Below are positions 1-64,000 of a DNA stretch of 64,000 nt, one piece after another. Location of the stretch: contig NZ_PDKG01000001.1 of the NCBI RefSeq assembly GCF_004116725.1, positions 248,001-312,000 of the forward strand, in the 5' to 3' direction. The DNA comes from Arcobacter sp. CECT 8986. Lineage in GTDB: Bacteria > Campylobacterota > Campylobacteria > Campylobacterales > Arcobacteraceae. Made by a program: the position numbers and the translations under genes. Positions within the stretch are counted from its first letter, which is position 1. Each line of letters begins with the position of its first letter. The notes below the pieces were generated by a model. The model had not been told where the DNA came from, did not search any database, and saw only the letters and a list, made by a program, of their open reading frames with translations.

Positions 1-1
1 A

Positions 2-1339
2 GGTGCGGGAAGAGGAAGTAATCTTGCAGCAAAAGCAGCTAAACTTGGAAAAAAAGTTGCAATTATAGAAAAAGATAAGCTAGGTGGAACTTGTCCAAAT
101 AGAGGTTGTGTACCTTCTAAACTTCTTATTGGCTATGCAAATAAAATAAGAGAAATAAAATCATCAAAAAAACACTATATAAAATCATTTATTGATAATA
201 TTGATGTAGAAAAAATCTTTGAAGATACTAATAATTATATTGATTCAATAGAAGATATCTACCAAAATAAATTCAATGAAAATGTGACTGTTTATAAAGG
301 TGAAGCTTCATTTGTAAAAAATAAAATCATAAAGATAAATGATGAAGAAATAACTGCTGAGAATATAGTAATATCAACAGGTACAAGACCAGCTAAACCT
401 TTAATAGATAGTGCATGGACAAGTGATGATATATTTCCTTTAAAAGAGATTCCTCAATCTATTACGATTGTTGGAGCTGGATTTATTGCTTGTGAATTAG
501 CAAATTTCTTTGATGCAATAGAAGTAAAAACAGTTCAATTAGTAAGAGGTGAAACGCTACTTGAAAATGAAGATAAAGATATTCAAGATATTTTCAAAAA
601 AGAGTATACCAAAAATGTAGATGTAAGATTTAATTCATCAATAAAAGAAGCAAAAAAAGTAAATGATTATTTTCAAATAGAGCTTGAAGATGGAACAAAT
701 ATAGAAACACAAGCACTTTTATATGCAATAGGAAGAGTTTCAAATGCAGATACATTATCTTTAGAAAATACAGATATACAACTTACAAAAAGAGGTTTTA
801 TAAAAAGAGATGAGTTTTTTGAAACAGATGTAAAAGGTGTTTATGTAGTAGGTGATGCAAGTGGAGAAAATATGCTTCAACATGCAGCTGCTTATGAAGT
901 AAATCATTTAAGTAAAATACTTTTGGAAGATAAAATCAAACCTCTAAAATTCAAATATATGCCTCATGCAGTATTTTCTCATCCAGAAATTGCAAGTGTA
1001 GGATTAACAGAACAAAAAGCAAAAGAGTTAAATCTAAATTATGTCGTTTCAATTACAAACTGGAAAGCAAGTGCAAAAGCACAATCATTAAAACTAGATT
1101 ACCCAAGAACTAAATTCATCTTAAATCCATACACATATGAAATATTAGGATGCCATTTAATCGGTTTTGAAAGTGCAACAATAATTCATCAAGTATTAGC
1201 AATAATGCATATTGACAATGATATAAGACATTTAAAAGATATGTTGTATATTCATCCTGCATTAAGTGAAGTTTTATTGCCAGCAGCTGTAAATGCAGTA
1301 AAGGTTATAGAAGAGTATAAAAAGTCACAAGAAGTGTGA
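2..1339 (+). CDS. FAD-dependent disulfide oxidoreductase, dihydrolipoyl dehydrogenase-like (5' partial)
   Basis: The gene enters from the left edge; its codon phase starts at base 2 and 445 residues are visible. The first codons give the tail of an FAD-binding glycine motif (GAGRGSN). A redox-active disulfide CPNRGC follows, with cysteine codons at 92 and 107, then a second nucleotide-binding motif (VGAGFIACE, about visible residue 157) and a C-terminal HPALSE carrying the usual catalytic His-Glu pair. This is the architecture of class I flavoprotein disulfide reductases (Lpd, mercuric, mycothione reductases). The active site reads CPNRGC rather than the CLNVGC of the pyruvate dehydrogenase E3 at 45672-47102, so it is a paralog of unknown substrate. 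The stop codon lies inside a terminator hairpin shared with sodB. Confidence 0.85.
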   Translation, partial: GAGRGSNLAAKAAKLGKKVAIIEKDKLGGTCPNRGCVPSKLLIGYANKIREIKSSKKHYIKSFIDNIDVEKIFEDTNNYIDSIEDIYQNKFNENVTVYKGEASFVKNKIIKINDEEITAENIVISTGTRPAKPLIDSAWTSDDIFPLKEIPQSITIVGAGFIACELANFFDAIEVKTVQLVRGETLLENEDKDIQDIFKKEYTKNVDVRFNSSIKEAKKVNDYFQIELEDGTNIETQALLYAIGRVSNADTLSLENTDIQLTKRGFIKRDEFFETDVKGVYVVGDASGENMLQHAAAYEVNHLSKILLEDKIKPLKFKYMPHAVFSHPEIASVGLTEQKAKELNLNYVVSITNWKASAKAQSLKLDYPRTKFILNPYTYEILGCHLIGFESATIIHQVLAIMHIDNDIRHLKDMLYIHPALSEVLLPAAVNAVKVIEEYKKSQEV

Positions 1340-1345
1340 CTTTTT
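1319..1345. terminator. Bidirectional terminator between the oxidoreductase and sodB
   Basis: A perfect 10-bp stem (AAAAAGTCAC / GTGACTTTTT) encloses a 7-nt loop, with A- and T-rich flanks on both sides, so it can serve the two convergent genes. It contains the TGA stop at 1337-1339. Confidence 0.7.
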
Positions 1346-1355
1346 ATCTAATTAA

Positions 1356-1934
1356 TTATTTTGCAAGATTTTGAGCTACAAAATCCCAGTTAACTAATTT
1401 CCAGAAATTTTCTAAATATGCTGGTCTTGCGTTTCTACAGTCAATGTAATATGCATGTTCCCAAACATCACAAGTTAATAAAGGAGTTAAACCTTCAGTA
1501 ATTGGTGTTGCAGCATTTGGAGTAGAAATAATACTTAATTTTCCACTTGCATCTTTTACTAACCAAGCCCAACCTGAACCAAAGTGTCCAACAGCTTTAT
1601 TTGTAAATTCTGTTTTAAATTCTTCAACTGAACCAAAATTTTCAACTAATGCAGCTTCTAATTCAGAAGAAACAGTTGTTTCATTTGGAGTTAAACTATT
1701 CCAGAAGAAATCATGATTGAAAACTTGAGCAGCATTATTAAAAACCCCACCTTCTGAATCTTTTATTATATCTACTAATGTTGAGTCTTCGTGCTTTGTA
1801 CCTGCAATTAATTCATTTAATTTGTTTACATATGTTTGATGGTGTTTACCATAATGAAATTCTAAAGTCTCTTTAGACATTAAAGGTGCTAAAGCATCTA
1901 GGCTATAAGGTAAAGTCATTAATTCATGTTTCAT
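1356..1934 (-). CDS. sodB: Superoxide dismutase [Fe]
   Basis: Converts superoxide to oxygen and hydrogen peroxide in the cytoplasm. Both SOD domains are present. The metal ligands are visible as FHYGKHH (first His), FNHDFFW (second His) and CDVWEHAYY (Asp and third His). AAQVFNHDFFW, with Gln next to the ligand His, is the iron-type signature. The start is taken at 1934 (MKHELMTLPY, 192 residues) because AAAGGA sits just upstream. The reading frame stays open up to 2006, but a TATAAT -10 box lies at 1998-2003, so the longer form would start at the promoter. Confidence 0.95.
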   Translation of the reverse strand: MKHELMTLPYSLDALAPLMSKETLEFHYGKHHQTYVNKLNELIAGTKHEDSTLVDIIKDSEGGVFNNAAQVFNHDFFWNSLTPNETTVSSELEAALVENFGSVEEFKTEFTNKAVGHFGSGWAWLVKDASGKLSIISTPNAATPITEGLTPLLTCDVWEHAYYIDCRNARPAYLENFWKLVNWDFVAQNLAK

Positions 1935-1997
1935 TTTTAATCCTTTGTTAATTTTGTTTTCATATTTTGAGAATACTACTAAAAGCTTAAAAGAATT

Positions 1998-2003
1998 ATT
2001 ATA
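1998..2003 (-). promoter_or_regulatory. sodB -10 box
   Basis: A perfect TATAAT on the minus strand, about 65 bases upstream of the chosen sodB start, implies a leader of roughly 55-60 nt. No clear -35 box is visible, as is usual in Campylobacterota. Confidence 0.55.
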
Positions 2004-2057
2004 CATAAAAACTAATTTTTATTTTAAGACAATTTTTGTCCTCTTTAGAATTTACTT

Positions 2058-2714
2058 TTATCTATATAGATGAAGAATTTTTCCTTTATAAGGATGGTCT
2101 AAATAATCAGCAGTTGTTTTTTTAGATATTGAAGTAAATCCATACGAGGCCATTTTTTTACAAAAAGTATTATGATTTCCTCTAACAGGGTCGATGATTA
2201 TAATTTCGCAGTTTTTCTTACTATATAAATTTATAAAAGAAGACAATAAATCTACATGAGTTCTTTCATACAAGACATCACTACCGATAATAAGATCAAA
2301 CTTCTCTACTACTGGCTTATTATTATGCCAATCTGCTTGAAAATATTCAATTTTGTGTTCACTATTTAATAAACTATTATATTTTAAAAATTTTCCAACT
2401 TCTGGATGATAATCAGTTGCAGTTATATTTGCATCTCTTTCATTTAAAACTAAACTTGCAAGACCAAGTCCACAACCAAGTTCTAAAATACGTTTGTTTT
2501 TAATATTGTAAGTTGCCATTATATGTGCTAATACTTTAGAAGAATCCCAAAGTACACCAAATATTGGCCATTGTGCAGAGGAAATACCCATTTTTTTGGC
2601 TATACCATATTTATCAGAAAATTGCTGATTATCTTTTAACATAGTTAAATGAATATCAAAATTTTCAACTTCGACGGTTTCATATTTGACTTTATAATTA
2701 TCATGTATAAACAT
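2058..2714 (-). CDS. Class I SAM-dependent methyltransferase (lysine methyltransferase-like)
   Basis: The 218-residue protein has the SAM-binding motif I ILELGCGLGLAS (about residues 74-85), an acidic motif ITATDYHPEV, and FDLIIGSDVLYE as motif IV/post-IV. This combination, with D-V-L-Y after motif IV, resembles the methyltransferase-16 group that includes protein lysine methyltransferases (METTL and ETF-beta types). The substrate cannot be read from the sequence. It lies alone downstream of the RNase H-like gene on the same strand, with a 135-bp spacer. A small-molecule methyltransferase is also possible. Confidence 0.7.
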   Translation of the reverse strand: MFIHDNYKVKYETVEVENFDIHLTMLKDNQQFSDKYGIAKKMGISSAQWPIFGVLWDSSKVLAHIMATYNIKNKRILELGCGLGLASLVLNERDANITATDYHPEVGKFLKYNSLLNSEHKIEYFQADWHNNKPVVEKFDLIIGSDVLYERTHVDLLSSFINLYSKKNCEIIIIDPVRGNHNTFCKKMASYGFTSISKKTTADYLDHPYKGKILHLYR

Positions 2715-2783
2715 AAAATACCTTAATATAATTAATTGAAATAATATAATGATGGTATTAGGAAGTAGATTTTACTTAAGTTA

Positions 2784-2848
2784 TTAGGCAGAATTTATTT
2801 GATAAAAACCAATTTTCAATTTTTAGTTGTTTTTTTCATTCTACCTAA
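2784..2848. repeat. Imperfect inverted repeat sharing a 14-mer with the nhaD leader
   Basis: TTAGGCAGAAT (2784-2794) faces ATTCTACCTAA (2838-2848), an 11-bp arm with one mismatch, around a 43-nt AT-rich loop. The left arm extended, TTAGGCAGAATTTA, recurs exactly on the minus strand at 38098-38111 in the nhaD leader. It lies between the RNase H-like gene and the methyltransferase and has no clean U-run, so it is not a standard terminator. Confidence 0.4.
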
Positions 2849-2849
2849 G

Positions 2850-3323
2850 TTATTTTAAAAGTTCCTTTCTTAGCATATTTCTTGAATATTTATCAACTAA
2901 AGAAAATATTTTATCAATATCATCTTTTCTTTCACTTTTTTTATGTCCTTTTACTTTTATGATTTCAAAGTCATATTTTTCATATAATAAAAAAAACTCT
3001 TTATATAACTCTTTATTTTTTACAATTTTTCCTGTCTTTGTTAGATAATTATTTGATTGTAATTTATCTTTTCTACTTAATAAAGATAAAATATTTTGAC
3101 AATCAGTATATACTATAAACTTATCTTTTAAATTAATATCTTTTAGTGCCCATATAAAAGTTTGTAACTCTAATTTTGTAGAAGAAGTATCTTCAAATAG
3201 TTTTGACTTGATTTTTGTTGTATCACAATGATTAATATCATCACAAAATAAATAAGAACCAAAACCAATCTTTTTTTGAGGATTTACGCTTCCATCTACA
3301 AATATACTATAAATTTTTTCCAT
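2850..3323 (-). CDS. RNase H-like family protein
   Basis: The 157-residue protein matches the RNase HI layout. Asp10 is in FVDGS, Glu52 in KLEL, Asp74 in YTDCQN, His127 in KGHKK and Asp144 in SLVDKYSR. These lie close to the E. coli RNase HI set (D10, E48, D70, H124, D134), so the full catalytic set appears intact. The family cleaves the RNA strand of RNA:DNA hybrids. The sequence between motifs is divergent, so it may be a second RNase H rather than the housekeeping rnhA. It is read alone, away from sfsA. Confidence 0.75.
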   Translation of the reverse strand: MEKIYSIFVDGSVNPQKKIGFGSYLFCDDINHCDTTKIKSKLFEDTSSTKLELQTFIWALKDINLKDKFIVYTDCQNILSLLSRKDKLQSNNYLTKTGKIVKNKELYKEFFLLYEKYDFEIIKVKGHKKSERKDDIDKIFSLVDKYSRNMLRKELLK

Positions 3324-3413
3324 TAAAAATTATAACATTAATACTATAAACCTAACTTGCTCATAGAAAATATAAATTTAATTCTTTTTGTCAAGAAAAA
3401 ATAAGTAAACTTA

Positions 3414-3421
3414 TATAAAAT
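3414..3421 (+). promoter_or_regulatory. sfsA -10 box
   Basis: TATAAAAT lies 23 bases before the sfsA ATG, giving a leader of about 17 nt. Confidence 0.4.
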
Positions 3422-3444
3422 AAGAAAAATACAAAAGGTAAATA

Positions 3445-4140
3445 ATGAAATTTGATAAATTATATAAAGGTAAATTAATAAAAAGATACAAAAGATTTTT
3501 GGCAGATATAAAGTTGGATAATGATGAGATTATTACAGCACATGTACCAAATAGTGGAGCGATGACATCTTGTATTGAAGAGAACTGTCCTGTATGGGTA
3601 AGCTTTCATGATAATCCAAAAAGAAAATTAAAATATACATTAGAACTTACAAAAATGGGTGAAAACTTAATATGTACAAATACAGGTGTTGCTAATAAAA
3701 TAGCAATTGAAGCAATAAAAAATGGAACAATAAAAGAACTTCAAGGTTACGATAGTTTAAAACCAGAACAAAAATATGGACAAAATAGCAGAATTGATAT
3801 ATTACTTGAAAATAATGACAGTGATAAAAAATGCTATGTTGAGATAAAAAGTGTAAGTTTAAAACTAGAAGATTCACTTGCCTTTCCAGATGCAGTAACA
3901 ACAAGAGGTACAAAACATTTAAATGAACTAAGAGATATGGCAAGACAAGGTCATAGAGCAGTAATGTTATATGTAATTCAAAGAACTGATGATGAAAACT
4001 TTAGACTTGCAAAAGAGATAGATACTAAATATTATGAAACATTTCAAGAAGTAATAAAAGAAAATGTTGAAGTTTTAGTATATCAATCTTCAATAAATCT
4101 AGAAGAGATATTTATAAGTAAAAGTAAAGAAATAAAATAA
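3445..4140 (+). CDS. sfsA: SfsA family DNA/RNA nuclease
   Basis: The 231-residue protein has the SfsA family length and its conserved stretches: AHVPNSGAM, YTLELTKMG, NTGVANKIA and CYVEIKSVS followed by FPDAVTTRGTKHL. In E. coli the gene was first named for stimulation of sugar fermentation. Structural relatives have a PD-(D/E)xK-like nuclease fold, and the VEIKSVS segment fits the E-x-K part of that site. The start follows AAAAGGT. It reads alone between the divergent RNase H-like gene and the DUF2892 gene. Confidence 0.92.
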   Translation: MKFDKLYKGKLIKRYKRFLADIKLDNDEIITAHVPNSGAMTSCIEENCPVWVSFHDNPKRKLKYTLELTKMGENLICTNTGVANKIAIEAIKNGTIKELQGYDSLKPEQKYGQNSRIDILLENNDSDKKCYVEIKSVSLKLEDSLAFPDAVTTRGTKHLNELRDMARQGHRAVMLYVIQRTDDENFRLAKEIDTKYYETFQEVIKENVEVLVYQSSINLEEIFISKSKEIK

Positions 4141-4184
4141 TTTATTCTTATAATATTTTCTTAAAGTTATATAACTTATAATTA

Positions 4185-4192
4185 TATAAAAT
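4185..4192 (+). promoter_or_regulatory. -10 box of the DUF2892 gene
   Basis: TATAAAAT lies 17 bases upstream of the ATG at 4210, in an AT-rich 69-bp spacer. Confidence 0.35.
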
Positions 4193-4209
4193 CTATTAAG
4201 GAAACTTAT

Positions 4210-4392
4210 ATGAATAAATTTGATAAAATTAGAAGTTTTTGCAGACCTGTTAGAATTTTAATTGGTATAGCTCTTATAATTGCAGGATTTGTAACAGGGA
4301 TTGCTTGGTTTTATTTAGGAATTATTCCTTTAGTAATAGGACTTACAAATTTTTGTCCTCTTTGTATGATTACTAAAAAGTGTAGTATTTGA
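4210..4392 (+). CDS. DUF2892 family inner membrane protein (YgaP membrane-domain-like)
   Basis: This 60-residue protein has two hydrophobic helices (about residues 15-31 and 33-47) and a C-terminal NFCPLCMITKKCSI with three cysteines. The arrangement of RPVRILIG near the N-terminus, a two-helix hairpin and then a CP-C pair is that of DUF2892, the membrane part of YgaP-type rhodanese proteins. No rhodanese domain is present here. Its role is unknown; the cysteines suggest a link to sulfur or redox chemistry. The start follows AAGGAA. Confidence 0.8.
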   Translation: MNKFDKIRSFCRPVRILIGIALIIAGFVTGIAWFYLGIIPLVIGLTNFCPLCMITKKCSI

Positions 4393-4393
4393 T

Positions 4394-4418
4394 AGAACTA
4401 AAGTTTTTCTTTAGTTCT
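4394..4418. terminator. Bidirectional terminator
   Basis: A perfect 10-bp stem (AGAACTAAAG / CTTTAGTTCT) around TTTTT lies between the DUF2892 gene and the convergent response-regulator gene, and includes the latter's stop codon. Confidence 0.65.
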
Positions 4419-5289
4419 GTCTTAAAATAGTTTTGTTTTTACCTGTTCCTTTGGCTTCATAAAGACCTTTATCTGCGTCTTTTAAGAAGTCATCAATAGT
4501 AATAAATTCATCTTTATAAAAAGAGATTCCAGAGCTTATTGTAAGTTTTATCTCTTCGTTATTATCTGTATTGATTGTAAGATTTTCTATAAGAACTCTG
4601 ATGTCATCAATATTTTTAATAACATCATCTTTATTTTCATATACTCCAATCATAGCAAACTCTTCACCACCTATTCTACCAAGAAATGAATTATCTAACT
4701 TTTTATTCATTATATTTAATGCTGTTTGTTTTATTACGATATCTCCTATATGATGTCCATATTTGTCATTTATCATTTTAAAATTATCAATATCTATCAT
4801 AACTGCATATAAATTTTTATTTGTTTCAAATAGGTGGTCGCCCTCTTCAAAAAACTTTCTTCTATTTAAAGTGTTTGTCATAGTATCATAAGAAGAGATA
4901 TATTCTAAATTTGAAATAAGATTTTTAATCTTTAATTGTGTTTTTACTCTTACTAATAACTCTTTGGGTTTAAATGGTTTTGTAACATAATCAATTCCAC
5001 CTACTTCAAATGCTTTTTCAATAGAGTCTTCATCTGTTCTTGCAGTAATAAAAATAACTGGAATATTTTTTGTTTTTTTATTCTCTTTTAATTTTCTACA
5101 AAGGTCAAATCCATCAACATCTGGCATCACAATATCAAGTAAAATCAAATCAGGAGTATTCTCTTCAATTATCTCAAAAGCAGTATTTGCATCTATTGCT
5201 CCAAATACATCATATTCATCACCTAATAAATCAACTAATATCTCAATATTTAAACTATTATCATCTATTACCAGAATTTTTTTGTTCAT
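4411..5289 (-). CDS. Response regulator with GGDEF diguanylate cyclase domain
   Basis: The 292-residue protein starts with a receiver domain: acidic pocket D9-D10, phosphoacceptor Asp52 in LLDIVMPDVDG, and Lys104 in YVTKP. A GGDEF domain follows, with active-site GGEEF at 207-211 preceded by MIDIDNFKMINDKYGH. It should make c-di-GMP when phosphorylated, as PleD/WspR types do. The inhibitory RxxD motif expected just before GGEEF is absent (DNSF occupies it), so product feedback through that site is not expected. Its first 29 bases overlap the end of the hybrid kinase gene, so the two are translationally coupled and the kinase is its likely partner. Confidence 0.93.
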   Translation of the reverse strand: MNKKILVIDDNSLNIEILVDLLGDEYDVFGAIDANTAFEIIEENTPDLILLDIVMPDVDGFDLCRKLKENKKTKNIPVIFITARTDEDSIEKAFEVGGIDYVTKPFKPKELLVRVKTQLKIKNLISNLEYISSYDTMTNTLNRRKFFEEGDHLFETNKNLYAVMIDIDNFKMINDKYGHHIGDIVIKQTALNIMNKKLDNSFLGRIGGEEFAMIGVYENKDDVIKNIDDIRVLIENLTINTDNNEEIKLTISSGISFYKDEFITIDDFLKDADKGLYEAKGTGKNKTILRQN

Positions 5290-8200
5290 CTTCTCTCCCT
5301 AATAATTTCACAAGATTTTTAAAATCAAATTTTTTCAAATATTCTTGTATTTTTTCAAGTTTTAAACTATCCTCTTTACTTAAATTATAACTTGACAACT
5401 CTTCTACTATTGGTTTACACTTTTTCATAAGTTTCGTTTCTGAGGCTTGTTTTAATTTATTAAAAAGTTCATCTTTTTTTTCTATACTTATATCTATTTT
5501 ATTTTCACTTTTTTTATTAATTTGTATTATTTTTGCAATATCATTTAATACATTATCTAACTCTTCAGATATTTTTATAACTAGCGTATCTAAAGGCTCA
5601 TTTAAACTATTTACACATAATGTATTTAATCTTATTGCTCCAATATTTAAACTAACACCTTTTAATGTATGAATAACAATATCTTTTTGTTTTTCTATTT
5701 TATTTTCAATTGAAAAGTTTTTATATTCATTATAAAACTTCTCTAAAATATTTAAATATAAAGTCGTATTATTATTTAATAAACCTAGTGCTTTTGAAGT
5801 ATCTAAATGCTTTGATTTAAAGATATTTATACTACATGATTTATTCTCTTTTTTTTCAAAAAATTTGTCAATATCCTCTTTTTTTGAAACATACTTTAGG
5901 ATAATTTTATATAACTCATCTACAATTATTGGTTTATCTAAATGAGCAGTAAATTTTGCTTTTTTTGTTTTTTTCTTATCTTCAACCATTGCATTTGCAG
6001 TTAATGCAATAATTGGTATTTCACTATCTTTCATTCGTAAAAGCTTTGTAGCTTCCAATCCATCCATTACTGGCATTTGAATATCCATCAAAATAAGCTC
6101 ATATTTTGCTCTATTTTTTAAATAAAAGTCAATTCCTTCTTGGCCATTTTGAGCTATATCTACCATGATTCCTGTATCTTCAAATAACCCTAAAACAATC
6201 TCTTGATTTATTTTATTATCTTCAACAAGTAAAATAGATGAACCTTTTAGGGATAGAAGTTGTTGTTTTAGATTTAAAGAATCTATTTTTTTTACTTCTT
6301 TTTTCTTTTTTGTTAGTGCAACTGTAATTACTTCACTAACTTTTAAAGGATTTAAAGGTTTTTTTATAAAAGCAGATACGCCAAGTCTATTTGTATCTTT
6401 ATATATAAAATCTTTAGAAAAACTATTCGTCATAAGAATAACTGTTGATAAATCTACAACATTTCCAATTTTCATTATACTTTCTGTTATATCAATTTTA
6501 GGAATATCCCAATCCAATAAAATCAAATCATACTTATTTTCAAGTAAATGCACTTTTATATTATCTAAGCTATTTAAGTATGTAGATTCTATATTTAGAT
6601 TTTCTAATAAATTTTGTATTGATTTACACCAAGAGATATTATCTTCAATAATCAGTACTTTTTTATTTTCAAAATTTTCATATAAATTATTTTGTTCTAC
6701 TTCTTCTAATGGAATTTCAAAGAAAAACCTACTTCCCTCATCTTTTATAGAGATTAGCTCTATTTTTCCATTCATTAGTTTAACTAACTCTTTTGAGATA
6801 TTAAGTCCTAATCCTGTTCCACCATATTTTCTTGTTGTGCTTCCATCAGCTTGAGAAAAAGCTTTAAATAGTTTTTGTTGTTCCTCTTTTGATAATCCAA
6901 TTCCAGTATCAACAACTTCAAATCTATATTTTTTATCTTCTGTTTTCAATATATTTATTGATATTTCACCATAATTTGTAAACTTAACAGCATTTGATAA
7001 TAAATTTGTCAAAATTTGTGAGATTCGTAAAGAATCTCCATAAAGTTGATTGTTTATATCTTTTGAATAATTTACAATAATATCAAGATTTTTTTCATAA
7101 GCTCTATACTCAACTAAAGATAGGCAGTTATCAACCAATGAGAATAAATCAAATTGTGTTTTAACAATAGATAATTGTCTTGCTTCTATTTTTGACAAAT
7201 CTAATATATCATTGATTATACTTAATAGTGATTTTGCACTATTATCTATTTTTTCTAAATAACCTCTTTGTTTATCATCTAAATTTGTTTGTAATACCAA
7301 ATGAGACATTCCAATAATTCCATTCATTGGTGTTCTAATTTCATGACTCATATTTGCTAAAAATTCAGATTTTGCTTTTGTTGAGAACTCTGCTTTCTCT
7401 TTTTCTTTTTCTAATTTATAAGAAAACTCTTTTTTCTCTGTAATATCTCTAATAACTGTATGAATAATGTCTTCATAATTTATAGAAATTACAGTAAGCA
7501 CAACTTCAATCCAAATTAACTCGCCGTCTGATTTTACACTTTGCCACTCAAATCTATTTGAACCATTTTCAAAAGTCTCTTTTAGTAATCTATTTGATTT
7601 TATTTTAGAGTTTTCATTATCAGGTTGAAAGTTGGGAGATAGACTTTCTGGTGTTTTACCTATTATTTCACTTTTAGTATAACCTAAAATTTTTGTTGCA
7701 GAAGTATTACAATTTACAATTGTAGTACCTCTTATTAAAAGTATTCCATCTGAACTTTTCTCAAAAAGATTTTCATATATTCTCTTACTCTCTTCTAACT
7801 CTTTTGTTCTTTCATAAACTTTCTTTTCCAAACTCTCATTTAATAGTTTAAGGTCAGTATGACTTTGCTCAAGTTTTTGAGACATCCACATAAAAGTATT
7901 TGATAAAATTCCTATCTCATCATTTGTTTTAATTTTTGTAAGTTTTTTATACTCTTGCAGATTTCCTTTTGCAATTTTTCTTGCTATTTTAGTTAATAAA
8001 ATAATTGGATATATAAGTTTACTAGACCAAATATAACCTAAAGCCGCAAATATTAAAGTGATAAAAACAGAAGACATAATCGAATCTTGTATTGAAACTT
8101 TAACTCTTTTTTCCATTTGCTCTTTTGCTAACTTCATCTCTTCTTGAATCTGTTTTAAAGAGTAAACTATATTTAAAGTTCCCCATTTGTGAATATTTTT

Positions 8201-8593
8201 TATTGGTGCAGATATTAAAATAGAGTTATGCTCTTCATCCAAATCAAACATATCTACACTTTTTTCAAGTAAAATACCTTCATTAAAAACAACTGTGTTT
8301 TCATCTTTTATTAGTGTTACACCTGAAACATTTTCTCTTTTTTCAATACTATTTAAAACTTCATAAACTTTATTAAAATTTTTTGCAGCTATATAATTTT
8401 CTATATCTACTTTAGTATATTTTATAGTATAAATTGCATTTTCTTTTAAATTATTTTTTATTAAGTCAACTCTTTTCTCTAATTCAGAATTAAAGATTTG
8501 TTTTTGTGCTTGAATATTATTGTAAGTAAATAAAGAGATGATAACTAAGCCTATTGACAAAATTGCTAAAATGAACTTATTTTCAAAACTCAT
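5261..8593 (-). CDS. Hybrid sensor histidine kinase with two receivers and an HPt domain
   Basis: The 1110-residue membrane kinase has TM1 at about 6-25, a roughly 145-residue periplasmic sensor, TM2 at about 173-192, HAMP at about 193-245 and a coiled linker. PAS follows at about 270-385, and HisKA with His417 in the NMSHEIRTP box. The ATPase domain has N534, DTGIG at 562 and GGTGLGL at 591. A first receiver has Asp694 in LLDWD, a second has Asp837 in LMDIQMPVMDG, and a C-terminal HPt has His975 in VIHTLKG. This is the BarA/TorS-type order for a His-Asp-His-Asp relay. The first receiver is degenerate around its site (DWDIPKID). The gene overlaps the downstream response regulator, the probable final acceptor. 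The signal sensed is unknown. Confidence 0.93.
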   Translation of the reverse strand: MSFENKFILAILSIGLVIISLFTYNNIQAQKQIFNSELEKRVDLIKNNLKENAIYTIKYTKVDIENYIAAKNFNKVYEVLNSIEKRENVSGVTLIKDENTVVFNEGILLEKSVDMFDLDEEHNSILISAPIKNIHKWGTLNIVYSLKQIQEEMKLAKEQMEKRVKVSIQDSIMSSVFITLIFAALGYIWSSKLIYPIILLTKIARKIAKGNLQEYKKLTKIKTNDEIGILSNTFMWMSQKLEQSHTDLKLLNESLEKKVYERTKELEESKRIYENLFEKSSDGILLIRGTTIVNCNTSATKILGYTKSEIIGKTPESLSPNFQPDNENSKIKSNRLLKETFENGSNRFEWQSVKSDGELIWIEVVLTVISINYEDIIHTVIRDITEKKEFSYKLEKEKEKAEFSTKAKSEFLANMSHEIRTPMNGIIGMSHLVLQTNLDDKQRGYLEKIDNSAKSLLSIINDILDLSKIEARQLSIVKTQFDLFSLVDNCLSLVEYRAYEKNLDIIVNYSKDINNQLYGDSLRISQILTNLLSNAVKFTNYGEISINILKTEDKKYRFEVVDTGIGLSKEEQQKLFKAFSQADGSTTRKYGGTGLGLNISKELVKLMNGKIELISIKDEGSRFFFEIPLEEVEQNNLYENFENKKVLIIEDNISWCKSIQNLLENLNIESTYLNSLDNIKVHLLENKYDLILLDWDIPKIDITESIMKIGNVVDLSTVILMTNSFSKDFIYKDTNRLGVSAFIKKPLNPLKVSEVITVALTKKKKEVKKIDSLNLKQQLLSLKGSSILLVEDNKINQEIVLGLFEDTGIMVDIAQNGQEGIDFYLKNRAKYELILMDIQMPVMDGLEATKLLRMKDSEIPIIALTANAMVEDKKKTKKAKFTAHLDKPIIVDELYKIILKYVSKKEDIDKFFEKKENKSCSINIFKSKHLDTSKALGLLNNNTTLYLNILEKFYNEYKNFSIENKIEKQKDIVIHTLKGVSLNIGAIRLNTLCVNSLNEPLDTLVIKISEELDNVLNDIAKIIQINKKSENKIDISIEKKDELFNKLKQASETKLMKKCKPIVEELSSYNLSKEDSLKLEKIQEYLKKFDFKNLVKLLGREDEQKNSGNR

Positions 8594-8761
8594 TTTTCCC
8601 CTTTATTTATATTTTAGTGTATTAATATAATATTCTACCTTAACAATAGTGTCAATAGTGTTTTTAACTGTATATTTATTATTTTTTTATACAAACTGCT
8701 ACATAAGGTTGCAGCTATATTGAAAAATCATTTAGTTTATTATTTATTACTTTTTTGACAC

Positions 8762-11209
8762 TTATTGTTTCATAGCTTTTTTTGTTTTATTTGTAGCTTG
8801 TGCTTCATGGGGATTTTCAGGCCAATAATGTTTTTTATATTTTCCTCGAAGCTCTTTTCTAACTTCTTCATATGAATTCTTCCAAAAACTTTCTAAATCA
8901 TAAGTAATTTGAATAGGACGTAAAGCAGGAGATAATAACTCAATTTGTAATGCAATTTTATTATTTAAGATTTTTATGGTGTCATAAGTTCCAAATATCT
9001 CTTGTATTTTTATACTTAATTTTGGCACTTCTATATTTGAATAATCTATTTTTATTTTTGAACCACTTGGTGCTGAAAAATATGTAGGTGCTAACTCATC
9101 AAGTTTTTGTTGCTGTTGCCAAGATAGTCTACTAAGAAGTATCAAATACAAATCTAAATTTTTCAACTCATCAATAGATTTAATATCTGACAAATATATA
9201 CGTAACCACTCATCTAAATTATCTAATAACTCTTTTTCTTCAAAAGAAGGAAAATCTAGCTTTTTATCATGATAAGTTATAAACTCTACTCTTTGTTTTA
9301 ATAATAGAGCTTTTTTATCCCAATTAAAAAGTGATAAGCCCTCTTCTTTAATAACTTCAAGTATTAAAGTTATCAAATTATTTTCATCAATTTTGCAAGG
9401 AATACTCTCTAATTCTAAGTTTAAAAATGTTTTAATTTGCTTTGATTGAAGTTTATTATTTTTCTTATCGTAAGCTACTTTTTGCTCTTTTTTTATATAT
9501 GTAGAAAAATATTTATAAATGTGCTTTTGATTGATTTTCAATGCACTTGAAATAAAAGAGTCTTTTGAATTTGTATTTATATTAACTGCTACTAAAAACT
9601 CTTCATTAAATAATAGATTATCTTTATGTAGTTTTGCTCCTTTTTTATTACTTAGCTTATATTTTATATCGTTTACTTCTCTTATTTTAGCTAATCTATC
9701 TGGATATGCAAAAAGTGCAATAACACCAAGTAATTCATAAGAAAATGGCCTTTTATTAATATTTTCAATGGCTTTTAACTTATTTAAATATTGATTTGCT
9801 TCTTTGATTATATTTGTATTTTTTTGCTTTTCATAACAATCTATAAAAAATGAAAAGATATCATTGTTTAAACTATTTTGATTAAAAATTGAAGCTAATA
9901 TTGAAGCTTCATGTGCAAAGCCTAACTCATTTGCTTTTAAAATCATATAAGCAAATCTTGGATGAATTCCTAAACTTATAGCTTTTAATCCAAAAGAGGT
10001 GATTTTATAATTTTCATCTATCATATCTAAGTTTACTAATAACTCTTTTGCATCTAAAATAGCTATTTCATCAGGTCTATCTAGCCATTTCAAATCATCA
10101 AAACTATCAACTTGCCATAAAGATAGCTCTAATAAAGTTTGCGTTAAATCTGCTCTTAAAATCTCAGGTTTTAGTGTTTCATCTAAGATTTTTGATTCGT
10201 GCCATAATTTATAACAACTACCATTTTCTAATCTACCTGCACGTCCTTGTCTTTGAATAGAAGCCTCTTTAGAGACAAAATTTAAATCTAAATGGTTTAA
10301 TCCTGTTGAACTATCATATCTTGCAACTTTTTCTAATCCAGAATCAATTACAACATTTACATCTTCTATTGTTAAAGATGTTTGAGCAACATTTGTAGCA
10401 AGTATAATTTTTCTTTTTTCATGTTTAGAAATTGCTAAGTCTTGAAGCTTCTTATCAAGATTTGAATATAAAGGCAAGACTAAAATATCTTCACTTACTT
10501 TTAGACTGTTTTTTACTTCTATTATCTGCTTTTGACCAGCTAAAAATACTAAAATATTTTTATTTGTATCTTGTTTCAAAGCCTTATAAATTGTATCAAT
10601 AACTAAACTTACATCTTCATACTTTGGTTGTCTTATATCTTTGGGTAAATAGATATTTTTTACATCATAACTTTTTGCAATTGAAGTAATAACAGAAGCA
10701 TTTAAAAACTTTGATAACTTTTGACTATTTAGTGTAGCTGACATTATTAAAAGCTTTAAATCTTCTCTTAAAAACTCTTGTATTTGCAAAGAAAAAGCCA
10801 AAGCTAAATCAGTATGAATACTTCTTTCATGAAACTCATCAAAGATTATCAGCCCAATATCATCAATACTTTGATTTGATTGTATTTTTCTTATTAATAC
10901 AGCTTCTGTTACAACTAATATTTTTGTTTTATTTGAAAAGCAACTATCAAGTTTAACTTGATATCCGACAGTTTGTCCTAGCTGTTCATTTAGATTTTTG
11001 GCAAGTTGCATTGCTACTACTCTTGCTGCAATTCTTCTTGGTTCTAAAACTATAATTTTTTTATTAGTTAAATACTCTTCATTTAGTAATTCATTTGGTA
11101 CAACTGTACTTTTCCCTGCTCCTGTTGTAGCTTGTAAAATAACAGTTTTTTCTTCTTTTAGTTTTGATTTTAGTTCGTCTAAGACTTCATATATTGGTAG
11201 ATTATTCAT
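8762..11209 (-). CDS. hrpB: ATP-dependent helicase HrpB
   Basis: The 815-residue DEAH-family helicase is close to the length of E. coli HrpB. Walker A is ATTGAGKST (residues 27-35), motif II is DEFHERS (124-130) as in HrpB proteins, motif III is SATLN, and motif VI is QRQGRAGR. A ratchet-like middle follows, then the HrpB-specific C-terminal region ending in KHYWPENPHEA. HrpB proteins are predicted RNA helicases without a firmly settled role. It is divergent from the parvulin gene with only 61 bp between the starts, so the two promoters must be packed together. Confidence 0.93.
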   Translation of the reverse strand: MNNLPIYEVLDELKSKLKEEKTVILQATTGAGKSTVVPNELLNEEYLTNKKIIVLEPRRIAARVVAMQLAKNLNEQLGQTVGYQVKLDSCFSNKTKILVVTEAVLIRKIQSNQSIDDIGLIIFDEFHERSIHTDLALAFSLQIQEFLREDLKLLIMSATLNSQKLSKFLNASVITSIAKSYDVKNIYLPKDIRQPKYEDVSLVIDTIYKALKQDTNKNILVFLAGQKQIIEVKNSLKVSEDILVLPLYSNLDKKLQDLAISKHEKRKIILATNVAQTSLTIEDVNVVIDSGLEKVARYDSSTGLNHLDLNFVSKEASIQRQGRAGRLENGSCYKLWHESKILDETLKPEILRADLTQTLLELSLWQVDSFDDLKWLDRPDEIAILDAKELLVNLDMIDENYKITSFGLKAISLGIHPRFAYMILKANELGFAHEASILASIFNQNSLNNDIFSFFIDCYEKQKNTNIIKEANQYLNKLKAIENINKRPFSYELLGVIALFAYPDRLAKIREVNDIKYKLSNKKGAKLHKDNLLFNEEFLVAVNINTNSKDSFISSALKINQKHIYKYFSTYIKKEQKVAYDKKNNKLQSKQIKTFLNLELESIPCKIDENNLITLILEVIKEEGLSLFNWDKKALLLKQRVEFITYHDKKLDFPSFEEKELLDNLDEWLRIYLSDIKSIDELKNLDLYLILLSRLSWQQQQKLDELAPTYFSAPSGSKIKIDYSNIEVPKLSIKIQEIFGTYDTIKILNNKIALQIELLSPALRPIQITYDLESFWKNSYEEVRKELRGKYKKHYWPENPHEAQATNKTKKAMKQ

Positions 11210-11270
11210 TGGTATAATTATACTTAAAAAATCTTTTAGCTACTATTTGCATTTATAAAAGGATTTTATT

Positions 11271-11552
11271 ATGGCACAAGCAACAGCAAGACATATTTTA
11301 GTAAATACTGAAAAACTAGCAAAAAAGATAAAAAAAGAGATAACAAACAAAGAGATAAACTTTGAAAAAGCTGCTAAAAAATTCTCAAAATGTCCATCAG
11401 GGAAAAAAGGTGGAGAACTAGGAATGTTCAAAAAAGGTGATATGGTTAAAGAATTTGATGAAGTTGTTTTTACTAAGGATTTAAATAAAGTTCATGGACC
11501 TATAAAAACTGAGTTTGGATTTCATCTAATTGAAATAACAGGAAGAATATAA
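11271..11552 (+). CDS. ppiC: Parvulin-type peptidyl-prolyl cis-trans isomerase
   Basis: The 93-residue protein is a single parvulin domain with no signal peptide. ARHILV lies near the N-terminus, FEKAAKKFSKCPSG and GGELGMF in the middle, and FDEVVF then TEFGFHLIEI at the end, all standard parvulin motifs. Length and lack of other domains match cytoplasmic PpiC of E. coli. It catalyses proline isomerisation during folding. The start follows AAAGGA. It is divergent from hrpB and converges on the orphan gene at 11563. Confidence 0.93.
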   Translation: MAQATARHILVNTEKLAKKIKKEITNKEINFEKAAKKFSKCPSGKKGGELGMFKKGDMVKEFDEVVFTKDLNKVHGPIKTEFGFHLIEITGRI

Positions 11553-11564
11553 ACTCTTCTTGTT
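11537..11564. terminator. Terminator between ppiC and the convergent orphan
   Basis: A 10-bp stem, AACAGGAAGA against TCTTCTTGTT with one G-U pair, around 8 bases. It contains the ppiC stop codon and reaches the stop of the opposing gene. Confidence 0.5.
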
Positions 11565-12060
11565 ATTGTGCTAGTGTTAAAGCTGAAGATAATATCTCTT
11601 TAGAAACACTGTCTGTTATCAAGTCTTTCCAATAAGCTTTTCTATCTTCTACCTCATCAACAAATTGTAATTGCATTTTTATATCAAAAAATTCATCATT
11701 CATAATTTTTTCATGATAAGTATCATAAACCTTGTCACTATTAGTTAAATCTGTATTATTATCAACAAAATCTCTAAGAGAGTGTAAAAAAGCATTAACT
11801 TTTATGTTGTCTTCATAAATTTGTTCAAAATCTTCATCAACATAAAAATTAGTAATAAGTTTAACCATCACATTTAATACATTTTCTACGTTAATATCTA
11901 ACTGTAACTCTTCTAACTTTGAAGCCATTTCATCTTTATCAAAACATGTCTCTTTTACCAATGTACCTAATGCCATTTGATAATAGATTTGATATTTTGA
12001 TATAGAATCAACCAAACCTTCTTTTTGAAATTTTTCTTTTATTAATTGTTCTTTTTCCAT
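11563..12060 (-). CDS. Hypothetical protein, acidic and helical
   Basis: I do not recognise this 165-residue protein. It has no signal peptide or membrane segment, is rich in Glu and Asp, and looks fully alpha-helical. Aromatic pairs recur (YQIYYQ, NFYVDEDF, YWKD). There are no nucleotide-binding or metal motifs; the only cysteine is in VKETCFDK. No strong ribosome-binding site precedes the ATG (TATTCAA), yet the frame is clean and ends in a terminator. It is transcribed alone between ppiC and the acyltransferase gene, so neighbours give no hint of its job. Confidence 0.65.
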   Translation of the reverse strand: MEKEQLIKEKFQKEGLVDSISKYQIYYQMALGTLVKETCFDKDEMASKLEELQLDINVENVLNVMVKLITNFYVDEDFEQIYEDNIKVNAFLHSLRDFVDNNTDLTNSDKVYDTYHEKIMNDEFFDIKMQLQFVDEVEDRKAYWKDLITDSVSKEILSSALTLAQ

Positions 12061-12161
12061 TTGAATATTTTATTTAATTAATTGTTTTTTTTAGCTTATA
12101 ACATTTAAAAGTTTTTTTATTATCCTAATAATTACGATATAATGAAAATAAAAGTGAAATT

Positions 12162-12884
12162 TTGTTTAAATACAAAAAAAGAAAAGGGGTGATTAAAATA
12201 TTTCCAAATCTAAAAAAAATCAAAATAGCTGTATATGCTATGTTTCTAACAAATAAATATGGATTAAAACTTAAAAAAGCAAAAAGTTCTCAAGAAAGAA
12301 TAGATTTAAGGCTAGAGTATTCTTTAAAATTATTAAATAAATTAAATATTAATATAAATGTATTAAATAAAGAACAAATTCCAAAAATAGGACAATATCT
12401 TCTTATTTCAAATCATAGAAGTATAATCGATCCTTTGATAATCGAAATCGCATTACAACATAGTGCTATAAATGGTTTTTGGGTTGCAAAAAAAGAACTA
12501 TATAATTCACTTTTTTTTGGAAGTTTTACAAGAAATGCGGGGTGTATTTTAATAGATAGAGAATCAAACAATATGTCTGAATTTTTCAAAAGAACAAAAG
12601 AAGTTGTAAAAGAAGGACACTCTATTTATATTTTTCCAGAAGGAACAAGAAATACAACAAATGAGAAACTAAGTGGTTTTAAAGATGGTTCAAAATTAAT
12701 TGCTTTAAAAAATAGATTAGATATTTTACCAGTATTTATAAAAGACAATGCAGATGAAGTACTAAAAAAAGCTATTAATGAAGGAACAAAGGACTTGACA
12801 ATCAATGTACAAATTGGAGAGCCAATAAGTTATAGAGATAAAGAGTCTTTAAAAACTAGATATAAAGAGCAGTTTAATTTATAA
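12162..12884 (+). CDS. 1-acyl-sn-glycerol-3-phosphate acyltransferase family protein (PlsC-like)
   Basis: It has the two hallmark motifs of the PlsC family: NHRSIIDP (H85-x4-D90 when counted from 12162) and FPEGTRN about 70 residues later, after GCILIDRES. Such enzymes transfer an acyl chain to lysophosphatidic acid on the inner membrane face. The family motif is clear, but whether this is the housekeeping PlsC or a paralog is not. The start is uncertain. TTG at 12162 gives 240 residues, GTG at 12189 directly follows AAAAGGG, and an internal ATG would remove 26 residues. A near-N-terminal hydrophobic stretch (IAVYAMFL) is kept with either early start. Confidence 0.85.
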   Translation: MFKYKKRKGVIKIFPNLKKIKIAVYAMFLTNKYGLKLKKAKSSQERIDLRLEYSLKLLNKLNININVLNKEQIPKIGQYLLISNHRSIIDPLIIEIALQHSAINGFWVAKKELYNSLFFGSFTRNAGCILIDRESNNMSEFFKRTKEVVKEGHSIYIFPEGTRNTTNEKLSGFKDGSKLIALKNRLDILPVFIKDNADEVLKKAINEGTKDLTINVQIGEPISYRDKESLKTRYKEQFNL

Positions 12885-12894
12885 ACTACTCTTT
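12864..12894. terminator. Terminator at the end of the acyltransferase gene
   Basis: AAAGAG-C-AGTTTA pairs with TAAACT-A-CTCTTT, a 13-bp arm with one mismatch. It spans the acyltransferase stop codon and touches the end of the convergent hydrolase gene. Confidence 0.5.
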
Positions 12895-13594
12895 ATACTT
12901 TTGTATTCATCCACTCTTCTATTTGTTTACTAAAATTAATAGGGTCTTCTAAAGGAATATTATGACTTATTCCCTCTCTACTATTAATAGTTATATTATC
13001 TAATTGCATCTGTTTTAATACTTTTATTGCATCGTGATTTAAAAGTCTATCACCTGTACTAAAATAGTAATGAATAGGAACATCCAAAGCTTTTATATCA
13101 TCAAATAAATCTTTTCTATATATTGTTGAGCCTAGTTGATTTATAAAAATCTCTTCACCCAAATCTTCATACATTATTTGAACTAATTCAACTAACTCTT
13201 TATCCTCTTTGTTTTCAAGTAAAGATGAAGCTTTTCGTTCACCTAATAATGCAAAACCATTTTTTTTAATACTATTAATTTTATCTGTTCTTCTGTATAT
13301 TTCTAAGTTATTTGTCTTTGTAGGAGTTCCTGCAAGATTAAAAAGCCTTTTTACTCTGTTTGGATACATTACTGTAAAATAAGTTGCGATATAACTACCA
13401 AGAGAAAAACCTAAAATATTAACTTTTTCTTCTTCTAAAGTTCTATCTAAAATAGTATTTATTTCATCATAATCTTGCGTATTTGGTATATTTATATGAA
13501 CAAACTCAAACTTATTTTCAAGCAAAGGAATAAACCTTTGCCATAATCTTTCATCTGTCATCAGTCCAGGTATTAAATATATTTTTTCTTTCAT
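12893..13594 (-). CDS. Alpha/beta hydrolase
   Basis: The 233-residue protein begins directly with the fold's first strand (KIYLIPGLMTDERLW). It has the nucleophile elbow GFSLGS with Ser64, a later Asp candidate in STGDRL, and the His candidate in GISHNIPLEDP, so the catalytic triad is plausible. Small hydrolases of this size include BioH- and MenH-type esterases, but nothing here assigns a substrate. It is read alone, converging on the acyltransferase and divergent from yitT. Confidence 0.85.
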   Translation of the reverse strand: MKEKIYLIPGLMTDERLWQRFIPLLENKFEFVHINIPNTQDYDEINTILDRTLEEEKVNILGFSLGSYIATYFTVMYPNRVKRLFNLAGTPTKTNNLEIYRRTDKINSIKKNGFALLGERKASSLLENKEDKELVELVQIMYEDLGEEIFINQLGSTIYRKDLFDDIKALDVPIHYYFSTGDRLLNHDAIKVLKQMQLDNITINSREGISHNIPLEDPINFSKQIEEWMNTKV

Positions 13595-13690
13595 ATCTCA
13601 TCTTTAAATATTTTTTCTAAAATATCATATTTATTCTAAAAAATGACAATAACTAAACATAAAAACTCTCAAAATGCATTATAAATAATC

Positions 13691-13696
13691 TATAAT
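13691..13696 (+). promoter_or_regulatory. -10 box of the YitT-family gene
   Basis: TATAAT lies 27 bases before the ATG at 13723, and AGGAGA precedes the start codon. Confidence 0.45.
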
Positions 13697-13722
13697 AATA
13701 TAAATTATATATTAGGAGAATT

Positions 13723-14568
13723 ATGAATTCATTTTTAAATGAAGAGTTAAAAAACTATACTTATATTATTATTGGTTCTATTTTACTAGCACTATCTGTT
13801 AGTATATTTTTCTCACCAAATAAACTTCTTACAGGAGGAACAGCTGGTTTTGCACTTTTGCTTCATTATATTACGCCACTTAGTATTGGTAGTTTAATAA
13901 TATTAATAAATATTCCACTTTTACTTATAGGTATTAAATACTTAGGTAAGATGTTTGCCATTAGAACAATAATTACTCTTATTTTAATTTCAATTTTTGT
14001 AGATTACTTTGATAAAGTTCTTGACATCCCTGCATTAGTCCATGACTCAGCACTTAGTGCAATTTTTGGAGGTATTTTAATAGGAATTGGAATTACCTTA
14101 GTTATAAAAGCAGATTCAAGTGCAGGAGGTTCTACTATTATAGCTAGAATAGTAAGTATAAAAACAGAGATAAAAGCAGGAGCAGTACTTCTTGTAATTG
14201 ATTCAATGATTATCTTATCTTCACTTTTAATATTAGAAGATAAAGAAAAAATACTTTGGAGTATAGTAAGTATTTATGTTACATCAAAAGTTATTGATAC
14301 TATTTTAACTGGTAGATTAGATAAAAAAGTTGTATATTTGGTTACAGATAAAACTAAAGAGTTAAAAATAAAAATAAGAGAAGAACTAGGTCCCAAAGGT
14401 ACTATTATAAAAGGTGATGGACTATTTGAAGGTGAAAATAAAAAAATGATTTTAATTGTTGTTGAAGTAAATAAATTACAAAACTTAAGAAAAATGGTTA
14501 AACAAATAGACCCCGAAGGCTTTCTAATAATAACTGAAGCAACAGAGATGTTAGGAAGAGGAAACTAA
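13723..14568 (+). CDS. YitT family membrane protein
   Basis: The 281-residue protein has five or six hydrophobic helices in the first 190 residues (for example YIIIGSILLALSVSIFF and LIILINIPLLLIG). A soluble C-terminal domain follows (KVVYLVTDKTKELKIKIREE to GFLIITEATEMLGRG). This is the DUF161 plus DUF2179 pair that defines YitT proteins, with TGGTAGFALLLHY after helix 1 as in the family. Their function is not established. It has its own promoter and ends in a shared terminator. Confidence 0.9.
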   Translation: MNSFLNEELKNYTYIIIGSILLALSVSIFFSPNKLLTGGTAGFALLLHYITPLSIGSLIILINIPLLLIGIKYLGKMFAIRTIITLILISIFVDYFDKVLDIPALVHDSALSAIFGGILIGIGITLVIKADSSAGGSTIIARIVSIKTEIKAGAVLLVIDSMIILSSLLILEDKEKILWSIVSIYVTSKVIDTILTGRLDKKVVYLVTDKTKELKIKIREELGPKGTIIKGDGLFEGENKKMILIVVEVNKLQNLRKMVKQIDPEGFLIITEATEMLGRGN

Positions 14569-14569
14569 T

Positions 14570-14591
14570 AAAATAGGCATACGCCTATTTT
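14570..14591. terminator. Bidirectional terminator
   Basis: A perfect 9-bp stem AAAATAGGC / GCCTATTTT with loop ATAC. T-rich tails on both strands fit termination of yitT and of the convergent DUF2214 gene. Confidence 0.7.
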
Positions 14592-15019
14592 AATCCATAT
14601 CCTTGAGACATCAATACTGCAAGAAGAGGAATAATTATTAAAAATAGAAGTTCTACTCTTAAAAACATAATCATTTTTTTAGGAACATTAATAATATCTT
14701 CTTGAGTATTTTTATTTTTCAAAAAATATCTTGTAGGAAGAAGTGATATTAGAATAATCAATAAAAATAGAGTGATTTTTATATGAAAAATTGGATTTTG
14801 TGTATAAAAACTTGCATCTTTACCTACAACTAACCATAAACAAATACCTGTTACAAAAACAATCAATGCACTTACAATAAAATATATGTTAACACTACAT
14901 ACTCTTTTAAAATTTTCATTTGTTATTTTCTGTTTTAAAAGTAAATGTTCAAACACCAAACTACTACTAAAAAAAATAATTCCAAAAAAATGGAAATACC
15001 TAATAATTATATCTGTCAA
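14585..15019 (-). CDS. DUF2214 family membrane protein
   Basis: The 144-residue protein has four predicted membrane helices. RYFHFFGIIFFSSSLVFEHLLLK at the N-terminus, with conserved H and E, and a second segment with LWLVVGKDASFYTQNPIFHIKI followed by LPTRYFL match DUF2214. The function is unknown. It lies 22 bp downstream of the dehydrogenase gene on the same strand and may be the last gene of the argC transcript. Confidence 0.75.
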   Translation of the reverse strand: MTDIIIRYFHFFGIIFFSSSLVFEHLLLKQKITNENFKRVCSVNIYFIVSALIVFVTGICLWLVVGKDASFYTQNPIFHIKITLFLLIILISLLPTRYFLKNKNTQEDIINVPKKMIMFLRVELLFLIIIPLLAVLMSQGYGLK

Positions 15020-15041
15020 TAAAGTTCCTTAAATATTATTT

Positions 15042-15998
15042 TTATAAACCATTTACTATATTTATTGGTTTTTTACCATCAAGCACTCTTTTTACATTTA
15101 AAGCAGCTTTTTGTCTCATCTCAAAATAGGCTTTATCACTATAAAATGCTGCATGTGGATTTATGATAAATCTTCCATCAAGCCATTTTTCTTTAGCTTT
15201 CCAAGCATCAACTAAAAGTCCACTTTGAACAGGTTCACTTGGTAAAACATCTAAATTTACACAATTTAAATGTCCAGATTTTAAAGGTTCATAAAAAACA
15301 TCTAAATCTTTTACAATAGCTCCACGTGCAGTATTTACTATTGAAGCACCTTTTTTCATTTTTGCAATAAACTTTTCATCTATCATTGCATTTGTTTCTT
15401 TATTTAAAGGGCAATTAATAGAGATAATATCGCAAGTTTCAAGAAGTTCATCTAAAGTATCAAATCTTTTTGCACCAAGCATTTTTTCTGTTCCACTTGA
15501 TAAATATGGGTCATAAAAATGTGTTTGGAATCTAAGTGTATTTGCTTTTAAAATAACACTTCCACCTATTCTTCCTGCACCAATTACTCCAAGTTTATAA
15601 TCACTATTTCTTTTTATATAATCTAAAGTATTTGTTTGCCAAGAACCATCTTCATAATCTCTACATAAATAATCATATCTTGAAATACCACGTGCGATAT
15701 TCATAATCATAGCAATTGCAGTATCACTTACTTCTTCTGTACCATAATCAGGAGTATTTGAAGCATAAATTCCTTTTTGTTTAATATACTCTAAATCTTG
15801 AAATACATCATAACCAACACCATATCTAACCATCGCTTTTAAGTTTGGTAATTTATCTATAAAATCATTTGATATTTTTTTGTGCCAAACCAATAAAACT
15901 TCTATATCTTCATGCAATGTATCAGATATTTCATCACCTAAAACCTCTTTTTCTATATAAGGATCAGTTATTTTGTCTGTTATATATACTCTTTTCAT
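15042..15998 (-). CDS. D-isomer-specific 2-hydroxyacid dehydrogenase, CtBP-like
   Basis: The 318-residue protein has the NAD-binding GAGRIG (140-145) with Asp163 in FYDP, the signature CPLNKETNAMI, Arg225 in VNTARGAIV, and a catalytic His in NPHAAFYS. RYGVGYDVF and NTPDYGTEEVSDTA, together with HAAFYS, resemble the C-terminal-binding-protein subgroup rather than SerA or LdhA. The substrate is unknown. It follows argC by 16 bp and is probably cotranscribed with it. That could mean a role near amino-acid metabolism, but this is inference from position. Confidence 0.88.
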   Translation of the reverse strand: MKRVYITDKITDPYIEKEVLGDEISDTLHEDIEVLLVWHKKISNDFIDKLPNLKAMVRYGVGYDVFQDLEYIKQKGIYASNTPDYGTEEVSDTAIAMIMNIARGISRYDYLCRDYEDGSWQTNTLDYIKRNSDYKLGVIGAGRIGGSVILKANTLRFQTHFYDPYLSSGTEKMLGAKRFDTLDELLETCDIISINCPLNKETNAMIDEKFIAKMKKGASIVNTARGAIVKDLDVFYEPLKSGHLNCVNLDVLPSEPVQSGLLVDAWKAKEKWLDGRFIINPHAAFYSDKAYFEMRQKAALNVKRVLDGKKPINIVNGL

Positions 15999-16014
15999 AG
16001 TATTGTCTTCTTTT

Positions 16015-16965
16015 TTATTTTCTTAAATTTAAACCTTGTTTTTCATCAAGTCCTAGCATTATGTTCATACATTGTACTGCTGCACCAGATGCACCTTTTC
16101 CTAAATTATCTAGTCTTGATATTACAACCATATCTGTTTGGTTTTCATATAATGAGATTTCTAAAGTATTTGTATTATTACATTTCATTGGGTTTAATAA
16201 TCCACTATCTAAATACTCTTCATTCTCTTCTATAATATTTATAAAATCTTCACCTTTATAATAATCTTTATAAAGTTTAATCAAATCATCTCTTGTAGCT
16301 TTAGTTTTAAAATCTTTTTTTACTAAATAACTCATCACAAGCATACCTTGTTTAAAGTTCCCAACACTTGGAGTAAATAAAGGTGCTTCTTCTAAATCTA
16401 ACATATATTTCATTTCAGGTAAATGTTTATGATTTAAAGCTAGTGCATATGGTCTTTGTCCACCAATATCATCAAATTTTCCATTTTCATAATCATCTAT
16501 CATTCCTCTTCCTCCACCACTAAAACCAGTGATTGAGTGACAAATTAATTTATGAGATTTTGATAAAATTTCTTTTTCAACTAAAGGCTTCATAGCAATG
16601 ATTAATCCACTTGCATGACATCCAGGAACACAAACTCTATTTGAATTTTTTATTTTTTCTCTTTGAGTTGGTGTAAGTTCTGGAACACCATAAGTCCATA
16701 AAGGATTTGTTCTGTGAGCAGTACTTGCATCTATAACTTTTACTTTTTCATTACTAATTAAACTAACTGAGTGTTTAGATGCAGCATCAGGAAGACATAA
16801 AAAAACTAAATCAGCACTATTTAATAACTGCTTTTTTACTTCATCATTTTTCTTATCTTCTTCATTAATTGTAAGTAGTTCTATCTCTTCTCTATTCTCT
16901 AACATTTCATGGATTTTTAAACCAGTTGTACCATATTGTCCATCTACAAAAATTTTAAATTTCAT
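16015..16965 (-). CDS. argC: N-acetyl-gamma-glutamyl-phosphate reductase (short, type 2)
   Basis: Reduces N-acetylglutamyl phosphate to the semialdehyde in arginine synthesis. At 316 residues it is the short type: FVDGQYGTTGLKIHEML at the start in place of the longer GASGYTG form, LPDAAS, and catalytic Cys116 in VPGCHASGLI. HSITGFSGGGRG is also conserved. Other arg genes are not in this window. It leads a probable operon with the hydroxyacid dehydrogenase and the DUF2214 gene. Confidence 0.93.
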   Translation of the reverse strand: MKFKIFVDGQYGTTGLKIHEMLENREEIELLTINEEDKKNDEVKKQLLNSADLVFLCLPDAASKHSVSLISNEKVKVIDASTAHRTNPLWTYGVPELTPTQREKIKNSNRVCVPGCHASGLIIAMKPLVEKEILSKSHKLICHSITGFSGGGRGMIDDYENGKFDDIGGQRPYALALNHKHLPEMKYMLDLEEAPLFTPSVGNFKQGMLVMSYLVKKDFKTKATRDDLIKLYKDYYKGEDFINIIEENEEYLDSGLLNPMKCNNTNTLEISLYENQTDMVVISRLDNLGKGASGAAVQCMNIMLGLDEKQGLNLRK

Positions 16966-17052
16966 TTTTACCTCTAAAATATTATAATTATTATGATGAA
17001 AGTTTATCTAAATTTTAATTTCATTAGGATTTATAACAAAAAAGGAGTTTTA

Positions 17053-17445
17053 TTGAACAATCCAAAAAATCTTTTTATTGCAACATTTATAATTATAATA
17101 TCTACATATTTATATATATTTGGAGAAGCAAAAACTATACAAATGATAAAAGAAGAGTATTTATATTTAATAGCCCTACTTTTAGTATGTATTGCTTTTT
17201 TATTTTTCAAATTTAAACTAAAAGAGTATGAAATTATTGAGTTTATTCCTACAAATAACTTTTCACTAAAATCAACAATTATACTTTTTGCTATTTTTGA
17301 AGTAGTAGATTATTATAGTGAAGATGGATTTAAAGGTATGATTTCACAATGGTTTATTTATTGGGTATTTGGTGTAATTGCTTTAGTTTTAACCCATACT
17401 TTAAACTACTATAAAAACTATCAAATTCTACAAAAAGTAAAATAA
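17053..17445 (+). CDS. Small membrane protein of unknown function
   Basis: Four hydrophobic segments are visible in about 130 residues (LFIATFIIIISTYLYIF, YLIALLLVCIAFLFF, STIILFAIFEVV, WFIYWVFGVIALVLT). I do not recognise the family. The frame is open from 16993, but TTG at 17053 is preferred: AAAGGAG lies 5 bases upstream (17041-17047), whereas the ATG at 16993 has no ribosome-binding site and would add a polar tail before the first helix. It is divergent from argC. Confidence 0.65.
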   Translation: MNNPKNLFIATFIIIISTYLYIFGEAKTIQMIKEEYLYLIALLLVCIAFLFFKFKLKEYEIIEFIPTNNFSLKSTIILFAIFEVVDYYSEDGFKGMISQWFIYWVFGVIALVLTHTLNYYKNYQILQKVK

Positions 17446-17477
17446 TTTAAGCTCTATTTTTTATATTATACTTTTTT
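17432..17477 (+). terminator. Possible terminator before the pst operon
   Basis: AAAAAGTAAAATAAT is roughly complementary to ATATTATACTTTTT about 17 bases on, ending in a T-run. The pairing is imperfect. Confidence 0.3.
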
Positions 17478-17518
17478 AGCACATTTCAAAACTACTATAA
17501 AATGGCTATTTTCTTTAA

Positions 17519-17564
17519 ATGATTACAATATTGTAACCAAGTTGTTACCAGTTTATTTTACAAT
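17519..17564 (+). promoter_or_regulatory. Pho-box-like tandem repeats and -10 box of pstS
   Basis: Two adjacent 11-mers, ATTGTAACCAA (17530-17540) and GTTGTTACCAG (17541-17551), share the TTGT-ACCA pattern. A weaker copy, ATGATTACAAT, lies just before them at 17519-17529. TACAAT at 17559-17564 sits 7 bases after the second box, with about 26 nt from the expected start site to the ATG. Direct repeats with 11-nt spacing replacing a -35 box is the layout used by PhoB/OmpR-type activators. An alternative -10 (TATAAAAT, 17496-17503) lies upstream. Confidence 0.5.
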
Positions 17565-17596
17565 TTCAAAATCATTTCAAAAAAGGAAAATAGTCA

Positions 17597-18595
17597 ATGA
17601 AAAAAGTATTATTATTTACAGCATTAGCATTAAGTACAACATTTGCAACAGCAGCTGATATTAAAGGAAGTGGAGCTTCGTTTCCATATAGTGTTTATCA
17701 ATCATGGATAAAAGCATATCATAGTGCAACACAAACACAAGTTGATTATGTAAAAAAAGGTAGTTCAAGTGGTATTAAAGATATTAAAGCAAGAGCAGTA
17801 GATTTTGCTGGTTCTGATGCGCCTTTAAATCCTAATCAATTAGAAAAAGCTAAATTATATCAATTCCCAGCAGTAGTTGGTGCAGTTGTAATTAGTTATA
17901 ACCTTCCAAATGCAAAAGATTTAAAAGTAAGTAGAGAAGCACTTGCACAAATCGCATTAGGTAATGTAAAATATTGGGATAATGAACTTATCAAAAAAAC
18001 AAATCCAGGTGTAAATCTTCCTCATGAAAAGTTAACTTTTGTTCATAGAGCTGATGGTTCAGGAACTACATTTAACTTCACTTATTACTTAAGTAAAATC
18101 TCTAAAGACTGGAGAAAAAACTTTGGTGCTAAAAAATCTTTAAATTGGCCAGGAGACCATCATATTGGTGGTAAAACAAATACAGGTGTTGCTGCATTAG
18201 TTAAACAAACTCCTTATTCAATCGGATATATTGATTATGCAGATGCAAAAAATAATGACTTGCATATGGCTGTTGTAGAAAATAAAGAAGGTAAATATAT
18301 TAAACCAGAATTAAAAGCGTTCCAAGCAGCTGCTGCTAAAGCTGATTTAGACCCTAAAAAAGATTTCTTCTCAGTAATTGCAGACCCAGCAGGTGAAAAT
18401 GCTTATCCAATCGTTGCTGCTACTTTTATTCTTTTACCAAAAGAGAAAGCACAAACAAACAAAGAGGTTACTGCATTTTATAACTACTCTTTCAAAAACA
18501 GTGCTAAATTAGCTACTGAATTAGGTTTTGTTCCATTACCAGATAGCTTAACAGATAAAATTAGAAAATACTGGTCTGAAAAAGGTGTAATGTAA
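17597..18595 (+). CDS. pstS: Phosphate ABC transporter substrate-binding protein PstS
   Basis: Periplasmic receptor that hands phosphate to PstCA. The 332-residue protein has a typical signal peptide (KKVLLFTALALSTTFATAA, cleavage about residue 19-20). Phosphate-binding elements are visible: GSGASFPYSVY, KKGSSSGIKDI, FAGSDAPL and HRADGSGTTFNF. It starts the five-gene pstSCAB-phoU operon behind a Pho-box-like promoter; AAGGA precedes the ATG. A hairpin follows the gene, which probably lets pstS mRNA accumulate above the rest. Confidence 0.96.
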   Translation: MKKVLLFTALALSTTFATAADIKGSGASFPYSVYQSWIKAYHSATQTQVDYVKKGSSSGIKDIKARAVDFAGSDAPLNPNQLEKAKLYQFPAVVGAVVISYNLPNAKDLKVSREALAQIALGNVKYWDNELIKKTNPGVNLPHEKLTFVHRADGSGTTFNFTYYLSKISKDWRKNFGAKKSLNWPGDHHIGGKTNTGVAALVKQTPYSIGYIDYADAKNNDLHMAVVENKEGKYIKPELKAFQAAAAKADLDPKKDFFSVIADPAGENAYPIVAATFILLPKEKAQTNKEVTAFYNYSFKNSAKLATELGFVPLPDSLTDKIRKYWSEKGVM

Positions 18596-18609
18596 TCAGT
18601 ATAAAATAA

Positions 18610-18633
18610 AACGTAAGTCTTAGTACTTACGTT
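18610..18633 (+). promoter_or_regulatory. Intercistronic hairpin between pstS and pstC
   Basis: A perfect 9-bp stem AACGTAAGT / ACTTACGTT with a 6-nt loop lies 14 bases after the pstS stop. No U-run follows, so partial termination or 3'-end protection of pstS mRNA fits better than full termination. Confidence 0.55.
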
Positions 18634-18659
18634 AATCTCAATTTAATTGGTTAGGTGAT

Positions 18660-19574
18660 ATGGAAAAAATTTTTAAAAATATGTCTTTATTTAGTGCATC
18701 AATTGTACTTATAATATTAATCGGAATATTCGTTACTTTATTTATCTCTTCAAAACAAGCAATGGAGGAGTTTGGTCTAAGTTTTGTTGCAAATCCTGCA
18801 TGGCAAACTGAAGTTGCATTAAATCCAAAAGAAGCAAAAAATGTAGTTGTTGATGAGTATAGCCTTTTCCCAGATGAAGAGCCAACAAAAACAATTTATG
18901 GTGGATTAGTTCCTATTGTTGGTACTATTCTTTCAACATTAATTGCTTTAGCATTTGCACTTCCAATAGCAATGGGAATTGCAGTATTTTTAGCAGAAAT
19001 TGCACCCAAAAATATATCCCATGTGGTAGGAATAGCAATAGAATTACTTGCTGCAATTCCAAGTATTATATTTGGTATGTGGGGACTTTTTTATTTTGCT
19101 CCAATTATTCAAAAGATTGTGGGTGGATATCAAGTATCTTTGTTAACAGCAGGTCTTGTTCTTGGTATTATGATTTTACCATTTATGGCTGCAATTACTA
19201 GAGATAGTATGAAAACTACTCCTGATATTTTAAAAGAGTCAGCATATGCACTTGGTGCAACAAAATTTGAAGTAATAAAAGATGTAATTTTCCCTTACTC
19301 AAAAGTTGGTATTATAGGTTCAATTATTTTAGCACTTGGGCGTGCATTAGGTGAAACAATGGCAGTTGCTTTTTTAATTGGTTCAGTTTTCGAACTTCCA
19401 AAAGCAATTAATTCACCAACAATTTCAATTCCAGTAGCCCTTGCAAATAATTTTGGTGAAGCAACAGGACTTGGTGCTTCTTCTTTATTCTATTTAGCAT
19501 TTTTACTATTCTTAATTAGTTTTATAGTTATCTCAATTGCTAAATTTTATTTTCTTAAAAAGGTTAAAAAATGA
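18660..19574 (+). CDS. pstC: Phosphate ABC transporter permease PstC
   Basis: The 304-residue inner membrane permease has six or more helices. The first is MSLFSASIVLIILIGIFVTLF; a periplasmic loop follows before YGGLVPIVGTILSTLIALAFALP. The ABC coupling motif is ESAYALGATKFEVIKDVIFP, and GRALGETMAVAFLIG is a PstC/PstA signature. Its stop overlaps the pstA start by 4 bases, showing translational coupling. Confidence 0.95.
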   Translation: MEKIFKNMSLFSASIVLIILIGIFVTLFISSKQAMEEFGLSFVANPAWQTEVALNPKEAKNVVVDEYSLFPDEEPTKTIYGGLVPIVGTILSTLIALAFALPIAMGIAVFLAEIAPKNISHVVGIAIELLAAIPSIIFGMWGLFYFAPIIQKIVGGYQVSLLTAGLVLGIMILPFMAAITRDSMKTTPDILKESAYALGATKFEVIKDVIFPYSKVGIIGSIILALGRALGETMAVAFLIGSVFELPKAINSPTISIPVALANNFGEATGLGASSLFYLAFLLFLISFIVISIAKFYFLKKVKK

Positions 19575-20377
19575 GATTACTAATAAATAAACTAGTATTA
19601 CTTTTAGCAATCTTATCTGCTTGTGCAGGTTTGGCTTTTTTAGCTTGGATTTTAATCACACTATTTCTAAAAGGAATTACTTCTTTTCATTTAGGATTAT
19701 TTGTAGATGATTTAATTAGTAATGGACTTAGAAACTTAATAATTGGTCAATTTATTATGGCTGGTCTTGCTTCATTAATTGGTATTCCAATTGGAGTTTT
19801 AGCTGGTGTTTATTTACAAGAGTATGGATATAACAGTAAATTTACAAGATTTATAAGAGACCTAAACGATATTATGGTTAGTGCTCCATCTATTGTAATT
19901 GGGGCATTTGTTTATGCGATAATTGTTATTCCAACTGGAGGAGCAAGTGGTTTTGCAGGAAGTATTGCACTAACTATTATGATGATTCCAATTGTTATAA
20001 ATACAACAGATAATATGCTTTCATTAGTTCCAACAGAATTAAGAGAAGCTGGTATTGCAATTGGGGCAAGTAAATATAGAGTAATTATGGATATTATAAT
20101 TAAAGCTGCAAAAGTTGGGATTATGACAGGATTACTATTATCATTTGCAAGAATTATTGGAGAAACAGCTCCATTACTATTTACAAGTGGTACAAGTAAT
20201 TACTTTACTTTAGATTTAACTCAAACATTTCCATCTTTAACAGTTAGTATTTATGACTTAGCAAATGACCCTGTTCAAGCAAGTAGAGATTTAGCATGGG
20301 CAGCATCATTTATTTTAACAGTATTAGTTCTAATGATAAACTTAATTGGAAGATATATTACAAGACACAAAGGATAA
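19571..20377 (+). CDS. pstA: Phosphate ABC transporter permease PstA
   Basis: The 268-residue second permease of the Pst channel. It has a membrane helix at the start, [21 protein letters not shown], coupling motif [19 protein letters not shown], and [16 protein letters not shown]-like residues ([12 protein letters not shown]). It overlaps pstC by ATGA-type coupling and contains the ribosome-binding site of pstB in its last codons. Confidence 0.95.
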
Positions 20378-20382
20378 AATTA

Positions 20383-21165
20383 ATGTCAATTATGAATATA
20401 GAAAATTTTAGCTTCAAATATGCAGGAGCTAGTGATGAATCTTTAAAAAATATAAATTTACCTATTAAAAAAAATAAAATTACTGCTTTAATTGGTCCTA
20501 GTGGTTGTGGAAAGTCTACACTACTTAGATCATTGAACAGAATTCATGATTTATACCCAAATAATGTTTATGATGGAAGATTGATGCTTTTAAATAAACA
20601 ATCAAACAAAATGGAAAATATCTTAGATATAAAAAAAGAGAATGATTTTATCAAATTAAGACAAAGAGTAGGAATGATTTTTCAAAAGCCAACTCCTTTT
20701 CCTATGAGTATTTTTGACAATGTTGCTTATGGTCTTAAAATTGCAGGAGTTAAAAACAAAACTGAACTTGAAGATAAAGTTGAAGCAGCACTAAAAGGAA
20801 GTGCACTTTGGGATGAAGTTTCGAATAGACTTGATAAAAGTGCAATGGGACTTAGTGGTGGTCAACAACAAAGATTATGTATCGCAAGAGCAGTTGCTGT
20901 AAAACCTGATTTATTATTGTTTGATGAGCCAACATCTGCACTTGACCCAATATCAACTGCTGCAATTGAAGAGCTTATTACAAGACTAAGAAATGAAGTA
21001 AGTATTGCAATCGTTACTCATAATATGCAACAAGCAAGTAGAATCAGTGATTATACTGCATTTATGTATCTTGGAAACTTGGTTGAATATAATCATACAG
21101 AAGATATTTTTATCAATCCAAAAGAGAAGAAAACAGAAGATTATATTACAGGGAGATTTGGTTAA
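20383..21165 (+). CDS. pstB: Phosphate ABC transporter ATP-binding protein PstB
   Basis: ATPase of the Pst importer, 260 residues. Walker [11 protein letters not shown]-loop [19 protein letters not shown], signature [14 protein letters not shown], Walker [12 protein letters not shown] and the H-loop THNMQQA are all intact. The frame stays open to 20296 inside pstA, but the start is ATG at 20383 because AAAGGA lies 8 bases before it at the end of pstA. The stop overlaps the phoU ATG by one base. Confidence 0.96.
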
Positions 21166-21830
21166 TGTTAAAAAAATACACGCAAGATTTAGAAAATGTT
21201 CATGATAAGGCATTAAATATTGTTCAAAATATTTTGCAATCAAATATTTATATTTTAGAAGCTTTAGAGACAAATAATCTAAAACTATTAGAAGAAGCAA
21301 AAAATTGTTTAAAATCTATTTCTAGTGAAAGCACAGAAATAGATAATAGTATTGTTAAACTTTTAGCATTAGAAACACCAGAAGCAAGTGATTTAAGAAG
21401 AGTAGTATCTTTTTTTAAAATAACAAATGAGATACAAAGAACGGCATCTAATACAAAAGGTATTATCAAAAACTTTGAACTTTGTTATAACACATTAGAT
21501 GAAAAATATATATCTAAATATACTATTCCTTTACAAAAAACTACAATTATCTGTCTTGAAGGAATATTAAAAATGGCAGAAAGTAGTAATGATACAGTAA
21601 AAGAGAATTTTAATTTAGTTTTCGAAGCTCAAAAAAGAACAGATGAACTATATAATCTTTTTCAAGATAACATAATGAAAGAGAATAAAGAGATAGAACA
21701 ATTCAATCAATACACAAAAGTTCTAAATACTTTTAGAAAATATGACAAAATAGCAAATAGATCACTAGATATTGCATACTTAATAGTATATGCAAAACTT
21801 GGTGGTGTACTAGGAGAAGTGGAGATATAA
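21165..21830 (+). CDS. phoU: Phosphate signalling protein PhoU
   Basis: The 221-residue all-helical protein has two PhoU repeats. The ExxD-like metal-binding segments are recognisable as ALETPEASDLRRVVSFFKITNEIQRTASN and, in the second half, LNTFRKYDKIANRSLDIAYLIVYA. PhoU links Pst activity to the phosphate-sensing kinase. No PhoR/PhoB pair lies next to it, so the matching two-component genes must be elsewhere. It is the last gene of the operon, coupled to pstB by TAATG. Confidence 0.93.
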   Translation: MLKKYTQDLENVHDKALNIVQNILQSNIYILEALETNNLKLLEEAKNCLKSISSESTEIDNSIVKLLALETPEASDLRRVVSFFKITNEIQRTASNTKGIIKNFELCYNTLDEKYISKYTIPLQKTTIICLEGILKMAESSNDTVKENFNLVFEAQKRTDELYNLFQDNIMKENKEIEQFNQYTKVLNTFRKYDKIANRSLDIAYLIVYAKLGGVLGEVEI

Positions 21831-21845
21831 TCTCTACTTTTTTTC
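21818..21845 (+). terminator. phoU terminator
   Basis: AGTGGAGAT pairs with ATCTCTACT (one G-U pair) around ATA, followed by a run of T. The stop codon is inside the stem-loop. Confidence 0.75.
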
Positions 21846-21883
21846 TACAAAATTAAAATATCATTTTCAATACTTACCTAAAG

Positions 21884-21920
21884 TAAAGTAATATTACTTT
21901 AAGTTATTAAGGTGTAGAAT
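21884..21920 (+). promoter_or_regulatory. 18-bp palindromic operator and -10 box of the Old Yellow Enzyme gene
   Basis: TAAAGTAATATTACTTTA (21884-21901) is a perfect palindrome. TAGAAT at 21915-21920 is the likely -10 box, 13 bases after it, and the ATG is at 21942. The palindrome covers the -35 region, as expected of a repressor site. Confidence 0.55.
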
Positions 21921-21941
21921 CTTTTTATCAAAGGAGAAGAT

Positions 21942-22967
21942 ATGAATGATATTTTAAAACAAAGAAATATAGGTAATACAAAACTAAAAAACTCACTAAT
22001 TATGGCTCCATGTTGCATGTATAGTGCAAAAGAGGATGCTAAACTAACTCATTTTCACTTTTCTCATTATGAAGCAAGAGCAATTGGAGGTGTTGGCTTA
22101 ATTATTGTAGAAGCAACTGCAATTGAACCAAAAGGTAGAATCTCAGATAAAGACTTGGGTCTTTATACTAAAGAGCAAGCACAACTTCACAAACAATTAG
22201 TTCAAAACTGTCAAAGTTATGGAACAAAAATGGGTATTCAACTAGCACATGCAGGAAGAAAAAGTCAAGCAAATGATACTACGCCAGTTGCTCCAAGTAG
22301 CATAAAGTTTAGTGATGAATATAAACAACCAAATGAATTAACGCTTGATGAGATAGAACAAATAAAAGAATCTTTTGTTAACTCTGCACTACTTGCTAAA
22401 GAAGCAGGTTATGATGTATTGGAACTTCACGGGGCGCACGGATATTTACTTTGTGAGTTCAATTCACCACTTACAAATAAAAGAGATGATATCTATGGTG
22501 GCTCACTTGAAAATAGATGCAGATTAACAATAGAAATAGCAAAAGAGATAAAAGAAGCAACAAATCTTCCTTTAAGTGTAAGAATAAGTGCAACTGAATG
22601 GAGTGATGGTGGATGGGATATAAAAGATAGTATTTACTTATCTAAAGAGCTTGAAAAAGTAGGTGCAGATGTAATTCATGTATCAGCAGGTGGAAATCAA
22701 GCAAATGCAAAACATATGCCAAAACTAGAACCTTTATATCAAGCAGACTATGCAAAACAAATAAAAGAAAATATAAATATTCCAGTAATTGCAGTTGGTT
22801 TAATAAATACTTATGAGCAATGCCAAGAAGTTTATGATAGAAATTGTGCAGATTTTGTAGCAATGGGAAGAGAACTTCTTAGAAATCCAAATACAATACA
22901 ATATTTTTTACAAAAAGAAAATCAAAAAAACAGTTATCAACACCAATATGCAAGAGCATTTTACTAA
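21942..22967 (+). CDS. NADH:flavin oxidoreductase, Old Yellow Enzyme family (YqjM/NamA type)
   Basis: The 341-residue FMN TIM barrel reduces activated C=C bonds (enals, enones, quinones, nitro compounds). Visible signatures are MAPCCMYSAKEDAKLT near the N-terminus with the FMN-site Cys of the YqjM class, GLIIVEATAI, IQLAHAGRKS, ELHGAHGYLLCEFNSP (the paired substrate-binding His are in this region), and NKRDDIYGGSLENRCRL. Length and the Cys favour the thermophilic-like YqjM/NamA class. It stands alone with a palindromic operator upstream, suggesting induction by electrophiles. Confidence 0.93.
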   Translation: MNDILKQRNIGNTKLKNSLIMAPCCMYSAKEDAKLTHFHFSHYEARAIGGVGLIIVEATAIEPKGRISDKDLGLYTKEQAQLHKQLVQNCQSYGTKMGIQLAHAGRKSQANDTTPVAPSSIKFSDEYKQPNELTLDEIEQIKESFVNSALLAKEAGYDVLELHGAHGYLLCEFNSPLTNKRDDIYGGSLENRCRLTIEIAKEIKEATNLPLSVRISATEWSDGGWDIKDSIYLSKELEKVGADVIHVSAGGNQANAKHMPKLEPLYQADYAKQIKENINIPVIAVGLINTYEQCQEVYDRNCADFVAMGRELLRNPNTIQYFLQKENQKNSYQHQYARAFY

Positions 22968-22968
22968 T

Positions 22969-22995
22969 AAAAAAAGAGATTTAATCTCTTTTTTT
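22969..22995. terminator. Bidirectional terminator
   Basis: A perfect 11-bp stem AAAAAAAGAGA / TCTCTTTTTTT around TTTAA lies between the convergent Old Yellow Enzyme and permease genes. Confidence 0.75.
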
Positions 22996-24294
22996 ATATG
23001 GTCTATTAAACATCTGTTTTCTAATAAATCTTCCATATATAACTTCAAATAAAACTGATATTAAAATAAATATAAAAAATATAATCACCGCTTTTGTATC
23101 TGTTTTATATGTATGAATAAGCAAAGTTAAAAGTGCTACAAAACTTATAAAACAAGATAAAATTAGTATAAATCTATTTGCTTTTATTGTTTTATATAGT
23201 TTTAACGCTGCTACATTTACAATAAAAAATATCAATAAAAAGCTTGCACTTCCAATAATAGCAATTTGTGCTAAATCTATACTATTAGCTAAAATCAAAC
23301 TAAAAAAAGCAGTTATACTTACACTTAAAGTTGGAATATTATTTCTTTGTCTATTAAAAACATTTGGTAACTCGCCATCAATAGCCAAGATATAACCTAA
23401 TCTTCCATTTCCATATATTGTTGCATTGATTGCTGAAAATGTTGCTAATAGTGCAGTTATTGAAACTATTGTAAAACCAATTTCACCTAATGCAGGCTTA
23501 GCAGCAATTGCCAAAGCATAATCTTTTGCTTCAAGAAGTTTATCTTCACTTACTGTTCCTATTGAAGTAATAGCTATTAGTAAATATAAAATAATCACTA
23601 AAACAACTGAAATATAAAAAGCTTTTGGAAGATTTGAGTTGGGATTTTTTATATCTTCTGCTGAATTTGCAATAAGTTCAAAACCTTCATAAGCAACAAA
23701 AATAATCATACCAGCCACAAGTATAGAGATACTTCCTTCCCAATGTTTAGGAGATAATCTCTCAAAATCTAAGTATGAATAACTTACAACTATTATTAAT
23801 ATTAATAAAACTACTTTAGTAATTACTATAAATGTCTCTGATTTACTTACAAAAGATGCACTAACAAGATTTATAACCAAAGGCAATAAAATAGCTAGAC
23901 ATATAAAAAAATGATTAAAAAACTTAGTTGAATTATCTAAAAACAAAACTTGAGAATAAGAAGAAAATGCCACAGCATATAAAGATATAGTGACTAAATA
24001 ACTAAGCCAAAGCATAAAATTTACACTTCCAGACAGATAGTTATGCCCAAAAGCCTCATCAATAAAACTTACTGTTCCACCTTTACTTTGAAACTTTACA
24101 GATAGTTTTGCATATGAATAAGAAGTTAAAATTGCTACAATTCCAGCAAATAAAAAAGCAATTACTGTTGCCCCGTGAGCTAAAGAAACGGCTTCACCCA
24201 ATACTGCAAAGATTCCTCCACCAACCATTCCCCCAACACCAATAGAAATAGCACCAAATAAGCCAATAGTTCTATTATTGTTCTTTATATCCAA
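22981..24294 (-). CDS. APC family amino acid permease
   Basis: The 437-residue membrane protein has about 12 helices. The first carries the APC substrate-binding glycine motif in GLFGAISIGVGGMVGGGIFAVLGEA. FVAYEGFELIANSAEDIKNP, typical of the helix-6/loop region of amino acid permeases, follows. It probably imports or exchanges an amino acid by proton symport; the substrate cannot be read. It is read toward the Old Yellow Enzyme gene, downstream of araC-like and separate from it by 77 bp. Confidence 0.88.
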   Translation of the reverse strand: MDIKNNNRTIGLFGAISIGVGGMVGGGIFAVLGEAVSLAHGATVIAFLFAGIVAILTSYSYAKLSVKFQSKGGTVSFIDEAFGHNYLSGSVNFMLWLSYLVTISLYAVAFSSYSQVLFLDNSTKFFNHFFICLAILLPLVINLVSASFVSKSETFIVITKVVLLILIIVVSYSYLDFERLSPKHWEGSISILVAGMIIFVAYEGFELIANSAEDIKNPNSNLPKAFYISVVLVIILYLLIAITSIGTVSEDKLLEAKDYALAIAAKPALGEIGFTIVSITALLATFSAINATIYGNGRLGYILAIDGELPNVFNRQRNNIPTLSVSITAFFSLILANSIDLAQIAIIGSASFLLIFFIVNVAALKLYKTIKANRFILILSCFISFVALLTLLIHTYKTDTKAVIIFFIFILISVLFEVIYGRFIRKQMFNRPYKKRD

Positions 24295-24371
24295 ATATAA
24301 TTCCTTTTACAAATATATTACTAATATAGCTAAAAAAGGTGTTAAAGTACATAAGATAAAAGATTATTATA

Positions 24372-25151
24372 TTAACTCAATGATAAAAGATACTGATAAG
24401 CAGTAATTCCATAAACTCTTTTAAAATGCCTATTTAAATGAGAAATATCAGTAAAACTATATTCAACAATAGTTGCATATATATCTTTAGTCAATTCTAA
24501 ATATTTTTTTGCATGTATTAATTTACAATTTAAAAAAAATTGATACGGTGTTACACCTGTATTTGCTTTGAACATTCTAATAAATTGAAATTTTGTTAAG
24601 TTTAAAGAAGTAGAGATATTTTCAACATTTAAAATATCATCAAGTTCATAATAAATCATCTCTTTTGCTTTTTTTATCAGCAAACTCTCTTTTTTATAAT
24701 CAATTGTAAAATCTTTTGAAGTAAAGTTATCTACTAAATTAAGTAATAACTCATTGCATAAAGCTTCATCTTTTTCATATAAAATAGTTGAAGATAGATT
24801 TATTATGTCTTGTTTTAGTTTATCATTATAAACAATTGAAGAGGAGAATTTAACTATTTGTTTTTTTCCGATTGCTTCTAAAAATAGTTCAGGTTTAATA
24901 TATAACATCACATAATCTAAAGTCTCATCTTTACTACCTGCTTGTCCATCATGTAGTTCTTCTGGATTAAATAACATAATTCCATTTTTATATGATTTTA
25001 GATTGCTTCCTTCTAAATTATACTTTTGAATTCCATTTAAAGTTACGCCTAAAGCATACTCTTCATGGGCATGTTTTTTGTATGAAAACTTATCAATTTT
25101 AGCACATAAAGAAGTGATTCCTATTCTATTTTTATAAACAAACTTTTCCAA
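24372..25151 (-). CDS. AraC family transcriptional regulator
   Basis: The 259-residue protein has an N-terminal cupin-like ligand domain (HAHEEYALGVTLNG, FNPEELHDGQ) of the AraC-binding type. A C-terminal pair of helix-turn-helices follows: LNVENISTSLNLTKFQFIRMF and IVEYSFTDISHLNRHFKRVYG, then TAYQYL. The ligand is unknown. A broken cupin gene sits 19 bp upstream on the same strand, and the APC permease lies downstream, a possible target. Confidence 0.9.
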   Translation of the reverse strand: MEKFVYKNRIGITSLCAKIDKFSYKKHAHEEYALGVTLNGIQKYNLEGSNLKSYKNGIMLFNPEELHDGQAGSKDETLDYVMLYIKPELFLEAIGKKQIVKFSSSIVYNDKLKQDIINLSSTILYEKDEALCNELLLNLVDNFTSKDFTIDYKKESLLIKKAKEMIYYELDDILNVENISTSLNLTKFQFIRMFKANTGVTPYQFFLNCKLIHAKKYLELTKDIYATIVEYSFTDISHLNRHFKRVYGITAYQYLLSLS

Positions 25152-25170
25152 ATATTTTCTCTTTTATTTT

Positions 25171-25404
25171 CTAAATCCATTCATCTTGTGTTTTTGTATA
25201 TTCATTTGTAACATCACCAGTATTAACAACACCTTTTGGCTCAACTAACATTATTTTACACTCATTTTTAGCAACTGGCTTATGCTCTACTCCTTTTGGA
25301 ATAACAAACATTTCTGAAGAGTTTAAAGTAACTATACTATTTCTAAAGTGAATCTCTAAAACTCCATCAATTACGATAAAAACCTCATCTAAAAAAATCT
25401 GCAT
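25171..25404 (-). pseudogene. 5'-truncated cupin-domain gene remnant
   Basis: The 77-residue frame reads [10 protein letters not shown]...LEIHF, then [14 protein letters not shown] and [10 protein letters not shown]. This is the second part of a small single-domain cupin that is normally about 110-115 residues. The first strands and the usual HxH...E metal segment are missing. An in-frame TAA lies three codons before the ATG, no ribosome-binding site is visible, and the pentapeptide gene ends only 20 bp upstream. A deletion that removed the gene's start explains this best. A short functional protein cannot be excluded. Confidence 0.65.
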
Positions 25405-25424
25405 AGTACATTATTGCAAGAGTA

Positions 25425-25991
25425 TTATTTTATGATAATAGGAAGTAACTTTAAAAAACTCAAAGCTTCAGGTAAAGAGAACTTTGCTTTTTCAATATCA
25501 TTTATTTGAGGATTTATTAGATAATTTTTTGATGTTTCAAAGCTTGCTTTTTTTAAATTGTTATTAAAAAAATCAGAAAACTCTAAATCACAATTATCAA
25601 AAACTGCTTCTTGTAAATTACACTCTTCAAATCCACTATCTTTAATAACTGAATTTATAAATTTCATCTTTCGTAAATCTAGTAAGTGAAATGAGTTTTG
25701 AGAGATATTACAAGCATCAAACTTCACATTAAAAGGCTCATCACAATTACTCCATGAAATACCTATTAACTTACATTTTTCAAAACTTACATCATTAAAA
25801 ACACAAGATTTTAATTTTGATAATGACAAATCACAACTTATAAACTTACAATCTGTAAATTTACAATTTTTAATTTGTGCATTTGAGAAATCACACTTAA
25901 CAAATGTACAATCGTCAAAATAAATAGAGTCAATTTTTTGCTCTTTTATCTCTTTAAACTCTTCTTCCCAATAATCATCAGTTTTAAACAT
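25425..25991 (-). CDS. Pentapeptide repeat protein
   Basis: The 188-residue protein is built of A(D/N)LxF-like five-residue repeats, here rich in F and C: FDDCTFVKCDF, IKNCKFTDCKFISCDL, LKSCVFNDVSFEKCKL and, after a short break, LQEAVFDNCDLEFSDFFNNNLKKASF. It should form a right-handed quadrilateral beta-helix. Length and the break resemble the Qnr/McbG group that binds DNA gyrase, but many proteins of this shape have other or unknown roles, so gyrase protection is only a possibility. Confidence 0.88.
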   Translation of the reverse strand: MFKTDDYWEEEFKEIKEQKIDSIYFDDCTFVKCDFSNAQIKNCKFTDCKFISCDLSLSKLKSCVFNDVSFEKCKLIGISWSNCDEPFNVKFDACNISQNSFHLLDLRKMKFINSVIKDSGFEECNLQEAVFDNCDLEFSDFFNNNLKKASFETSKNYLINPQINDIEKAKFSLPEALSFLKLLPIIIK

Positions 25992-26081
25992 ATTTTTCTT
26001 TTTTAGCCCATTTTATCATCTTTTTTATTAAGATACTTTGGAAATTAAGTATATTTTAAGATTTAATTGCGAAAATTATTG

Positions 26082-26233
26082 TAAAATAGCATCACACAAA
26101 GATGGTTTGAGTTACATCTTTAGTATGCTTTATATTGATAACTTTGTTATGCAGTACAAGAACCTAAAAGAAGAATCTCTCATTATTTATATAAGAAAGA
26201 CCATAATTTGATACAAAGACAAAAGGAATTACA
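26082..26233 (+). promoter_or_regulatory. -10 box and long 5' leader of the cold-shock gene
   Basis: TAAAAT at 26082-26087 is a plausible -10 box. Transcription from there gives a leader of roughly 140 nt before the ATG. A long leader is typical of temperature-regulated csp mRNAs. AAAAGGAA precedes the start codon. Confidence 0.4.
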
Positions 26234-26455
26234 ATGGCAACATTAGTAAATGGAACAGTAAAATGGTTCAATAGCGAAAAAGGTTTCGGATTTATTGAAC
26301 AAGAAAATGGTGGAAAAGATGTATTCGTACATTTCAGACAAGTAAACAACAGTAATAATTATGGTAGAGTTACTTTAGAAGATGGTCAAAAAGTTACTTT
26401 TGAAATCACTGAAAGTGATAGAGGTCTTCAAGCAGAAAACGTAACTGCTGTATAA
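26234..26455 (+). CDS. Cold-shock protein (CspA family)
   Basis: The 73-residue single cold-shock domain has RNP1 KGFGFI (16-21) and RNP2 DVFVHF (29-34), with the conserved [11 protein letters not shown] start and a C-terminal GLQAENV. It binds single-stranded RNA/DNA and melts mRNA structure. It is monocistronic, with a long leader and its own terminator. Confidence 0.97.
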
Positions 26456-26464
26456 TTTTAAGTT

Positions 26465-26488
26465 TTAAGTAGCGATTTAGCTACTTAA
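26465..26488 (+). terminator. Terminator after the cold-shock gene
   Basis: A perfect 9-bp stem TTAAGTAGC / GCTACTTAA with a 6-nt loop begins 9 bases after the stop codon. The convergent HAD gene ends just beyond it. Confidence 0.65.
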
Positions 26489-26496
26489 TACTCTTC

Positions 26497-26964
26497 TTAA
26501 TTTCTCATTGTAGCAATCAATCTATTTTTATCTTTTAAAAGTGCAAAAACATCAAATATAGACTTTACTAATATATCAGAATTTAAAAGTGTTTGAGTAC
26601 ACAATCCTTCATCTTGAAGTATAGCAATACCAAGAGCTGACTCTTTTAGCATTAACTTATCATTACGTCCATTTCCAACACTTAAGACAGTTTTAGAATC
26701 TAAACTTTTTATAAATTCAAGTTTTTGGTTATCTTGATTTTCTTTAGTTATAGTAATAACTTTACAGTTTGTATTTTTTAGTTCATTTTGAACACTTCCA
26801 TAAGTATCTGCTGTAATAACATAAAAATCAAATAGAGTTGAAAGTTCATCAATACTTTCACTTACACCTTTTATTAGCTTTCCATCTATTGCTATTGTTC
26901 CATTATAATCAAATACTATATTTTTAAGTTCAAAACTCTCTTTGCTTGGAATATCTATTTTCAT
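26497..26964 (-). CDS. HAD family hydrolase, soluble P-type-ATPase-like
   Basis: The 155-residue single HAD core has motif I FDYNGT (Asp19 nucleophile, Asn21 where phosphatases usually have the second Asp), motif II Thr51 in VITADTY, a Lys in the NQKLEF region and motif IV GNGRNDKLML. No cap domain is visible. These features match a small group of soluble proteins related to the P-domain of P-type ATPases. The Asn at the acid/base position argues for slow or altered phosphatase activity. It is the last gene of a four-gene operon, 13 bp after the EamA gene. Confidence 0.75.
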   Translation of the reverse strand: MKIDIPSKESFELKNIVFDYNGTIAIDGKLIKGVSESIDELSTLFDFYVITADTYGSVQNELKNTNCKVITITKENQDNQKLEFIKSLDSKTVLSVGNGRNDKLMLKESALGIAILQDEGLCTQTLLNSDILVKSIFDVFALLKDKNRLIATMRN

Positions 26965-26977
26965 TTTATATCCTAAT

Positions 26978-27838
26978 TTATTTCTTTTTGCTAACTAAAA
27001 TACCACCAATAACTATAAGTATAATACCTAAAAGTGTATACATATCAGGAAGTACATCACCAAGTAAAACACCAAATCCAATAGCAAAAGGAATATTTGT
27101 ATAACTTACGACACCAATTATACTTGCTTTACTTAAACTATAAGCACGAGTAAGAAACCATTGAGAATAAGTAGAAATAACTGCCATTAAAACAATAAAA
27201 ATCCAAATTTTATAATCTGTATGTATTTGAAAATGTGCATAAGGAGTAAAAAATAAAATGATAGGAATAATAACTCCAACACCCATAAAAGAAAGCATAA
27301 TAACTCTTGCATCATAAATATCTTTTATTTTCTTTATTGTTGCATATGCAGCAGCTGCAAAAAAACCACCTAAAACCCCAAGTATATGTTCATATGATAT
27401 CTCTATACCAAAAGGTTGCATAATAAAAACAATTCCTAAAAATCCTATAATCAAAGCAATAAATGTATTTAAATTTATTGTCTCTTTCATCAAATAATAT
27501 GCTAAGATTGTCACGAAAAAAGGCGAAGTTTTATTTAATACAACAGCTTCACCTAAAGGAATAGTTGCTATTGTAAAAAAGAATAAAATCATAGCTAAAC
27601 TTCCAAATAAACCTCTCAAAAAAAGAAGATGTAATTTTGAAGTATTTATTGATATATGTGATTTTTTGATACTATATATTACTATCATTACACCTAGTAA
27701 ATTTCTATAAAAAACCACTTCTATTGGATCCATACTAAAAGATAAATATTTAGCAATTGCTCCATTTACTGCTCCAAGTAAAGCACTTAGAAACATAAAT
27801 AAAACACCTTTATCTATTGATTTAAATTTTTCTTGCAT
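26978..27838 (-). CDS. EamA family (DMT superfamily) transporter
   Basis: The 286-residue protein has ten predicted helices in two EamA repeats, each ending near a proline-rich helix (VVFYRNLLGVMIVIYS in repeat 1, GVVSYTNIPFAIGFGVLLGD in repeat 2) and a final GIILIVIGGILVSKKK. Such carriers export metabolites or amino acids. The substrate is unknown. It starts 4 bp after the DEAD-box helicase gene. Confidence 0.88.
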   Translation of the reverse strand: MQEKFKSIDKGVLFMFLSALLGAVNGAIAKYLSFSMDPIEVVFYRNLLGVMIVIYSIKKSHISINTSKLHLLFLRGLFGSLAMILFFFTIATIPLGEAVVLNKTSPFFVTILAYYLMKETINLNTFIALIIGFLGIVFIMQPFGIEISYEHILGVLGGFFAAAAYATIKKIKDIYDARVIMLSFMGVGVIIPIILFFTPYAHFQIHTDYKIWIFIVLMAVISTYSQWFLTRAYSLSKASIIGVVSYTNIPFAIGFGVLLGDVLPDMYTLLGIILIVIGGILVSKKK

Positions 27839-27842
27839 TAAG

Positions 27843-29072
27843 TTATTTTAAACCCTGCTCTCTTAATTTATCTTTTTTACTTTTTCTTTTTCCCTTTACA
27901 GGCATAGGACCTTTTTGTTTTTTTACTTTTTCTAAAGTAAAATCAAACCCTTCTATTTGCTCTTTTGGAATATCTAGTTTATATCTTTTTTCTATTAGTT
28001 TAAAATGAGCTAAATTGTCATTGTCTAAGAAAGATATTGCAACTCCAGTTTTTCCTGCACGTGCAGTTCTTCCAATTCTATGAATATAATCTTCTGTACT
28101 TCTTGGTAAATCAAAATTTATAACACAATCAATATCATCAATATGCAATCCTCTTGAAGCAATATCTGTTGAAAAAAGAATATTTAACTTTTTGTTTTTA
28201 AACTCTTCAAGGGTATAAACTCTCTCTTCTTGAGTTAAATCACCATGAAAAGACTCAGCTAAATATCCACTTTTTCTAAACTTATAAGATATATTTTCTG
28301 TTGCTCTTTTTGTTGATACAAAAACTAAAACTGATTTAAACTTATATTGTTTAATCAAATGTTTTAAAAGTGCATTTCTATTCTCTTTGTTTACAAATAT
28401 TGCTCTTTGCTCAATATTTTCAACGTGAGTTGTCTTTGACTCAATTTTTACTTTTGTTGCTGTTGTTGTTATTTTTGAAGCAATATCTATTACTTTTTTT
28501 GAATATGTTGCAGAAAAAAGAAGATTTTGTCTATTTTTTGGAATTATTTCTAAAATAGTATCAAGTTCTTGTGCAAAACCTAAATCCAGCATCTTATCTG
28601 CTTCATCAAGGACAAAATATTGAAGGTTTGATAAGTCCATCTGTTTTTTATCTATAATATCTAATAGTCTTCCAGAAGTCGCAACTACAATATCACAACC
28701 TTTTTGAATTTTTAGAAGTTGGTCACCAATACTTTCTCCACCAATTACTGAAACAATTGATGGTTTTTTTTCAAAGAATTGACTCATATTAGAAAAAGTT
28801 TCTGTTATTTGCAGAGTTAATTCCCTTGTAGGAGCTAATACTAAAACTTTTATTTTTGCTTTTTTTGTACTTTTTTCTTCTTTTAAAAGCTCTAATATAG
28901 GTATTACAAAACTTGCAGTTTTCCCACTACCTGTTTGAGCTTGTGCTAATATATCATGCTTTGATTTTATAAGAGGAATTACCTCTTTTTGTATAGGAGT
29001 AGCTTCTTTATAACTATTTTTTTCAAGTGCTTTTTTTAGCTCTAAAGATAGATTAAATATTTCAAATGACAA
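27843..29072 (-). CDS. DEAD-box RNA helicase
   Basis: The 409-residue protein has all motifs: Q-motif around PIQKEVIPLI, Walker A AQTGSGKT (45-52), PTRELTLQI, DEADKMLD, SATYS, then STDIASRGLHIDDID and HRIGRTARAG. A short basic tail (KGKRKSKKDKLREQG) would bind RNA. Size and tail resemble RhlE/SrmB-type helicases in ribosome assembly and mRNA decay. The start is TTG at 29072 after AAAAAGGA. It is read 12 bp after the pseudouridine synthase gene, consistent with a shared role in rRNA. Confidence 0.93.
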   Translation of the reverse strand: MSFEIFNLSLELKKALEKNSYKEATPIQKEVIPLIKSKHDILAQAQTGSGKTASFVIPILELLKEEKSTKKAKIKVLVLAPTRELTLQITETFSNMSQFFEKKPSIVSVIGGESIGDQLLKIQKGCDIVVATSGRLLDIIDKKQMDLSNLQYFVLDEADKMLDLGFAQELDTILEIIPKNRQNLLFSATYSKKVIDIASKITTTATKVKIESKTTHVENIEQRAIFVNKENRNALLKHLIKQYKFKSVLVFVSTKRATENISYKFRKSGYLAESFHGDLTQEERVYTLEEFKNKKLNILFSTDIASRGLHIDDIDCVINFDLPRSTEDYIHRIGRTARAGKTGVAISFLDNDNLAHFKLIEKRYKLDIPKEQIEGFDFTLEKVKKQKGPMPVKGKRKSKKDKLREQGLK

Positions 29073-29084
29073 ATATTTCCTTTT

Positions 29085-29684
29085 TTATTTTAAATTTTTT
29101 AATAATTTTTGTTCTTCTTGTAAAGTTAGATAACGCCACTTACCAAGTTCAATATCCAAATCAAAACTTCCAATACTAACTCTTTCTAACTTCAATACTT
29201 TCAAAGGTGTACCAAATTTCTCATCTTTTAATGCACCAAAAAGTCTACGAATATGTCTATTTTTTCCTTCGTTTATTTTTACTCTTAACTTTGTCTTCGC
29301 TCCACCCATTCCTATTTTTTCAACTTCTAAAGCTTTTAATAATCCATAAGCAGAATCAACACCTTTTTTTGCAAGAGCAATGTGTTCATCAGTTACATGA
29401 CCTCTTACCCATATTTCATACACTTTAGTACAATTTCCAGGTTTAGTTAAAAAGTTTCCTACTTTTCCATCTTGAGTAAAGAGTAAAAGTCCTCTTGATT
29501 CTAAATCTAATCTTCCTATTGGCATCCACTCTTCTTCATAAACCCAATCAGGAAGAATATCATAAACTGTTTTTCTTCCTAAATCATCACTTCTTGTAAC
29601 AAGATAGCCTTTGGGTTTATTTAATGCAAATAGCTTTTTAGAGATATTTTCTGTTTCGTTTATCAAGTATATTTCCTTAGACAT
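29085..29684 (-). CDS. Pseudouridine synthase, RsuA/RluB/RluE/RluF family
   Basis: The 199-residue catalytic domain has the family motif GRLDLESRGLLLFTQDG with catalytic Asp60, KVYEIWVRG and NEGKNRHIRRLF. No S4 RNA-binding domain precedes it, so it resembles RluE-like short forms or a protein that lost S4. It isomerises a uridine in rRNA; the position cannot be told. It is the first gene of the operon with the DEAD-box helicase, EamA and HAD. A second family member at 33397-33983 is broken. Confidence 0.9.
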   Translation of the reverse strand: MSKEIYLINETENISKKLFALNKPKGYLVTRSDDLGRKTVYDILPDWVYEEEWMPIGRLDLESRGLLLFTQDGKVGNFLTKPGNCTKVYEIWVRGHVTDEHIALAKKGVDSAYGLLKALEVEKIGMGGAKTKLRVKINEGKNRHIRRLFGALKDEKFGTPLKVLKLERVSIGSFDLDIELGKWRYLTLQEEQKLLKNLK

Positions 29685-29724
29685 AAAAACGTATTATATA
29701 TCTAAGTGTCTTAAAACTATACTT

Positions 29725-30018
29725 TTAGATACTTGGCTGAGCTTCTTCTTGGCACTGTTTATTATAAACTTGTGCCACATGAACTAAGCTTGTTAGTTTA
29801 ATAAGAGGTTTTATTATAAGTTGTGCACTTCCTACAATAAATAACCAAGTTCCACTTTGAACTAACGAATCATTTAAAAAGAAAAAACTTCCAATTAAAA
29901 ACCAAATAGCAATTAGTAAATCATTTATCGCACCCAAAGCTTCATATCGACGCTGAATTACAATATGCCTATTTCCTATATCCAAATCTAACTCATTATT
30001 AGTTTCATAAAAAAGCAC
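29725..30018 (-). CDS. YrhK-like domain membrane protein
   Basis: The 97-residue protein has two helices (LLIAIWFLIGSFFFL and GTWLFIVGSAQLIIKPLI) after RHIVIQRRYEALGAIND, the pattern of the YrhK domain. The function is unknown. The start is GTG at 30018 after AGAGGGGAA. It lies 16 bp after the NAD(P)-binding gene and is likely cotranscribed with it. Confidence 0.75.
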   Translation of the reverse strand: MLFYETNNELDLDIGNRHIVIQRRYEALGAINDLLIAIWFLIGSFFFLNDSLVQSGTWLFIVGSAQLIIKPLIKLTSLVHVAQVYNKQCQEEAQPSI

Positions 30019-30034
30019 AAATTCCCCTCTTGTT

Positions 30035-30688
30035 TTATCTTTTTACTGCTTTTATAGCTTCACTAATAGTACTATTTCCATCTACTAGCTCAAAAATCTC
30101 ATTTTTGATTGAAGGTTCATTAATTAGTGCATCTAAAACACTTGCTACATTACCTCGTGAAACTTTTCCATAAGGAATTGCTCTTTGTAAGTTTACTAAG
30201 CCATCACCTTCACTTGTAACTAATGTACCTGGTCTTAAAATAACCCAGTCCAAGTTTGAAGCAACAACTTCATTGTCTGCATCTCTTTTCATTTTTATAT
30301 AGTGTTCAAAGCTTTTATTTCTTGGTTTATCTCTAATTGAATCCATAAATGCAGATACAATATAAAATCTCGATATATTATTTACTTTTGCAGCTTTTAA
30401 AAGTTTTACGGGAGTTTCATAGTCAATTACAGTAGTTCTATTTGTACCACTGCCAGCAGCACCAGCAGAAAACACAATAATATCATGACCTTTTGTAGCT
30501 TCTATCAAATCTTCTGTTGTAATATCCATCAAGTCAGCAAAAAAAGGATTTACTCCTAAATCTTTTAGAAACTTTTCTTGTTCTTCATTTCGATAAAGTC
30601 CAGTAACTTCATGTCCTGATTTTAAAAGTTTAGGAGCAAGTCTTGAGCCAACACCACCTGTCACGCCAACAATAAATATTTTACTCAT
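30035..30688 (-). CDS. NAD(P)H-binding protein, atypical short-chain dehydrogenase
   Basis: The 217-residue protein begins with a Rossmann motif (FIVGVTGGVGSRL). It has a DLMDIT acidic turn, VFSAGAAGSG, FYIVSAF and LRPGTL, matching atypical SDRs related to flavin reductase/NmrA proteins (YwnB and YhfK types). The catalytic YxxxK is not obvious, so a redox-sensing or sugar-nucleotide-like role is as likely as reduction. ATG at 30688 is chosen over TTG at 30691, since AGGAG then has a 5-base spacing. Confidence 0.8.
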   Translation of the reverse strand: MSKIFIVGVTGGVGSRLAPKLLKSGHEVTGLYRNEEQEKFLKDLGVNPFFADLMDITTEDLIEATKGHDIIVFSAGAAGSGTNRTTVIDYETPVKLLKAAKVNNISRFYIVSAFMDSIRDKPRNKSFEHYIKMKRDADNEVVASNLDWVILRPGTLVTSEGDGLVNLQRAIPYGKVSRGNVASVLDALINEPSIKNEIFELVDGNSTISEAIKAVKR

Positions 30689-30746
30689 CAAATCTCCTTT
30701 ATTTATATATACATATAGAATAAGGAAATTGACTTAAAAAAAGCTT

Positions 30747-32081
30747 TTATCTCATTTGGAAAATTTCTTGATGAAAATGTTTTGGTTCTAAACCTTGTGA
30801 TATAAAATCCTCTTTTAATGCTTGTCCAAATCCTTGAGGACCACAAAACCAAACACTAGAAGAGTTCCAATTTGGAACAATATTTCTAATATGTTGTGCT
30901 GTTAATCTTTCATCTTTTCCACTAACTAATACATGTACATTTACACCAGCTTTTTTTGCATACTCTTTTATCTCATCTATTGCTGTTTGGTCAAACTCAG
31001 CAGTCGGATGAAAAAGATCAACTGTTATGTTTTCAGAAACTAATGCTTTTTGCTTAAGTTTTGCAATAAAAGGAGTAATACCAATACCAGCACCTACCCA
31101 AATTTGATGTTGTTGTTCACTTTCAAAATCAAAACATCCATAAGGTCCTTCAACACTAACATTCATACCCTCTTTTAAAATCTCTTTTAATCTAGCAGTA
31201 TGGTCTCCAAGAGCTTTAGTAATAAAAACTAACTCTTTTGTATCTTTATTCCAAGCTGAAGCGATTGTATATGGATGAGCACCCTCTTTTTTATCTACTG
31301 TTAAATAGGCAAATTGACCGGCTTTATGACCTTTCCAGTTGTCATCCATTTTAATAGTTGTTTCTAAAACTTTTAACTTAGGATAATAGTTTAACTTAGA
31401 AACCTCTCCTTTGCTTTTACGTGAAGCTCCAATTTTTCCAATTAAAGTTAAAATAGCAGCAATAGTCCCACCAAGTAACATCACAGCCATTATCCAACCA
31501 ATTGGTTGAGCCCAATACTCAATTTTCATAAGTATAATAGAGTGATAAACTAATACAAGATAAGCAATAGCTATTAATTTATGAGTTTTTACAAACCAAT
31601 GATAAGGAAAATACTTAATCAAAGCAAGTATGATAAGAACAATCGCACCATAAAAAGCCCACTCTCCTACACTCTCAGCGAACCCTCTTTGCGAACGGAA
31701 AAAACTCTCAACTACACCTAAAGTTTGTCCTTCACCTGATTTTCGAACTGGTTTTTCAAGCCAGCCCCATCCTACCATCCATTTTGTACCTTTTGCCATC
31801 CACCAGTGAGCAATAGAGAAAACAGCAGCAGTAATTCCTAGCCATTTATGAAGACGATACATTTTATCAAGTCCATCTAAATATGGCTCAATCCATTTAG
31901 GTCTTAATGCAAGTAACATAGCAATACTCATAAGACCTGTTGCTATTACACCACTATACTGTACAAATACTTTACGAAATGAAAAGTAAGTAAAAGGTTC
32001 TGGCATAAGTGTATCTGCTGCAAACCATAGAACTGTCAATAACAGTAATGAAGACCAAAATAGGATTTTAATATATTTCAT
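30747..32081 (-). CDS. Ferric reductase-like transmembrane oxidoreductase with FAD/NAD(P) domain
   Basis: The 444-residue protein joins a six-helix haem-binding membrane domain to a cytoplasmic ferredoxin-reductase module. Haem ligands are likely in HKWLGITAAVFSIAHWW and KTHKLIAIAYLVLVYHS. The FAD site is AHPYTIAS, and nucleotide binding is WVGAGIGITPF plus VWFCGPQGFG. This is the layout of NADPH oxidase/ferric reductase relatives that move electrons from NAD(P)H across the membrane. The acceptor (Fe3+, oxygen or a periplasmic protein) is unknown. Confidence 0.9.
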   Translation of the reverse strand: MKYIKILFWSSLLLLTVLWFAADTLMPEPFTYFSFRKVFVQYSGVIATGLMSIAMLLALRPKWIEPYLDGLDKMYRLHKWLGITAAVFSIAHWWMAKGTKWMVGWGWLEKPVRKSGEGQTLGVVESFFRSQRGFAESVGEWAFYGAIVLIILALIKYFPYHWFVKTHKLIAIAYLVLVYHSIILMKIEYWAQPIGWIMAVMLLGGTIAAILTLIGKIGASRKSKGEVSKLNYYPKLKVLETTIKMDDNWKGHKAGQFAYLTVDKKEGAHPYTIASAWNKDTKELVFITKALGDHTARLKEILKEGMNVSVEGPYGCFDFESEQQHQIWVGAGIGITPFIAKLKQKALVSENITVDLFHPTAEFDQTAIDEIKEYAKKAGVNVHVLVSGKDERLTAQHIRNIVPNWNSSSVWFCGPQGFGQALKEDFISQGLEPKHFHQEIFQMR

Positions 32082-32222
32082 TGATTACCTCTTTTATGAA
32101 GAATAGAAGATAAATATATTTTTTCAAATATAAGATTTTATGATATAGAAAGTATAGTTATATTCTAATAAAAAAAATTATTTATTATTTATTTTAATTA
32201 GAATGTAACAAATAAGTAACAT

Positions 32223-32654
32223 TTATTGAATTAGTGAAAAAAGAAGATTTGCCATAGCTTTATTTCTATGTGAAATAAACTCACTATTGTCAAAACTTTT
32301 AGGCTCGTTATTGTAAATATTGCAGTTTTCAATCCAACGCAATTTTGAACCATATTTTTTAGATAAGAAACTACAAGTTGCACCCTTTGACCTTGTAGCA
32401 CAAAAGATGACATCACAAGAGAACTCTTCTAGTTTTTTTATATGTTTTTTTACTTGTAATACATTATCACCTTGAGTTGAAACTGCAATTATTTGAGAGT
32501 TATATAAAAATACAGCTCGGTAGTCATTTTCAATTTGTTCATCAAGTAAGACTTTATTGGCTTTTTCTCTTAAAATATCAATAAGAGAAGATAAGGTAGA
32601 AGTCTTACCAGAATTTGCTATACCACTAAGTCCATATACATTTTTTACTGACAA
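32223..32654 (-). CDS. Small P-loop NTPase of unknown function
   Basis: The 143-residue protein has a Walker A GIANSGKT (11-18). IIAVSTQGDN may be the second strand, and CDVIFCATRSKGATCSFL follows. No standard Walker B or G4 NKxD is visible, so it is not a normal GTPase; the shape suggests a minimal kinase-like fold. The C-terminus ends HRNKAMANLLFSLIQ. It lies 21 bp after the DUF4282 gene on the same strand. I do not recognise the family. Confidence 0.7.
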   Translation of the reverse strand: MSVKNVYGLSGIANSGKTSTLSSLIDILREKANKVLLDEQIENDYRAVFLYNSQIIAVSTQGDNVLQVKKHIKKLEEFSCDVIFCATRSKGATCSFLSKKYGSKLRWIENCNIYNNEPKSFDNSEFISHRNKAMANLLFSLIQ

Positions 32655-32675
32655 AACTAATCCTTTTTGTTTATA

Positions 32676-32942
32676 TTAATCTTCTTTTTTTTGCTCTTTA
32701 AGTGCTTGTAAATTCTCATTTATTTTAAAAATAACAATCATAAGTTCACACCAAATTCTTGCACCTATTGCTCCACCAATAATTAGTAAAAGTCCCATAA
32801 AGAATGAAGAGAAAGTAAGTCCATAATAACCTGAAAACATTTGACCAACTCCAGATATAACAGCAGCTATTAGTAATAACCAATAAACAAATGTAACAAT
32901 TTTAGGAGTTAACATTGTATTGAAAAAGAATAAAGATTTCAT
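32676..32942 (-). CDS. DUF4282 domain membrane protein
   Basis: The 88-residue protein has two helices (VYWLLLIAAVISGVGQMF and FFMGLLLIIGGAIGARI), then RIWCELMIVIFKINENLQAL, which is the DUF4282 signature. The function is unknown. It is probably cotranscribed with the P-loop gene. Confidence 0.8.
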   Translation of the reverse strand: MKSLFFFNTMLTPKIVTFVYWLLLIAAVISGVGQMFSGYYGLTFSSFFMGLLLIIGGAIGARIWCELMIVIFKINENLQALKEQKKED

Positions 32943-33028
32943 TTTATTTTCCTTGTATTAAATATTAATACAATAGTAACCGAAAATGACATAAAAATGA
33001 CTTAATTAAATAGAAAATAAATTATGTC

Positions 33029-33376
33029 CTACTCGCCATTTAATACAGACATAACAGTTGCTCTGCTTGTATTTAACTCGGATGTGATTTTTGATATATT
33101 TATATCTCCACTTTTAGTATAATAGTTCTCATCATCAAGCATACGCAAAATCTCATCTTTTTTATCTAAGATTTCTTGAGAAGTTGCTCTTTTAGCAAAT
33201 GTAAAATCCTCTTCACTCATAGTTTTCATAGCTTCTAAATCTCGTTTGATTGTAGGTACAGTAACGCCAAGTTCACTTGCAAGCTCTTTAGGGTCTTCTA
33301 TTCCATTTGAGATTAGCTCTTTTATAGCTATTCTTCTTGTTTTTATTTTACGTCTACGATGGTATGAGATTTTCAT
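33029..33376 (-). CDS. Putative DNA-binding protein with two helix-turn-helix motifs
   Basis: The 115-residue protein has a basic N-terminus (YHRRRKIKTRR). HTH 1 is KELASELGVTVPTIKRDLEAM (about 31-51), and HTH 2 near the end is NISKITSELNTSRATVMSVLNG (about 93-114). Both have the recognition-helix pattern of DeoR/MarR-like winged helices. No ligand domain is visible. It follows the pseudouridine synthase pseudogene by 20 bp. Targets are unknown; autoregulation is plausible. Confidence 0.7.
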   Translation of the reverse strand: MKISYHRRRKIKTRRIAIKELISNGIEDPKELASELGVTVPTIKRDLEAMKTMSEEDFTFAKRATSQEILDKKDEILRMLDDENYYTKSGDINISKITSELNTSRATVMSVLNGE

Positions 33377-33396
33377 TTTTAATATCCCTTTTAATA

Positions 33397-33983
33397 TTAA
33401 ATTTTACTAGAAGTTAACGCCTCATCTAAATTATCTAGTTTTACTACTTCAGTTGGTTTAAGATTTTCAATATGTATATTTCCTATTCTTACTCGTACAA
33501 GTCTTAAAGTAGGAAAACCAACAGCAGAAGTCATCTTTCTTATTTGACGCTTTTTACCCTCACAAATTGTAATAGAAATCCAACTTATTGGTCCATGCTT
33601 TGGATGACGAATATCTTTACCTCGAGGTGGTAAATTAGGTTCACCCTCTATTGCAAATGCTTTACAAGGAAGAGTTCTATATAATTTCTTGCTCACAGAG
33701 ATATCTACACCCCTTTTGTAGTTTGGATATAGCCTCAGGAGTAATAATACACATAATACTCTTTTTCAATAGATTTACTAGTTACTTTATAACTTAACAT
33801 ACCATCAGTAGTAAGCAAAAGTAAACCTTCAGAATCATGGTCAAGTCTTCCAATAGCCATTGTATTTTCAGGGAAATTATAAAAATCACCAAGTAAGCTT
33901 TTATTTTTCATCTTCTCTTGTTTGAATTGGCTCAAACATCCGTATGGTTTAAAAATTTTGAAGTGGTGGTGAGTATTTGGCAT
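33397..33983 (-). pseudogene. Pseudouridine synthase (RluE/RluF type) broken by two frameshifts
   Basis: Three frames together make one protein. The first (33735-33983) begins at the ATG and reads KIFKPYGCLSQF, then the catalytic GRLDHDSEGLLLLTTDG, then EKEYYV, and stops at TGA 33735-33737. The second frame carries the expected continuation ITPEAISKLQKG (about 33712-33747). The third resumes with GVDISVSKKLYRTLPC and continues ISITICEGKKRQIRKM to 33397. The first shift has lost several bases compared with the family. The second is a single extra G in the run at 33710-33713. The catalytic Asp remains, but no full protein can be made. Sequencing error is unlikely to explain both. Confidence 0.8.
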
Positions 33984-34049
33984 TAGAGTTTTCCTTTGAA
34001 TTATTTGGAATTGTAGCTTTTATTTAGTTACAATGTAAGTTACATTTTT

Positions 34050-34829
34050 CTATTTATAACCGCAATCAAACTCATAAATATTTGTAAAAGGACTAATGAA
34101 CATTGATCCAAAACTTATTTTATTTAATTCATTACATTTAGGACCTAACCAAATCTCTCTAACATAAATTGAATGATCAACAAACTTATCTAGATATTTT
34201 GCATATACCTCATCTTTATAAGGCACTATTATATTATTTGAATTTCTGAATGAAATATCTTTATACGAATAAGATTTTATAATTCTAACTTCTTTTTCTT
34301 CTTTGAATACAGAATTTTTGATTCTTAATAAATCTCTTGCCAATAAATTTATTTCACTTACAATTTTATCTAATTCTAAAACAATATGTTGTCCAACGAA
34401 GTGATTACATATATATATAATTTTATCAATTGTTTGTAAATGCTTTTTTCTAATATCCTCTATATACAATTCATGATTCTCATATATGCATTCAAATAAA
34501 TTAAAACTCTGCTCAAGTGATTTTCGATGGAACCCAATTGCAACACCCCTTCCATCATCAGAATAAGTTCTCCATTGAGATAATATTTTTGGATTACTTG
34601 ATAAACTAAAAATACAATGATGTTCTTTATATCCTGAATAAGTTAAAACAGTATTAATAAACTTTGATTCTTCTTCTTTAATATCAAAAGAGTTAAGTAA
34701 AATATCTATTGCTTTATAGTATTCATGGGAATCGTTTAAAAACCTACAATCACTTAACCATATTGATTTATTTGAAAGGATAGATAATGCAGCAGGAATA
34801 TTTGTATAATGGTATAGAACTTCATTCAT
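34050..34829 (-). CDS. DUF2971 domain-containing protein
   Basis: The 259-residue protein starts YHYTNIPAALSILSNKSIWLSDCRFLNDSHEY, followed by SLSSNPKILSQWRTYSDDGRGVAIGF, which are the two hallmark blocks of DUF2971. KEEKEVRII is also typical. The YHYT...W/F pattern loosely recalls ADP-ribosyltransferase-type folds, but no function is established. DUF2971 genes are patchily distributed and often sit in accessory regions. Here it is alone, beside a decayed gene. Confidence 0.85.
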   Translation of the reverse strand: MNEVLYHYTNIPAALSILSNKSIWLSDCRFLNDSHEYYKAIDILLNSFDIKEEESKFINTVLTYSGYKEHHCIFSLSSNPKILSQWRTYSDDGRGVAIGFHRKSLEQSFNLFECIYENHELYIEDIRKKHLQTIDKIIYICNHFVGQHIVLELDKIVSEINLLARDLLRIKNSVFKEEKEVRIIKSYSYKDISFRNSNNIIVPYKDEVYAKYLDKFVDHSIYVREIWLGPKCNELNKISFGSMFISPFTNIYEFDCGYK

Positions 34830-34953
34830 TGAAAAAAATCATCCTTGTTTTAGTAAATTTCATTATTTCAAAATTTGAAAGTTTGCTTTAGATTTTGCTA
34901 AATATAGATGAAGATGTACTAAAAGTACCTTGAACCTAAATCTAATGTAAGAT

Positions 34954-34977
34954 GAATAAAAGCTATCGCTTTTATTC
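34954..34977 (-). terminator. guaA terminator
   Basis: A perfect 10-bp stem GAATAAAAGC / GCTTTTATTC with a 4-nt loop contains the guaA stop codon. Confidence 0.65.
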
Positions 34978-36507
34978 CCACTCAATAGTTGCTGGTGGCT
35001 TAGATGAAATATCATACACCACTCTATTAATCCCATCAACTTCGTTGATGATTCTTCTAGAGATAGTTTCTAATATATCATGTGGAATATATGCAAAAGT
35101 TGCTGTCATTCCATCTGTTGCTTCTACTATTCTTACACAAACAGTGTTATCATAAGTTCTGTTATCACCCATAACACCAACAGATTTTACATTTAGTAAA
35201 ACTGTAAATGCTTGCCATGTTTTGTCATAGTATCCAGTAGATCTAAGAACATCAAGCATAATAACATCAGCTTTTCTTAATAGCTCTAAGTCTGGTTTAT
35301 TTACATCTCCCATAACTCTAATAGCAAGTCCTGGTCCAGGGAAAGGATGTCTACCAATCATATCTGATGGAAGTCCAAGTTCTAATCCTAAAGCTCTTAC
35401 TTCATCTTTAAAGATTTCTCTTAAAGGTTCGATTAGTTCAAATGTCATCCAATCAGGTAATCCACCTACATTGTGGTGAGATTTGATAGTTTTTGAAGGC
35501 CCTTTTACAGAAACAGACTCAATAACATCTGTATAAAGTGTACCTTGTGCTAAGAACTCAATACCATCATGTTTTTTTGCTTCTTTGTCAAATACTTCGA
35601 TAAATGTTTCACCGATGATTTTTCTTTTTCTTTCTGGGTCTGTAACTCCAGCTAATCTTTCTAAGAAAATTTCACTAGCATCAACTGTTATTAGGTTTAC
35701 ACCACGTGCTGCAAACATAGTTTCTACTTGTTCTCTTTCATTAGCTCTTAAAAGTCCATTATCAACAAATACAGGAATTAGTTGCTCACCAATTGCTTCT
35801 GCTAAAAGTGTAGCAACAACAGAAGAGTCAACTCCTCCACTTACACCACAAAGAACTTTTTTATCTCCAACTTTTTCTTGGATTTTTACAATTTGTTCTT
35901 TTGCAAAAGAACCCATATTCCAAGTAGAATCACATCCACAAATATGTTTTGCAAAGTTTTTAAGAAGTTTACTTCCTTGCTCTGAATGATATACTTCAGG
36001 GTGAAATTGGAATGCATAAACAAGTCTATTCATATCTGCAATCGCAGCATAAGGAGAGTTATCACTAACAGCGATTTTTTCAAATCCTTCTGGGATTTTT
36101 TCTACTCTATCCCCATGAGACATCCATACAATTTGACCATCTTTTGTATCTTTGAATATATCACTATCTTTTACGAAATTTAATTGAGCTTTTCCATACT
36201 CATGATGAGATGCTGGTATAACACTTCCACCGAAATGTTGTGCGATTAATTGCATACCATAACAAATACCTAAAATAGGAAGTCCTAATTCAAAAATTTC
36301 ACTATCTGGATGATAAGAATCTTCTGCATATACTGATGCTGGACCACCACTTAAAATAATTCCTTTAGGAGTTCTTGCTTTAATATCTTCAATACTTTCA
36401 CTAAATGGAACAATTTCACTATATACACCAGATTCTCTAAGTTTTCTGGCAATAATTTGTGTATATTGACTACCAAAATCTAATACAACTATTGGCACAT
36501 GTTTCAT
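34972..36507 (-). CDS. guaA: GMP synthase (glutamine-hydrolysing)
   Basis: The 511-residue two-part enzyme makes GMP from XMP. The glutaminase domain has Cys82 in LGICYGMQL and His in QFHPEVYH. The ATP-pyrophosphatase domain has the PP-loop [10 protein letters not shown] (about 220-229), and the C-terminal dimer domain has [16 protein letters not shown] and ends KPPATIEWE. It is monocistronic, between the DUF2971 gene and nhaD. Confidence 0.98.
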
Positions 36508-36618
36508 ATATTATTTTCCTTAATTAATTTCACATAAGAAGTGATTTCTTATTTTAATAAGTTTATAGTATCTAAAAAGTAGTAAATTTTAAGTTAAAAA
36601 AGTAAAAAGTAGACATAA

Positions 36619-36648
36619 AAAAAGCTACTAAAAAATTAGTAGCTTTTT
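36619..36648 (-). terminator. nhaD terminator
   Basis: A perfect 13-bp stem AAAAAGCTACTAA / TTAGTAGCTTTTT with a 4-nt loop lies 8 bases after the nhaD stop. A- and T-runs on both sides let it work on either strand. Confidence 0.8.
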
Positions 36649-36656
36649 ATTATTAT

Positions 36657-38039
36657 TTAGAAGTGACTGATTTGTAAAACTTCGTATTGGAAGTACCATA
36701 CTAAAATAGATACTACATATCCAATAAATACCGTCCAAGCAAATTTCATATGAGAACCAAAAGTATAGATTCCATGTAATTTACCCATAACACCAACACC
36801 AGCTGCACTACCAAATGAGATTAAAGAACCACCAACACCAGCTGTTAAAGTAACTAACATCCATTGGTCAAGTCCCATTTCTGGATTTGCTTTTAATACA
36901 GCAGACATTACTGGAACATTATCAACAATTGCAGATAAGAAACCAACTCCAATATTTGACCAAGTTGGTCCTAATACTGATGGGTCATAAACATGAGAAG
37001 CAAGTGCTAACCATCCGATGAAATATAATCCACCAACTGCTGCTAAAATACCAAAGAAAAATAATAGTGTATTATTCTCAATTTTTGCAATATTATGGAA
37101 AATATTGAAGTGGTCAGAACCATATTTTTTCTTAAGTCCATAAGAGTAAACTTTAAGTAAAGATAGACCAAACATCATACCCCACATTGCTGGTAAATGT
37201 AAAACTTGGTGAGACATTACAGCACAAAAAATAGTAAATACACCTAAAAACATTACAACTTTTGCTCCTGCTGCCATCTCTGGTTTTTCTTCTTTAGAAA
37301 CATCAAAGTCTGGTTTTACATCAGGTACAAATCTAGCTAAGATAAATGCTGTTGTTAAATATCCTAAAATTGCTGCTGGAAACAGATATAAGAAGTCTGT
37401 AAATACACCTTTTCCTGCTGTCCAAGCCATAAGTGTAGTAATATCACCAAAAGGAGACCATGCACCACCTGCATTTGCTGCAACAACAATATTAATAGCG
37501 CCAGGAACTAAGAACTCTTTTTTCTGTTTATCTATTGTGATTAAAACTGTTGAAAGAATAAGTGCAGTTGTTAAGTTATCAGCAATAGGTGATAAGAAAA
37601 ATGCAATAAATCCTGTTACCCAAAAAAGTTTTCTATATGTATAACCTTTTGATACAAGATTATATTTCAATCTATCGAAAACGCCCATATGAATAAGTGA
37701 TTCGATATAAGTCATAGCAACAAATAAGAAGAAGAAAATCTCTGCAATTTCTAAAATTAAGTGTTCTGCTTGAATATGAACTAAATCCATATTTAAACCA
37801 TTAATTGCATAATATAATGCAATAAGAATAAAAATAAAAGTACCTATAAATAAAGCTGGTTTTGCTTTATCTATCTCATATTTTTCTTCTGCAGCAACAA
37901 AGTAGTAACCTACTACAAAAATTAATAACGAGGCGAACCCAATCCATGTCATCGTTAAATCTGGGATTTCTCCTTGTCCTGAGCTTGACGCAAATGCGGC
38001 TACTGTACATAGGAAAAGTGACAGTATAACTTTAAACAT
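36657..38039 (-). CDS. nhaD: Na+/H+ antiporter NhaD
   Basis: The 460-residue protein has about 12 helices and an N-terminal hydrophobic leader. Signatures of the NhaD branch of the ion transporter superfamily are FFLSPIADNLTTALILSTVLI, NIVVAANAGGAWSPFGDITTLMAWTAGKG and IVDNVPVMSAVLKANPEMG. It expels Na+ or Li+ in exchange for protons, relevant for a salt-water lifestyle. The ATG follows AAGGAG by 5 bases. The leader (38040-38166) holds a long, apparently switchable RNA structure. Confidence 0.95.
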   Translation of the reverse strand: MFKVILSLFLCTVAAFASSSGQGEIPDLTMTWIGFASLLIFVVGYYFVAAEEKYEIDKAKPALFIGTFIFILIALYYAINGLNMDLVHIQAEHLILEIAEIFFFLFVAMTYIESLIHMGVFDRLKYNLVSKGYTYRKLFWVTGFIAFFLSPIADNLTTALILSTVLITIDKQKKEFLVPGAINIVVAANAGGAWSPFGDITTLMAWTAGKGVFTDFLYLFPAAILGYLTTAFILARFVPDVKPDFDVSKEEKPEMAAGAKVVMFLGVFTIFCAVMSHQVLHLPAMWGMMFGLSLLKVYSYGLKKKYGSDHFNIFHNIAKIENNTLLFFFGILAAVGGLYFIGWLALASHVYDPSVLGPTWSNIGVGFLSAIVDNVPVMSAVLKANPEMGLDQWMLVTLTAGVGGSLISFGSAAGVGVMGKLHGIYTFGSHMKFAWTVFIGYVVSILVWYFQYEVLQISHF

Positions 38040-38159
38040 TAAATCTCCTTGAAGTGTTTCTTCAAATAAACCTAAAATTTATTTGAAGATTTAAAATTAA
38101 ATTCTGCCTAAAAAAGACTTAAATTTAACCTACTGCTTTAACTTACATGGTTATTAGGC
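38040..38159 (-). promoter_or_regulatory. Structured 5' leader of nhaD with mutually exclusive hairpins
   Basis: Three elements occur, listed from the 5' end on the minus strand. First, an outer stem GCCTAA / TTAGGC (38154-38159 with 38106-38111) encloses AACC / GGTT. Second, a perfect 12-bp hairpin TCTTCAAATAAA / TTTATTTGAAGA with a 7-nt loop (38059-38089). Third, a 6-bp hairpin TTGAAG / CTTCAA (38049-38065) whose 3' arm overlaps the ribosome-binding site AAGGAG (38045-38050). Hairpins two and three compete for bases 38060-38065, so only one can form. This is how translational riboswitches and thermosensors look; no known class is recognised. Confidence 0.5.
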
Positions 38160-38166
38160 TTATATT

Positions 38167-39624
38167 TTAGTCTTTTTTAAGGAAGTGAGCACCTAAAGAC
38201 TCTTTTCTATTTAATGCAGATTGTAAAATTTGTCTAGCTGTTAACAATCTTAAATATAAAAGTCGTCCTACATCTAATTTTAAGAAACTATTAACTTGAG
38301 CAAGAGCATCTTTAAGTTTGTGTTCTTCTCTTACGATAGCTGCATTTTTCCACATAATTCTTCTCAAAGAATCTTTTATCTCTTTGTCAATAGGTTTATT
38401 TCTAGTGTAAGATTTTATCGGTTTCATATAATTTTTATATGATATTTTGAAATTATCTTTTAAACTATGCTCAACTGCAAGTTTAGAGAAAACAATTCCT
38501 TCAAGTAATGAGTTAGAAGCCAATCTATTTGCTCCATGTACCCCAGTACAAGCAGCTTCACCAACAGCATAAAGATTTTTCATACCATTTACTAAAGCAT
38601 CTTTGTTTGTTGGAATTCCACCCATTGTATAATGAAATGCAGGAGAGATTGGAACTCTTTCAAATGGAAGTTCAAACCCAAGTTCTTTCAAGTTTGAATA
38701 AATATTTGGAAATCTTTTTTTGAAAAAAGATTTTTCAAATGTCTCAAAAGATAGATAAACACCCTTTTTATTTTTAACTGCATAATCAAAAATTGCACGG
38801 CTTACTACATCTCTTGGAGCTAGTTCACCATCTTTATGATAATCAAATAAAAATCTATAATTATCTTCATCAACAACATGAGCACCCTCACCTCTTAAAG
38901 CTTCACTTAATAGAGGTTTTCTAGCAAAGTGTGTTCCTTTTACTACTGTTGGATGAAATTGAAGCATTTCCATATCTTTTAAGGCAATACCTTTTTCTAG
39001 ACAAATACCTTGAAGTTCACCAGCAATAGTTGTAGAGTTAGTGTGATATTTATATAAAGACCCAACTCCTCCACTTGCAATAATAATATTGTGTGCATAG
39101 ATAATTTTTTGTTCTGTTTCACTTACAAAAACTTGTGCACCATAACAAACACCATCTTCTATTAATAAATCAGCAACAACAGTATTTGTCATCATTTCAT
39201 GAGGAAAATTTTGAACTAAAAAATAGTGAATCATTCTTCCCGTAGCATCACCATCAGCATGTAAAATTCTATCTCTTGAGTGTGCTGCTTCTCTTGTAAA
39301 TGCAAGTTTTCCTTTTGCATTTAAATCAAATTGAAGCCCCGCACTAATTAAATCTTTTACAGCTTTTAATGAGTTTTTGCTTAGTATTTCAACAGCTTGC
39401 TTATCATTATAATTTGCACCTGCAACTAAAGTATCTTCTATGTGTGTTGGAATATCTTCATCATCAACAGCAGTTGCTACTCCACCTTGAGCCCAAAAAG
39501 TATTACACTCCCAAGGAGATTTTTTTGTAACTAATAATACTTTTTTATCTTTTGGTATTAATCTAGCAGCATTTAACCCAGCGACCCCTGACCCAATAAT
39601 CAGATAATCATAAGTTGTCTGCAT
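38167..39624 (-). CDS. nadB: L-aspartate oxidase
   Basis: The 485-residue flavoprotein oxidises L-aspartate to iminoaspartate, the first step of NAD synthesis. FAD binding is YLIIGSGVAGLNAARLI; WAQGGVATAVDDED, REAAHSRDRILHADGDATG and HPTVVKGT are the active-site blocks shared with fumarate reductases; YTMGGIPTN and GEAACTGVHGANRLASNSLLE complete the pattern. NadA and NadC are not in this window. Its ATG overlaps the stop of the tiny lipoprotein gene by one base (TAATG). Confidence 0.96.
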   Translation of the reverse strand: MQTTYDYLIIGSGVAGLNAARLIPKDKKVLLVTKKSPWECNTFWAQGGVATAVDDEDIPTHIEDTLVAGANYNDKQAVEILSKNSLKAVKDLISAGLQFDLNAKGKLAFTREAAHSRDRILHADGDATGRMIHYFLVQNFPHEMMTNTVVADLLIEDGVCYGAQVFVSETEQKIIYAHNIIIASGGVGSLYKYHTNSTTIAGELQGICLEKGIALKDMEMLQFHPTVVKGTHFARKPLLSEALRGEGAHVVDEDNYRFLFDYHKDGELAPRDVVSRAIFDYAVKNKKGVYLSFETFEKSFFKKRFPNIYSNLKELGFELPFERVPISPAFHYTMGGIPTNKDALVNGMKNLYAVGEAACTGVHGANRLASNSLLEGIVFSKLAVEHSLKDNFKISYKNYMKPIKSYTRNKPIDKEIKDSLRRIMWKNAAIVREEHKLKDALAQVNSFLKLDVGRLLYLRLLTARQILQSALNRKESLGAHFLKKD

Positions 39625-39749
39625 TATTTTGATGCTTCTTGCTTACTATCCACATATACTGGATCGGCTTTATAACCACATCCACTAAGAACTAATAAAA
39701 AACTTGTTATAATAACAATATGAAAAACGTGAGTACAATTCTTAATCAT
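39624..39749 (-). CDS. Very small lipoprotein (41 residues)
   Basis: A short frame just before nadB encodes MIKNCTHVF, then a hydrophobic helix HIVIITSFLLVLSGC with an LSGC lipobox (Cys at about residue 26), and CGYKADPVYVDSKQEASK as the mature part. Short lipoproteins with CGxK near the processed Cys resemble LptM/YifL, which assists outer-membrane LPS translocon maturation. This match is by eye only. Its stop overlaps the nadB ATG (TAATG), which supports real translation. The first 30 bases overlap the divergent gene at 39720. No strong ribosome-binding site is seen. Confidence 0.6.
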   Translation of the reverse strand: MIKNCTHVFHIVIITSFLLVLSGCGYKADPVYVDSKQEASK

Positions 39750-40133
39750 CTTAAACAACATCCTGAATTTAGGAAAATCAATACAAACCAAAAGATTCAA
39801 AAGTTAATAGATATTTTACCTTTGAAACTGAAAAAAGGTATAAAATTTGCTTATGTAAAAGGCGAAATATTATACTTTGTATTAACTCATCCCGTATTTA
39901 AATTAGAGTTTGAGTATAACAAAGCTTTGATAAATTCACTATTAATTAGTGCTAATCTAGCAAATATTCAAGATATAAAATTTTTCGTTACAAATAAAAG
40001 AGAAAAAAAGCAAGAGATTCAAAAAGTAGAAAAATACAAAGAGAGATCTCATGGTATTTTTGAAAATAAAATAGAAAATCCAAAACTACACAATCTTTTT
40101 GAAGAGATTAGAGCTGTTATAAAAAACTCTTAA
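39720..40133 (+). CDS. DciA-like (DUF721) protein
   Basis: The 137-residue protein starts with a helical part (NHLKQHPEFRKINTNQKIQKLI) and then has the central core KGIKFAYVKGEILYFVLTHPVFKLEFEYNKALINSLL. There the LYFVLTHPVFKLEF strand pair followed by a helix and IQDIKFFV resembles DUF721. DciA proteins of this domain load the replicative helicase in bacteria that lack DnaC/DnaI. The match is modest, so the role is inference. It overlaps the lipoprotein gene at its start and the metallopeptidase gene at its end. Confidence 0.55.
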   Translation: MKNVSTILNHLKQHPEFRKINTNQKIQKLIDILPLKLKKGIKFAYVKGEILYFVLTHPVFKLEFEYNKALINSLLISANLANIQDIKFFVTNKREKKQEIQKVEKYKERSHGIFENKIENPKLHNLFEEIRAVIKNS

Positions 40134-40704
40134 GAAGTTTTTCTCTTTGCTTATAATCAGGACAATACTCAAAAACTAATTGCCAAAAATTCTTTGAATG
40201 ATTTTTGTGCTTTATGTGAGCAAGTTCGTGAATCACTACATATTCCACAACTTCAATAGGAAACTTCACAAGTAAAATATTAAAGTTCAAGTCATCTTTA
40301 TAGTTACAAGAGCCCCATGTTCTTTTATTTTTTCTAAATTTTATTGAACTTGGAAATAATTGCATTATATTTGAAAACTTTTCAACTATTGGTGGAATTA
40401 TCTTTTTTGCTTCATTTTTATAAAAAATATCTATGTTTCTATCATCTAAATTCTTATGTTTTACACCTAAAAAATAAAACTCATTTTCTTCTAAACTATT
40501 TTGTTTAAAAGTTAAAATATTTTTATAAATCCATTGTGATTTTTTTTGAACTATATCTTCAATATCGTACTTACTTAGATAATAATTTGTTTTAACTTCA
40601 ATAGAATTTGCAGTTTTTATTCTTATATATGTATATTTCAAACCATGTTTTTTGTGTACTTTTACATTTATTTTTAAATTAGCAATTGTTGTTATATATT
40701 CCAA
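40117..40704 (-). CDS. YgjP-like metallopeptidase domain protein (DUF45/M48-like)
   Basis: The 195-residue protein has the zinc motif HELAHIKHKNHSKNFW with a conserved second His-Ser, preceded by KRTWGSCNYKDDLNFNILLVKFP, the signature of the YgjP/DUF45 family. Members are predicted zinc metalloproteases without known substrate. It ends inside the convergent DciA-like gene (17 bp overlap). Confidence 0.9.
   Translation of the reverse strand: MEYITTIANLKINVKVHKKHGLKYTYIRIKTANSIEVKTNYYLSKYDIEDIVQKKSQWIYKNILTFKQNSLEENEFYFLGVKHKNLDDRNIDIFYKNEAKKIIPPIVEKFSNIMQLFPSSIKFRKNKRTWGSCNYKDDLNFNILLVKFPIEVVEYVVIHELAHIKHKNHSKNFWQLVFEYCPDYKQREKLLKSFL
40122..40142. terminator. Short hairpin at the convergent gene ends
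   Basis: AAAAACT / AGTTTTT pair around a 7-nt loop inside the overlap of the DciA-like and metallopeptidase genes. It could end both transcripts. Confidence 0.35.
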
Positions 40705-40752
40705 ACAAATCCTTAAGTTATTTTTCGATAAAATTTCGCATTATATTAGCCG

Positions 40753-40758
40753 TATAAT
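40753..40758 (+). promoter_or_regulatory. -10 box of the aspartate aminotransferase gene
   Basis: TATAAT lies 37 bases before the ATG at 40796; AGAGGA precedes the start codon. Confidence 0.45.
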
Positions 40759-40795
40759 ATTAACATAATGAAAATTATTTAGAGGAAAAAAACAG

Positions 40796-41986
40796 ATGAA
40801 AATTGCCCAGAGAATGGAGAAACTGTCTCCGTCAGTTACAATGGCTATTACTGCTTTAGGGAGAGAACTAAAAGCACAAGGTAAAGACATTTTAAGTTTT
40901 AGTGCAGGTGAGCCTGATTTTGATACACCAGATGTGATAAAAGATGCAGCTATTAAGGCTATTAAAGCAGGTTTTACAAAATATACATCTGTAGAGGGTA
41001 TAACTGAAACAAAGCAAGCAATTATTGATAAATTAAAAAGAGACCACGGATTAGAATATAATCTAGACAATATTGTAATAAGTAATGGGGCTAAACACTC
41101 ACTTTTCAATCTATTCCAATTATTGATAAATGAAGGGGATGAAGTAATTATTCCATCACCTTACTGGGTTACTTATCCAGAACAAGTAAAATATTCTGAT
41201 GGTGTTCCAGTTTTTATTGAAACTGATGATTCAACAAATTTTAAAATTACAGCAGAACAACTAAAAGCTGCTATTACACCAAAAACAAAAATTCTTGTTT
41301 TAAACTCACCATCAAATCCAACTGGTGCAGTTTATTCTAAAGAAGAATTAACTGAAATTGGAAAAGTTTTAGAAGGAACAGATATCTTAGTACTTTCAGA
41401 TGAAATGTATGAAAAAATTCTTTTTGATAAAGAAGTTTTCACTGCAACTGCACAAGTAAGTAAAGATATGTATGATAGAACAGTTACTATTAATGGACTT
41501 AGTAAAGCAGTTGCTATGACTGGTTGGAGATTTGGATATATTGCAACTCCAAGAATTGATATAGTAAAAGCTATGATTAAACTTCAAGGACAAGTAACTT
41601 CAAATATTAATAGTATGACTCAAGTAGCTTCTATTTCTGCACTAGAAGGTGAAGCAGATAAAGAGATTGAAGCTATGAGAAAAGAGTTTGAAAAAAGAAG
41701 AAACTTTGCAGTGAAAGCATTTAATGACATCGATGGTATTTCATGTGTATCACCAAAAGGTGCATTCTATTTATTTGTAAATATCAAAGAAGTAACAGAA
41801 AACTCAATCAAATTTTGTGAACAACTTTTAGCAGAAGAAGGTGTTGCAGTTGTTCCTGGATTAGCATTTGGTCAAGAAGGTTATTTCAGATTCTCTTTTG
41901 CTACTGATTTAGAAAGTATCAAAAATGGAATTGAAAGAATCGAAAGATTCGTAGATAGAATCAAAAACATAGACTATAACGAATAA
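40796..41986 (+). CDS. aspB: Aspartate aminotransferase (class I/II PLP)
   Basis: The 396-residue class I aminotransferase of the AspB/AspC type swaps amino groups between aspartate and 2-oxoglutarate. Visible are SAGEPDFDTPD near the N-terminus, NGAKHSLFNLFQ, PSPYWVTYPEQVK, NSPSNPTGAVYS, and NGLSKAVAMTGWRFGYIA with the PLP lysine; the terminal FRFSFA contains the carboxylate-binding Arg. Substrate range is inferred from the family. It overlaps the efflux gene by one base, forming a two-gene operon. Confidence 0.93.
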   Translation: MKIAQRMEKLSPSVTMAITALGRELKAQGKDILSFSAGEPDFDTPDVIKDAAIKAIKAGFTKYTSVEGITETKQAIIDKLKRDHGLEYNLDNIVISNGAKHSLFNLFQLLINEGDEVIIPSPYWVTYPEQVKYSDGVPVFIETDDSTNFKITAEQLKAAITPKTKILVLNSPSNPTGAVYSKEELTEIGKVLEGTDILVLSDEMYEKILFDKEVFTATAQVSKDMYDRTVTINGLSKAVAMTGWRFGYIATPRIDIVKAMIKLQGQVTSNINSMTQVASISALEGEADKEIEAMRKEFEKRRNFAVKAFNDIDGISCVSPKGAFYLFVNIKEVTENSIKFCEQLLAEEGVAVVPGLAFGQEGYFRFSFATDLESIKNGIERIERFVDRIKNIDYNE

Positions 41987-42873
41987 TGACTCTACAAAAA
42001 AAAGCTACGCTAGTTTCTTCTAGTGTAGCTGCTATCCTTACTCTAATCAAATTAATTATCGGTATTTTTAGTGGTTCAGTTGCTGTTTTAGCTTCGGCAA
42101 TTGACTCTGTTTTAGATATGTTTGTATCTGTATTTAATTACTTTGCAATATCTAATGCTGAAAAACCAGCTGATAAGACATTTAACTATGGAAGAGGAAA
42201 GATAGAAGCTTTGGCTTCTGTAATAGAAGGTACAATAATTACTCTTTCTGGGGTATTTTTATTATATGAAGCAGTAAAAAAATATTTCACAAGTCAAACA
42301 TCACAATATTTAGAAATATCACTTATCGTGATGGTAATATCTTTAATAATTACAATAGGATTAGTTACATACTTAAATTATGTATCAAAAAAGACTAATA
42401 ATATGGTTATTAAAGCTGATGCGTTACACTATAAAACTGACGTTTATTCAAATATTGCAGTTTTAGGTTCACTTATTTTAGTAAAACTTACAAGTTATGA
42501 GATTATTGATGTAATTGTAGGTGCAAGTATCGCTATTTATATTATATATTCAGCTTATGAGCTTATTTCTGATGGAATTCTTATTCTTTTAGATAGAGCA
42601 GTTGATGAAGAAGTAGTAAATAAAATAAAAGAAATTATAAACTCAAATGAGAAAATAACTACATACCATCTACTAAAGACAAGAGAAGCAGCAAATCAGA
42701 CTTTTGTTGATGTTCACTTAGTTTTTGATTATGAGATATCACTTATGAATGCACATAGAGTAAGTGACAAAATTGAAGATAAAATAAAAGATATTGACAA
42801 AACAAAAGATTGGGTTATAAATATTCATCTAGACCCATATGATGACCTTAAAAGTAATCTTGCAAATTTATAG
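41986..42873 (+). CDS. Cation diffusion facilitator family metal efflux protein
   Basis: The 295-residue protein has six helices and a C-terminal cytoplasmic domain. Transport-site residues are in helices 2 and 5: SAIDSVLDMFVSVFNY and ADALHYKTDVYSNIAV. The domain ends NIHLDPYDD. FieF/ZitB-type carriers export Zn2+, Fe2+ or similar ions by proton antiport; which metal is not readable. The start overlaps the stop of aspB (TAATG). Confidence 0.92.
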   Translation: MTLQKKATLVSSSVAAILTLIKLIIGIFSGSVAVLASAIDSVLDMFVSVFNYFAISNAEKPADKTFNYGRGKIEALASVIEGTIITLSGVFLLYEAVKKYFTSQTSQYLEISLIVMVISLIITIGLVTYLNYVSKKTNNMVIKADALHYKTDVYSNIAVLGSLILVKLTSYEIIDVIVGASIAIYIIYSAYELISDGILILLDRAVDEEVVNKIKEIINSNEKITTYHLLKTREAANQTFVDVHLVFDYEISLMNAHRVSDKIEDKIKDIDKTKDWVINIHLDPYDDLKSNLANL

Positions 42874-42878
42874 TGTTT

Positions 42879-42904
42879 AGAAAGTAGGAATAACCCTACT
42901 CTCT
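42879..42904 (+). terminator. Terminator of the aminotransferase-efflux operon
   Basis: AGAAAGTAGG pairs with CCTACTCTCT (one G-U pair on the minus reading) around a 6-nt loop, followed by a T-run. It includes the metE stop on the other strand. Confidence 0.65.
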
Positions 42905-45166
42905 TTTTTCTCTTACTATTTTTACAGCTTTTACCATATTTTCTAAACTCTGTTTTACTTCTGGCCATTTTCTAGTTTTTAGCCCACAATCTGGATTTAT
43001 CCACAATTGTTCTTTTGGAAGAACTTCAAGTAAAGCCTCTATTTGTTCAACCATCTCTTCAACACTTGGAACTCTTGGACTATGAATATCATAAACACCT
43101 GGCCCAACTTCTTGTTTGTATCCAACTTCATTAAATATTTTTAATAGCTCATTTCCACTTCTTGCAGTTTCAATAGATATTACATCAGCATCCATTGCTT
43201 CAATTGTTTTAATAATGTCATTGAACTGACTGTAACACATATGCGTATGAATTTGAGTATCTATTTTTGATTTACTTACACTTAATTTAAAGTTATCAAC
43301 TGCCCACTTCTCATAGTTTTTAATATTCTCTTTTCTTAAAGGATAACCCTCTTTAAACGCTGCCTCATCCACTTGTATCATCTTTATACCAGCATTTTGT
43401 AAATCATCAACTTCATTTGCAATAGCTAAAGCTATCTGTCTTGCAACTTCATTTCTTGGCTTATCATCTCTTACAAAAGACCAATTTAAAATAGTAACAG
43501 GACCTGTTAACATACCTTTTACTATCTTTTCTGTTTTACTTTGTGCATATTTAATCCACTCAACAGTCATTGGATTTTCTCTACTTACATCACCAAAAAT
43601 CAATGGTGGTTTTACGCATCTACTTCCATATGATTGAACCCACGCATTTTTAGTAAAGGCAAAACCTTCTAGTAACTCACCAAAGTACTCAACCATATCA
43701 TTTCTTTCAGGTTCACCATGAACTAATACATCAAGTCCAATACTCTCTTGAAAAGAGATACAATCATCAATATACTCTTTGATATTAGACTCATACTCAT
43801 CTTTTGAGATTATGCTATTTTTGTAATCTCTTCTATTTTTTCTAATTTCTGGTGTTTGAGGAAAAGAACCAATAGTTGTAGTTGCTAAATCTTCATATTT
43901 AAAGTATTCTCTTTGAGCTTTTATTCTATCTTCAAAATTATCTTTTCTTTCTAATAAACTTAGTGAATTTATTTCATCTTGAACTTTTTTATTATGTATT
44001 TTAATTGATTCTTTTCTACTTTTATTTGCTTGTTCGTTCTCTTTTAATAAAGATTTATCATCTAAACTCAACTCTTCATCAAAAAATATTTTTGATATTA
44101 ATCTTAACTCAACTAGTTTCTCTTTTGCAAAACTTAGCCAAGATTTTATATCTTTATCTAAAGATGTTTCATACTCCAATGTAAAAGGAACATGAAGTAA
44201 AGAGCAAGAAGTTGATACCAAAATTTTATCTTTATTTATAACTTTTGCGATTTTTTCTAATAACTCTACTTTTTTAGAAATATCACTTTTCCATACATTT
44301 CTTCCATCTACAACACCAGCAATTAAAACTTTATTTGAAGCTTTTATATCTTCTAAAACTTCAAAGTTTTTACTTCCATAAACAAAATCTAAAGCAAAAG
44401 CCCAGATATTTGTATTTACTAATACTTTTGTTGCTTCATTTGAGTGCTCAAAATATGTAGCAACTACAATTTTTAGCTTATTTGATACTGATGATAATTT
44501 ATCATAAACGGGTTTTATCAAAGATAGTACTTTAGTATCCAAATCTTTTACAAATAAAGGTTCATCAAACTGTATAACAACATCATCTGAAAGTTCACTA
44601 AGTTCTTCTAATAATTTACAATACTCATTTACTACACTATTTATATGTAAAAATGTATCACTATTATCAACAGATTTACTCAATCCCAAATATGTAATTG
44701 GTCCAATTAAATTTATTTTTGTATTTAGTGATAATTCTTTTGATTGTTTATATTCATTTATCACTTTTTTACTATTTAATTTAAAAGTTGTATCTTTTGA
44801 TATTTCTGGAACAATATAGTGATAATTTGTATTAAACCACTTAGTCATCTCCATTGCAACACAATCTTTACTTCCTCTTGCCATTGAAAAATATAGCTCT
44901 TCACCTTTTAGATTTTCAAATCTTTTAGGAATAGCTCCAAGTAAAATTGTAGTATCTAACATATTGTCATAATATGAAAAATCATTTGATGATATAAAAT
45001 CAACTTTTGCTTTTTTTTGATAAGACCAGTGTCTTTTTTTCAACTCATTTGCAACATATTCAACTTCACTAAAGTCAACATCAGCTGACCAGAAACTCTC
45101 TAATACTTTTTTAAGTTCTCTTTTTTCTCCAATTCTTGGAAATCCGATAACATAATTTTTAGACAT
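42896..45166 (-). CDS. metE: Cobalamin-independent methionine synthase
   Basis: The 756-residue enzyme transfers methyl from methyltetrahydropteroyl-triglutamate to homocysteine. Two barrels are present: the N-terminal starts with IGFPRIGEKRELKKVLESFW, and the catalytic C-terminal half has TTIGSFPQTPEIR, GEPERNDMVEYF and the zinc ligands in HTHMCYSQF and WINPDCGLKTRKW. It needs no B12. It lies 63 bp downstream of a cysteine-containing orphan on the same strand. AAAGGATAAAG precedes the ATG. Confidence 0.97.
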   Translation of the reverse strand: MSKNYVIGFPRIGEKRELKKVLESFWSADVDFSEVEYVANELKKRHWSYQKKAKVDFISSNDFSYYDNMLDTTILLGAIPKRFENLKGEELYFSMARGSKDCVAMEMTKWFNTNYHYIVPEISKDTTFKLNSKKVINEYKQSKELSLNTKINLIGPITYLGLSKSVDNSDTFLHINSVVNEYCKLLEELSELSDDVVIQFDEPLFVKDLDTKVLSLIKPVYDKLSSVSNKLKIVVATYFEHSNEATKVLVNTNIWAFALDFVYGSKNFEVLEDIKASNKVLIAGVVDGRNVWKSDISKKVELLEKIAKVINKDKILVSTSCSLLHVPFTLEYETSLDKDIKSWLSFAKEKLVELRLISKIFFDEELSLDDKSLLKENEQANKSRKESIKIHNKKVQDEINSLSLLERKDNFEDRIKAQREYFKYEDLATTTIGSFPQTPEIRKNRRDYKNSIISKDEYESNIKEYIDDCISFQESIGLDVLVHGEPERNDMVEYFGELLEGFAFTKNAWVQSYGSRCVKPPLIFGDVSRENPMTVEWIKYAQSKTEKIVKGMLTGPVTILNWSFVRDDKPRNEVARQIALAIANEVDDLQNAGIKMIQVDEAAFKEGYPLRKENIKNYEKWAVDNFKLSVSKSKIDTQIHTHMCYSQFNDIIKTIEAMDADVISIETARSGNELLKIFNEVGYKQEVGPGVYDIHSPRVPSVEEMVEQIEALLEVLPKEQLWINPDCGLKTRKWPEVKQSLENMVKAVKIVREKRE

Positions 45167-45229
45167 TACTTTATCCTTTAATATATACTATTTTATTTTG
45201 ATATGATTTTTGTTTTTATTTATTAAGTA

Positions 45230-45571
45230 TTAAAGGAATTGGGGAGGATGTACGCCAGTTCTTCTAAACGCGAAGAATTTACAATAATAAGGACATCTTG
45301 GAATAAATTTAAAAAGTGCAACAGCTAATTGAGTCTTTCTTCTAAAGACACAATCACAATGACAAGGTTTGCTATTTTGAACAAAACTATTTAATAAACT
45401 TAACTCTTCTAAACTGACTATGTCATCTTCTGATTCATCAGAAAAACTAGATTTTTCAAAATTAAGATTATTTTTAAAAGTTGTAGTCATAGCATGAAGT
45501 CTTTGTGCTACTGCATATGCAAGTATTGATGATAGTGAAAAATACTTTTTGAAACCAAGAGGTTTTTTCAT
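45230..45571 (-). CDS. Cysteine-containing orphan protein upstream of metE
   Basis: I do not recognise this 113-residue protein. The N-terminus is basic (MKKPLGFKKYFSLSS), the middle acidic and polar (SSFSDESEDDIVSLEEL), and the second half has CHCDCVFRRKTQ and RCPYYCKFF, six cysteines in CxCxC and CPxxC spacing that could bind a metal or iron-sulfur centre. AAGGAG sits 5 bases before the ATG, supporting translation. A perfect 10-bp palindrome (45623-45632) lies upstream of the start. It leads toward metE, so a role tied to methionine or sulfur control is possible but unproven. Confidence 0.55.
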   Translation of the reverse strand: MKKPLGFKKYFSLSSILAYAVAQRLHAMTTTFKNNLNFEKSSFSDESEDDIVSLEELSLLNSFVQNSKPCHCDCVFRRKTQLAVALFKFIPRCPYYCKFFAFRRTGVHPPQFL

Positions 45572-45622
45572 GACTACTCCTTTTTAAATTTTTAGTTCAT
45601 AATTATAACTTAAAAATATTAA

Positions 45623-45632
45623 AGTTATAACT
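45623..45632. promoter_or_regulatory. Palindromic AGTTATAACT element
   Basis: A perfect 10-bp palindrome upstream of the orphan gene; a second AGTTATAA half lies about 24 bases further along. A TATAAT-like box overlaps the downstream copy, so this may be an operator. Confidence 0.35.
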
Positions 45633-45658
45633 AAAAACTATAATAATTATAATTTTTG

Positions 45659-45690
45659 CTAAAAGAGTAAATTATTTACTCTTTTTAGCT
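45659..45690 (-). terminator. lpdA terminator
   Basis: GCTAAAAGAGTAAAT pairs with ATTTACTCTTTTTAGC with one bulged base. It spans the lpdA stop codon and ends the aceE-aceF-lpdA operon. Confidence 0.6.
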
Positions 45691-47102
45691 TTAGCATTAG
45701 GAAGATCCGTAATACTACCTTCATAAATCTCAGCAGTTAATCCTACTGATTCATGTAAAGTTGGGTGAGCATGAACAGTAAGTGCCATATCTTCAGCATC
45801 ACAATCCATCTCAAGTGCAAGACCAATTTCACCTAGTAATTCACCTGCATTATCTCCAACAATTGCTCCACCAATTAATGTATTATCTTTTTTATCAAAA
45901 ATAAGTTTAGTGAAAGCATTTTCACTTACATCACTTGCAAGTGCTCTACCTGAAGCTGACCAAGGAAAAGTTGAAACTTCATAATCAATTCCAGCTTCTT
46001 TAGCTTCTTTTTCTGTCATACCAGCCCATGCAATTTCAGGGAATGTATAAGCAATTGAAGGAATCATTTTTGGTTCAAAATAGTGTTTTTTACCAGCAAT
46101 AACTTCAGCTGCAACATGACCTTCATGTACACCTTTGTGAGCAAGCATTGGTTGACCAACAATATCACCAATTGCAAAAATATTTTCTACATTAGTTCTC
46201 ATTTGTTTATCAACTTCAATTAATCCCCAATCATTTACATTAACACCTGCATTTTCAAGTCCTAACATTTTACCATTTGCAGCACGTCCAATTGCTACTA
46301 ATACTGCATCATAAACGATTGGTTCTGCACTAACACCTTCACCTTCCATAGAAACATGAATACCATCATCTTTTGCTTCTACTTTAGCAACTTTAGTGTT
46401 TACCATAATGTTAAATCTATCTTTGTTTGCTTTTGTATATGCTTTGATTACATCTTTATCAGCAACTGGAACTAATTGGTCTTGCATCTCAACAACATCA
46501 ATACTTGAACCTAATTTTTGATAAACTGTTCCCATTTCAAGGCCGATAATTCCACCACCCATAATAAGTAGTTTTTTTGGAACTTCTTTTAATCTTAAAG
46601 CATCAGTTGAGTCCCAAATTCTTGGGTCTTCATGTGGGATAAATGGTAATTCAATAGGTCTAGAACCAGCTGCAATAATTGCATTATCAAAATTTACGAT
46701 TGTTTCTTCATCACCATTTTTAACAGATACACTGTTTTTATCTAAGAAAGTTGCAGTACCATTTACAACTGTAACTTTTCTCATTTTTGCCATTGCAGAT
46801 AAACCATCAGTTAATTTTTTTACAACTGAATTTTTATATCCTGCAATTTTTTCTATATCAATTTCTGGCTTACCAAAACTTACACCATGTGGAGTAATTT
46901 CTTCTGCTTCTTCGATAACTTTAGCAACATGTAGAAGTGCTTTTGAAGGGATACATCCAACATTTAGACAAACTCCTCCTAAAGTGTTGAATCTTTCAAC
47001 TAAAACAACATCAAAACCTAAATCTGCACTTCTAAAAGCAGCAGAATAACCCGCAGGTCCTGCTCCTATTACTAATACTTGTCCTTTTATTTCTTTACTC
47101 AT
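45672..47102 (-). CDS. lpdA: Dihydrolipoyl dehydrogenase (E3)
   Basis: The 476-residue flavoprotein reoxidises dihydrolipoamide on E2 with NAD+. FAD motif GAGPAGYS (13-20), redox pair Cys45/Cys50 in GGVCLNVGCIPSK, NAD motif MGGGIIGLEMG, AIGDI, and C-terminal catalytic HAHPTLHE are all present. It is the last gene of the aceE-aceF-lpdA operon, 15 bp after aceF. It is distinct from the paralog at 2-1339. Confidence 0.97.
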   Translation of the reverse strand: MSKEIKGQVLVIGAGPAGYSAAFRSADLGFDVVLVERFNTLGGVCLNVGCIPSKALLHVAKVIEEAEEITPHGVSFGKPEIDIEKIAGYKNSVVKKLTDGLSAMAKMRKVTVVNGTATFLDKNSVSVKNGDEETIVNFDNAIIAAGSRPIELPFIPHEDPRIWDSTDALRLKEVPKKLLIMGGGIIGLEMGTVYQKLGSSIDVVEMQDQLVPVADKDVIKAYTKANKDRFNIMVNTKVAKVEAKDDGIHVSMEGEGVSAEPIVYDAVLVAIGRAANGKMLGLENAGVNVNDWGLIEVDKQMRTNVENIFAIGDIVGQPMLAHKGVHEGHVAAEVIAGKKHYFEPKMIPSIAYTFPEIAWAGMTEKEAKEAGIDYEVSTFPWSASGRALASDVSENAFTKLIFDKKDNTLIGGAIVGDNAGELLGEIGLALEMDCDAEDMALTVHAHPTLHESVGLTAEIYEGSITDLPNAKAKKSK

Positions 47103-47117
47103 AATTACCTCGATTTA

Positions 47118-48779
47118 TTATAAAAGTAATAATCTAATATCACTTAATAGTTTTGAAAGTGTTGTTGTAAATCTTGCACCATCTGCTCCATCTACAACTC
47201 TGTGGTCATAAGATAGTGATAATGGTAACATTAATCTTGGCTCAAAATCTTTTCCATTATATTTTGGTTTAAATTCTGATTTAGATAATCCTAAAATTGC
47301 AACTTCTGGTGCATTTATAATTGGAGTAAATGCTGTTCCACCAATTCCTCCAAGACTTGAGATTGTAAAACAAGCACCTTGCATATCTTGTGCTTTTAAT
47401 TTTCCATCTCTTGCTTTTTTAGAAATCTCTTTTAATTCATTTGATAACTCTTCAATTCCTTTTTTATCAACATCTTTGATAACTGGAACTACAAGTCCAT
47501 TTGGAGTATCTACTGCAACTGCAATATTAATATATTTTTTGAATATAATACTTTGTCCATCTGGGCTTAATGATGAGTTGAAGTTAGGATATAACTCTAA
47601 TGCTTTTGCAACTGCTTTTAAAGCAAAAACTAATGGAGATATTTTTACACCATTCTCTTTTTTTGCATTAAGTGCATTTTGAGCTTTTCTGAACTCTTCA
47701 AGTTCTGTAATATCTGCTTCATCAAATTGTGTAACGTGAGGAATACCAACCCAGTTTCTATGTAAACTTGGTCCAGATATTTTTTGAATTCTACTCATTT
47801 CTACTGTTTCAATCTCTCCAAATTTAGAGAAATCAACTGGTTTAAGTTCTGGTAAATTAAATCCTAAAGAACCACCACTTGTACCAGCAGCTTCAGCATT
47901 ATTGATATTTTTGATTTTAGTTTTGATGTATTCTCTTACATCTTCTCTTAAAATTCTACCTTTTCTTGCACTACCATTTACTAATGCTAAATCAATACCA
48001 AACTCTCTTGCAAGTCTTCTAACAGATGGAGAAGCATAAACTTTTCCTGTTGTTTTTACAGGTTCACCTTGAGGTTTAGAAGCTGTTTCTTCTTTAGCTT
48101 TTGGTTCTTCTTTTGTCTCAACTTTTGCAGTTGGTTCAGCTGTTTGTTTTGCAACTGGTTCTGCTTTTGGTGCACCTTCTACTGTTTTTTCCATTTTTGC
48201 AATTAAAGTTCCAGTTTTTACTTTATCACCAGCATTTACTAATAACTCAGTAATTTTACCTTTAAATGGAGCAGGAACATCCATAGTAGCTTTTTCTGTT
48301 TCTAGTGTAATAAGACCATCTTCTTCTTCAACCTCATCACCAACACTTACAGCTATTTCGATTACATCTACTGCATCATCTTGACCTAAATCAGGAACAA
48401 CTACATCTTCTATTACAGTTGTAGTTTCAGTAGCAACTTCTTTAGTTTCTACTACTTCTTCTTTTGGCTCTTCTTTTACTTCTTCTACTTTTTCTTCAGC
48501 TTTTGGTTCTTCTTGTACAGGTGCAGGTACACTATCTTCTGCTCCTGCTTTTTTAATAGTACAAACTACATCACCTTCAGAAATTTTATCACCAGTTTTT
48601 ACATTGATTGATTCGATAGTCCCTGCAAAATCTGCAGGAATATCCATAGAAGCTTTTTCTGTTTCTACAACAATTATCGCTTCTTCTTCTTCAATATTAT
48701 CACCAGCTTTAACACAAATTTCAATAACTTCTACTGATTCTCCACCAACATCTGGTAGTTTGATTTCTTCTATACTCAT
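47118..48779 (-). CDS. aceF: Pyruvate dehydrogenase E2, dihydrolipoyl acetyltransferase
   Basis: The 553-residue core subunit has two lipoyl domains with lipoylated Lys42 (ETEKASM) and Lys163 (ETEKATM). They are joined by acidic, proline- and alanine-poor but Glu/Lys-rich linkers (about 85-120 and 200-240). The peripheral binding domain is at about 247-282 (ASPSVRRLAREFGID). The catalytic domain ends SYDHRVVDGADG with His526 and Asp530. Transfers acetyl to CoA. Lipoate should be supplied by the divergent lipoylation genes at 51879-53479. It starts 9 bp after aceE. Confidence 0.97.
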   Translation of the reverse strand: MSIEEIKLPDVGGESVEVIEICVKAGDNIEEEEAIIVVETEKASMDIPADFAGTIESINVKTGDKISEGDVVCTIKKAGAEDSVPAPVQEEPKAEEKVEEVKEEPKEEVVETKEVATETTTVIEDVVVPDLGQDDAVDVIEIAVSVGDEVEEEDGLITLETEKATMDVPAPFKGKITELLVNAGDKVKTGTLIAKMEKTVEGAPKAEPVAKQTAEPTAKVETKEEPKAKEETASKPQGEPVKTTGKVYASPSVRRLAREFGIDLALVNGSARKGRILREDVREYIKTKIKNINNAEAAGTSGGSLGFNLPELKPVDFSKFGEIETVEMSRIQKISGPSLHRNWVGIPHVTQFDEADITELEEFRKAQNALNAKKENGVKISPLVFALKAVAKALELYPNFNSSLSPDGQSIIFKKYINIAVAVDTPNGLVVPVIKDVDKKGIEELSNELKEISKKARDGKLKAQDMQGACFTISSLGGIGGTAFTPIINAPEVAILGLSKSEFKPKYNGKDFEPRLMLPLSLSYDHRVVDGADGARFTTTLSKLLSDIRLLLL

Positions 48780-48788
48780 TATTTCACC

Positions 48789-51461
48789 TTATGCATTTAA
48801 TGGGTTAATTTTTTCTGTATTTATATTGTATTTTTTAATTGTATCTAATACTACTGATTTTTCAACTAAACCTTTATCAGCTAATTGAGAAATTGTACTA
48901 AATACGATAAATTTAGAATCCACTTCAAAGTGTGTTCTTAAGTTTTCTCTACTATCAGATCTACCAAATCCATCAGTACCTAAAGCTTTGAAACTTCCTT
49001 TTACATAAGCTCTAATTTGGTCAGAGTATAATTTAATATAATCAGTTGCAGAAACAACAACATTATCTTCATTATCTCCAAGAACTTGAGTTACATATGG
49101 TACTTTTTTCTCATCATTTGGATGTAATGAATTATATCTTTCTACATCTTGACCTTCTCTTGTTAATTCATTGTATGAAGTAACAGAGTAAACATCTGAT
49201 GAAATTCCATAATCTTCAGCTAAAATTTTAGCAGCTTCTCTTACTTGTTGTAAGATAGAACCAGAACCTAATAATTTAACATTGTAATTATTTTTAGCTT
49301 CAACAGTATCTAATTTATAAATACCTTTAATAATACCTTCTTCAACACCTTCTGGCATTTCTGGTTGTACATAGTTTTCATTTAATGTTGTTAAGTAGTA
49401 GAAAATATTCTCTTGTTTTTCACCATACATTCTTTCAATACCATTTTGAACAATAACTGCTAACTCATAACCATAAGTTGGGTCATAAGAGATACAATTT
49501 GGAATAGTATTAGCTAAAATATGAGAATGTCCATCTTCGTGTTGTAATCCTTCACCGTTAAGTGTAGTTCTACCTGAAGTACCACCAACTAAGAAACCTC
49601 TTGCTTGTAAGTCACCAGCTGCCCATGCCATATCTCCAATTCTTTGGAAACCGAACATTGAGTAGAATACATAAAATGGAATCATTGGACAATCATTTAC
49701 AGAGTATGAAGTTGCAGCAGCAACCCAAGAACCCATTGCTCCAAGTTCATTAATACCTTCTTGAAGAACTTGTCCTTTTTTATCTTCTTTATAGTATGCA
49801 ACTTGGTCTCTATCTTGAGGAACATATTTTTGTCCTTCGTGAGCATAAATACCAATTTGTCTAAACATACCTTCCATACCAAATGTTCTAGCTTCATCAG
49901 GAACGATTGGAACGATTTTTTTACCGATATTTTTATCTTTTACTAAAGCATTTAAGATTCTTACAAGTACCATTGTAGTTGAAACTTCTCTATCTCCACT
50001 ACCTTTTAATACTGCTTCAAATGCATCTAATTTAGGAATAACTAAATCTTCAGAGAACTCTTTTCTTCTTTGAGGAATATATCCACCAAGAGAAGCTCTT
50101 CTTTCTCTTAAATATTGCATCTCTTCACTATCTTCTGCTGGTTTATAGTATGGTAATTTTTCCATCTCTTCATCAGAAATAGGAATATCAAATCTATCTC
50201 TAAATTTTCTTAATGTAGCAAAGTCTATCTTTTTAACACCGTGAGCGATATTTTTACCTTCGGCAGCATCACCCATTCCATAACCTTTAACAGTTTTTGC
50301 TAAGATAACTGTTGGTCTACCTTTTGTTTCATTAGCTTTTTTATATGCTGCATATACTTTAACTGGGTCATGTCCACCTCTATTTAATCTCCAGATTTCA
50401 TCGTCACCCATATTTGCAACTAGCTCTTTAGTCTCTTCATATTTATTAAAGAAGTTTTCTCTAGTATAAGCTCCACCTTTTTGTTTATAGTTTTGGTATT
50501 CACCATCAACTGTTTCATTCATAAGTTTTACTAATTTACCAGATTTGTCTTTTTCTAATAATGGATCCCAGTATCTTCCCCAAATAACTTTAATAACTTC
50601 CCAGTTTGCACCTCTAAACTCACCTTCAAGTTCTTGGATAATTTTACCATTACCTCTTACTGGTCCATCAAGTCTTTGTAAGTTACAGTTGATTACGAAA
50701 ATTAAGTTATCTAAACCTTCTCTTCCTGCTAATCCAATTGCACCTAATGATTCTGGCTCATCACACTCACCATCACCCATAAAACAATAAACTTTTTGAT
50801 TACTACAATCTTTAATACCTCTATCTGTTAGATATTTTAAAAATCTAGCTTGATAAATTGCTTGTATTGGTCCAAGTCCCATCGAAACTGTTGGGAATTG
50901 CCAATAGTCTGGCATTAATTTAGGGTGAGGATATGAAGATAATCCTTTACCATCAACTTCTTGTCTGAAGTTATCCATTTGTTCTTCTGAAATTCTACCT
51001 TCAACAAAACTTCTAGCATAAATACCAGGAGCAATATGACCTTGGAAAAATACTAAATCTCCACCATTTTCAGCGCTTGGAGCTCTAAAGAAGTGATTAA
51101 ATCCTACATCATATAATGTTGCAGAAGATGCAAAAGACGCAATGTGTCCACCAAGTTCTAAGTTCTTTTTAGATGCTCTTAAAACCATAGTTTGTGCATT
51201 CCATCTAATAATTGATCTAATTTTTCTTTCTAATAATAAATTTGCTGGCATCTTTGGTTCGTGATGCACAGGGATAGTATTTAAATAAGCAGTTGTTGCT
51301 TTATAAGGAAGATATGCACCATTTCTTCTAGCTTTATCAATTAGCTTTTCAAGTAAATAATGCGCTCTTTCTGTACCATCCTCTTCAATTACAGTTTCAA
51401 GAGCCTCCAGCCATTCTTTTGTTTCGCTAGGGTCAATATCTTGTAGTTTTGTATCTGACAT
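48789..51461 (-). CDS. aceE: Pyruvate dehydrogenase E1, homodimeric
   Basis: The 890-residue single-chain E1 is of gamma-proteobacterial AceE type, not the split alpha/beta form. The thiamine diphosphate motif starts GDGECDEPESLGAIGLAGREG and ends NLIFVINCNLQR. HGVKKI, GGTSGRTTLNGEGLQHEDG and VTSYNELTREGQDVE are further conserved blocks. Decarboxylates pyruvate and reductively acetylates the lipoyl group of E2. It leads the operon; AAGGAG precedes the ATG. Confidence 0.97.
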   Translation of the reverse strand: MSDTKLQDIDPSETKEWLEALETVIEEDGTERAHYLLEKLIDKARRNGAYLPYKATTAYLNTIPVHHEPKMPANLLLERKIRSIIRWNAQTMVLRASKKNLELGGHIASFASSATLYDVGFNHFFRAPSAENGGDLVFFQGHIAPGIYARSFVEGRISEEQMDNFRQEVDGKGLSSYPHPKLMPDYWQFPTVSMGLGPIQAIYQARFLKYLTDRGIKDCSNQKVYCFMGDGECDEPESLGAIGLAGREGLDNLIFVINCNLQRLDGPVRGNGKIIQELEGEFRGANWEVIKVIWGRYWDPLLEKDKSGKLVKLMNETVDGEYQNYKQKGGAYTRENFFNKYEETKELVANMGDDEIWRLNRGGHDPVKVYAAYKKANETKGRPTVILAKTVKGYGMGDAAEGKNIAHGVKKIDFATLRKFRDRFDIPISDEEMEKLPYYKPAEDSEEMQYLRERRASLGGYIPQRRKEFSEDLVIPKLDAFEAVLKGSGDREVSTTMVLVRILNALVKDKNIGKKIVPIVPDEARTFGMEGMFRQIGIYAHEGQKYVPQDRDQVAYYKEDKKGQVLQEGINELGAMGSWVAAATSYSVNDCPMIPFYVFYSMFGFQRIGDMAWAAGDLQARGFLVGGTSGRTTLNGEGLQHEDGHSHILANTIPNCISYDPTYGYELAVIVQNGIERMYGEKQENIFYYLTTLNENYVQPEMPEGVEEGIIKGIYKLDTVEAKNNYNVKLLGSGSILQQVREAAKILAEDYGISSDVYSVTSYNELTREGQDVERYNSLHPNDEKKVPYVTQVLGDNEDNVVVSATDYIKLYSDQIRAYVKGSFKALGTDGFGRSDSRENLRTHFEVDSKFIVFSTISQLADKGLVEKSVVLDTIKKYNINTEKINPLNA

Positions 51462-51508
51462 ACATACTCCTTTTGTAATTTTTATTTGAATCTTAATATT
51501 TATTTAGC

Positions 51509-51530
51509 AAATAATACTAAAATAATACTA
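51509..51530 (-). repeat. Perfect tandem 11-bp repeat in the aceE leader/promoter
   Basis: TAGTATTATTT occurs twice in direct succession on the minus strand, about 50 bases before the aceE ATG. An 11-bp period places both copies on one face of DNA, as with OmpR/PhoB-type or other dimeric regulators. Confidence 0.5.
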
Positions 51531-51816
51531 TAAATAACTTATTTGATTGTTATTTAGTAAAAGTATAAATATATTATAAGAAATTATCGATAAAAAAGGA
51601 AATTTTTCTTTAAGAAGTTATATTTTTATAAAAACTTAACATTTTTTATTAAGATATATTTAATTTTTATACAGTTTTCTTAAATTCTTTCTTAAAAATG
51701 ACTTATTTATTGACTACTTATGTATCTTTTATGTAGATAATAATCTTGAAAATTAATTTTTCTTTAATTTATAGTACTAAATACTACTACTTAATGCATT
51801 TCTTTTCAATAAAAGA

Positions 51817-51822
51817 TATAAT
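51817..51822 (+). promoter_or_regulatory. -10 box of the lipoylation operon
   Basis: TATAAT lies 57 bases before the ATG at 51879 and gives a leader of about 50 nt. Confidence 0.45.
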
Positions 51823-51878
51823 CTTATCACAGAAAAATCTATTATGTTAGATAGAATTATAGCTTTAAGAAGATAAAT

Positions 51879-52598
51879 ATGTTAGAAAATAAAATTTTTA
51901 AATTAATTATTACAGATAAAGAAAATGCAAAATTTAATATGGGAATAGATAAAATCCTAGCAAATTCTTTTAAAGAAGATGATTTACCAATTTTAAGACT
52001 TTATACATGGGAAAAATCTTTCACTGTTGGATTATCACAAAAATGTGAAGATTTTCCTACATATATAGAAGAGTATAAAAATAACTGCTCTAAAAGAATA
52101 ACAGGTGGCGGTGTTTTATTTCATGGACATGATTTATCTTATAGCTTAATTTTACCAAGCAGTTATATGACTGGACTTAGTGTAAAGCAAAGTTATGAAA
52201 AAATTTGTCAATTTCTTTTGACATTTTATAAGAACTTAGGTTTAGATACATGTTTTGCAAAAGATTCAAAAAATGTTACACTAAGTAAAAGTGAATTTTG
52301 TCAAGTTGGTTTTGAGGCATACGATATTTTAGTAAATGATACTAAAATTGGAGGAAATGCACAAAAAAGATCAAAAAAAATGATTTTTCAACATGGTTCT
52401 ATACCTATTAAAAGTACAAAAAAAGATATAAAAATAGGTTCTAGTTTAGAGGATTTTTCAATAAAACTTAGTTTTGATGAAGCAAAACAAAAAGTTATTG
52501 AAGCATTTAAAGAAACGTTTAATGTAAAATTTGAAAAAACAGAGATTACAGAAGAACAAAAACAGAGATTAAATCTATTATTAGAGGACGAAAAATGA
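51879..52598 (+). CDS. Lipoyl/octanoyl transferase of the LipM/LplA family
   Basis: The 239-residue protein is a single biotin/lipoate ligase-like domain: RITGGGVLFHGHDLSYSLI, KIGGNAQKRSKKMIFQHGSIPI with Lys156. Cys141 in SEFCQVGFEAYDI falls where LipM octanoyltransferases carry their catalytic Cys (eight residues before a conserved Tyr); LplA ligases lack it. A LipM-type octanoyltransferase using octanoyl-ACP is therefore favoured, and it would pair with LipA for de novo lipoate synthesis. A lipoate ligase role cannot be excluded; no LplA C-terminal domain is present. Its stop overlaps the lipA ATG by ATGA. Confidence 0.85.
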   Translation: MLENKIFKLIITDKENAKFNMGIDKILANSFKEDDLPILRLYTWEKSFTVGLSQKCEDFPTYIEEYKNNCSKRITGGGVLFHGHDLSYSLILPSSYMTGLSVKQSYEKICQFLLTFYKNLGLDTCFAKDSKNVTLSKSEFCQVGFEAYDILVNDTKIGGNAQKRSKKMIFQHGSIPIKSTKKDIKIGSSLEDFSIKLSFDEAKQKVIEAFKETFNVKFEKTEITEEQKQRLNLLLEDEK

Positions 52599-53479
52599 GC
52601 GTAGATGAAAACAAAGTAAGTTTTAAAAAGCCACAATGGCTTAGAAAAAAGCTTGTTCCACATGCACAAAAAGAGATGGAAGATCTTCTAGGTAAACATG
52701 GATTACATACAATTTGTCAAGAAGCAAAATGTCCAAATATAAGTGAATGTTATGCAAAAAGAAATGCTACATTTTTAATACTTGGAAATATCTGTACAAG
52801 AAGATGTACTTATTGTAATGTACACACAGGTAAACCAACAGAAGTTGATTTAGCTGAGATTGATGGAGTTACTGAATCTGTAATCAAACTTGGATTAAAA
52901 TTTGTAGTTATTACAAGTCCAGCAAGGGATGATTTACCAGATGGTGGAGCAGAACAGTTTTATAGAGTAACTCAAAATATTTTGAAAAAATCTCCAGGAA
53001 CACAAGTTGAGATTTTGATTCCTGATTTTAAAGCAAAAGAGGAATCTTTACAAAGAGCTGTTGATAGTGGTGCTGTTATTATTGGTCATAATGTAGAAAC
53101 AGTTCCATCACTTTATCATATTAGAAGAAATGCTTCATATGAAAGAAGTCTTCAAGTTCTAAAAAGATTAAAAGAGCTTGGTGGAGAAAAAGTAAAAACT
53201 AAAAGTGCCTTAATGGTAGGACTTGGTGAAACAGAAGAAGAGATGGTTCAAGTATTTAAAGATTTACTTGCAGTTGGTTGTAAATTTTTAAGTATTGGTC
53301 AATATTTAGCTCCTTCAGGTGAGTATGAAAAAGTTAAAGAGTTTGTAAAACCAGAACAATTCCAAAGATATAAAGAGATTGCTTTAGACTTAGGTTTTGA
53401 GTTTGTACATAGTACTCCTTATGCAAGAAGTTCATACTTAGCTCATGAGTATTTATCAAAAGACAAAAATAGTATATAA
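52595..53479 (+). CDS. lipA: Lipoyl synthase
   Basis: The 294-residue radical SAM enzyme inserts two sulfurs into protein-bound octanoate. The auxiliary cluster ligands are Cys41, Cys46 and Cys52 (CQEAKCPNISEC), the radical SAM cluster is Cys67, Cys71 and Cys74 (CTRRCTYC), and the C-terminal cluster serine is in ARSSY (about 280). All cluster ligands are intact. It overlaps the upstream transferase gene by 4 bases and is followed by mdh after 26 bp. Confidence 0.97.
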   Translation: MSVDENKVSFKKPQWLRKKLVPHAQKEMEDLLGKHGLHTICQEAKCPNISECYAKRNATFLILGNICTRRCTYCNVHTGKPTEVDLAEIDGVTESVIKLGLKFVVITSPARDDLPDGGAEQFYRVTQNILKKSPGTQVEILIPDFKAKEESLQRAVDSGAVIIGHNVETVPSLYHIRRNASYERSLQVLKRLKELGGEKVKTKSALMVGLGETEEEMVQVFKDLLAVGCKFLSIGQYLAPSGEYEKVKEFVKPEQFQRYKEIALDLGFEFVHSTPYARSSYLAHEYLSKDKNSI

Positions 53480-53505
53480 TAAAATTAACACAGAAAGGAT
53501 TTATC

Positions 53506-54450
53506 TTGAATAATAAAAAAGTTGGAATAATTGGAGTAGGAAACGTAGGTGCAACGTTAGCTTTTACTTTAGCGACAAAAAGTCTTTGTTCAGAAGTAGT
53601 ATTAAAAGACTTAAGAGAGAATATCGTAGAAGCAATGGCTTTAGATATTTCACAATCTGCTAATGCTGCAAATGCAAAAACAAAAGTATCATTTGCAAAA
53701 GAAGCAAATGATTTTGCTAATTGTGATGTAATCGTAATAACAGCAGGAATTCCTAGAAAACCAGGAATGAGTAGAGATGATTTATTATTAACAAATGCTA
53801 AAATTATGACATCAGTTGTAAGTGAAGTTAGTGAAAATAATCCAAATGCAATTTATATTATTGTTTCTAATCCGCTTGATGCTATGGTATATACTGCACT
53901 TAAAGCTGCAAATATTGATAAAAATAAAGTTTTAGGAATGGCTGGTATTTTAGATAGTGCAAGAATGAGTCACTTTATTCAAGAAAAACTAGGATATGGA
54001 GAAGGTGAAATTGATGCTTCTGTTATGGGAGGTCATGGAGATGATATGGTTCCTTTAGCAAACTATTCAACAGTAGCTGGAAAACCTCTTGATAAAATTT
54101 TAAAAGAAGAAGAGATAGAAGAAATCATCACAAAAACAAGAAATGGTGGAGCTCAAATAGTTAAATTATTAGAAACAGGTTCTGCTTATTATGCACCAGC
54201 ATATTCAACTTCTCTTATGGTAGAAGCAATATTAACTGATAACAAAAAAGTATATCCTTGTGCAGTTATGCTTGAGGGTGAATATGGGTATGAAAATGTT
54301 GTTGCTGGTGTACCTGTTAGATTAGGTAAAAATGGAGTTGAAGATGTAATTGAGTTACAACTTGATGAAAAACAAACTTCAGAATTTGCTAAATCAATTT
54401 CATCAGTACAAGAGCTAATAAATACTCTTGAAGATAAATTTTTCGTATAA
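53506..54450 (+). CDS. mdh: Malate dehydrogenase
   Basis: The 314-residue NAD enzyme of the lactate/malate family interconverts malate and oxaloacetate. Rossmann motif GVGNVG (10-15), Asp35 selecting NAD(H) over NADP(H), Arg84 and Arg90 in GIPRKPGMSRDD (a Gln in place of the first Arg would mean lactate dehydrogenase), and catalytic His in GGHGDDMVP are seen. The start is TTG at 53506, 8 bases after AAAGGA. It is the third gene of the lipoylation operon, linking the PDH cofactor to a TCA step. Confidence 0.95.
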   Translation: MNNKKVGIIGVGNVGATLAFTLATKSLCSEVVLKDLRENIVEAMALDISQSANAANAKTKVSFAKEANDFANCDVIVITAGIPRKPGMSRDDLLLTNAKIMTSVVSEVSENNPNAIYIIVSNPLDAMVYTALKAANIDKNKVLGMAGILDSARMSHFIQEKLGYGEGEIDASVMGGHGDDMVPLANYSTVAGKPLDKILKEEEIEEIITKTRNGGAQIVKLLETGSAYYAPAYSTSLMVEAILTDNKKVYPCAVMLEGEYGYENVVAGVPVRLGKNGVEDVIELQLDEKQTSEFAKSISSVQELINTLEDKFFV

Positions 54451-54460
54451 TCTGTAAATG

Positions 54461-54486
54461 AAGTTACACTTTTTAGTGTAACTTTT
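54461..54486 (+). terminator. mdh terminator
   Basis: A perfect 10-bp stem AAGTTACACT / AGTGTAACTT with loop TTTT and a short T tail lies 10 bases after the stop. The rest of the spacer to 54694 is AT-rich and shows nothing else. Confidence 0.7.
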
Positions 54487-54694
54487 CATAAAATTTCTAA
54501 AATTATTTTTCCTATTTTTATATCAAATATCAAATAACATAAATACTTTTCAAAATGCCAATTTATAACTACTAGCAAAATATTTTTCAATATATAATTA
54601 TTCCAAATAAAATAACTTTAGTGTGGCACATTTGTGACATATTAATAAGTGTCAATTTTTACTAAATTTTTATGTTAAAATTTCACTATATTAA

Positions 54695-55276
54695 TTATGG
54701 TTTCATTGTATTAATCAAATCATTTATTTGAGTTGCACTCTTTTCAATTGCATCTATATTTAGATTTATCTCTTCATTACTTAGAGGTAAGTTCAGTTCA
54801 TTTTTTAATTTAAATGCACTTATAGATGAAAATATGGTAAATAGTGGAATTTTAAGACTATCAATTTTTTCATTTAATACTTTTTGAATAAAGATATAAT
54901 CTTTATCTAAAATAGTGTCTGTTTTATCATCAATGATAGAGAAAAAATAGTTTTCTTGATTTCCATTACTTTCAAAAGCAAAATTTTGTTTTTGACACTT
55001 ATAAAGTGTTCCATCATTTTTTACATATATTGAAAAGCGATTTGATTTTCTGATTTTTTTCAGATTTGTTATTTTTCGCTCAAATAGCTCTGGAGAATTG
55101 ATATGATAATCAAGTTCCCATAATTTTTTTTCATTTAAGACGAGGTTCTTCTCATAACCTAAAAGCTTGGAAAATACGTTGTTTATATATAGAATGTTTG
55201 CATTTTCATCAAATAAGATAAATCCATTTGGGAAGTTATCAATTATTTGAAAAAATAAATTATTTAATTGGCTCAT
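54695..55276 (-). CDS. PAS domain protein with a kinase-like C-terminal helical pair
   Basis: The 193-residue protein starts with a PAS domain (IIDNFPNGFILFDENANILYINNVFSKLLGY, about 10-120). A C-terminal region then reads FTIFSSISAFKLKNELNLPLS and AIEKSATQINDLIN, which resembles the two-helix dimerisation part of a histidine kinase. The phosphorylated His box is absent and there is no ATPase domain. It looks like a sensor that binds or blocks another protein. It is divergent from the XRE regulator, with a palindromic operator between them. Confidence 0.75.
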   Translation of the reverse strand: MSQLNNLFFQIIDNFPNGFILFDENANILYINNVFSKLLGYEKNLVLNEKKLWELDYHINSPELFERKITNLKKIRKSNRFSIYVKNDGTLYKCQKQNFAFESNGNQENYFFSIIDDKTDTILDKDYIFIQKVLNEKIDSLKIPLFTIFSSISAFKLKNELNLPLSNEEINLNIDAIEKSATQINDLINTMKP

Positions 55277-55326
55277 GACTACTCCTAAGGTGAAAATATA
55301 GCAAATATAACCCTAGGGTATTATTA

Positions 55327-55348
55327 AATATTACCCATAAGTAATATT
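55327..55348. promoter_or_regulatory. Palindromic operator between the PAS and XRE genes
   Basis: AATATTAC and GTAATATT form a perfect inverted repeat with a 6-bp spacer, and CCCTAGGG (55311-55318) lies beside it. The spacing fits one dimeric XRE repressor. It lies in the only spacer of two divergent genes and could control both. Confidence 0.5.
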
Positions 55349-55375
55349 ATTCCAGTAAAACTAGAAGGAAAAAGG

Positions 55376-55633
55376 ATGTTTCTTGCAGAAGTTACAGAAG
55401 ATGATTTAAATAATTTTCATAATACTATTTCTAAAAATGTAAGAAGAATAAGAAAAGAAAAAAAGCTTACACAACTTGATGTTAGCCTTGCTCTTGGACT
55501 TTCTACTCCATCTTTTATTACAAATGCAGAATCTCTAAATTCTAAGAAAAGATTTAATATAAATCAACTCTATAAACTCGCTATATTTTTTAAAGTTGAT
55601 ATTAGTGAATTTTTTAAAGTAGAAAAATTATAA
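55376..55633 (+). CDS. XRE family transcriptional regulator
   Basis: The 85-residue protein has the five-helix Cro/C1 fold: NVRRIRKEKKLTQLDVSLAL, then TPSFITNAES as the recognition region, RFNINQLYKLAIFFKVDISEFF. The HTH is at about residues 20-75 with no ligand domain. It probably binds the palindrome 28 bases upstream. The ATG follows AAAAAGGA. Confidence 0.88.
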   Translation: MFLAEVTEDDLNNFHNTISKNVRRIRKEKKLTQLDVSLALGLSTPSFITNAESLNSKKRFNINQLYKLAIFFKVDISEFFKVEKL

Positions 55634-55698
55634 AATATTAATTACATTTTTGATACATTCCTCACATATATTTTTTATATAATCAATAAAAAGGACAA

Positions 55699-56634
55699 GT
55701 GTTGAGTGTTTTCATAACATTATTGATGAAAATAATACCTCTATATTTTAGTATCATTTTAGGTGTTTTTTCTACTGCTTTTTTAAACTGCAACAAAGAT
55801 ACAATTGCAAAAATTTTACTTTTTATTTTAGCTCCTATTATCGTATTTAACGCAACTATAAGTGTAAAACTAGATGCATCAGTTGTATTTTTACCTATTT
55901 TCTTTTTTGTTTTAAGTACAATTATTGCATTTACTTCACTTAAATATTTTAATAAAGTATATTCTGATAATACTGCTAATTTATTAGCTTTTAGTACGGC
56001 AACTGGAAACACTGGAAATATTGGTATTCCTCTTGCTATTTTATTTTTGGATTCTCATATTGTTGATGTTTTTATTTTTACAGTATTAGCTTCACTTTTA
56101 TATCAAAACTCAGTTGGATATTATATAACTGCAAAAGGTAACTTTACAGCAAAACAAAGTCTTTTAAAAGTTGCTAGACTTCCTGTATTGCATGCTTTTA
56201 TTTTGGGTGTAGTATTAAATATATTAGGATTTAAAATACCTGAAATGTTTATGGATTATACAAATTATCTAAAAGGTGCATATGCTATATTAGGAATGAT
56301 GTTACTTGGAATGGGTATGGAAAAAATCAAAACAAATAACTCTTTTGATATGAAATTTATAAATTATACTCTTTTTATCAAGTTTATAATTTGGCCTGCT
56401 TTGATTGTGTTATTTATATTTTTGGATAACAACTTTATTCATTTTTTAAATAAAGAGTATTATCTTCTTATGTTTATTTTTTCTATTGTTCCACTAGCAG
56501 GAAACACAGTAACAGTTGCAACTTTGCTTGATGTAAAACCTCAAAAGATGTCTATTGCTGTATTTATCTCAACAATTGTATCACTATTTTATATACCACT
56601 AATGATATTTTTATTTGGAATGATAAAATTTTAA
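55699..56634 (+). CDS. AEC family transporter
   Basis: The 311-residue protein has about ten helices of the auxin-efflux-carrier type. TGNTGNIGIPLAILFL is the family signature in helix 5, and PLAGNTVTVATLLD its counterpart in the second half. Bacterial members often carry malate or other organic acids. The substrate is unknown. The start is GTG at 55699, 4 bases after AAAGGA; TTG at 55702 is almost as good. Confidence 0.88.
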   Translation: MLSVFITLLMKIIPLYFSIILGVFSTAFLNCNKDTIAKILLFILAPIIVFNATISVKLDASVVFLPIFFFVLSTIIAFTSLKYFNKVYSDNTANLLAFSTATGNTGNIGIPLAILFLDSHIVDVFIFTVLASLLYQNSVGYYITAKGNFTAKQSLLKVARLPVLHAFILGVVLNILGFKIPEMFMDYTNYLKGAYAILGMMLLGMGMEKIKTNNSFDMKFINYTLFIKFIIWPALIVLFIFLDNNFIHFLNKEYYLLMFIFSIVPLAGNTVTVATLLDVKPQKMSIAVFISTIVSLFYIPLMIFLFGMIKF

Positions 56635-56660
56635 AAGAGCTACTTTTTAATAGCTCTTTT
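56633..56660. terminator. Bidirectional terminator
   Basis: A perfect 10-bp stem AAAAGAGCTA / TAGCTCTTTT with an 8-nt loop lies between the convergent AEC and EamA genes; T-runs flank it. Confidence 0.75.
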
Positions 56661-57542
56661 TTTTAATTTGAAACTATTAATAAGTCCTGATAAAATCACA
56701 AAAAATAGACCTACAAAATATATTGCTAAAACTGGCTCATCAAAAAATAGTATAAGAAAAAATGCAGCCAATATAGGTGTGATAAATATAAAAGGTGCAA
56801 CTTTTGAGGCATCAAAAGCTTTTAATCCTTTCACCCAAAATAGATATGAAATACCATTTAAAAATATTCCATTTACTAAAATACTAAACCAATCAATATA
56901 AGAAGTTGGAAAAGAAAAACTAGAGTAATTAAATACAGAAATGAAAGAGTAAATAATTGCAGAAAAGAAGTACAACATCACGGCATTTGTAGCATTTACT
57001 TTTACTTTTTTACTTAATACTGAAAAAAGAGCAAAAGAGATAGTTCCTATCATAACTATAAATAAAACATCAATTTGAGAAAAATCAAGAGTAGAAAAAT
57101 CCCCTTTAGTAATAACCAAAACAACACCAAAAAATCCAAAAACAATAGAAAAAAACTTTCTTATAGTAAAAGCCTCTTTTAGTATAAGCAAAGACAAAAA
57201 TACAATAAAAATTGGCCACATATATTGAATAACCAAGACCTCTAAACCATTTGCTTTTTTATATCCAAAATATAAAAGTAAATAGTATAAAAAGTCTAAA
57301 AAACCCAAAAAGAAAAGCACAATAATTATCTTTTTTGAATACTGTAAAATTTGATAAAAACTCTTTTCATAAAGTGCTACAAAAAATATAGATAAAAAAG
57401 ATATGATTGATGAATAAAATAGATATAAATGATGGTCAAGTTCAGAGTGTGTAATCTTTACAAAAGTTGGTATTAAAGACCATAATATTATGCACAAAGC
57501 GATATATATAACTGCAATATTTGAGTTTATTAGTTTTTTCAT
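56640..57542 (-). CDS. EamA family (DMT superfamily) transporter
   Basis: The 300-residue protein has ten helices in two EamA repeats: VIYIALCIILWSLIPTFVKI at the start, EVLVIQYMWPIFIVFLSLLILKE in repeat 1, and KVAPFIFITPILAAFFLILFFDEPV in repeat 2. YMWP and the final GLINSFKLKK are typical of this family. It is a second drug/metabolite transporter, unrelated in position to that at 26978. The substrate is unknown. Confidence 0.88.
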   Translation of the reverse strand: MKKLINSNIAVIYIALCIILWSLIPTFVKITHSELDHHLYLFYSSIISFLSIFFVALYEKSFYQILQYSKKIIIVLFFLGFLDFLYYLLLYFGYKKANGLEVLVIQYMWPIFIVFLSLLILKEAFTIRKFFSIVFGFFGVVLVITKGDFSTLDFSQIDVLFIVMIGTISFALFSVLSKKVKVNATNAVMLYFFSAIIYSFISVFNYSSFSFPTSYIDWFSILVNGIFLNGISYLFWVKGLKAFDASKVAPFIFITPILAAFFLILFFDEPVLAIYFVGLFFVILSGLINSFKLKKRAIKK

Positions 57543-57864
57543 TTGCTCATCTTAAAATAAAAGTAGCTTAATATACCCTCTATAAAGTTAATATTTGATT
57601 TAATTTTATATCAAGTATAAAGCTTCTTTATTTAAAATTAGTATTAAAATTATCAGCAATTAAAACAAAATATTAAAAACCATTTATCTATTTTTATAAT
57701 GATATAAAAATGTCAATAATAACTTAATTAGTTATTGAAAATATATTAATAGAATACTTTATTCAATTATTTTATATCATAAATTAGATATAATATTGTC
57801 TTATTTAAAATTACAAACTATTTTACTTATATACTTATTTTATTCAAGGAATTTATAAAATCAA
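57543..57864. other. 322-bp AT-rich spacer before the ABC-F gene
   Basis: No gene seen. It holds an inverted repeat AATAACT / AGTTATT around TAATT (57718-57736) and a TATAAT -10 box at 57789-57794, about 70 bases before the ATG, for the ABC-F gene. Confidence 0.5.
57789..57794 (+). promoter_or_regulatory. -10 box of the ABC-F gene
   Basis: TATAAT, giving a leader of about 65 nt. The nearest ribosome-binding-like sequence, AAGGA at 57846-57850, lies 14 bases before the ATG, longer than usual. Confidence 0.4.
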
Positions 57865-59823
57865 ATGGCACTAATAGACTTACAAAACATAAATAAACAA
57901 TACGATACTAAAGTTATATTAAAAGATGTGAATTTTACTTTGATTCCAGGACAAAGAATTGCTGTTATTGGGCAAAATGGTCAAGGAAAATCAACTCTAC
58001 TTAAAGTTATTATGGGAGAGATTGAGCCAGATTCTGGAGAAAAATCAATTGATAAGTCTGTAAAAATAGAGATGCTTGCTCAACAACCAAAGTTTGAAGA
58101 TAATCTTACAGTAAGAGAAGCAATTGAGAAGCAACTAACAGAGTTAAATGAAGCAAAAATAAGATACGAAGAACTTACACAACAACTTGCAACAGATTAT
58201 GAAAATCAAGAGTTATTAAAAGAACAAAGTAAACTTGCTACTTTTATTGATTTTCACAATGCTTGGGATTTGGATAATATGATTGAAAGAGTTCTAAAAG
58301 AGTTCAAACTAAAAGAGTATGAATTCAAAGATGTAAACTTACTTAGTGGAGGAGAACAAAGAAGAGTTAGTCTTGCTGGATTATTACTTAAAAAGCCTGA
58401 TATTTTACTTCTTGATGAGCCTACAAACCACCTTGATGTTTATATGGTAGAGTTTTTGGAATCTTTACTTATGAAAAACAACTTTACTCTTCTATTTATT
58501 TCTCACGATAGATATTTTATTGATAACATTGCTACAAATATTGTAGAGATTGAAGATGGAACAATAAGAAGATTTAACGGTGGATATAGTGATTATCTAC
58601 AACAAAAAGAAGAACTACTTTCAAGTATGCAAAAAGAGCACGAAAATCTAATAAGACTTGTAAAAAGAGAAGCTCACTGGATGCAAAGGGGAGTTACAGC
58701 TAGAAGAAAAAGAAATGAAAGAAGAAAAGCTGAATACTTCGAACTTAAGAAAAAAGCAAAATCAAACCCAGCACAAATAAGAAAAATGTCAGTGGAACTT
58801 CAAAGAGAACAAAAATCTTTTAATAATGAAACAGGTACGACAAGAAATAAAAGAAAAATGCTTTTTGAATTAGACAAGATTTCAAAAACACTTGGGGACA
58901 AACTACTAATAAAAGACTTCACGACAAGAATTCTACAAAAAGATGTAATTGCAATAGTTGGGCCAAATGGTACTGGAAAATCAACTATGCTAAAACTTTT
59001 CACAGAAAAGCTACATATAGATGATGGAAGATTTAAAAAAGGTGATTTTTCAATAGGATACTTTGACCAGCACAGAGAGATGCTTGATGATTCAAAATCA
59101 CTAATCGAGACATTTTGTCCAAATGGTGGAGATAGAGTTATCCTAGATGATGGAAGAAATATGCATGTTTTTGGATATTTAAAGAACTTCTTATTTCCAA
59201 GAGAGTATCTTGACAAGAAGATTGGGGTTTTAAGTGGTGGAGAGAAAAATAGAGTTGCTTTAGCACTTCTATTTACTAAACACTATGATTGTTTGATACT
59301 TGATGAACCTACAAATGATTTGGATATTCCAACTATTAATATCTTAGAAGAGTATTTACAAAATTTTCAAGGAGCTTTGATTTTTGTTAGTCATGATAGA
59401 TATTTTGTAGATAAAATTGCAACTAAACTATTTATATTCAGAGGTGAAAATGGAAAAGTTGAAGAGAGTTTTCAACCTTATACTGAATATTTAGAGTTTG
59501 AAAAAGAGATAAAAGAGTTAGAATCTTATGCAAATGAAATAGAAAAATCTCAATCATCTCAAGACAATAGAAAATCTCAACCTAAAAAACAGACAAAACT
59601 AAGCTATAAAGATCAAAGAGATTATGATAGCTTACCAAAAGAGATAGAAGAACTAGAACAAAAAATAGAAGAGATAAATATTTGTCTGTCAAATCCTGAG
59701 TGTTATGAACAAAAAGGAATAGTGGCGGTTTCTAAAGAGTTAGAAGAAGTTGAAGAAATTTATGAACAAAAAGTCGAAAGATTTTTAGAACTAGAAGAAT
59801 TAATAGAAAGCTTTAACTCTTAA
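57865..59823 (+). CDS. ABC-F family ATPase, Uup-like
   Basis: The 652-residue soluble protein has two ABC domains. Domain 1 has Walker A GQNGQGKST (36-44), LSGGEQRRVSLAG and DEPTNHLD; domain 2 has GPNGTGKST, LSGGEKNRVALA and DEPTNDLD. The second is followed by a C-terminal coiled-coil rich in Glu and Lys (from about residue 560) that includes LSYKDQRDYDSLP, a feature of Uup. No membrane segments are present. ABC-F proteins act on the ribosome; Uup also affects transposon excision. The inter-domain linker is very basic (about 270-320). Confidence 0.93.
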   Translation: MALIDLQNINKQYDTKVILKDVNFTLIPGQRIAVIGQNGQGKSTLLKVIMGEIEPDSGEKSIDKSVKIEMLAQQPKFEDNLTVREAIEKQLTELNEAKIRYEELTQQLATDYENQELLKEQSKLATFIDFHNAWDLDNMIERVLKEFKLKEYEFKDVNLLSGGEQRRVSLAGLLLKKPDILLLDEPTNHLDVYMVEFLESLLMKNNFTLLFISHDRYFIDNIATNIVEIEDGTIRRFNGGYSDYLQQKEELLSSMQKEHENLIRLVKREAHWMQRGVTARRKRNERRKAEYFELKKKAKSNPAQIRKMSVELQREQKSFNNETGTTRNKRKMLFELDKISKTLGDKLLIKDFTTRILQKDVIAIVGPNGTGKSTMLKLFTEKLHIDDGRFKKGDFSIGYFDQHREMLDDSKSLIETFCPNGGDRVILDDGRNMHVFGYLKNFLFPREYLDKKIGVLSGGEKNRVALALLFTKHYDCLILDEPTNDLDIPTINILEEYLQNFQGALIFVSHDRYFVDKIATKLFIFRGENGKVEESFQPYTEYLEFEKEIKELESYANEIEKSQSSQDNRKSQPKKQTKLSYKDQRDYDSLPKEIEELEQKIEEINICLSNPECYEQKGIVAVSKELEEVEEIYEQKVERFLELEELIESFNS

Positions 59824-59860
59824 GAGGATATAATACATAAAAACGAATAAGGAAAAATTT

Positions 59861-60304
59861 ATGAGTTTAAAAGAACAATTAAAAAATGATTTAAAAGATG
59901 CTATGAGAGCAAAAAATTTAGTAAAAAGAGACTCTATTAGAGCAATAAATACAATGATTAAACAAATTGAAGTTGACGAAAGAAAAGAGTTAACTGATGA
60001 AGATGTATTAAAACTAATTCAAAAAGGTATAAAACAAAGAGAAGAAGCAGCAGAACAATACAAAGAAGCTTCAAGAGATGACTTAGTTGAAAAAGAGTTA
60101 GAACAAGTAGAAATTTTTAAAGAGTATTTACCAAAACAATTATCTGATGAAGAGTTAGAAGCTGGAATGAAAGAAATTATTGAGCAAGTTGGTGCACAAA
60201 CTATGAAAGACATGGGAAAAGTTATGGGTGTAGCAACTAAGAAATTTGCAGGTGTTGCAGACGGAAAAAGAATCAACGAAACAGTTAAAAAAATCTTAGC
60301 ATAA
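59861..60304 (+). CDS. GatB/YqeY domain-containing protein
   Basis: The 147-residue protein is one YqeY domain: SLKEQLKNDLKDAMRAKN, RDSIRAINTMIKQIEVDER, REEAAEQYKEASRDDLVEKE and MKDMGKVMGVATKKFAGVADGK. The domain is the tRNA-binding tail of GatB-type amidotransferases, here free-standing. It may act in tRNA-linked amino-acid metabolism, but its role is unproven. It follows the ABC-F gene by 37 bp. Confidence 0.94.
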   Translation: MSLKEQLKNDLKDAMRAKNLVKRDSIRAINTMIKQIEVDERKELTDEDVLKLIQKGIKQREEAAEQYKEASRDDLVEKELEQVEIFKEYLPKQLSDEELEAGMKEIIEQVGAQTMKDMGKVMGVATKKFAGVADGKRINETVKKILA

Positions 60305-60322
60305 AACAAAAAAAGGCTTATA

Positions 60323-61582
60323 ATGAAAACAAAAATAAAGAATATTTCTAAAGATACAATAAAAAATCTATTTTCAAAAAATATAAGCCCTACTCCAAAT
60401 GAGTACCACAAAGAGTTCTGTGCTGTTGCAAAAGAGTATCAATTAGATATAAAAGAGTGTAAACAGTTCAAAGAACTTGTGAGTAGACTAAATAAAGAAG
60501 AACAAGCCGAAATAAAATCAAAAAATATCACAACATTTGAAGATTTAATACCTGTATTATTAAATAGAGTTGCAACAAAAAATCTAAAAACATTAACTTC
60601 TTTATTTAAAGAGTCTATTACTCCTTCTATTTCAATTGGATTAGATGAAAGATTAGCAAAATTCTCTATAAAAATAGGAAACTCACCTGCTTTACTTTTC
60701 GAAGAAGATATTCAAAAAGAGATGCAAGAGTTTATCACTGAAAGATTTGAAGCTGATAAAAAAATAGTTAGAGAAAAAACTGCTGAGATTGCAAAACTTG
60801 TAACTTTGATGGGTCAACACTTAAGTGAAGCAATTGCAAGTAGCGGAGAAAGTGGTACAGAAGTTTCTAATATCAAAGATGAAATCAAATCAATTGATTT
60901 AAAAGAAAATGGTATAAAAGAGCTTACTAACTTACAAAGTAAACTTATAAATGCTGCTATGTCTATTGAAAATGAGATGACTCAAGTGGGAGAAAAACTA
61001 TCTTCTGGAAAATCAAAAGTAGAAAAACTTGAAGCAAAGATAAAAAATCTTGAAGAAGAGTTAGATAAATCAAAAAAAGAGAATCTAAAAGATCATCTTA
61101 CTGGTGTACTTACTAGAAGAGCATATGAATATGAAGCAAAAAAAATAGAGAATAATTTCAATAGAAATAGTACTCAATATGCTATTGTATTTATAGATAT
61201 TGACCACTTTAAAGCTATAAATGATACATATGGACACGGTGGTGGAGATATGATTTTATCTACATTTGGTAAGATTTTATCAAAATATACAAGAGACTTA
61301 GACGTAGTAGGAAGATATGGTGGAGAAGAGTTTATTGTACTTATTCACTTCAATCTTAGAAGAGAATTACTAAAATACTTAAAAAGAATAAAAAGTATAG
61401 TAAATGAAAATAACTTTATTTTTGGAAAAAACAAAATCAAAATAACTTTTTCAGCTGGAGTAACTATTAGAAATGACCACACTTCTTATGAAAGTGCACT
61501 TCAAAAATCTGATATGTTACTTTACAATGCGAAAGAATCAGGAAGAAATAAAATAGTATTAGAAGACAATACAGTAATTTAA
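60323..61582 (+). CDS. Diguanylate cyclase (GGDEF)
   Basis: The 419-residue protein has an N-terminal helical region of unknown type (ISPTPNEYHKEFCAVA), a coiled-coil stretch (about 225-255, KVEKLEAKIKNLEEEL) and a GGDEF domain with FIDIDHFKAINDTYGH and active site GGEEF (333-337). RDLD at 324-327 is a correct RxxD inhibitory site, so product feedback is expected, unlike the cyclase at 4411. It makes c-di-GMP. It is probably cotranscribed with the YqeY-like gene. Confidence 0.94.
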   Translation: MKTKIKNISKDTIKNLFSKNISPTPNEYHKEFCAVAKEYQLDIKECKQFKELVSRLNKEEQAEIKSKNITTFEDLIPVLLNRVATKNLKTLTSLFKESITPSISIGLDERLAKFSIKIGNSPALLFEEDIQKEMQEFITERFEADKKIVREKTAEIAKLVTLMGQHLSEAIASSGESGTEVSNIKDEIKSIDLKENGIKELTNLQSKLINAAMSIENEMTQVGEKLSSGKSKVEKLEAKIKNLEEELDKSKKENLKDHLTGVLTRRAYEYEAKKIENNFNRNSTQYAIVFIDIDHFKAINDTYGHGGGDMILSTFGKILSKYTRDLDVVGRYGGEEFIVLIHFNLRRELLKYLKRIKSIVNENNFIFGKNKIKITFSAGVTIRNDHTSYESALQKSDMLLYNAKESGRNKIVLEDNTVI

Positions 61583-61650
61583 AATTAAGTTTTCATTAAA
61601 AAAAGACACTAATTAGACACTTTTATTTATCATATTAATTTTTATTGTGC

Positions 61651-61656
61651 TAGAAT
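61651..61656 (+). promoter_or_regulatory. Extended -10 box of the HD-GYP gene
   Basis: TGCTAGAAT, an extended -10 (TGn plus TAGAAT), lies 27 bases before the ATG at 61684. Confidence 0.45.
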
Positions 61657-61683
61657 TAAATATCTAAACAATAAAGAGTTAAT

Positions 61684-64000
61684 ATGAATAGACCTAGCAG
61701 ACTTTTTATCAAAATCAGACCTACCATTTCATTTATTTTAATTGCTTGTATTAGTACAGTTATTGTAGTTACACTCTCTTTACAGTACTACTTTTTAAAA
61801 CAACTAGCTTTTAAAGCAACACAAGATAGTTTTGCAAATATTACACACAAAGTAAAAAGCAAAATCCAAGAGCTTGATAAAACAAGTAATAATATAATAG
61901 ATGTTTTTGAACTTTATAGTGCTACAACAAAAATAGCAAAAAAATCAGAAAGACATCCTTTATTAAAACTATTTACAACCACAATGAAAAACAATAACTT
62001 TATTTATTCACTTTATGTAGGAAATGAAAATAAAGACTTTTATGAAGTAATTGACTTAGATACAGATGCAAATCTAAGAAAAAGATACAATGCCTCACAA
62101 AAAGCAAAATGGCTAATACTAAAGATTTATAAAGACTCAACAGGAAAAAGAGTTGAATTTCATGAACATTTAGATAAAAATCTAAATATATTAAAAACAA
62201 AAGAAAAGACACCAACTTATGACCCGACAGTTAGACCTTGGTTTATAGCAGCACAAAAAAGTAAAGGAATCATAAAAACACCTCCATACGAATATTCATA
62301 CTCTGCACTTGGAGCAAAAGGTATAACTTACGCAAAAAAAATACATAACTCAAATGCAGTTTTTTCTATTGATTTACTTCTTAATAATATAGGAAATGTT
62401 CTAAAAAAAGAGGCTCATAAAGATGATAAAATTATCTTATTTAAAAGAAATGGTGATATAGATGCTTCAGTAAATTTCAAAGAAAAAATCACAGATTTTA
62501 AATATAAAAAGATTTTTGATTTGACTTTAACTGATACAAAAAACAAACACTTTACTTTATGTATTGATGATATCAACTATTATGTATATTACGCAAAAAT
62601 AAACTCCATTTATAATAACAAAGACTATCTTGCAATCCTTACACCAGTTGATGTAATAATGCAGCCATATTCTGAAAAAATAATGAACTCTTTTTTTATT
62701 AGTATTTTGATACTTACTATAACTATTCCATTGATATGGTTATCTACAAAGGTATTAGTAACACCTATTTTAGACTTGATGAAAGAGAACAAAAAAATCA
62801 TAAATAGAGATTTTACAGATGTAAAAATAATAGATACTCATATAAAAGAGTTACATGATTTATCTGTTTCTTTATCAAATATGTCAATGTCCATCAAAAA
62901 ATATGAAGAGAAACAAAAAGAGTTAATGGATGCATTTATCAAGATACTTGCAGGGGCAATTGATGCAAAATCAAAATATACAGGTAAACACTGCGAAAGA
63001 GTTCCTATTTTAACTATGTTATTAGCAAAAAAAGCACAAGAGTGTGATGAAGGGATTTTCAAAGAGTTTAAGTTTGAAAATGAAGAACAAGAAAGAGAGC
63101 TTAGTGTTGCTGCTTGGTTACATGATTGTGGGAAAGTAACAACGCCTGAGTATGTAGTAGATAAAGCAACTAAGCTTGAAACTATTTATAATAGAATACA
63201 TGAAATAAGAACAAGATTTGAAGTTATTCATAGAGATTTGACTATTAAAATGTATGAAAATATCTTAAATGGTGCAAACGAAGAAGAAGAGAAAAAGACT
63301 CTTGAAAAAGAGCATCAAAAACTATTTGAAGAGTTTGCAATAGTTGCAAATGCAAATATCGGTTCAGAGTTTATGGAAGAAGAAGATATAGAAAAAATCA
63401 AAGAGATTTCAAAAAGAACATGGACAAGATATTTTGATAACTCTATTGGATTATCAAATGAAGAGGAGAAAAGATATATCAAAACATCTACTCCAATGCA
63501 AGAAAATCTACTAGAAGATAAAAAAGAGCATCTAATACAAAGAGATAGGGATATAAATACACTATATGCTAAATATAAGTTCAAACTTGATATTCCAAAA
63601 TATCAATATAACTTAGGTGAGATTTATAACCTTACAATTCAAAAAGGTACACTAAATCAAGAAGAGAGATTTAAGATAAATGAACATATGATGATGTCTA
63701 TTATTATGCTTGAAAGACTACCTTTCCCTGAGCATCTTAAAAAAGTTCCTGAATATGCTGGTGGGCATCATGAAACACTAATTGGTACTGGTTATCCAAG
63801 AAGATTAAAAAAAGAGGATATGTCAATTCCTGCAAGAATTATGGCAGTTGCAGATATATTTGAAGCACTAACAGCTTCTGATAGACCATATAAAAAAGCA
63901 AAAACATTGAGTGAGTCTATTCAAATACTAAGCTTTATGGTAAAAGACAAACATATAGATGAAGATATTTTCAAACTATTTTTAACTTCAAATGCATATT
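61684..64000 (+). CDS. HD-GYP domain sensor protein (3' partial)
   Basis: The gene runs off the right edge with 772 residues visible. A membrane helix (about 13-33, ISFILIACISTVIVV) is followed by a periplasmic Cache-like domain with YDPTVRPWFIAA, and a second helix at about 335-355. The cytoplasmic part is an HD-GYP domain with IKILAGAIDAKSKYTGKHCERV, WLHDCGKV (His480, Asp481) and a GYP motif GGHHETLIGTGYP (His695, His696) in which Gly stands near the usual Asp-Gly. It probably degrades c-di-GMP. It is placed next to a diguanylate cyclase. No stop was seen within the window. Confidence 0.9.
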   Translation, partial: MNRPSRLFIKIRPTISFILIACISTVIVVTLSLQYYFLKQLAFKATQDSFANITHKVKSKIQELDKTSNNIIDVFELYSATTKIAKKSERHPLLKLFTTTMKNNNFIYSLYVGNENKDFYEVIDLDTDANLRKRYNASQKAKWLILKIYKDSTGKRVEFHEHLDKNLNILKTKEKTPTYDPTVRPWFIAAQKSKGIIKTPPYEYSYSALGAKGITYAKKIHNSNAVFSIDLLLNNIGNVLKKEAHKDDKIILFKRNGDIDASVNFKEKITDFKYKKIFDLTLTDTKNKHFTLCIDDINYYVYYAKINSIYNNKDYLAILTPVDVIMQPYSEKIMNSFFISILILTITIPLIWLSTKVLVTPILDLMKENKKIINRDFTDVKIIDTHIKELHDLSVSLSNMSMSIKKYEEKQKELMDAFIKILAGAIDAKSKYTGKHCERVPILTMLLAKKAQECDEGIFKEFKFENEEQERELSVAAWLHDCGKVTTPEYVVDKATKLETIYNRIHEIRTRFEVIHRDLTIKMYENILNGANEEEEKKTLEKEHQKLFEEFAIVANANIGSEFMEEEDIEKIKEISKRTWTRYFDNSIGLSNEEEKRYIKTSTPMQENLLEDKKEHLIQRDRDINTLYAKYKFKLDIPKYQYNLGEIYNLTIQKGTLNQEERFKINEHMMMSIIMLERLPFPEHLKKVPEYAGGHHETLIGTGYPRRLKKEDMSIPARIMAVADIFEALTASDRPYKKAKTLSESIQILSFMVKDKHIDEDIFKLFLTSNAY

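Follow-up and report, generated by a model that had tools for sequence, protein, structure and literature searches.

The Na+/H+ antiporter gene nhaD appears to be furnished, across the Arcobacteraceae, with a promoter and leader module of its own, in which a start-site element for a putative regulator is followed by a structural hairpin in the 5′ UTR; we hold this reading with moderate confidence. In the sequences compared, the element is linked to nhaD and present once per genome, and the hairpin is conserved as a structure only; from the whole we infer a transcription start at the element, a regulator that acts there and a role for the hairpin. The leader is new, being specific to one family, lacking an Rfam entry and usually hidden in the coding end of the neighbouring gene, nadB. 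A first-pass annotation of the window (the whole 64 kb stretch of DNA analysed) had proposed a switch-like leader in front of nhaD; the leader is real, conserved and nhaD-specific, while the evidence that it is an ion-sensing switch is poor.

Read along the minus strand, the window contains nadB, a 127 bp gap, nhaD and then guaA. nadB (38167–39624, minus strand; NCBIfam TIGR00551 nadB, 467.7 bits, above the cut-off) encodes L-aspartate oxidase, and nhaD (36657–38039, minus strand; NCBIfam NF038006 NhaD_1, E 6.5e-109, above the cut-off) a 460-residue Na+/H+ antiporter. The nhaD ribosome-binding site (RBS), AAGGAG (38045–38050, minus strand), lies 5 nt upstream of the ATG and is retained in almost all homologous leaders. 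At its 3′ end nhaD carries a strong intrinsic terminator, AAAAAGCTACTAATTTTTTAGTAGCTTTTTTT (approximately 36619–36648), with a 12 bp stem and a T-run, which forms the boundary between nhaD and guaA. Five genomes of the window's genus (L087–L091) have a second nhaD paralogue, 71–74% identical, before which we saw no sign of the conserved element.

Lining up the pre-nhaD regions of relatives gave the first sight of the element, as the shared block TTTAAGGCTACTTACGGCAAAATC, and its family consensus is the 24 nt TTTAAGNYTNYTTACGGCARAATY. It lies 49–73 nt upstream of the nhaD ATG, whether inside nadB or in a gap, and is found in 58 of 104 family genomes, one copy each, when at most 2 mismatches are allowed; a reversed control pattern gave zero matches in the same 104 genomes at that tolerance. 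Exact matches to a broader form of the element are confined to Arcobacteraceae among 399 genomes of the order, hits outside the family having 1–2 mismatches and being roughly as frequent as matches to controls. A second (trans) copy was not found on either strand of the family genomes with up to 2 mismatches, and we rejected the idea of a regulon site on account of the single copy per genome. The window has a variant, TTTAAGTCTTTTTTAGGCAGAATT (38100–38123, minus strand), in which 5 of the 22 fixed positions depart from the consensus and which is carried by the window's genome (G000) and its two nearest relatives, identically in G005 and with one change in G003. Between G000 and G005 all 28 of 28 bases at the element are the same and the upstream spacer differs at many positions. 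The element is lost in G002, G028 and G029. A side observation concerns the pre-nhaD gap of G004 (L154), where the upstream GCCGTAAATAGCC repeats the element's GGCTGTTTACGGC almost perfectly in inverted orientation and would pair with it in a 13 bp stem seen in this species only.

Comparison of about 100 Arcobacteraceae genomes (104 in the element search) shows nadB in three contexts. In 59 genomes nadB overlaps nhaD or stops just short of it, and in most of these pairs the element coincides with the nadB codons for LRLLTAKS, which in most genera fall within the last ~30 codons of the gene. Another 15 genomes, members of the window's genus among them, have a nadB that ends earlier, leaving a gap of 52–152 bp before nhaD, and in 14 of these the element is in the gap. 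Where nadB has no nhaD behind it (24 genomes), the element codons mostly differ (e.g. TTAACTGC, TTAACAGC), and synonymous identity drops from.78 with nhaD to.46 without it at TTA, from.80 to.59 at CTT and from.77 to.40 at ACG. Nature has provided an experiment on a regulatory element inside a neighbour's coding sequence, which can be compared with nhaD present, with nhaD absent, and with the element freed into the gap behind nadB. The gap form seems to have arisen via partial duplication, since nadB-tail sequence is still present between the element and the start in the gap leaders of G064 and G092, and a decayed second copy of the element lies within nadB in G064 and G085. In three genomes of genus g20 (G103, G101 and G100; L207, L209 and L214) guaA follows directly behind nadB and nhaD is missing there; all three retain a near copy of the element in the nadB codons, probably a remnant that outlasted the relocation or loss of nhaD.

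A hairpin lies between element and RBS in 14 of the 15 gap leaders (mean z −3.2 for the full set of 15), the sole exception being G002, which also lacks the element. The arms read CAAGTA/TACTTG in G092, CAAGTGA/TCACTTG in G096, CAAGCG/CGCTTG in G099, CTACTAA/TTAGTAG in G097 and GTGCTTAA/TTAAGCAC in G083, so that a structure is kept in a fixed place with both arms changed: its position is conserved and its sequence is not. The embedded leaders were each scored against synonymous recodings of themselves. The last 48 nt of the nadB tail before the GAH codons gave a z of −1.57 (SE 0.14, n=59), compared to −0.8 to 0.2 for other nadB windows and −0.16 for nadB tails without nhaD (n=24). Genus means of the tail z are negative in 15/15 cases (mean −1.94, p 3e-6); inside a single genus, g2, the tails with and without nhaD differ (p 0.013). 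On this sequence comparison, it is only ahead of nhaD that nadB tails shape the hairpin through their choice among synonymous codons. Median spacings are the same in the embedded and gap sets, at 10 nt from element to hairpin and 8–9 nt from hairpin to RBS. In the embedded set the pairing register shifts, so that RNAalifold recovered no shared stem, and a four-fold degenerate site pair covaries weakly (24 observed against 17.9 expected pairs, p 0.04, ancestry uncorrected). Genus g6 has the hairpin and lacks the element; a joint loss of the two, suggested by G002, G028 and G029, was discarded as a general rule, there being no correlation of element with hairpin strength over all leaders. In other Campylobacterales families the hairpin signal is not specific to the nadB tail.

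The window's copy of this family hairpin is P1 (38059–38089, minus strand), whose arms TCTTCAAATAAA and TTTATTTGAAGA form 12 perfect pairs around a loop of 7. Perfect stems of at least 12 bp with a loop of 3–10 occur at four places in the 64 kb, including P1 and the nhaD terminator. The stretch containing P1 has a folding z of −4.4 against dinucleotide shuffles, and the whole nadB–nhaD gap one of −2.8. The 12 bp hairpin picked out by the first-pass annotation is part of a structure kept across genera with complete sequence change.

Four genera have gap leaders in which a σ70-like promoter lies directly before the element. In its best form, TTGACA-N16-TATTAT (11/12; G092, G093, G096 and G098), it ends 3–4 nt ahead of the element's AAG, which would make the element the site where transcription begins; TTGACA also precedes the element in G064, G083, G085 and G099. 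The window's own copy shows no promoter of comparable strength in front of it, and a start at the element is suggested there by analogy. The element was also considered as an activator site and set aside, as inspection of the gap leaders by eye revealed no consistent −10 hexamer just downstream. Separately, G064, G083, G085, G092, G093, G096, G098 and G099 (respectively L180, L205, L160, L174, L168, L164, L163 and L162) carry three TTGACA/TTTACA hexamers every 11 bp before the element, the second doubling as the −35 box. These repeats look like candidate half-sites of an OmpR-type response regulator, and are absent from the window's genus.

In the proposed module, RNA polymerase would start at the 5′ edge of the element, on which a dedicated putative regulator, most likely a DNA-binding protein, would act. 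The hairpin, folded in the 5′ UTR, would serve as structure and not as a switch, protecting the 5′ end and holding upstream RNA off the RBS, and the arrangement would give nhaD an expression of its own, separate from that of upstream nadB. As partner of the element we favour a DNA-binding protein over a ligand, since nucleotide conservation is restricted to a little-structured stretch at the promoter; it is from this conservation that we infer a bound regulator. Such a module would probably give sodium/proton exchange a control of its own in a family spanning fresh to salt water. Both the 24 nt element and the hairpin can be recoded without touching the NadB protein, which makes the earlier idea of a regulatory leader testable.

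Regulation could instead act at the RNA level, a possibility we regard as unlikely but worth keeping in view, with the element as the 5′ end of the mRNA, bound by a protein, a small RNA or a ligand, and the hairpin as a second half-site. The promoter match sets the element at the transcript 5′ end, a structured hairpin stands at a fixed distance downstream, and within the element TAAG/YTTA could form a 4 bp stem that is kept in nearly all copies. Variation in this potential stem is, however, limited to a change from G-C to G-U, which is no proof of pairing, and the hairpin lacks both conserved nucleotides and a correlation with the element. A small RNA with long complementarity is made unlikely by the lack of a trans copy of the element within 2 mismatches. 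Rather doubtful, too, is the notion of an RNA control element, made up of the conserved tag and the structure-only hairpin, that is written into the last nadB codons by synonymous choice, was later freed into the gap in some lineages, and senses salt or pH via a putative RNA-binding partner and so sets nhaD expression.

The model of the first-pass annotation, a switch for ions, pH or a ligand whose mutually exclusive hairpins open or close the RBS, is improbable. Its observations are confirmed: the 12 bp hairpin, a 6 bp hairpin (P2) and an upstream stem are all present in the minus-strand sequence, P1 and P2 share bases 38060–38065, and P2 (38049–38065, minus strand; arms TTGAAG and CTTCAA, 6 pairs, loop of 5) overlaps AAGGAG by two bases. 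The analogy with ion-responding antiporter leaders is also reasonable, as Na+ and Li+ riboswitches are known before antiporter genes, nhaD among them (PMC9646797, PMC9337991). The predicted energies, −11.4 kcal/mol for P1 and −3.4 kcal/mol for P2, are nevertheless ~8 kcal/mol apart, and pair probabilities in the leader ensemble are 0.62–0.98 for P1 and about 0.07–0.17 for P2, so that in the folding model both hairpins exist without being near-equal alternatives. P2, which we judge minor, is limited to three close species, being identical in G005, 5 bp long in G003 and unseen in the remaining leaders. Nor does the RBS seem to be closed: its accessibility does not differ from that in shuffled leaders, in either the embedded or the gap set, which is why we do not take the hairpin for a cover over the RBS; a conserved alternative helix at the RBS, as expected of a translational switch, was not found in these leaders. 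The upstream stem (38107–38159, minus strand), which pairs GCCTAA (38154–38159) with TTAGGC (38107–38112) and encloses AACC/GGTT, is not conserved as part of the leader, since in the alignment it is kept only via G-U pairs in G003 and mostly broken in G005; if the leaders with a clear promoter are a guide, it would fall at or before the transcription start. Compensatory changes in homologues, named at the outset as the arbiter of these stems, support the P1 hairpin but neither P2 nor the upstream stem. The Rfam search likewise proposed matched no family: there was no match at gathering level in the 64 kb window, Na+-I, Li+-I and Li+-II were not among the matches up to E 10 for 37900–38300, and 12 homologous leaders gave none up to E 1. 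With thresholds this permissive, and with a hairpin free of aptamer-like conserved nucleotides, a sodium, pH or ligand sensor is not supported.

Slightly less credible still is a three-part RNA switch peculiar to the window's clade and based on competition between nadB end, element and RBS, such that read-through frees the RBS and short transcripts hide it. The nadB end, CTTAAAAAAGACTAA (38167–38181, minus strand), can pair with the window's element (38110–38121) over 13 bp at −13.7 kcal/mol, a strength matched by 1.2e-4 of the window's 17-mers, and the element can pair with the RBS at −10.2 kcal/mol in the window's clade. An RBS partner of the latter strength is, however, expected by chance ~0.9 times per 100 nt leader, and we rejected the element as an anti-RBS strand because its pairing, strong in this clade, is at chance level; with the window trio left out, native and swapped element–RBS pairs differ only at p 0.047. 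The nadB end–element pairing is limited to the window and its two nearest relatives, the switch being absent from the remaining Arcobacteraceae, and even within the trio the predicted states disagree, with G003 closed and G000 and G005 open. Least credible of all is a reading in which the hairpin is a nadB intrinsic terminator, or an inverted repeat that arose by chance, and the element is nothing more than a conserved part of the NadB protein sequence. The element does encode the conserved residues LRLLTAKS in most genera. Yet 14 genomes have it outside nadB, constraint on its synonymous sites is seen only where nhaD follows, and in 15/15 genera the hairpin signal belongs specifically to nhaD-linked tails. 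P1, moreover, is followed not by a T-run but by the RBS, and no GC-rich stem with a T-run was found in the nadB–nhaD gap.

Among known systems, the Na+-I (DUF1646 motif), Li+-I and Li+-II (nhaA-I and nhaA-II motifs) riboswitches likewise occupy leaders of cation/H+ antiporter genes. Unlike these, to none of which a covariance-model match was obtained, the present leader has a hairpin without conserved aptamer nucleotides, is limited to one Campylobacterota family and lies mostly inside coding sequence. The site of HP1043/HsrA, an orphan regulator of the OmpR family in Helicobacter pylori, has the consensus TTTAAG-5 bp-TTTAAG (PMC8345958). The element resembles it in starting with TTTAAG, in having a similar hexamer, YTTACG, one helix turn on, and in its overlap with a promoter. 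It differs in its spacer of 4 rather than 5 bp, in its second hexamer, in its one copy per genome where HP1043 sites are many, and in its probable position at the start site where HP1043 sites lie at −42 to −26; a TTTAAG-5 bp-TTTAAG site overlapping the −35 box is not what these leaders contain. As judged from sequence, then, the resemblance offers a lead, but neither the spacing nor the second half-site agrees. A parallel in form to the hairpin is offered by the stabilising hairpins of the ompA type, found at the 5′ end or near the RBS of bacterial mRNAs. Here too a structure is kept upstream of the RBS while its sequence is not, with the difference that the nhaD leader hairpin is made, in most genera, by synonymous codons of the upstream gene.
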